From positions 1 to 23,377 of IMG/VR virus record IMGVR_UViG_3300044996_000042: a stretch of DNA of 23,377 nucleotides. One strand, given 5' to 3'. The position numbers and the translations under genes are program-made. Positions 1 through 23,377 of the stretch are shown here, piece after piece. The DNA is from a virus. Within the stretch, counting starts at the first letter, position 1. Each line of letters starts with the position of its first letter. Under the pieces are notes generated by a model. It made no database searches. It saw nothing but the letters and a program-made list of their open reading frames with translations, and was not told the DNA's origin.

Positions 1-432
1 GTTTTGGATCAGTTGGGAAATGCTCTCGATGGCAAAGACTTCTGGACACTCCCCGCCTCACTCAGCCTCTCCACGGCGGAAAATGCCGCCGGGAAGCTGG
101 ACCAGAGTAGACAGAAACTGAATACACTCCTCCCACACCTCCAATTCCTTCGGGAGAAGTCCCCCTGGACAGCGGCAAGATCGGCGTGCCTCGTTGCCGC
201 TTCCCGGACCCTTCAAAGAGCAGAGGAAGTCTATCAACAGCTGGCCACCGCCTACAACAAAATGGTTCCATTCAAGCGGTTGTTCGGGGCTTTGCAATCA
301 GGGTTGTTTCGTTCTGAATCTATCCTGCTGGACATCAAAAGACTTGAGGATGGAATCCGGGGGCTGGGAATCACCAACTGCCCCACCTGCAACCAAAAGG
401 TAGACGATGCGACCCTTATTGGTACTGTCTGA
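1..432 (+). CDS. SbcC/Rad50-like coiled-coil chain ending at a zinc hook (5' partial)
   Basis: The reading frame is open at the left edge, so the true start and any Walker A ATPase region lie outside the window. The visible 142-odd residues are mostly charged and Leu/Gln-rich helix, as in a long coiled coil. Near the end is Cys-Pro-Thr-Cys (nt 379-390), the CPxC form of the Rad50/SbcC zinc hook, which in that family sits at the apex of the coiled coil and holds two molecules together through one zinc ion. The protein stops only about 13 residues after the second Cys instead of returning as the descending helix. The stop overlaps the start of the SbcD-like gene, and an SbcC-type ATPase C-terminus lies 1.2 kb downstream. 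I infer it is the N-terminal half of a split SbcC. An unrelated small zinc protein cannot be ruled out without the upstream sequence. Confidence 0.6.
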   Translation, partial: VLDQLGNALDGKDFWTLPASLSLSTAENAAGKLDQSRQKLNTLLPHLQFLREKSPWTAARSACLVAASRTLQRAEEVYQQLATAYNKMVPFKRLFGALQSGLFRSESILLDIKRLEDGIRGLGITNCPTCNQKVDDATLIGTV

Positions 433-1384
433 TCTCCACTATACCGGCACCCCTCCAGTTTGCCGGAGGGACCGGAACAACTGGATGGAGACCCTGGAAC
501 GCAAGACAGCGTTCATTGGAGGGGTGGCACGCAAACACGACGTGGACGGGATACTCGTTGCTGGAGATGTCTTCGATGTGCCATGCCCTCACGTTTCCGT
601 TCTGATCCAAGTCACCCGCTGGTGGCAGAAATACCTGGGGGATTTCAATATCGTATTGGTACCCGGTCAGCACGATCTACTGAACCATAACTTGGGTCTG
701 TTGGGCAAATCTGCCATCTCCGTCCTTGACGCCCTACCCCGAGTCAGAGTGCTTTTGGACAATGAGGTTTGCTTTCCAGGAAGGGACACTCCAGGAGGAA
801 GTTGGGTGGTGGTGGGAGTCCCCTGGGGGGTGGAGCCCAACGCCCCGGACATTGAAATATCAAATGACACTTGTATCAGCCCCACCATCGTTGCCCTCAC
901 TCACCGCATGGTGTGGTCCAACCAGAAGCCGTACCCCTCCGTGGAAGATTCCGCTCAACTGGAAAAGCAGCGAGAGCTTTTCCATTGGGCAGACATCGTA
1001 GTCTCCGGTGACAACCACCAGAGATTCATCCATATCAACAACCGCAACAATCCAAGGTTGTGGGTAAATCCCGGCTCGTTCTATCGCAGATCAGCGGACC
1101 AGATCGGCTTCCAGCCCCAGTGTGTTCTCATCAGGGGAGTCCCGCCGAATGCAGACGTGGAGACCATCAACATTCCCATAGATCCAGATGCAGTTTCCCG
1201 AGACCATTTGGATGAGGCCAAAGCCGATGAGCGCATAGAGACTTTCGTCAGCAGTCTCCAATCCAGAATAGAGGGGCCGAAACTAGACTTCAAAGAAGTG
1301 GTGGAGCAAATGACCAAACTCCCGTCTGTGTCTGAAGGGGTACGGGGGTGGATGCTGAAAGCCATAGGAGCCGGAAATGCCTAA
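407..1384 (+). CDS. sbcD: SbcD/Mre11-like metallophosphoesterase (nuclease)
   Basis: This 325-residue protein has the calcineurin-like phosphoesterase motifs in order: Asp9-Leu-His11, Gly53-Asp54-Val-Phe-Asp57, Gly87-Gln-His89-Asp90, His166 and Gly201-Asp-Asn-His204. These place two metal ions for phosphodiester hydrolysis. In the SbcCD/Mre11-Rad50 family this subunit is the Mn-dependent DNA end-processing nuclease that works with the SbcC ATPase. Phage versions (T4 gp47, T5 D12) act in recombination and replication. The last motif is GDNH instead of the usual GHxH. The ATG at 407 has AAAGG six bases upstream and overlaps the preceding SbcC-like frame by 26 bases; the stop overlaps the next start. 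The C-terminal 85 or so residues should form the capping/ATPase-binding part. The family call is firm; a distinct phage phosphoesterase subtype is possible. Confidence 0.85.
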   Translation: MRPLLVLSDLHYTGTPPVCRRDRNNWMETLERKTAFIGGVARKHDVDGILVAGDVFDVPCPHVSVLIQVTRWWQKYLGDFNIVLVPGQHDLLNHNLGLLGKSAISVLDALPRVRVLLDNEVCFPGRDTPGGSWVVVGVPWGVEPNAPDIEISNDTCISPTIVALTHRMVWSNQKPYPSVEDSAQLEKQRELFHWADIVVSGDNHQRFIHINNRNNPRLWVNPGSFYRRSADQIGFQPQCVLIRGVPPNADVETINIPIDPDAVSRDHLDEAKADERIETFVSSLQSRIEGPKLDFKEVVEQMTKLPSVSEGVRGWMLKAIGAGNA

Positions 1385-1643
1385 CCAGTCCCCAGAACAA
1401 CTGCTTGCCCGATTGAAGAAGGGGCAGCAAGACCTGGCCGACGCTCGTCAGCAGCTGGCCGTATTGGAAGGACAGATCCAAGCCCACTCCACGGCTCTCC
1501 AGCGAGACTTTGGGGTGAAAACCTTTGAGGAGGGTCTAGCCCTTGAGAAACAACTTGAAGGCGAGATTCCCGGACTGATCTCAGAATTGGAAAAGGCTTT
1601 GATGGAGTTTGAGAGTGCCTTCCAACCTTCCAAACCTACTTGA
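1377..1643 (+). CDS. Small coiled-coil protein, probable descending hook arm of split SbcC
   Basis: This 88-residue protein has no Cys and a heptad-like pattern rich in Leu, Gln, Glu and Ala over residues 5-80, as in a coiled coil. ATG at 1377 has AGGAG six bases upstream and overlaps the SbcD stop by eight bases. It lies between the SbcD-like gene and the SbcC ATPase C-terminal half, in the place where the descending helix of the SbcC coiled coil would be encoded. The stop codon falls inside the start of the next gene, which is in the +1 frame relative to this one. It could be an independent subunit of a three-piece SbcC, or the N-terminal part of the next protein if a +1 frameshift or a sequencing indel joins them. 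Confidence 0.6.
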   Translation: MPNQSPEQLLARLKKGQQDLADARQQLAVLEGQIQAHSTALQRDFGVKTFEEGLALEKQLEGEIPGLISELEKALMEFESAFQPSKPT

Positions 1644-2316
1644 CCGGCTTACCTCAGTCCACACCTTCCTCGTGGGCAAGACTATGGAGAGGGGGCTGTT
1701 GCGTCAGCAGCAGTCCGCCCTGCTTCAAGAGCAAACTGACCTCAAGCAGCGAGAGGAAGATCAGATCACAGCAAGAAGTCTCCTACAATCTGCGGCGCAA
1801 GAAGTGCAGGGGCTGCTCAAGTTCCGACTGACCAATCTGGTCACCACCTGTTTCAGCACTATGATGGAAGAGCCGTATGAGATGGGGTTGGAGTTTGATA
1901 CAGCGAGGGGATACAGCGAGGCCAACCTGTCATTCCTGCGAGATGGAAATCAGTTTGATCCGATGTCGTCCACTGGAGGGGGTCCGGTGGACGTTGCGTC
2001 TTTCGGACTGAGAATCAGTCTCTATGGCATCAACCCCAATCGTCCATCCTTTTTCCTGGATGAGCCGTTCCGTTGCTTGGATGAGGCGGACTTCCCCCAA
2101 CTCGTTTCCTTGCTTCAAAGCATCAGCAAACGTCTTGGCATTCAGATGATCATCGTGACCCACCTCAAAGGACTGATGGACGCTGCTGACATCACTTTCG
2201 TGGCCCAGAGAATCAACAGGACATCCACTCTACGGGCTTTCCCGAAAGGCACCCCCACCGTACTACAGCCCCCAGCCGCTGCGGCTCCTCGCAAGCGTAG
2301 GACAGTCCCGGCGTGA
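1615..2316 (+). CDS. sbcC: SbcC/Rad50-like ATPase, C-terminal half
   Basis: The protein (233 residues from GTG 1615) starts with a coiled coil to about residue 65 and continues into the C-terminal lobe of an SMC/Rad50-type ABC ATPase. A signature-like segment, SSTGGGPVDVASFGLR, corresponds to the ABC LSGGE motif (residues about 118-133). A Walker B with catalytic Glu and D-loop follows (FFLDEP then CLDE, about 146-157), and a switch His sits in IIVTH (His183). No Walker A is present, so ATPase function needs an N-terminal half from another chain. GTG 1615 is preferred because GGAG lies seven bases upstream; a TTG at 1609 is too close to that GGAG. The gene overlaps the coiled-coil ORF by 29 bases and its stop overlaps the next start as GTGA. 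The C-terminal 25 residues are Pro/Ala/Arg-rich and probably disordered. Confidence 0.82.
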   Translation: MPSNLPNLLDRLTSVHTFLVGKTMERGLLRQQQSALLQEQTDLKQREEDQITARSLLQSAAQEVQGLLKFRLTNLVTTCFSTMMEEPYEMGLEFDTARGYSEANLSFLRDGNQFDPMSSTGGGPVDVASFGLRISLYGINPNRPSFFLDEPFRCLDEADFPQLVSLLQSISKRLGIQMIIVTHLKGLMDAADITFVAQRINRTSTLRAFPKGTPTVLQPPAAAAPRKRRTVPA

Positions 2317-3011
2317 ACAACAGAAACGAAAAGGTGGCAATCCTCTGCTTGGTGAAGCCCAACATGGCGGACAAGCTGTGGCTTGCCTGCTTTGAGAATC
2401 TCTCCTACATGATGAGGGCGTGCGGGAGGGAAGGCTATGACACCACGCTGTTTCTGGAAGTCTCCGAGGGAGATCAAGAAATTCAGGGACAGGCCGCAAG
2501 AGGAGAGCACATAGGTAGAATCAGACAAAGACTCATCAACCGCCATCTGAGAGGGAAGAAGCACCTGATCAACTGGGTGTTCTGGATGGATGCGGACATC
2601 AACGGAATCTCTGACTTCAATATCATCCCCCGACTCATTGACGTATCACGCCGCCACAAAGCCATCGTGGCTCCCACCATACTGGTGGAACCGGCTGGGG
2701 ACAAAAGATGGTATGATACCACGGGATTCATTCACAACGAGAGAAAAGCATCCCCAACTCTCCCGTGGATGTCACCCTATGAAATTGGAGGGGAGCCGGG
2801 GCTATGGGCTCTGAATGGCTCCGTGGGCTGCTGCTATCTTTTCCCATACCAACTTCTTGCGGATGATTGTCAATACCGGGGACACCCCTGCTGGACTGAG
2901 CACTACCCGTTCTGCCAAGACGCCATCGCAAAAGGATTCAAGTTGATTTGGGATTCCACTCAAATCGTAGTACACGCCCGACTGCCCTGGTATGGGGAGA
3001 GATTTCACTGA
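2313..3011 (+). CDS. Anp1/Mnn9-like (GT62-type) glycosyltransferase
   Basis: This 232-residue protein shows a GT-A fold pattern: an N-terminal beta strand (VAILCLVKPN), an Arg/Gly-rich nucleotide-sugar region near residue 70, and a DxD metal/nucleotide-sugar motif in FWMDADI (Asp93-Ala-Asp95). The context around the DxD resembles the Anp1/Mnn9/Van1 family of glycosyltransferases. Later acidic and aromatic residues fit an acceptor-binding half. The GTG start overlaps the SbcC stop and the TGA overlaps the ATG of the radical SAM gene, so it is translationally coupled to both. It has no signal peptide or membrane segment, so it should act in the cytoplasm. The sugar and acceptor are unknown; phage DNA, a virion protein and host surface glycan are all possible. 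Confidence 0.7.
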   Translation: MNNRNEKVAILCLVKPNMADKLWLACFENLSYMMRACGREGYDTTLFLEVSEGDQEIQGQAARGEHIGRIRQRLINRHLRGKKHLINWVFWMDADINGISDFNIIPRLIDVSRRHKAIVAPTILVEPAGDKRWYDTTGFIHNERKASPTLPWMSPYEIGGEPGLWALNGSVGCCYLFPYQLLADDCQYRGHPCWTEHYPFCQDAIAKGFKLIWDSTQIVVHARLPWYGERFH

Positions 3012-3853
3012 TGAAAAGCGCCATCTGGTTTGTCACCTGGGACTGCCCATTCAGTTGCCCCTACTGTTGGCAGAACGTAGGAGGGAGAGACGGGATGCGT
3101 CACCCGCTTCCCGACCACCTGCGCAATATGGAAGTGTGGAGGGAGTCTTTCGCAAGAGCATGGACAAGGCTCAACCCATCCATACTAGACCTCACTGGAG
3201 GGGAGCCGCTCACGAGGGACATTCCCGGTCTACTGCGACTGCTTCCCAAAGACATCCGGGTAGGAATCACCACCAATACACAGCACCAAGATCGGATGAA
3301 AGAGCTTGCGACTGGGTGGACAAACGAGACCATCATCAGTTGGACTCTCTCATATCATCCCAGTCAATACCCCACGGACTCCAAGCGGGCAGAGTTTTGG
3401 GGATGGGTGAGTGTGTTGAAGTCCAGGGGGTTTCACGTTTGCGTCAACTTTGTCGGACATCCTGATCAGTTGGTTATGGTCCCGACCGTGCAGCGGCTTT
3501 GCCGTTCCTTCCAGGCCAACTTTCACTTTGATCCGTATGCCGTGCCTCCGGGCAGGAAGGCTCCCGAGTACACGCCCGGTCAACTGGACCTCATCAACTC
3601 CCTCACCCCAACCAATCGCACCACGGAGACTCCCGGAAGGAAGGCTGTGTGCTCCGCCGGGAAGACTCATCTGATGGTATTCCCGAGTGGGGTCGCATAC
3701 CACTGTATGCAGCCCTTCCATAAGCAATCTCCCGCTATGGGAAACATTCTCGATGAGGGGTTCCAGTTGAGAGAGAATGAGGTGACTTGCTTGGAGCCTC
3801 ACTGGTGCGCCGGTTGCGACAGAGACAAGGTGGATCGGACCTTCCTGGAGTAG
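3011..3853 (+). CDS. Radical SAM enzyme with SPASM-like C-terminal cysteines
   Basis: The 280-residue protein has the radical SAM cluster motif CxxxCxxC at Cys12, Cys16 and Cys19 (CPFSCPYC) and the SAM-binding GGEP at 63-66. These cleave S-adenosylmethionine to make a 5'-deoxyadenosyl radical. The C-terminus has further cysteines at about 214, 232, 260, 266 and 269, with spacing like a SPASM/twitch auxiliary Fe-S domain used by peptide- or sugar-modifying enzymes. ATG 3011 is chosen because it overlaps the preceding stop (TGATG) and has GGGGAGA about ten bases upstream; the upstream in-frame extension to 2948 lies inside the previous gene. It sits between a glycosyltransferase and a DUF6165-like gene. 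The substrate is not identifiable; a modified sugar, nucleotide or peptide are all open. Confidence 0.85.
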   Translation: MKSAIWFVTWDCPFSCPYCWQNVGGRDGMRHPLPDHLRNMEVWRESFARAWTRLNPSILDLTGGEPLTRDIPGLLRLLPKDIRVGITTNTQHQDRMKELATGWTNETIISWTLSYHPSQYPTDSKRAEFWGWVSVLKSRGFHVCVNFVGHPDQLVMVPTVQRLCRSFQANFHFDPYAVPPGRKAPEYTPGQLDLINSLTPTNRTTETPGRKAVCSAGKTHLMVFPSGVAYHCMQPFHKQSPAMGNILDEGFQLRENEVTCLEPHWCAGCDRDKVDRTFLE

Positions 3854-3855
3854 CA

Positions 3856-4236
3856 ATGAAAACAATCCCAATGTCCATCGCTGAAGTGATGGACCGTTTG
3901 ACCATCTGCATACTGAAGTCCCAGAGACTCCCAGACCCCAACGACCGGTGCCGGTTCAACGCGGAAGTTGGCCTGATGTCAAGCGGAGTCCCTTGGAACA
4001 AAGATGGGATTTCAGAATTGTACGGGGAGTTGATGGACGTCAACGCTCTCATCTGGACCACAGAGGACTCCATCCGTACCGGGGCGGCGGATAAGAACCT
4101 TGACTTGGCGCAGATCGGGAGACTAGCCCTGAAGGTCCGTGACCTCAATCGCCAGCGTTGCACGATCAAGAACAAGATCGTGGAACTAACTGGGGAGGGG
4201 TGCTTGGAGTGCAAGCACAACTACGCAGGGGGATGA
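3856..4236 (+). CDS. DUF6165-like small protein
   Basis: This 126-residue protein begins MKTIPMSIAEVMDRLTI, which resembles the conserved N-terminus of a small family (I recall it as DUF6165) found near LPS or capsule glycosyltransferase genes in bacteria. The rest is mostly alpha-helical and charged, with a late Cys pair (CLEC). The ATG at 3856 has TGGAG five bases upstream and lies two bases after the radical SAM stop. An in-frame upstream start at 3787 would overlap that gene by 67 bases and is less likely. The biochemical role of the family is not known to me. Its place between a radical SAM enzyme and a heptosyltransferase-like gene supports a part in glycan metabolism. The family name is from memory and should be confirmed. 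Confidence 0.65.
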   Translation: MKTIPMSIAEVMDRLTICILKSQRLPDPNDRCRFNAEVGLMSSGVPWNKDGISELYGELMDVNALIWTTEDSIRTGAADKNLDLAQIGRLALKVRDLNRQRCTIKNKIVELTGEGCLECKHNYAGG

Positions 4237-4237
4237 G

Positions 4238-5035
4238 ATGAGAGTCCTTTTGGGCAGAACGTACCTTGGTTTTGGCGACTGGGTGATGTTCACGTCTCTC
4301 GTGAAGATGTTCAACAAGTATCGCCCCGACATTGAGATTGACTTGGTGGACTATCGCTGCGTACCCATGCGGTGGCTTCAACTGCCCTTTGAGTGCGGGG
4401 CTAGACTCCGGCTGGTGGACTGTGACGTGGATCGGAGTAGATATGACGCCGTGGTGAAGCACGTGGTGTACGATTCGGTCCAACCCAAGGGGGAGCATCT
4501 GCTAGAGGCTATGTTGAGGGTGGTCAACAAGACCTGCGGGACCAACGTGCCTCTGGATTGGGGTTGTTCTTGCATCCCGGTTCATCGTGAAGAAGTCCTG
4601 CTGCCGGATGGTCCCTACTGTCTGATGCCCTCTGCTGGAGCCCACACCCCGGCTTCAGCCCCCAAGCACTTCCCGTTCTTCCCCGAGTTGTGCCAGATTG
4701 TATCCAAGGAATTGATGCAGGTGGTACAGATCGGGACCAAGGGTGACCCGGACCTTCCTGGGGCGGTGATGAGATACGATGACCTTCCATTCGGCAAGAT
4801 GTCCTATCTGTTCACCAACAGCGCCACAGGAGTGTTCCTGGAGAACGGCTTGATGCACTGGGCTGGTAACCACCAATCCCCCTGCTACGTACTCTTCATC
4901 TCTGGATCTCACGCCTTCCCGGAACACGTGAGATATCCCAAGCAAGTTCCCATCTTGGCGCGGGGGTTGTTTGCCGAGGAAGTGTATCAAAAGATGTGCG
5001 AGAATCCCCCGCCCGATACGGCTGTGAAGCCGTGA
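4238..5035 (+). CDS. Heptosyltransferase-like glycosyltransferase (GT9 family)
   Basis: The 265-residue protein looks like a GT-B, GT9-type enzyme. The N-terminal segment GRTYLGFGDWVMFTSLVK matches the acceptor-side loop of ADP-heptose:LPS heptosyltransferases (usually G-x-GD-x-ohh-T). The C-terminal half has VVQIGTKGDPDLPGA and the later FTNSATGVFLENGLMHWAG, in the position of the nucleotide-sugar site, where these enzymes read roughly D-S-G-x-x-H. Phage homologues are often shorter and divergent, as here. ATG 4238 follows the preceding stop by one base, with a GGGGG-rich Shine-Dalgarno. It is the last gene of the + strand block. It probably transfers a sugar to a glycan or protein in the cytoplasm; donor and acceptor are unknown. 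Confidence 0.72.
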   Translation: MRVLLGRTYLGFGDWVMFTSLVKMFNKYRPDIEIDLVDYRCVPMRWLQLPFECGARLRLVDCDVDRSRYDAVVKHVVYDSVQPKGEHLLEAMLRVVNKTCGTNVPLDWGCSCIPVHREEVLLPDGPYCLMPSAGAHTPASAPKHFPFFPELCQIVSKELMQVVQIGTKGDPDLPGAVMRYDDLPFGKMSYLFTNSATGVFLENGLMHWAGNHQSPCYVLFISGSHAFPEHVRYPKQVPILARGLFAEEVYQKMCENPPPDTAVKP

Positions 5036-5080
5036 CGGCTCCCCACCGCCGTTCAATTGTAGGAACCGGGGGTGGGGGAG
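5018..5080. other. Hairpins at the convergent gene junction
   Basis: Two hairpins lie where the + and - strand blocks meet. ACGGCT-GTGA-AGCCGT (5018-5033) is a perfect six-pair stem with a GNRA-type loop, overlapping the end of the GT9 gene. A second imperfect stem pairs 5039-5047 (CTCCCCACC) with 5071-5080 (GGTGGGGGAG, one G bulged) and has a small inner GTTC/GAAC stem. Neither is followed by a T-run on either strand, so these are not classical intrinsic terminators. They might block readthrough or protect 3' ends. Confidence 0.35.
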
Positions 5081-5116
5081 AGAGTGGGCGGGAATCCGGG
5101 GCAATCCTAGCAGCGC

Positions 5117-5617
5117 CTAGCGAGATTGCGGCGGGTGGGCCGGGAGTACCGTGATCTGACGGTCCTTGTTTCTGATATCTATCTGCTTGATATTTCCCAA
5201 CAGTGCGAAAATGGAAATGGTGGCGAAAGCTATCAACAGCACAAAGGTCAAACCCTCGCACTGGAACTTCCTGCCCAGGCGCACAATACCCAAAAGGGGG
5301 CGGGGAGACGGTGGTTGGGAGAGGAGTTGCCGTAGATTGTGAGCCGCTGCATCGTGATCTGGAAGGGTGCGTATCGCCCGGAAGACTGCGCAGGACTCCC
5401 GATGTTGCACCAAGATGTCAGGGGTGTTCAGCGCCTCCTCCACGCTGTCCAACAGCATCAGCTTCAACCCCTGACGGAATGGGTTGGCTGACCCGTTGAT
5501 CCTCCTCGCAACTTCCATCTTCGCTGCTTGCCGACTCTTGACGTGGTTGGGGAGCGGAGATGTCTGGATGCGCTCCTCCAAAAGCCGGATTTGAAGACTG
5601 TCATCTTGAGGTGACAT
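5117..5617 (-). CDS. Unknown single-span membrane protein
   Basis: I do not recognise this 166-residue protein. Residues 1-115 are polar and helical with many Arg and Gln, and a single hydrophobic span follows at about 121-140 (LTFVLLIAFATISIFALLG). About 25 polar residues remain at the C-terminus. The layout is that of a C-terminally anchored inner-membrane protein. ATG 5617 follows the outer-spanin-like gene by three bases, with a weak GGGAAAG upstream. It is the last gene of the - strand block, next to holin- and spanin-like genes, so a role in lysis or its control is possible but not shown. Confidence 0.7.
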   Translation of the reverse strand: MSPQDDSLQIRLLEERIQTSPLPNHVKSRQAAKMEVARRINGSANPFRQGLKLMLLDSVEEALNTPDILVQHRESCAVFRAIRTLPDHDAAAHNLRQLLSQPPSPRPLLGIVRLGRKFQCEGLTFVLLIAFATISIFALLGNIKQIDIRNKDRQITVLPAHPPQSR

Positions 5618-5620
5618 TGG

Positions 5621-5863
5621 TTACTTTCCCAGTTCAATCTTGTTGATGAACTGCTTGAAAGCTCCGTCAGTCATCAGCACCCAGTACTTCTCCCCCGAGG
5701 GGAGTTGAGGGACCGTCTCTCCAGGCATTTTCTTCTGGACCCGGTCAGACAATTCCACTTCAACTCTTGTTGCCCGGCATCCCGACAACATCATTGAAAG
5801 CAGAATCGGGATCACCGGACTCAGCGTGAGCCAGCGCATCCTTCTTGGCCTGGAGTCTCGCAT
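5621..5863 (-). CDS. Small lipoprotein, outer-spanin (Rz1-like) candidate
   Basis: The 80-residue product has a basic N-terminus (RPRRMR), a hydrophobic stretch and a lipobox LSGC, giving a predicted mature lipoprotein of about 52 residues. The mature part contains the segments VELSDRV and GEKYWVLMTDG, similar to small phage lipoproteins found beside holins. Outer spanins link the outer membrane to an inner-membrane partner and complete lysis in Gram-negative hosts. I chose ATG 5863 because AGGGGA lies six bases upstream; longer in-frame starts run into the holin-like gene and lack a signal sequence. The start overlaps the preceding small membrane ORF in another frame, as in Rz/Rz1. The lipoprotein call is firm; the spanin role is inferred from context. 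Confidence 0.68.
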   Translation of the reverse strand: MRDSRPRRMRWLTLSPVIPILLSMMLSGCRATRVEVELSDRVQKKMPGETVPQLPSGEKYWVLMTDGAFKQFINKIELGK

Positions 5864-5957
5864 CAGTGTTCCCCTGAAGTCTCTTCTGGCGGAGTTGGAG
5901 GATGAGTAGAACGATGCTTCCAACCGCCGCCAGAAGAGATATGATGCCGTTTGCCAC
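5760..5957 (-). CDS. Small N-anchored membrane protein, inner-spanin-like
   Basis: This 65-residue ORF starts with GTG 5957 with GGAG seven bases upstream, and lies five bases after the holin-like stop. Residues 3-21 form one hydrophobic span (GIISLLAAVGSIVLLILQL). The rest is a charged helix with LRQKR and ARLQAKKDALAHAE, consistent with a short periplasmic coiled coil. It overlaps the start of the lipoprotein gene by 104 bases in another frame. That arrangement, membrane protein first and overlapping lipoprotein second, is typical of Rz/Rz1 inner and outer spanins. It is short for an inner spanin, whose periplasmic part must reach the outer membrane partner, so the role is tentative. Confidence 0.55.
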   Translation of the reverse strand: MANGIISLLAAVGSIVLLILQLRQKRLQGNTDARLQAKKDALAHAESGDPDSAFNDVVGMPGNKS

Positions 5958-5961
5958 CGGA

Positions 5962-6402
5962 TTACTCCGCCGGGGGCGGGGGAGTCGAGGCCGGCTGCTT
6001 GAAGAGGAGCTTGTACCCGAAGTACATCCCCACGCCAGCCGCCAGGGAGCAGAGTACGGTCACCCAATCGCTGGGAGTGATCTTGCCGTCACTGACGACA
6101 TCAATGCTTCCAGAGAGGAAGGTGATCACCGCCACGAGCCACTTGGCCTTGGCGCCGCCGATGTTCGCCCCGAACATCGCCAGAGCCTTCTTGATGATCT
6201 GGCTGGCCAGCAGCACGTATGCGCCAACGGAGAAGGTCTTGGTGATCCAGGTGTTTGCCGCCACGTTGGCCACATCCGTGACCATCTGCGGAACCTCAAT
6301 CACCGTGACCGCATTGCTGACCGCCTGGGCCAGAACCATCATTGGAAAGGCAACCACCGAAAGGATTGCCATCACCCACATCAGCGCCGTCTTGCTTCTC
6401 AT
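5962..6402 (-). CDS. Multi-span membrane protein, holin-like
   Basis: The 146-residue protein has an N-terminal hydrophobic segment that looks like a cleavable Sec signal (residues 7-26, ending near VLAQA). Further hydrophobic spans lie at about 59-76, 88-101 and 113-131, and a Pro-rich tail closes it (PASTPPPPAE). Small proteins with three or four spans beside spanin genes are usually holins, which open the inner membrane at lysis. AAAAGGAG lies seven bases upstream of ATG 6402, one of the strongest Shine-Dalgarno sites here. A signal sequence plus internal spans also recalls VirB2/TrbC-type pilins, which is a less likely alternative. No endolysin gene is in the window. Confidence 0.6.
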   Translation of the reverse strand: MRSKTALMWVMAILSVVAFPMMVLAQAVSNAVTVIEVPQMVTDVANVAANTWITKTFSVGAYVLLASQIIKKALAMFGANIGGAKAKWLVAVITFLSGSIDVVSDGKITPSDWVTVLCSLAAGVGMYFGYKLLFKQPASTPPPPAE

Positions 6403-6473
6403 CTCGCTTCTCCTTTTGTTTGTTTCGTCACCCTGAGAACGATTCGGTCCAGCTTCACTTCCTCACAGGCAAC

Positions 6474-6956
6474 TCATCTCACCACTGGCGCAACTTCCAC
6501 ATCAAGTGGGTTGCTTACAACAGGGGGAGTTCTAACCCGCATTTCCGTCACCGCCACCAGCTGCGCCCTTGCTCTCCGGCACACCAAGTCATGAATCACC
6601 CCGAAGTAGTTTGTTGCTACAGACACACGGACACCAACCACCCTCGCCTCGTCAAGTATGTCCTTCTGGGTGATGAGGATTGGGGGCAACGTCCTCTCCC
6701 GCCCACCACCAATAGCGGTCACACATGCCGTCCAGGTTTTGTTGCTCAATCCCAACGTCAGGGTATCGCACCGAATGCCGTCAAAGACAACTGTGTTGGT
6801 GAATACTCTTTCCCGTAGTGGAATTACACGTTCCCACCGCACCGTGGAGATGGTAGAAGTCCTGGGGATGGTTTCCACCTGCGCGTTCACGCAGGAGACG
6901 GTGAAAGCCAGCGCGGCAATCCACGCGAGCCCAGCAACCATTTTGTTTTGGTACAT
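6474..6956 (-). CDS. Secreted protein of unknown function
   Basis: I do not recognise this 160-residue protein. Its first 26 residues form a Sec-type signal peptide (hydrophobic LAWIAALAFTV) with possible cleavage after VNA or, as a lipoprotein, before the Cys in TVSC. The mature part is beta-rich with Thr, Val and Arg, and contains two well-spaced Cys pairs (near residues 63 and 78, and about 127) that might form disulphides. ATG 6956 is chosen because AGGT lies six or seven bases upstream; the Met at residue 6 has none. It follows the LamG gene by seven bases and precedes the holin-like gene, so it is probably expressed late and exported by the infected cell. Confidence 0.7.
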   Translation of the reverse strand: MYQNKMVAGLAWIAALAFTVSCVNAQVETIPRTSTISTVRWERVIPLRERVFTNTVVFDGIRCDTLTLGLSNKTWTACVTAIGGGRERTLPPILITQKDILDEARVVGVRVSVATNYFGVIHDLVCRRARAQLVAVTEMRVRTPPVVSNPLDVEVAPVVR

Positions 6957-6963
6957 ATAGCAC

Positions 6964-8454
6964 CTACTTTCCGCGAAGACTCATACCACGCAATTCGCAC
7001 GGTTCCGTTCCGGGGTACGTCACCCGCAACACCAGTGCCGTCCCAGCCGTCACAGCAGTTGGAGCGGTGAAGTATCGGCGCGAATGGGGTGCACCGGACA
7101 CTGTAGTAACCACCTGCGTCCACGAAACACCATTATCGGCAGATACCCAGTTGGTCACGCCGCTCAACGCATTCGAGGATTGCAGCCAGTAGCACGCCAC
7201 CACATTTGAGACGCTGTAAGCAGTATAGTGGGGCAGACTACGGAAAGTCCACTCTGTGCCTGGAGCGCGCACACTTACCGGACTGCTACGCCAGTTCGCG
7301 GTATCGGCGGACCAAGTCGCAGGGTGCTGGTTCAGAACATCAGCGACATTGGTATCGGACCCCTCGTTCATCGGCCAGTAGCCCAGCAGGCCCTTGCCGG
7401 ATGGATGCACGCCGGGTGTCTGCCACAGTGCCTCGTTGGCGTTATACGGATGCCCACGGCCACCACCGTAGAGGGTCTGCGCTTCCTTGTCGGAGAGGGC
7501 GCGATTCCACATGGCCACGTCGTCCACGCCACCGTACATGGTGTTGCCCAAATCATCCGTGCGTCCGACAACCCACTTGGAAATGCCGGACGGGTAGATG
7601 AACATCTCCCTGCAACTGCCGCCACTTCCGCCATAAGTGGCCGGGACCAACAAGCAAGAATAGACTCCGTCCTTGTAAACCCTAGCTGCTCCGCGAGTCT
7701 TGGCATAGCTGTACGCGTAATGGTGCCATTCCGGCCCCCACCCATCCGCTGCGTACAAGGACGGTCCTACAATAAAGCTCCCCTGTTCATACCATTGAAC
7801 CTGAATCTGCGTAACTGGGCCAAACGAAATAGCATTCCAGGTGCCATAGCCCGCCTCCACAAACATGAATCCGCCCGATTCCACGTACCCTTCCCTTTGC
7901 GCGGTGCTGGCGAGTGGGCAAGCGTAGGTACGACCAATGGCCGAGTTGTCTGGTACGTTGCACCAGAAGCTCACGGACCATTCACGCCCAGTCCAGTCCA
8001 ATGCGCCGCTTGCAAATGGAATATCGATGGAGTGCGTGCCCATTCCATCAAACGAGGCGGCGGAGCCAATTGCATTCGTGTAGTTTACCAGCCCGAAACC
8101 AGCAAGGGAGACTAACCCCGTTGTCCCGCTCGCATCAACCATTTCATTGTCGAAACCGGCGTCAATCCATCCATCAGGTAGTCTCAACGTTGGTTCGGTG
8201 GTGGTACGCCAGAATTGTTCGGCTTCTGCCACGGATGCAACTGTAAATGGAGATGCCACCAAAAGGACACCAGCTGCGTACTGGCCGGCAATGCTTGCGG
8301 AGTAATTGCTCACCGCAACAACCGCGCCAGTGGGAGACGTGGTTTGTAGAGTTCCATCGGGGAACTGGACACTCGACACCTTCAGTGACGGAGCCGCCTT
8401 GGCCAATAGACCGCAAAAGCAAGCCGCCACCAACACCATCAACCATCTTTTCAT
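6964..8454 (-). CDS. Secreted LamG/concanavalin-like lectin protein with fibre-type motif
   Basis: The 496-residue protein starts with a clear Sec signal peptide (residues 1-20, KRW then a Leu/Val/Ala core, ending AKA-AP). Residues 29-40 read VQFPDGTLQTTS, similar to the FPDGTxQT motif at the start of many phage tail-fibre and adhesin domains. A LamG-like jelly-roll follows at about 134-330: FDG, WSVSFW, WHHYAYSYAK, VYKDG and VDDVAMWNRALSDKEAQTLY are its standard strands. A C-terminal beta-rich region (about 390-496) follows. LamG domains bind glycans or proteins. GAGGTG seven bases upstream supports ATG 8454. The place in the operon is that of a tail fibre or receptor-binding protein, but a Sec signal is unusual for a virion protein. 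Confidence 0.85.
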   Translation of the reverse strand: MKRWLMVLVAACFCGLLAKAAPSLKVSSVQFPDGTLQTTSPTGAVVAVSNYSASIAGQYAAGVLLVASPFTVASVAEAEQFWRTTTEPTLRLPDGWIDAGFDNEMVDASGTTGLVSLAGFGLVNYTNAIGSAASFDGMGTHSIDIPFASGALDWTGREWSVSFWCNVPDNSAIGRTYACPLASTAQREGYVESGGFMFVEAGYGTWNAISFGPVTQIQVQWYEQGSFIVGPSLYAADGWGPEWHHYAYSYAKTRGAARVYKDGVYSCLLVPATYGGSGGSCREMFIYPSGISKWVVGRTDDLGNTMYGGVDDVAMWNRALSDKEAQTLYGGGRGHPYNANEALWQTPGVHPSGKGLLGYWPMNEGSDTNVADVLNQHPATWSADTANWRSSPVSVRAPGTEWTFRSLPHYTAYSVSNVVACYWLQSSNALSGVTNWVSADNGVSWTQVVTTVSGAPHSRRYFTAPTAVTAGTALVLRVTYPGTEPCELRGMSLRGK

Positions 8455-8463
8455 TTCATCACC

Positions 8464-9228
8464 TCACGCAATCGGAGTCTTCATCACCACGTAGTGGAGC
8501 TTGTATCCAGCCGGCACCGGGGCGGAGAAGTCCACCACAATCAACCCGCTGGAATCGGGTTGGCGAGCTTGCGCCAGTATCATGACGCCACCAACCACCG
8601 GAGCTTCCACGTGGACGGTATACAACCGCAAAGCACCCGTGACTTCGATGTTGTGATACTCCGCCCCCTCCGTGATGTTGGCCAGACCCTCAACAAACGA
8701 GTTGCCAGTGGGTAACGGGTTGGAATCCCAATGGATGGCGTCTCCGTAGATGAAGGGCATCCGCTGACAGAACACCATCTGACGAGCGGGATCACTCTCC
8801 CAGGCCTGAAACTCCAAGAAGCCCTCTCTGCGAGACTTGCCTCCAACGACTTCCTGGAAGGACTCGTTGTATGAGTCTAGATAGACGGTCATCTGGCCCA
8901 AAGCCGGATCAGGATTGGTGGAGCCTGAGGAGGAAGCCGCCGCCCAGGTTCCATCGGCATTTACGTTCGCGCCCTCAGACAACAGAATCTCTGTGCGATC
9001 GGCGGTGGCAAGTCCAAAGGCTCCCGCGAACAGATACTCAACCCCGTCTCCCGTAGGCACCCCCACATATGGGTTGGAGTAGGAGCCGTCACAAAGCCGG
9101 AGCCGCAGCAGAACCTTCTCTTGATAGATAATGCCTGGGAAAAGGTTGGCGCTGATCTGATTCCCGGCACCATTGTAGAACCGCTGGTTGGTCACATCCC
9201 ACCAAGCGTCAATGATACGATTGCTCAT
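8464..9228 (-). CDS. Putative minor tail or baseplate protein
   Basis: The 254-residue protein has no signal peptide. It is beta-rich, with Gly, Ser, Asn and aromatic residues, and begins SNRIIDAWWDVTNQRFYNG, which resembles the N-terminal domain of phage baseplate or fibre-base proteins. I chose ATG 9228 because GGAG lies eight bases upstream; the longer frame to 9348 would overlap the upstream gene and add a poor N-terminus. The stop is nine bases before the LamG start, so the two are coupled, and it may be the adaptor for that protein. No catalytic motif is visible. Function is inferred from position only. Confidence 0.7.
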   Translation of the reverse strand: MSNRIIDAWWDVTNQRFYNGAGNQISANLFPGIIYQEKVLLRLRLCDGSYSNPYVGVPTGDGVEYLFAGAFGLATADRTEILLSEGANVNADGTWAAASSSGSTNPDPALGQMTVYLDSYNESFQEVVGGKSRREGFLEFQAWESDPARQMVFCQRMPFIYGDAIHWDSNPLPTGNSFVEGLANITEGAEYHNIEVTGALRLYTVHVEAPVVGGVMILAQARQPDSSGLIVVDFSAPVPAGYKLHYVVMKTPIA

Positions 9229-9286
9229 AGGAATCTCTCCAGTTGTAAGATAGGACTTTGTCCCATCCCCTTCTATGTCAAACCAG

Positions 9287-11614
9287 CTATGGACGCCACT
9301 GAATGATGACTGGTCCTCTGTCAATCGTATGACCGTACTCCACCTCAAAAGTACGGTACCAAAAGCTGGTTTCTTCCGGTGGGGGGTTAGTGGGGGGAGC
9401 CGTCAGCTCATCCAAAAGGGAATCTGGGATGGTAGGAATCCAGTTGTCAGTGAAAGGCTTCCAAGTCACAAAGGTATCAGTAACCCAACCGCTATCAGCC
9501 ACCTTGACAGAAGCCGTGGTTGTGAGGGAGGAGTCGAAAGCAGCGGTGCCGGGGCAGTCCCATACTTTCAGCCGGATAGTTTCATATGTCCAAGAGTACG
9601 GATGCGACCCAGTAGAAAACGTGGTGCGGGTCTCCTCGTTTGTCCAACCACGGTATGCATACATCCGCACGCGATGAGAGATGCCGGTGTAGAGCGGGGG
9701 AGTTATGGATTCAGTGCGATTTACCTGAATGTTGATGCCGCAGGTGTTTGCGTCATTGCTCCAGGTCACATATCCCATGGATTGATAATATCTCCAATAA
9801 GATTGACCACTTCTCAGGAAGGCGCGATTGTCTAGGCTCCTGAAGTTGTTGTCATTCAAAAACACCCGATTGGTTGCCGCGTGGAAAGAGTCCTTCAGGG
9901 AACCGGAGTTCACCTCATTCCAATTGGTAGAGCAGGAACCGGCCCAGCCAGCAATCCCGTTGGTCTTCCAGTTATTCAACCTCACTCCGTCCGGGGAGAG
10001 AATCTGCACGGTCATAGTATTGTTGAGGAAAGTGAGCACGTTGGTAATGGTAGCAAACTCATTGGTCTGCCGAAGATATGAACTGGAAGGCACGCCCCAA
10101 ATAGATTGAGGCACTCCAGCCCTTTCGAGAAGTCCGGTGTATGCCATCCACGGCCCCTGACCTGGATTGGCGCACCATCCCCGCTTCCTCAACTCCTCTG
10201 ATTTGTCGAATACCAGGCTTTCATCCTCACCAACTTCTGGTCTTACAAACCGTGCCTCATCCTTTCCTTCTATCCCTGGCCCAGAACCCTCGTTGCCCTC
10301 AAACCAGGTATACACCGAGGAAAGCCAAGAATGGTAAGCATCATCCATTTGCCGGCTGAATGGAAGGAAGAATCCAGGGACTTCCCCGGAAGCCCGCCAT
10401 AGATTCTGGCTGGAATGGTCCCCCAGATTCCTGCAGGCAATCTCCCACTGCGGAGCCTTCCGGGCTAGACTATTTGTGGGACGGAAGCCTCCCCACTGAG
10501 TCACCACATTGGTGAAGAAGGAACCATCCACACGAGACACAGCCCCAGTGATAGACCACACATCGTTTGTATGGTCATTCTCCGTCATCTCCTCCACCTT
10601 CCCTCCAACCACCCAAACAAAAGGCAGGTGTGTTGCCTTGCTCACCAACCAACGATTCGACAAGATGGGAAATGTGGCGGGATTCCAGGCGAGAGGAGAC
10701 TGACCCCAATCCCTACAATACGGGCTGACAATGACTGCAGAAGTTGAATAATCCCCTTCCTTCTTCCCCCCTCCAACAAACCCCCTATCAATCAATCTGA
10801 ATCCCCCGGCATTCTGGTACACATAGATATATGAATTCAACTGATACTCAGAAGCAAAGTATGGATTGGCTTGAAAGACTGCCCAGGGCCATCCTGGAGA
10901 TGACCATTCGTAGGAGCGTTGATCAATCACCGGGGCGACATAATCCCGCAGCATTCCTTTCCAAGCCAAGACATACTCCCCGTCCATCCCGTTGGAGATG
11001 CTGTTGAAGCCCGAGACTTTCAGTGCTGTTTTGCCAGATGTCCAAAGCCAATAGCTGTTAGTCTCCTCGTGGTAAATCATCCGGGATATGTAGTGAGGAA
11101 ACCCCCAAACATCATATGGAAACTTGAAGGCATCGTACACTTTATTCCAACCCTCCTCCGGCATGAGGGGGTGCTCATTCCATACATTGGTAGTATACCA
11201 CCGAGTGATTCTGACCTGGCGGTCCGTGGAGCCGGGGACATCCTCCCATTCCGGTACCCAGTAGTTTGTCCAGCAGTACCAGTTGGTATGAGGACCCAAA
11301 TAGACAGAACCGTTGAAATTGGTGAACTGATAGCCACCCACCCAGTCATTGCTCTTCACCAACACGGTCCAATCACTCGGGCAAGATCCACCGAAAGGGA
11401 CTGTGTATTGCTCCCTCCTCACCAGATTGGGCCAAGAGAGGGTATTGGGAACCCTCAACATCAACGCACGAGACGTCCAGTTGCTCACCACGTTGAAGTA
11501 GTCTGCCGTGTTGTATCTCTGTGGTGACGGACGGCTGCGGGTCATCTGAGTGCCAACAAACACCGCCCCTCCCACCAGCATCAACCCCATCACCCATTTC
11601 TTATTGGAGACCAT
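9287..11614 (-). CDS. Large membrane-anchored, Trp-rich protein of unknown function
   Basis: I do not recognise this 775-residue protein. A lysine pair and a hydrophobic segment (WVMGLMLVGGAVFVGTQM, residues 7-24) give an uncleaved N-terminal anchor or signal. The rest is exceptionally rich in Trp, Tyr, Asn and Thr, with many WTN, TNVW and NYW clusters and scattered Cys, and looks like an extended beta-rich extracytoplasmic protein. ATG 11614 has GAGGTG seven bases upstream. The C-terminal third contains repeated beta-type segments and a Pro-rich linker (APPTNPPPEE). It lies between tail-tip candidates and the baseplate/LamG genes, where one would expect a fibre, tail spike or central tail protein. 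Composition is unlike the structural genes before it. Confidence 0.8.
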   Translation of the reverse strand: MVSNKKWVMGLMLVGGAVFVGTQMTRSRPSPQRYNTADYFNVVSNWTSRALMLRVPNTLSWPNLVRREQYTVPFGGSCPSDWTVLVKSNDWVGGYQFTNFNGSVYLGPHTNWYCWTNYWVPEWEDVPGSTDRQVRITRWYTTNVWNEHPLMPEEGWNKVYDAFKFPYDVWGFPHYISRMIYHEETNSYWLWTSGKTALKVSGFNSISNGMDGEYVLAWKGMLRDYVAPVIDQRSYEWSSPGWPWAVFQANPYFASEYQLNSYIYVYQNAGGFRLIDRGFVGGGKKEGDYSTSAVIVSPYCRDWGQSPLAWNPATFPILSNRWLVSKATHLPFVWVVGGKVEEMTENDHTNDVWSITGAVSRVDGSFFTNVVTQWGGFRPTNSLARKAPQWEIACRNLGDHSSQNLWRASGEVPGFFLPFSRQMDDAYHSWLSSVYTWFEGNEGSGPGIEGKDEARFVRPEVGEDESLVFDKSEELRKRGWCANPGQGPWMAYTGLLERAGVPQSIWGVPSSSYLRQTNEFATITNVLTFLNNTMTVQILSPDGVRLNNWKTNGIAGWAGSCSTNWNEVNSGSLKDSFHAATNRVFLNDNNFRSLDNRAFLRSGQSYWRYYQSMGYVTWSNDANTCGINIQVNRTESITPPLYTGISHRVRMYAYRGWTNEETRTTFSTGSHPYSWTYETIRLKVWDCPGTAAFDSSLTTTASVKVADSGWVTDTFVTWKPFTDNWIPTIPDSLLDELTAPPTNPPPEETSFWYRTFEVEYGHTIDRGPVIIQWRP

Positions 11615-11623
11615 CTTCGCACC

Positions 11624-12091
11624 TCAGTAGAATGGGGTGATGTCCAACACCCCGCAACGATATGGGCGCTTCAGCCAAACAGCCCCGGAAGTATTGCTGT
11701 CAAAACAGTAGTACACCATCTTGGCAACGGTGTCAGTATGACGAGGCTTCTCTCCCCCGGTTGCCCAACAAGCATCGGAAGGATCACTCCAACTGAACTG
11801 AATGAAAGCGTATACCATCCCGCCAGAAATCAGCACGTTGTTAGACTGCGCCACCTCAATGGGTTCATCGGAGCCTTTGATGATTATCCCGTCAAGTAGA
11901 GTGATGTACGGACCCCGAGGATTGTCTTGGTTCCTTCTCCAACCAAAGCACCACTCCCTCCAAAGGAAGTCCCCATCAAAGGTAGGGGGCACCAATCCAG
12001 GAGGATCAATCAGAGCGGCACGCCGTTGCTGCTCCGACCTTATGACAGCCTCTTGAAGTCTACCCACGCCAGAAACTGGAGTTGGGGTCAT
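11624..12091 (-). CDS. Hypothetical tail-region protein
   Basis: This 155-residue protein is not recognised. It has a polar helical N-terminus (residues 5-30), then a beta-rich domain with many Trp and several Cys, and ends DITPFY. The start is ATG 12091 because it overlaps the preceding stop as ATGA; the longer frame to 12262 lies inside that gene and has no Shine-Dalgarno. Only a weak GGGGG precedes it, so translation is probably coupled. Its length and position after the tape measure gene suggest a small tail-tip or baseplate component, without direct motif support. Confidence 0.7.
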   Translation of the reverse strand: MTPTPVSGVGRLQEAVIRSEQQRRAALIDPPGLVPPTFDGDFLWREWCFGWRRNQDNPRGPYITLLDGIIIKGSDEPIEVAQSNNVLISGGMVYAFIQFSWSDPSDACWATGGEKPRHTDTVAKMVYYCFDSNTSGAVWLKRPYRCGVLDITPFY

Positions 12092-13131
12092 TGATCGGCC
12101 CCCAAAATATCGCCAGCAGGTTCCTCCGGCAACTCCAGCCTTCTCCACTGCTCCGCCCACAGCACAAAATACTTCATGCGTTGTGGCTTGAGAGTGAGGT
12201 TGGGAAGGCAAGCGCCCCCAGACACATCCAGCGCCACCGGACTCGTCACAGCCCTTCCCCAAGAATCTTGAATTGGTTCCAGCTTGCTGTCCACCTTCTG
12301 ATACAGTCCCTGAGAAAGTATGACTGGGTCGTGACAGGCCAGGGGAGAACTAGAACCATATACAATGGAAATTTGGTAGGTGACCGCCCAATACTTCTTG
12401 CCGAGGGGGGTCCACCTTTCCTCAAACCTCAAATCCTCCATCAGAGCTTTCCGCCTCCCAACCACCCGTCCAGCAATCCTGACCTCATCTGAATTGACGG
12501 TCCCTATGTATGCTTCGGCAGTTTCCAAAGAGAACCGGTCACCCCTGTAATTCTTCTGTATGCTCAGATTGAGGAACCTCACCGGACCCTTCAAAGACGG
12601 ATTGAAAGGCATCCCCGCCGTGTTGAGAATCTTGGCTGTGGGCTTGTCTCTTGTCTCAACGATAAGATCATCTCCAGGAATGCTTCCGTCCTCTGCCACC
12701 AAAAGAAAATCAGCGGGGGGCTGACCATCCAGACCAATCACCTTATAGGCAAAGTCCAGATTCACTTCCTTCAAAATGCCAAACCCACCAGAGATGACGG
12801 CGGGCAACTCCCAAGGCTCTTTTGGGTCCTTGCTCCACCAAGAGGGGGTTTGCCCGTACTCGCACACCACCTCCACTCTACCGGGCTCACTGTGAACTCT
12901 GCGTGGAGTCTTCTTCAGACAGATGAACAGCGGATATGATGCGCTGTAGGAATCGCCAATCGCTGGAACCCCAGTCTCATTCACACACTCGGACAACTGG
13001 TTGATAGCAGTTTCGGTGCCATAGTCCAGAAGGAATATGCGCGCGAGCCTGGAAGGGAAGTCCCCCTGCGGGGTGCGTTGCAAGTCGCCTAGATCGGAAT
13101 TCAGCCGCTCAACTACCGTGGGAGTTGGCAT
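12088..13131 (-). CDS. Putative tail-tip protein
   Basis: The 347-residue protein has alternating beta strands and a central segment ILNTAGMPFNPSL. It resembles a conserved N-[ST]-A-G-x-P-F-x-P motif I associate with tail proteins encoded next to the tape measure gene in many environmental siphoviruses. ATG 13131 lies one base after the tape measure stop and has GGAGG eight bases upstream; the longer frame to 13173 overlaps that gene. No signal or membrane segment is present. The gene is probably a distal tail or tip structural protein, coupled to the tape measure gene and to the next small ORF. The family assignment is from memory and context. Confidence 0.72.
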   Translation of the reverse strand: MPTPTVVERLNSDLGDLQRTPQGDFPSRLARIFLLDYGTETAINQLSECVNETGVPAIGDSYSASYPLFICLKKTPRRVHSEPGRVEVVCEYGQTPSWWSKDPKEPWELPAVISGGFGILKEVNLDFAYKVIGLDGQPPADFLLVAEDGSIPGDDLIVETRDKPTAKILNTAGMPFNPSLKGPVRFLNLSIQKNYRGDRFSLETAEAYIGTVNSDEVRIAGRVVGRRKALMEDLRFEERWTPLGKKYWAVTYQISIVYGSSSPLACHDPVILSQGLYQKVDSKLEPIQDSWGRAVTSPVALDVSGGACLPNLTLKPQRMKYFVLWAEQWRRLELPEEPAGDILGADQ

Positions 13132-13132
13132 C

Positions 13133-16066
13133 TCATTTGCCTCCGATTCCGCCGGCCAACAACAACGCCGCATCAGCCTCTGGCATCTTGTCGATGCCCT
13201 GCTTCAAAGTATCAATGAGAGTCTTGATGTCCGCCTGAGACTGTTTCTGAATCTCCAGAAGTTCATTCATCTGAGTCTCTTGAATCTGCTTCGCGGCATC
13301 TCCCGCCTGAAGCAACGCGGACCTTTCCTCATCGCTGCCCGCCAAGGCAACCCCGGCAAAGATGGACCCAGATTCCTTGAGCCTAGCCTTCCGGCGCTGG
13401 TCGATGTCTTGCACCGTCCCCAGCAGTTCCTTTGCTATTTCTGGTTTCTGCTCGATGTCCGCCTTCCCCAACTGCTCCAGCAGAGACTTCCTACGCTCCT
13501 GAAGCTGCTCCAGTTGCCTGTTCTCATTGGACTCAAATCCTGGGATTGCCTTCCCAATCTCCAAGAAGGTCTGCCTGTACTTCTCCCTCTCTTGCTCCGT
13601 CATTATCTCAACGTCATCTCCCTTGGGGGCGGCTCTGGACTGAGCCTCCAGTTTGGATGCCTCGACAATCTTTGTTCCCAAGATGCCCTCAGCCCACTTC
13701 CGGGTTTCCTCCGGGGTCTGCTGCAGAGGCTTCATCCCCTTTTCGGCCCTGCGGATATTCACTCCAGTCAGGATGTCCTCCCACCCCTTGTTGGTAGAAT
13801 CTCCCAAAGCCTCGATGTACTGATTGCGCAGGTTGGAACGGAACTCATCCCGGCGTGCTTCTGCTTCCTTGCGACGCTCCTCCACTCCAGCCAGGTTCTT
13901 TATCGCCTCATCCCTCTCTTTGAACGCACTGCGAGCTTGGCTGATGTCTTTGACGGTGAGGGCATTGTCCTTACCCCTAACCCAACTCCAAGCCCTATGC
14001 AACCCATACCCTATCGTCACGCCAACCGCCATCAGTGCAGTGAAGACCCCCATCCCCACCACCATCCTACCTAGACCCGCCACCACGCTAGTAGCAGCGC
14101 CGCCCAGCTTGGAAAAGGCTGAACCAACCGCCGTTGCCCCGGCAGTAGTGCCGACCGTTTTGGCCACCCCAAACGCATTCACCCGAGTGGTGGCGATAGT
14201 GGAGGGTGTTCTCAAACTGGGGGCAACCAACTCCCCGGAAGCGAGAGCTTGCTGGACAGCCGCCCTTTCCGCCGCAGCTGCCGCTTCTGCTGCTGCTGCC
14301 GCCTTGGCGGCTCTGATGGAAGCAATCTCCCTGCGGGAGTTGACGAGCAGCGACTCCAACGGCTGACTGGCTGCAGCAGCAGCCGCCAGCTTCGCGTTCC
14401 GGGCGGACTCCACTCCAGCCCTGAGGTTGGACAGTTCCTTTTGCGAGAGCTTGGTCATCCCCGCAACGGTGGCGGACACTCCCAACGGAACCGCCACGTC
14501 AGCAACAACAGACCCAGCACTTGCAGCAGCCGGAGCCGCCGCCGCTGCGGCCCTCGACAACCCAGAGCCTCCTACAGCCCCGACCGGCAAAGACGCAGCT
14601 GCTGCAGCCGCCGCTGAGGCAACTGCCGGAGGAAGCACCCCAGCGAGCTTGATGGCTGCGGCGGACTTCAAAAGGCCCACAAACTGTCCGGTCAGGCGCA
14701 CCATCGTACCAAGTCCGCTGATGATGGGGCCCAAAGCAACCGCCAGTGCAATCTTGGTGCCTATGGAACGTCTCTCCTCTGACGTCATCCTGGAAAGGTT
14801 CTGGGCAAACTCTCCCAACCAGCGAGCCGCTGCTTTGATTTCTGGGGTGAATGCTTCCGCAATCTTCACCCCGGAGCTCATCAAGTCTTTGATGGCCTTC
14901 TGATACTGGGCATGGGAAGTTCCCATTATCAGCGCAGCATCTCTGGCGGCTTCCCCTCCAGCCGCCAGAAACTCCGCTTCACGGCCCTTCAACTCACCAC
15001 CCTTCCCCAGCAGCGGATAGATCGCACGCAGACCATTGTCGCGGATTCCCAAGGACTGCAGACGGCGGATGCGATCCTCGTTGGTCAACCCCTCCAAGCT
15101 TTTGTCCAACATCAGAATGATGTCGGCCATACTCTTCATCCGGCCCCTCTCGTCAAACAAAGACATCCCAAGTTCTTTCCAGGTCTGCTTTGCCCTGGTT
15201 TGGGACCTCACGAGAGTGGTGAGAGCCTGAGAAGCGTATAGACCCGCCTGCCCGCCTTTGATATTGGATTGGGAGTATGTGGCAAGAAGTGCCACCACTT
15301 CCTCCATGCTCTTGCCGTATTGACGGAACTGAACACCAGCGCGAGAGGAGAGAGCCTCACCCAACTCCTCTTCACTCATCCCGGCCCTATCCGCCGCCAC
15401 CGCCAGAACATCAGCCAACCTGGCCATATTGGCGATGTTGGCTTCCGCGTTTTGGGACTTCAGCCCCATCGCCATCAAGCTCCTCCCCAGAACATTGGCA
15501 GCGTGGGCCATGTCCATAGAGGAGGCGGTGGCGAATTGAGTGACCGTTGAAAGACTCCCCATCACTTCCTGGGTGGAATATCCCATCTGAATCAGGGAAC
15601 GGAAACCCTTGGCAACTTCGGTGGAAGTGAACTGGGAGGCTCCCGCGACAGACCGCATCCCAGAAACCAACTGGCTCTGGATTTGACTGTTGAAGGTCTT
15701 CAGGGCGGCTCCCGTCCTGACTACCTCCACTTCAAAATCCACCATCTTCTTGACAGCAGCGCCAACGGTGGCCGTGACGGGAAGTCCCATAAAGAGGGAC
15801 ATCTTGGTGCCAAGTGAGGTGAGAGAGCTTCCAACTTCCTTTGCTTTGGAGGAGAAGCTGGCAAGAGAGGCTAGACCCGCCGCCGCTGCAACAGAATGAG
15901 ATCGGGCGACGGAAACCCCGGACCTGAGAAACGATGCGGTTGCGGCATCATTCCTTTGGGTGAATGCCCTCAACTCCTGCTCAGCAGAAGCTATGTCCTG
16001 CCTCAGTTGAGACCTGTTGCCAGCCAGGCCAACTTCCAAAGTCCCGACTTTGATCTCACCGGCCAT
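13133..16066 (-). CDS. Phage tail tape measure protein (TP901 family)
   Basis: This 977-residue protein is a tail tape measure protein, which sets tail length and helps DNA enter the cell. Residues about 100-420 carry the TP901-type core: TSTEVAKGFRSLIQMGYS, TAMD-like MDMAHAANVLGRSL, SEEELGEALSS and repeated helices with small residues. An Ala-rich region about 430-660 and a hydrophobic membrane-type segment (GRMVVGMGVFTALMAVGVTIGYGL, near 670-690) follow, and the C-terminal third is charged coiled coil. At the usual 0.15 nm per residue the tail would be roughly 145 nm. ATG 16066 has GAGG seven bases upstream. It lies after the GT chaperone gene and a terminator, the standard siphovirus order. 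Confidence 0.95.
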   Translation of the reverse strand: MAGEIKVGTLEVGLAGNRSQLRQDIASAEQELRAFTQRNDAATASFLRSGVSVARSHSVAAAAGLASLASFSSKAKEVGSSLTSLGTKMSLFMGLPVTATVGAAVKKMVDFEVEVVRTGAALKTFNSQIQSQLVSGMRSVAGASQFTSTEVAKGFRSLIQMGYSTQEVMGSLSTVTQFATASSMDMAHAANVLGRSLMAMGLKSQNAEANIANMARLADVLAVAADRAGMSEEELGEALSSRAGVQFRQYGKSMEEVVALLATYSQSNIKGGQAGLYASQALTTLVRSQTRAKQTWKELGMSLFDERGRMKSMADIILMLDKSLEGLTNEDRIRRLQSLGIRDNGLRAIYPLLGKGGELKGREAEFLAAGGEAARDAALIMGTSHAQYQKAIKDLMSSGVKIAEAFTPEIKAAARWLGEFAQNLSRMTSEERRSIGTKIALAVALGPIISGLGTMVRLTGQFVGLLKSAAAIKLAGVLPPAVASAAAAAAASLPVGAVGGSGLSRAAAAAAPAAASAGSVVADVAVPLGVSATVAGMTKLSQKELSNLRAGVESARNAKLAAAAAASQPLESLLVNSRREIASIRAAKAAAAAEAAAAAERAAVQQALASGELVAPSLRTPSTIATTRVNAFGVAKTVGTTAGATAVGSAFSKLGGAATSVVAGLGRMVVGMGVFTALMAVGVTIGYGLHRAWSWVRGKDNALTVKDISQARSAFKERDEAIKNLAGVEERRKEAEARRDEFRSNLRNQYIEALGDSTNKGWEDILTGVNIRRAEKGMKPLQQTPEETRKWAEGILGTKIVEASKLEAQSRAAPKGDDVEIMTEQEREKYRQTFLEIGKAIPGFESNENRQLEQLQERRKSLLEQLGKADIEQKPEIAKELLGTVQDIDQRRKARLKESGSIFAGVALAGSDEERSALLQAGDAAKQIQETQMNELLEIQKQSQADIKTLIDTLKQGIDKMPEADAALLLAGGIGGK

Positions 16067-16079
16067 CGCAACACCTCAC

Positions 16080-16109
16080 AGAAAAGCCGGGAGTCATCCC
16101 CCCGGCTTT
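16080..16109 (-). terminator. Intrinsic terminator between tail chaperone and tape measure genes
   Basis: On the - strand, AAAGCCGGG (16109-16101) pairs perfectly with CCCGGCTTT (16091-16083) across a nine-base loop, followed by one more T (TTTT in all). The stem begins inside the last codons of the T ORF. The tape measure start lies 15 bases further on, so it is probably an attenuator that lowers tape measure expression. Confidence 0.75.
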
Positions 16110-16866
16110 CCACCAAACGTCTGTCGAAGCACCGACCACATTGCTCTCACATTGTCTGGATTCTTTGCGTTCTCCCTCTCATCCTCGGTGGATGGTCTGC
16201 CTCCAGAGAAGGCGTTGGGGAGAAGTTTGGCGAGACTTTCCATGGAGGCTTCCTTGCTTCCCAACATACTGCAGATCAGCCATCCCAGTACAACCGTCCT
16301 TCTGTCTCCCTGAGAGATTGACCACGGCTCCAGATCGTGGTAGTCAATCCACTCTTGGAACTCTTTGTCTCCGATTCGATGCTTCAACTCCTCAACCGTG
16401 CACCCCAGCAACGCTGCTAGGCGGAATCGCCAGATGCGCTCGGGGTGCTGTTTGAGTTTCCCTCCGGCCCCTCGCCACCCCAGATGCGGTTCAGGCGATT
16501 CGCCACCTTCCAAACCCTCTCCATCACGGAGCCTGGGGCCTGAAGCAGTTTGGGGTACTCCTTGAAGTCGGGGAAGATTCGCGCCCCGGCTTCGTCAATC
16601 ACCGTGGCCATAATCACGACTGACTTCAGCGCGGCTCCCCTCTCCTCTTCATTCTTGATGGAAGCCAGGAAGTCCCCGATGGATTCCCGCTCCAGCAGGT
16701 TGAGGGTCTTCACCCGAACAGTCCCGCCCCATTCCGGCACTTGGACGTCTTCAGAGGGAAGGGGCTGATTGAGGGTGGCCAGAATCTGATCCCTCGTCAG
16801 CCTAACCACTACCGGGGTGGATGGCGCGGGGGTCTCTTTGGAGGAAACTGCTCTGCGTGCACTCAT
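16094..16866 (-). CDS. Tail assembly chaperone GT (frameshift product)
   Basis: The T frame (16094-16513) has no good start of its own and overlaps the G ORF. A -1 shift at GGGAAAC (16462-16456) joins 137 residues of G to 120 residues of T, giving about 257 residues. The T part contains ERIWRFRLAALLGCTVEEL and DKEFQEWIDYH, the hallmark of the minor tail protein T family of lambda-like phages. In lambda, gpG and gpGT coat the tape measure protein and recruit tail tube subunits; neither is in the virion. The product is coded by two segments: 16866 down to 16456, then 16456 down to 16094 in the new frame. The stop lies inside a terminator hairpin. Confidence 0.88.
16400..16462 (-). promoter_or_regulatory. 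Programmed -1 frameshift signal
   Basis: The - strand heptamer GGGAAAC (16462-16456) lies in the G frame as G GGA AAC, a canonical X XXY YYZ slippery site one base different from lambda GGGAAAG. After a seven-base spacer, GCACCCC (16448-16442) can pair with GGGGTGC (16406-16400), a seven-pair stem plus a G-U pair that could stall ribosomes. Reading after the slip gives CTC AAA CAG CAC, the exact T frame. Confidence 0.88.
16417..16866 (-). CDS. Tail assembly chaperone G (unshifted product)
   Basis: The 149-residue product is the major tail chaperone. It has a disordered N-terminus and a helical domain with LLERESIGDFLASIK and a C-terminal RIWGGEGPEG, ending in a Ser/Asn-rich tail. Position between tail tube and tape measure genes, and the frameshift into T, define it. 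ATG 16866 is preferred over GTG 16881 because GGAG lies nine bases upstream of the ATG and the GTG has only terminator sequence before it. In lambda the unshifted protein is made in large excess over GT, and the ratio matters for tail assembly. Confidence 0.87.
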   Translation of the reverse strand: MSARRAVSSKETPAPSTPVVVRLTRDQILATLNQPLPSEDVQVPEWGGTVRVKTLNLLERESIGDFLASIKNEEERGAALKSVVIMATVIDEAGARIFPDFKEYPKLLQAPGSVMERVWKVANRLNRIWGGEGPEGNSNSTPSASGDSA

Positions 16867-16885
16867 TGTGTTATTCTCCACTTGG

Positions 16886-16936
16886 AAAAGCGGGATGGTT
16901 GAGGCCCCACCAAGAGCCTCAACCTCACCATCCCGC
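16886..16936 (-). terminator. Intrinsic terminator after the tail tube gene
   Basis: On the - strand, GCGGGAT and GGTTGAGGC (16936-16916) pair with GCCTCAACC and ATCCCGC (16905-16890). This makes 16 pairs with a five-base bulge and a ten-base loop, followed by TTTTCC (16889-16884). It lies 19 bases after the tail tube stop and 20 bases before the G start. Partial readthrough would keep tube protein in excess over chaperones, as needed in assembly. Confidence 0.82.
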
Positions 16937-16954
16937 CAGGCCAGTGAAAGCCTG

Positions 16955-17335
16955 CTACGGTGTCTTCTGCTTCTGGATGGTGATGGTGGCTTCCATCCGG
17001 GAGCCGGTCACAAAGTCGTTGTAATCCACCGACGTGACCGTGCCGTAGAACGTGATGGTGCCGCCAGCGGAGCCGCCACCGGTCCCAGACGCACCCGCGC
17101 AGTTGAACGTCCACTGCACCTTGGTGGTGGGGATGGTGAGTCCAGCAGAGTAGGCAACCCGGAGAGTGGCCTGGCCGGGGGCTTGGAGAGCCTCCACCGC
17201 CAAATCCTTCTCCTCCGTGGTGCCCTGATGAGTCAGGTCAATGGTTCCCCGACTCCATCCCGCCGGCTTGACGGCAAGGACTTCACCGGAGAATCCAGAC
17301 GCACTGACCGTTATTCCATGACCTTCCCGGCCCAT
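16955..17335 (-). CDS. Major tail (tube) protein
   Basis: The 126-residue protein is rich in Gly, Thr and Val beta strands, with no membrane segment. It has a typical tube-protein pattern (ITVSASGFSGEVLAVKPAG and a C-terminal MEATITIQKQ). Its position between tail terminator and chaperone genes, with a strong terminator just after it, fits the major tail tube protein, which forms the hollow tail by stacking hexamers around the tape measure protein. It is small for the family, where 150-250 residues are usual. ATG 17335 has AGG-type Shine-Dalgarno (AAGGTAGG) about six bases upstream. The assignment rests mostly on context and composition. Confidence 0.75.
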   Translation of the reverse strand: MGREGHGITVSASGFSGEVLAVKPAGWSRGTIDLTHQGTTEEKDLAVEALQAPGQATLRVAYSAGLTIPTTKVQWTFNCAGASGTGGGSAGGTITFYGTVTSVDYNDFVTGSRMEATITIQKQKTP

Positions 17336-17348
17336 AACTGCCTACCTT

Positions 17349-17786
17349 TCAGACCTCACGGCGGAATGCCGTCAGGTCCACTGCCCACGTCTCCCCCCTG
17401 TCTTCAAAGAGGAGACGGAATGGCTCGATGTACGTATGAATACCCTGATACTCCACTCTAGTAAAGTCGCCCCCACGTTCCAAGACAAACCGCAAATGAT
17501 GATGTAGAAAATCCCTGATCTCCATCACCTTTACGTATGCATCCTCTCGCTTGGCGGCTCTCACCTGAACCTGAAATCTGGATTGAAAAAGGGTGTTGCG
17601 GCCCATCGTGTCGCTCTGGGAAGTCGATGGGCCTCCACTCACAACCACCAGGTTGATCGGAGAGTCCGGGCGGAAGCCTGAGAAAACCGGCCAGTCACTC
17701 TCCCCCTCCTCTGGCATCCGGGCTAGACCCTCCTGAACCAGAAGGCGAATGATGTCATCCTCGATGGGGCGCATTCCAGATTTCAT
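17349..17786 (-). CDS. Tail terminator / minor capsid-type protein
   Basis: The 145-residue protein has the alpha/beta pattern of the tail terminator family (lambda gpU and the related minor capsid group). An N-terminal helix, IIRLLVQEGLA, is followed by strands FQVQVRA and a helix YVKVMEIRDFLH, then aromatic strands at the end. The family forms a ring that caps the tail tube and joins it to the head. ATG 17786 overlaps the preceding stop as ATGA and has AAGGGG six bases upstream. Gene order (connector genes before, tube after) agrees. The family is inferred from context and secondary-structure pattern, not from a strict motif. Confidence 0.72.
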   Translation of the reverse strand: MKSGMRPIEDDIIRLLVQEGLARMPEEGESDWPVFSGFRPDSPINLVVVSGGPSTSQSDTMGRNTLFQSRFQVQVRAAKREDAYVKVMEIRDFLHHHLRFVLERGGDFTRVEYQGIHTYIEPFRLLFEDRGETWAVDLTAFRREV

Positions 17787-18373
17787 ATCATCCCCTTCTC
17801 TCGCATCGCCTTCCTGAGATCGGATGCGGTGGTCTTTCCTGCAATGATATCAAGCACGTTTTGCATATTCTCCAGCAACGCAGCCTCCAGAAACTTTGCC
17901 TGTCCGATGTTGCCCAGAAACTTCCCTTTGCCCAAGTCTATTGATGCAACCTTCTTGGCCTTGGAAGCCTTGATGCGCTTGAGATGGGACGCAGTGGTAT
18001 CCTCGTGAACGTAGATGGCATAGAACGCAGTGAACCCGACGTTCACCATAATATATCCCATTGCCTTTGCCTCTTGGCAGGATATATTGGAAGCATTGGT
18101 CTTTGCCGTATGCTCCGTGGTCATTCCGGGGCCGGATTTACCCGAGAATGTAGGCGTTGGAGGCAGAGAGTCTCCCCAAACCGTAAAGGCAGAAGCCTTC
18201 AGATTCCCAGTATCAACTGGGCAGCGTCTCTGCGCTTCCCCCTGTATGAACAACCCGCCAGCAACAAGACCCTCTTTGGTGATCTCCTCCATCGCCTCAA
18301 CAGCAACATGAAGGTTATGCAGGACTTGCTCCAGCCCCTTCACATAGATCGTGCTGGTGGAACTAGGAGGCAT
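17783..18373 (-). CDS. HK97 gp10-like head-tail completion protein
   Basis: This protein (196 residues from ATG 18373) contains FIQGEAQRRCPVDTGNLKAS, the conserved core of HK97 gp10-like neck proteins (A-P-V-D-T-G-x-L-x-x-S). A Tyr-Ile-Val-His segment follows (AFYAIYVHED), as in the family's E-x-G box, but with a changed consensus. Such proteins complete the neck between connector and tail. The start is uncertain: ATG 18373 overlaps the head closure gene by 11 bases but has no Shine-Dalgarno, and a GTG at 18400 has only GGGA. It is longer than most gp10-like proteins (about 130), with an extra region between residues 70 and 100. Confidence 0.8.
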   Translation of the reverse strand: MPPSSTSTIYVKGLEQVLHNLHVAVEAMEEITKEGLVAGGLFIQGEAQRRCPVDTGNLKASAFTVWGDSLPPTPTFSGKSGPGMTTEHTAKTNASNISCQEAKAMGYIMVNVGFTAFYAIYVHEDTTASHLKRIKASKAKKVASIDLGKGKFLGNIGQAKFLEAALLENMQNVLDIIAGKTTASDLRKAMREKGMI

Positions 18374-18701
18374 AGACGAAATACATTGGGTTGGCCGCAC
18401 GATGATCCCGGGTGGTCTCCACGGAGAGAACCATCACGGCATCTTCCGGCGGAACATCAGAAGCAGGGGATGGAAGAGTCCCGAGCCAAAGAGCATCCCC
18501 CTGTCTCACCACAGTCTCCGTGATCAGAGAGACGGTTGCCACCACATCCTCCGCACCGTCCTGGGGAATCCTCTTTGTTCCCTCATCCCATCTGCCAGTG
18601 ATCTGCACTGGGGTGCCAAAGGTTGGCTTGCCCTCTCTGGTGACCCCCGTCTTTGTCCAGTGAACCACCGACTGCTTCAGAAACCTTGTGATGATGCCCA
18701 T
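18363..18701 (-). CDS. Head closure / head-tail joining protein
   Basis: The 112-residue protein has an initial helix and strand (ITRFLKQSVVHWTKTG), then GRWDEGTKR, and a beta barrel-like series of strands with LWLGTLP. This matches small head closure proteins that plug the connector after DNA packaging (SPP1 gp16 / HK97 gp7 type). ATG 18701 has GAGG with seven-base spacing, and the gene lies eight bases after the adaptor gene. Motifs are weak in this family, so the call rests on size and strict order: adaptor, closure, gp10-like, terminator, tube. Confidence 0.7.
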   Translation of the reverse strand: MGIITRFLKQSVVHWTKTGVTREGKPTFGTPVQITGRWDEGTKRIPQDGAEDVVATVSLITETVVRQGDALWLGTLPSPASDVPPEDAVMVLSVETTRDHRAANPMYFVYAS

Positions 18702-18709
18702 CTTTCACC

Positions 18710-19114
18710 TCAATAGGCTGGGTGCTCGCTGGTGGGATGAGCGGCGGTCAGTCTGGCGCGAATCTTCCCGCCGCCCTCCGAAAGGGCCAGAAACCTTCCG
18801 GTGGTGTCCAGCAGAATCACCTGCTGGCCGTGGAGAGTTGCCTTGAGACCCTGCCCGAGGCTGGCCTGGAATCCCACGCTGATCTTCCCCCCGGCGGAGA
18901 ATGAACTGAGGCGAGTATTGGAATCTCTGATGGAGTAGAGATGGGCGGCAAGCCAGGTCTCAATCTCAGTCAGCAACTCCTCATCCGTCAGAGCATCGCC
19001 AATCACCGTCCCCACCATTAGGTGAGACGCTGCGATGAAGGGCGTCAGAGAGATAGTGGAATCAACTTCGATGATCCCCTGCACCTTGGTGGAGTCTGTC
19101 CTGGGAGTGCTCAT
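18710..19114 (-). CDS. Head-tail adaptor protein
   Basis: The 134-residue protein is helical at its core: LTDEELLTEIETWLAAHLYSIRD is typical of adaptor proteins (HK97 gp6 / SPP1 gp15 type) that form a ring below the portal. The C-terminus is Gly-rich strand and loop. ATG 19114 has AAGGA about ten bases upstream and overlaps the end of the sulfotransferase-like gene by 53 bases in another frame. In most siphoviruses this gene follows the capsid gene closely; here three other genes intervene. Confidence 0.72.
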   Translation of the reverse strand: MSTPRTDSTKVQGIIEVDSTISLTPFIAASHLMVGTVIGDALTDEELLTEIETWLAAHLYSIRDSNTRLSSFSAGGKISVGFQASLGQGLKATLHGQQVILLDTTGRFLALSEGGGKIRARLTAAHPTSEHPAY

Positions 19115-19790
19115 GGTGGTGCTTCCTTCTGTTGAAAATCCATTGATTCACACGCGGTGCGTTCCACGGAAGTCCCGCCATTTCAACCGCCTTGCGTACT
19201 TCCGTCAGATTCCCCCCGATGGCAGCGTCCATATCAATCTGCCAAACATGGTGACCGTATTTGGCCAACCCTTCGGCAAGGTCACTGAAGGAGTCCACCC
19301 ACTCAGACGCCTCGCCACCATCCTTGAAAATGTGACCGGTCTTCACCAAGGCATCCGCGATGGAGTCCAGATCACGATAGGCCAAGAACCAATGAGCCCC
19401 GCGAAAGGCGGACTCCCACTCAGGCCAGCAGGTCACCAGCCTGGAGTCCTTGTAGAACCACGGACCCTTCGATGAATCGTAGTTGTCATTGGCGAGGATG
19501 GCTTGGACCTGCCCCCAGATGACAGATGGTCGGACAGTCGGGGAACGGGCAAAGGCTTCTGGGGAAGGGAGATTGGAAAACCCGGCTTGTAGTTGACGTA
19601 CCCTCAGACACTCCTCCACCACTCTCTTTTGGATGACGAGATGCTCCATCCGATTCCCAACGCCATCCTCCAGAGCACGCCCCACCCACTTGCCGCCAAA
19701 GGCTCCGCAAGAGGCAATCACCCCGGCAAGCCACGCGGTGCCAGATCGGGGAAACCCGGTGATCAAGATCGGGGAGTCAGCCCATCTCAT
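19062..19790 (-). CDS. Sulfotransferase-like protein
   Basis: The 242-residue protein has the 5'-phosphosulfate loop of PAPS-dependent sulfotransferases near its start (ITGFPRSGTAWLAGVI, residues about 9-24). A later 3'-phosphate-binding region FLAYRDLDSIADAL (about 135-148) follows, with WFYKDSRL before it. Such enzymes move a sulfate group from PAPS to sugar, protein or small-molecule acceptors. ATG 19790 overlaps the preceding stop as ATGA; a Met at 19811 has GGAG eleven bases upstream and is an alternative. The C-terminus is basic and His-rich. No signal peptide is present, so it acts in the cytoplasm on a virion part or a host precursor. A general P-loop kinase-like function is less likely. 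Confidence 0.78.
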   Translation of the reverse strand: MRWADSPILITGFPRSGTAWLAGVIASCGAFGGKWVGRALEDGVGNRMEHLVIQKRVVEECLRVRQLQAGFSNLPSPEAFARSPTVRPSVIWGQVQAILANDNYDSSKGPWFYKDSRLVTCWPEWESAFRGAHWFLAYRDLDSIADALVKTGHIFKDGGEASEWVDSFSDLAEGLAKYGHHVWQIDMDAAIGGNLTEVRKAVEMAGLPWNAPRVNQWIFNRRKHHHEHSQDRLHQGAGDHRS

Positions 19791-20506
19791 CTGTGTGTTA
19801 TGCCGGCCCATAGATCAATCAACTCCCCAAATCGTTTCTCCCAGTCTTCACTGTCAGGAGTATAGTTGAGAGCTTGTTCTGGGGGAATGAAAGGGACTTC
19901 TTGGAGTGCGGAGCCTGGGGTGACATTTACTACTTCAACCCAGGGGAAGAAACTGCGAGCCGCCATAACAAGGGACCGGACTTGAATGACAAATGAGACC
20001 ATCCTCTCATTATCCGCCGGGGAGATGTAGTTGTCGAAATAGTTGGGCCTTCCCTCTACCAACCTCAGATCAAACCCCACCAACACAATCTTCCTCGCAC
20101 CCATCTTCATCGCCAGCTCAATGGCGGAGGCTCCGGTGTTTCCATACCATCCGGTCATATCCCGATTGGGGTGGAAGCCATAGGCTCTTTTCATCACCCG
20201 TATACAGGGCGGGAATCCCCTCAACTCATCATTTACAGAAGTGGTAACCACACCCCTCTTGGAAGCCTCCTCAACTACTTCCCGGTGCTTGAACCACCAC
20301 CGCTCATCGTTGAATATGTGGACGTGTTGATTTGGAACGTCATACAGGGAGTTGTTCACCCCCAACAAGAAGGATTTGTCTGGAGCCCACCCCAGTCTCT
20401 TCCAGCAGTCCGGGAAGGATGGGCCCCCGCCAAGAACGCAAACGGTTGCCCCCCTCCAAATGAGTGGAGGCAACCAGAATCCCGCCGGATGAGCGGGAGT
20501 AGGCAC
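19787..20506 (-). CDS. DUF115/sialyltransferase-like protein
   Basis: The 239-residue protein has a nucleotide-binding start VCVLGGGPSFPDC, then GVNNSLYD, and the segment GNTGASAIELAMKMGARKIVLVGFDL. The last is the signature shared by the DUF115 group, Cst-II-like sialyltransferases and a family seen next to phage capsid genes. It probably binds a nucleotide sugar. The start is not certain: GTG 20506 follows the preceding stop by four bases, with GGCGGG about nine bases upstream, while a TTG at 20554 overlaps the preceding gene. The stop overlaps the sulfotransferase start. Both genes probably act on the same substrate, but no acceptor can be named. Confidence 0.75.
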   Translation of the reverse strand: MPTPAHPAGFWLPPLIWRGATVCVLGGGPSFPDCWKRLGWAPDKSFLLGVNNSLYDVPNQHVHIFNDERWWFKHREVVEEASKRGVVTTSVNDELRGFPPCIRVMKRAYGFHPNRDMTGWYGNTGASAIELAMKMGARKIVLVGFDLRLVEGRPNYFDNYISPADNERMVSFVIQVRSLVMAARSFFPWVEVVNVTPGSALQEVPFIPPEQALNYTPDSEDWEKRFGELIDLWAGITHR

Positions 20507-20510
20507 GGGG

Positions 20511-20897
20511 CTAGACCCGCCGCGCAGAGGCTGTGAGCTGCTCCACCAGTTCAATGGCGGCTTGGCGGAGCAGTTTGTCCGCGTTCATACGGGAGCCGTC
20601 ACTGACTCGCAGAACGTCATAGAAGCCAGCCCCTCGATGGCGCACCGTAAACAGCGCCTGATTGTCGGGGTTTGCTTCCTTCCCGGCCTGGGGATTCGCC
20701 TGGTCGGGGACTCCCCCGGCAACGGGCGGCGTGGTAGCGGCAGACGGCGGGGGCGGCTCCGGGACTTCCGTGAACAGGTTCTTCCAGGCAGTCGCCAGAT
20801 CGGCCTCAGTCTTGATCACGTCTCCCTTCTTGTACTCCACGCCACGATACGTGAAGAACAGAGAATTGAGGCGGAAGAAACGCAACTTGGAACTCAT
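20511..20897 (-). CDS. Small head-region protein of unknown function
   Basis: I do not recognise this 128-residue protein. It has an N-terminal strand-rich part (RFFRLNSLFFTYRGVEYKKG), a helix, a Pro/Ala/Asn-rich linker at about 45-78, and a C-terminal domain ending in helices (ADKLLRQAAIELVEQL). AGGAGAGG close to ATG 20897 is one of the best ribosome sites in the window, which suggests high expression. It follows the major capsid gene by 82 bases. A capsid-associated or head completion role is possible from place and two-domain layout, without motif support. Confidence 0.75.
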   Translation of the reverse strand: MSSKLRFFRLNSLFFTYRGVEYKKGDVIKTEADLATAWKNLFTEVPEPPPPSAATTPPVAGGVPDQANPQAGKEANPDNQALFTVRHRGAGFYDVLRVSDGSRMNADKLLRQAAIELVEQLTASARRV

Positions 20898-20979
20898 CTT
20901 TCCTCTCCTGTTTGCTCCTGCGAAAAAGCCCCGATTGGATACGGAGCAGCAGGAGGGATTGTTGGGGGTTGGGCAAATC

Positions 20980-22011
20980 CTACGCCAGGTGGCCGTGGAT
21001 GACGCCGCAATTCCCGTCCTGGTCCGCCCGGACCTGCGGAACGAGAATCTGCATCACCTTCATGTTCAGCACCAGGTCACCTTCCGTCTTCCACTGAAGG
21101 TTCTGGAGGGGCATCCCCTCGACCATCCGGATGACGTCCGGCGTGAGCTGGACGAGCACCACGGTGTTCGCGGGCATGAAGTCGCACGGCTGGACAAACT
21201 CGATGCCGCGCAGTTCCAGGAGGCGCTGACGGACGGTCTTGGCCGTGTTGTTGGTGCTGGCGCGAACGTAGTCATCATCCAGGACCACGTCATAACCACC
21301 GCTGGTCCAGACCCCGTAGGGGCCATAGAATCCGGCGTTGACCGCCAGCTGCTTCATCAGGCGCACGTCCCGCACGGGGTTCGCCCCGGAAGCATCCCAC
21401 GCCGCCGTCAGGTGGTACGGCTGGCGCGAGGGATGGTCGCACAGGCCGTAGATCACCCCGGACTCCACCGTGAAGGTGGAGGAGCCGTTGAACAGCATGT
21501 TCTCCGTGGCTTCGCCCACGCGGTCAGCCGCCCGACCGGCCCAGGTGGTGTCCAGAGGGCGACCAGCACGACGGCTGGCACCCAACGTGCGGACATCGAT
21601 GTCCCAGTCCATGAAGGTCAGGGGCAGCGGCATGTAGCGCGGCACGTAGTTGATCTGGCTCTTGTCACCACGCACGCGGGGCGACATGGAGACCGTGGCG
21701 TCACCGATGACGCCCATATCCACGTACTCCAGGACGGTGGCCGAGAGGCCATCGCTGAACCGGAACACGAGATTGCGGCGCATCAGCTCAGCAACGGCCA
21801 CCTGCCGACGCTTGGCGTGCTCCAGCACGACCGTGTCGATGATCTCCCAGTCCTTGTCACCAAGGATGTCATTGGTGCGAAGGCAGGAGACGTCCATGTT
21901 GCACTGAATCAGGCGGCGCATCACGTCGCCAGCAGTGCCAGAAGCCACCGAGGGCTTCCCGTCCGGGCCAAGGACCAAGCCCTGGACAACCTGAAGGGTC
22001 TTGTCACTCAT
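20980..22011 (-). CDS. Major capsid protein (encapsulin-like/HK97 fold)
   Basis: The 343-residue protein matches the encapsulin-like major capsid family (DUF6260-type, in my recollection). It has LGASRRAGRPLDTTWAGRAA, then ENMLFNGSSTF, IYGLCDHP and a C-terminal pattern of strands ending in VVLVQLTPDVIRMVEG. These are the P-domain helix and A-domain of the HK97 fold. It builds the icosahedral shell. ATG 22011 is chosen because GGAG lies eight bases upstream; a GTG 48 bases earlier has no such site. The order scaffold, decoration, capsid agrees. Codons are visibly richer in C and G at third positions than in the + strand block, as expected for a highly expressed gene. Confidence 0.9.
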   Translation of the reverse strand: MSDKTLQVVQGLVLGPDGKPSVASGTAGDVMRRLIQCNMDVSCLRTNDILGDKDWEIIDTVVLEHAKRRQVAVAELMRRNLVFRFSDGLSATVLEYVDMGVIGDATVSMSPRVRGDKSQINYVPRYMPLPLTFMDWDIDVRTLGASRRAGRPLDTTWAGRAADRVGEATENMLFNGSSTFTVESGVIYGLCDHPSRQPYHLTAAWDASGANPVRDVRLMKQLAVNAGFYGPYGVWTSGGYDVVLDDDYVRASTNNTAKTVRQRLLELRGIEFVQPCDFMPANTVVLVQLTPDVIRMVEGMPLQNLQWKTEGDLVLNMKVMQILVPQVRADQDGNCGVIHGHLA

Positions 22012-22071
22012 CTCAGTTTCTCCATTCCCATTCAAGGGTTGCGTTGAAGGTTTCTTCACCCAGCCCCGAGG

Positions 22072-22542
22072 CTAGGCAATCTCCACCTTCACCAGAGCCG
22101 CCGCCAGCCCCGTGAGGTCCAGGGCTTCGATGACCTCACCCACGACAGCGCCAGCGAACGTGCCGCTGTCCACGGTGACCTTCTTGACCGTTCCATCGCT
22201 GTGGGCAACGAGTCTGTCGCCAATGACGACATTCTCTTCACCCTTCAGCATCAGCTGGACCCGGTCACCCCGGTTGGGGATGCCGGCCCAGACCTGCTCG
22301 CCATTGGCGTAGTTGTTGGAACGGGAGTCGTTGCCGGCAATCGTGCCGAGTCCCACGTGCTCCTTCTCGAATGCGACCTTGATCGCACCGAGACAGCCGC
22401 CGGCCACGTCCTGGGCGATCAGGGCATTGCTGGAATTGCGCTTGATCAAGTATCCAGGCTTGATCGTACCACCAGCCACCCCCGTGAGGACACGCCCCGT
22501 GAAGGACAGCTGGATGGTGTTCGGAACCTTGGTCTCAGTCAT
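22072..22542 (-). CDS. Capsid decoration / head fibre-like protein
   Basis: The 156-residue protein is a Gly/Val-rich beta protein, with GDRVQLMLKGEENVVIGDRLVAHSDGTVKKV and a C-terminal GAVVGEVIEALDLTG. This pattern is common in decoration proteins encoded just before the capsid gene (DUF2190 or similar). They bind the expanded capsid from outside and stabilise it. ATG 22542 has GGAG seven or eight bases upstream. It lies 49 bases after the scaffold gene and 60 before the capsid start. No membrane segment or enzymatic motif is visible. Confidence 0.78.
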   Translation of the reverse strand: MTETKVPNTIQLSFTGRVLTGVAGGTIKPGYLIKRNSSNALIAQDVAGGCLGAIKVAFEKEHVGLGTIAGNDSRSNNYANGEQVWAGIPNRGDRVQLMLKGEENVVIGDRLVAHSDGTVKKVTVDSGTFAGAVVGEVIEALDLTGLAAALVKVEIA

Positions 22543-22591
22543 TTCAGTACTCCGTTGAGGATTCTGAAGTTGGTTTCTGCCTGATTCCCGA

Positions 22592-23104
22592 TTACCACTT
22601 CATCTGCGGCATCGGGGTCACCTTGGTTCCGGCCGCATTCACGACCGGAGCCGCCTGGGACGGAGCAGCAGCCGGAGCCGCCGCGCTGTAGTCCACCTTC
22701 ACGTCGCCCAGCTTGGCCAGCTGAACGAGAGCCGGGGTGGTCATCGCACCCAGCTGCTCATCGGTGAAGGTGTTCTTGCCGTTGGCCTTGATGCCAGCGA
22801 TGATCTGGTCCCGCACGCTCTTGCGGGCTTCCAAGCCTTCGCTGATCACCAGCTTCAGGTCCGGGTTCAGACCCTCGTGGGCCAGAACTTCCTCCGCCTT
22901 GTTGAACTTCAGCGGAGCCGGGGGTGCCGGCTGCGCCGGGGGAGGCGGTGCCTGATTGGTGGTGACCGTGGCGGGCTTGGATGCCTTGCGCTGGAACTGG
23001 ACGGCCTCAAAGGCGCTGTCGCTGAGCGCAGTCAGCCCATCCCGCTCCTGTTCCGTGGCAGCGCCAGCTGTGATCAGCGCGTCCACCAGTTCTTTGCGAG
23101 CCAT
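22592..23104 (-). CDS. Possible nested scaffold protein from an internal start
   Basis: Inside the preceding gene, in the same frame, ATG 23104 (MARKELVDALITAG) is preceded by AAAGGAG with six-base spacing, a near-ideal ribosome site in the middle of a coding region. The product would be 170 residues, largely helix with a Pro-rich linker, without the upstream domain. Lambda makes its scaffold Nu3 in this way from inside the protease gene C. Expression is inferred; the site could also be chance. Confidence 0.5.
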   Translation of the reverse strand: MARKELVDALITAGAATEQERDGLTALSDSAFEAVQFQRKASKPATVTTNQAPPPPAQPAPPAPLKFNKAEEVLAHEGLNPDLKLVISEGLEARKSVRDQIIAGIKANGKNTFTDEQLGAMTTPALVQLAKLGDVKVDYSAAAPAAAPSQAAPVVNAAGTKVTPMPQMKW

Positions 23105-23377
23105 TGGAGGCTCCTTTCCAGATGCCGCCACCGGAGTTGAGGCGGCGGGTGGGGTTGTCTTTCCGTCACCCGGCGCACCCGCGCCAGGCAGAGATTCATT
23201 GGTCACCGGGATGTAATTGGTCTGCAGACGCACTTCCTCTTGGTCGGCACCGAGCGTCACCAGACCCTTCGCATCAGTCTTGTAGGAGAGCTTGACCAGC
23301 TTTGACCCGGTCTTGGAGTCAAGCTCGCAGATCACGTAGTCATCGAACATGTCCACCATATAGGCGTGAGCATCTCC
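22592..23377 (-). CDS. Head protease/scaffold-type protein, C-terminal part (partial)
   Basis: The frame is open past the right edge, so the N-terminus is missing. The visible 261 residues start with MVDMFDDYVIC and KLVKLSYKTDAKGLVTLG, a pattern seen in phage proteins that join a head maturation protease to a scaffold. A Pro/Ala/Gly-rich linker follows, then a helical, Gln- and Ala-rich part with a second Pro-rich linker (APPPPAQPAPPAPL) and a C-terminal helix region, ending PMPQMKW. Scaffold proteins help the shell form and are then degraded. Gene order before decoration and capsid fits. No protease catalytic residues can be seen in this part. Confidence 0.75.
   Translation of the reverse strand, partial: GDAHAYMVDMFDDYVICELDSKTGSKLVKLSYKTDAKGLVTLGADQEEVRLQTNYIPVTNESLPGAGAPGDGKTTPPAASTPVAASGKEPPMARKELVDALITAGAATEQERDGLTALSDSAFEAVQFQRKASKPATVTTNQAPPPPAQPAPPAPLKFNKAEEVLAHEGLNPDLKLVISEGLEARKSVRDQIIAGIKANGKNTFTDEQLGAMTTPALVQLAKLGDVKVDYSAAAPAAAPSQAAPVVNAAGTKVTPMPQMKW

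Follow-up and report, generated by a model that had tools for sequence, protein, structure and literature searches.

Rad50/SbcC-like proteins encoded as three separate chains, with the break just after the putative zinc hook, in phages and Bacillota

The window analyzed here, a viral contig of 23,377 bp (IMG/VR record IMGVR_UViG_3300044996_000042) that also contains a tail tape-measure gene, harbors at its left end four genes named here N (Walker A lobe, arm, and hook), D (SbcD), S (small coil), and C (Walker B lobe). The 3′ part of N (1–432, +), a Rad50/SbcC N-half, is open from the left edge and closed by a stop codon at 430–432. Translation of the window gave CPTCNQKVDDATLIGTV as the C-terminal end of this frame and placed its CPTC zinc-hook motif (379–390, +) 13 residues before the stop, as the sequence-only reading had described. 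D (407–1384, +) overlaps N and encodes a 325-aa SbcD/Mre11-like nuclease (Metallophos, E 1e-8) with the metal motifs DLH, GDVFD, GQHD, TH, and GDNH. S (1377–1643, +) encodes a Cys-free coiled coil of 88 aa consisting of a helix, a G-V turn, and a second helix. C (1615–2316, +) encodes a Rad50-type C-lobe preceded by a short N-terminal coil (233–235 aa, the start codon being unresolved among GTG 1615, TTG 1609, and ATG 1684), and matched SMC_N (E 6e-4) and phrog_15167 “ATPase” (E 2e-16). The ORFs and profile matches thus bore out the gene order inferred earlier, i.e., hook ORF, SbcD-like gene, Cys-free coiled-coil ORF, and C-lobe. Among the motifs previously assigned to the C-lobe, the Walker B Asp-Glu (FFLDE, 2059–2064, +) and the switch Thr-His (2158–2163, +) were found as claimed, but the “signature” is a divergent GGG (1975–1983, +) without the preceding conserved Ser, which is not conserved in the family either. 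Beside C, the region 2313–3011 showed a weak match to an Anp1-type glycosyltransferase, and 3011–3853 is a radical SAM protein gene.

The Walker A motif, which the sequence-only reading had proposed to look for in the upstream frame, was found in a near-identical contig, L002, showing 95–97% nucleotide identity to the window across the N, D, S, and C genes. N of L002 is 407 aa long, extends from MIKQVRLINWQGYSDQTVDLSPGINVFIGPIDAGKSS (Walker A) to the CPTC tail found in the window, contains the Walker A sequence MIKQVRLINWQGYSDQTVDLSPGINVFIGPIDAGKSSVLRAI in frame with the hook end, and matched PF13476 AAA_23 (E 7e-15). Hence, the first ORF of the window represents an entire Rad50 N-half comprising head lobe, arm, hook, and stop. 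Comparison of the two contigs yielded dN/dS values of 0.16 for the N tail, 0.04 for SbcD, 0.19 for S, and 0.06 for C, values (0.04–0.19) that point to purifying selection on all four genes in this pair. Upstream of N, L002 carries a RecA-like gene (L002:2086–3165) and a 5′-3′ exonuclease gene (L002:3146–4099), which echo the recA neighborhood of the chromosomal loci described below.

The best matches of the N, C, and D profiles were M. jannaschii Rad50 (E 6e-21), the P. furiosus Rad50 C-lobe (E 4e-20), and P. furiosus Mre11 (E 6e-19), respectively. AlphaFold models of N matched SMC/Rad50 heads, with P. furiosus Rad50 among the best matches. The Walker A residues G29, G34, and K35 were present in 45 of 46 aligned N sequences and the Q-loop Q123 in all 46 (L002 and the family, this part being absent from the window), while the first and second hook Cys were found in 46/46 and 45/46. 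Alignment of C showed the Walker B DE in 53/53 and the switch His in 52/53 sequences; LSGGQ/E with its Ser was not met, GGG being present instead, preceded mostly by Arg, Phe, Ser, or Lys. Walker A is found on N without Walker B, and Walker B on C without Walker A, so that neither protein makes up an ABC ATPase by itself. The SbcD metal ligands D9, H11, D54, H89, H166, and H204 were retained; N88 is replaced by Gln in 13 of 49 sequences and the first His of GHxH by Asp in 18 of 49, the window included. Among the window's relatives, GQHD for GNHD and GDNH for GHxH often occurred together. The residues of these SbcD proteins suggest that their second metal site may have been remodeled.

The location of CxxC at the end of the helical arm of N identifies it as a putative zinc hook, for which zinc-binding data are lacking, and CPxC of N gave a weak match to Pfam Rad50_zn_hook (E 0.006). 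The other hallmark, a single chain with the hook in its middle, was not met, since N and C are separate ORFs at nearly all loci. S matched phrog_18563 in Bacillus-type relatives and showed only generic helix and coiled-coil matches in the PDB. Comparison of S with the coil of C gave an hhalign probability of 69%, which is suggestive only, as coiled coils are known to mislead.

The distribution of this gene set was evaluated with a profile derived from the C proteins of the window and L002, gp35 of Bacillus phage vB_BboS-125, and an ORF of phage LR745208. The C-based profile matched 80 viral loci, and at nearly all of them the four parts lie on separate ORFs. When species genomes were scanned, 238 relatives emerged, of which 80 were kept, a few of phage type and most on Bacillota chromosomes. 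The loci are partly redundant (e.g., L043–L057). Overall, the split layout recurs at more than 150 loci (besides the window, some 80 viral contigs and close to 90 segments of Bacillota chromosomes), a recurrence which, along with the low dN/dS of the window/L002 pair, places it far beyond chance. Among viral loci with all four parts, the order was N-D-S-C, as in the window, at 41, N-S-C-D at 35, and N-D-C-S at 1, and the first of these included the cultured Microcystis phage Mvi-JY20; the gene order was thus recovered in other phages, where the sequence-only reading had proposed to search for it. All 86 four-part chromosomal loci showed the order D-N-S-C. Of the 81 viral N proteins, 78 ended 3–32 residues past CxxC, as did 84 of the 88 chromosomal ones (162/169 overall). 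The exceptions were a variant hook (L042), a single-chain protein (L066), a fusion (L172), and N ORFs that were cut, broken, or truncated (L045, L124, L156, and L162). N and C shared one ORF at only two loci, and S was detected at nearly all loci (E about 1e-10 to 1e-28), including those where over 1 kb separates it from C. The earlier proposal of a Rad50/SbcC split at its zinc hook is supported as to the split, the pieces of Rad50 being three (N, S, and C) rather than two.

Among other cultured phages, Bacillus phage vB_BboS-125 carries the split system, and a C homologue is present in Tunturiibacter phage Tunturi_5. In vB_BboS-125, N and S are separated by an AP2-domain gene, and an SbcD-like ORF of 326 aa (L003:8247–9227; NC_048735.1, about 22423–23403) falls in an annotation gap. 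Phage LR745208 (L087) has, between S (7232–7621) and C (8758–9393), a 377-aa ORF that resembles a DNA sliding clamp as judged by reading only. A tblastn search of cultured phages with the window SbcD gave no match. Two deviations in architecture were observed. Microbacterium phage Magritte (L090) encodes an N of 350 aa without CxxC, far from S and C, and the fusion at L172:3652–5754 (−) joins D, N-lobe, and C-lobe in an arm-less single chain of 700 aa with almost no coiled coil. These two indicate that loss of the hook and of the arm is possible. A D-N fusion was found at L026. In a tree of N head, C, and D, rooted at the midpoint only, the chromosomal forms grouped in a single clade of 84 leaves with a support of 0.85; the window fell inside a viral clade of 17.

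Six chromosomal loci were examined in detail. D was positioned directly after recA or separated from it by one small ORF, and an rny (RNase Y)-type ORF followed C in most of them; in L110, an rny-like ORF was found on the opposite strand, some 4 kb farther along. These neighbors were mostly named by eye, with profile confirmation for RecA in L105 and L110 and for RNase Y in L105. Of 27 genomes with the split operon, 24 gave no match to canonical SbcC (TIGR00618) at E 1e-10; two of the remaining three possess a separate SbcC, and in the third the match was apparently N itself. In a sample of 299 Bacillota genomes drawn evenly, the split form, taken as a separate C ORF at E <4e-45 and counted by hand, was present in 47, and TIGR00618 was matched at 1e-15 by 2 of these 47 compared with 118 of the 252 without this form (Fisher p 2.5e-9, phylogeny not controlled). 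As for the two genomes with both forms, the copy in G123 is phage-type and the match in G202 is marginal. No full-length SbcC was seen in 22 related virus records, where every placeable phrog_77 match was N or C. It seems that the recA-linked split version stands in for canonical SbcCD in many Bacillota. Some Bacillota genomes (G134 and G317) contain two full-length C homologues, the second copies (L174 and L175) also lying in D-N-S-C loci.

The span from Walker A to the hook ranged from 257 to 482 aa in the viral set and was 572 aa in one chromosomal member. S (about 75–92 aa) and C (about 199–225 aa) were of constant size in most members, their correlation with N arm length being r −0.33 and −0.03, respectively. 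Since only the N arm changes in length, residue-for-residue pairing of the arms is ruled out. Autocorrelation of the N arm profile was strongest at lag 47, above the heptad, and the hydrophobic periodicity peaked at 47 in 61 viral and, separately, in 94 chromosomal arms. The model of A. pseudofirmus N showed helix breaks near residues 253, 299, and 350, and two common length classes, at about 428 and about 475, are 47 apart. The N arm is thus a repeat array of 47-residue helical units. The AlphaFold models of N showed confident heads and helices with a pTM of 0.36–0.42, the geometry of the arm not being confident, and Gaussian DCA of 88 N sequences for arm partners returned mostly noise and heptad signal. 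In the shortest N, with an arm of about 130 aa, S and the C coil together are of similar length, as would be expected of a two-stranded arm that is simply broken. The earlier suggestion that the broken helices could still lie side by side is in agreement with this shortest form, but is unsupported in longer members, where the N arm varies by more than 200 residues. For a longer N, the pairing partner must be the same chain, a second N, or several S, and owing to the independence of N arm length from S and C length, S is not simply the whole missing arm at 1:1:1 in these members. A speculative arrangement, for which there is at present little assurance, is an adjustable non-covalent arm in which several S would tile the N repeats above the C coil, the ring would open at the apex or between S subunits, and the repeats would set the length. 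If so, arm length would evolve through repeat number, with S and C fixed.

The reading best supported, with a probability of roughly 0.77, is that N, S, C, and D constitute an active four-subunit Mre11-Rad50 (SbcCD-type) nuclease complex whose Rad50 is built from three chains. N would contribute Walker A, the Q-loop, the long arm of 47-residue repeats, and the terminal CPxC zinc hook, and C the signature region, Walker B, and switch His on a short coil. The place of S is inferred; most likely, it prolongs the C coil within the descending arm. Each ATPase head would consist of an N lobe and a C lobe without a covalent link, and DNA would be clamped by two heads together with an SbcD dimer. It is further inferred that zinc at the tip can still bridge two N chains. 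Physical assembly and ATP-dependent nuclease activity are inferences as well, and so is the biological role, which in phages would probably be recombination and DNA-end processing. The D-N-C fusion of L172 and the D-N fusion of L026 support a single complex. The missing canonical signature Ser counts against this reading, as do the N of Magritte without a hook, the absence of an arm in L172, and an N arm length that is unrelated to the lengths of S and C.

An alternative that is unlikely but cannot be set aside holds that CPxC is a local zinc site, serving SbcD, S, or DNA binding or the folding of the N tip, and no dimerizing hook, so that the complex would function through its heads and nuclease alone. 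The hook is indeed severed from its descending helix, N is highly variable in length, the hook-less N of Magritte and the arm-less fusion exist, and no model has a confident arm geometry. However, CPxC is as in Rad50 hooks, is nearly invariant, and caps a long helical arm; the 3–32 residues following it resemble the start of a descending helix, and Rad50_zn_hook is matched, if weakly. Another possibility, that N and C are not partners and that N, S, C, and SbcD are merely adjacent genes of different complexes, could draw on the distance of the Magritte N from its S and C and on the frequency of intervening genes. It is very improbable in view of the presence of Walker A on N only and Walker B on C only, the strict co-occurrence of the parts, and the two fusions. 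Similarly little credence can be given to a Lamassu-related defense system with an LmuB-like SMC in place of a repair complex. PADLOC LmuB models matched N weakly (E 3e-13 to 3e-15), but the Rad50 profile matched equally or more strongly, the chromosomal site is fixed beside recA and rny, the partner is an Mre11-type nuclease, and the near-exclusion with SbcC points to repair. A single-chain SMC-like LmuB with an LmuA effector was not met, only weak partial LmuB matches being found.

The frame offsets from N to S were distributed over all three frames (29/33/23), which excludes a general readthrough or frameshift from N to S, and in many cases S is preceded by a ribosome-binding site of its own. 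N, S, and C ORFs terminate with all three stop codons, which argues against recoding. Recoded stops were considered for L083 and L082, for which very long open frames were listed, and rejected, direct translation of L083 showing true stops after N. The view that the split is an artefact (a pseudogene, an assembly error, a recoded stop, or a programmed frameshift or readthrough restoring one chain), to which the out-of-frame S/C overlap of the window and the N and S that are at times in-frame might lend support, is already contradicted by these offsets and stop codons, by the low dN/dS, by the identical break in cultured phages and many chromosomes, and by the other genes often placed between S and C, and hardly merits consideration.

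A Rad50 in three chains, cut after the hook, seems to be a conserved form of this repair machine that has not been described before. Few repair machines are as conserved as Rad50, and the role of its covalent loop through coil and hook is debated. Here, the hook is kept by selection and the chain is cut beside it, both in phages and in what is apparently the sole SbcCD-like enzyme of many Bacillota. This amounts to a natural experiment that asks if DNA tethering, sensing, and ATP-gated nuclease action depend on an unbroken arm, and the enzyme, being small and multi-chain, lends itself to structural studies. It also offers a likely identity for proteins now labeled “exonuclease,” “ATPase,” or “hypothetical” and suggests a reason why searches with canonical SbcC overlook an SbcCD-type enzyme in many Bacillota genomes.

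No description of a split Rad50/SbcC was found in the open-licence literature, Pfam, NCBIfam, or PHROGs. PHROG 16465 (“exonuclease”), 15167 (“ATPase”), and 18563 (unknown) correspond to N, C, and S of Bacillus-type phages, listed apart and without a link as one Rad50. SbcC/SbcD have been reported as nearly universal in jumbo phages, with no split noted in the portion of the report available (PMC7824862), and “split” in PMC5105663 refers to separated genes. The accessible part of the vB_BboS-125 paper (PMC6375668) does not mention the N, D, S, and C genes. Fusions of Mre11 and Rad50 are known from Mimivirus R555 and others, and those in Anaerostipes and Bacillus phage 0305phi8-36 lack one P-loop segment, as far as the available text goes (PMC3175470). 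Perhaps the latter are unrecognized members of the split type; the proteins in that partial source fuse D to Rad50, and a split Rad50 is not mentioned in it.

The split system resembles Mre11-Rad50/SbcCD (E. coli SbcCD, P. furiosus MR, and T4 gp46/gp47) in its head motifs, hook, and helical arms, in having the SbcD/Mre11 nuclease as gene neighbor, and in profile homology. Unlike these, its Rad50 consists of three chains cut after the hook, the signature Ser is gone, the N arm is made of 47-aa repeats, a small S subunit is present, and the SbcD ligands are altered in the window's relatives. Two-chain heads of P. furiosus Rad50cd are active. As in the split system, the N and C lobes of Rad50cd are separate chains in the PDB (1f2t_A/1f2t_B and 1ii8_A/1ii8_B), indicating that the two lobes can form a head without being one chain. 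Rad50cd is, however, engineered and devoid of arm and hook, whereas the split described here is natural and includes an arm, a hook, and an extra S chain.
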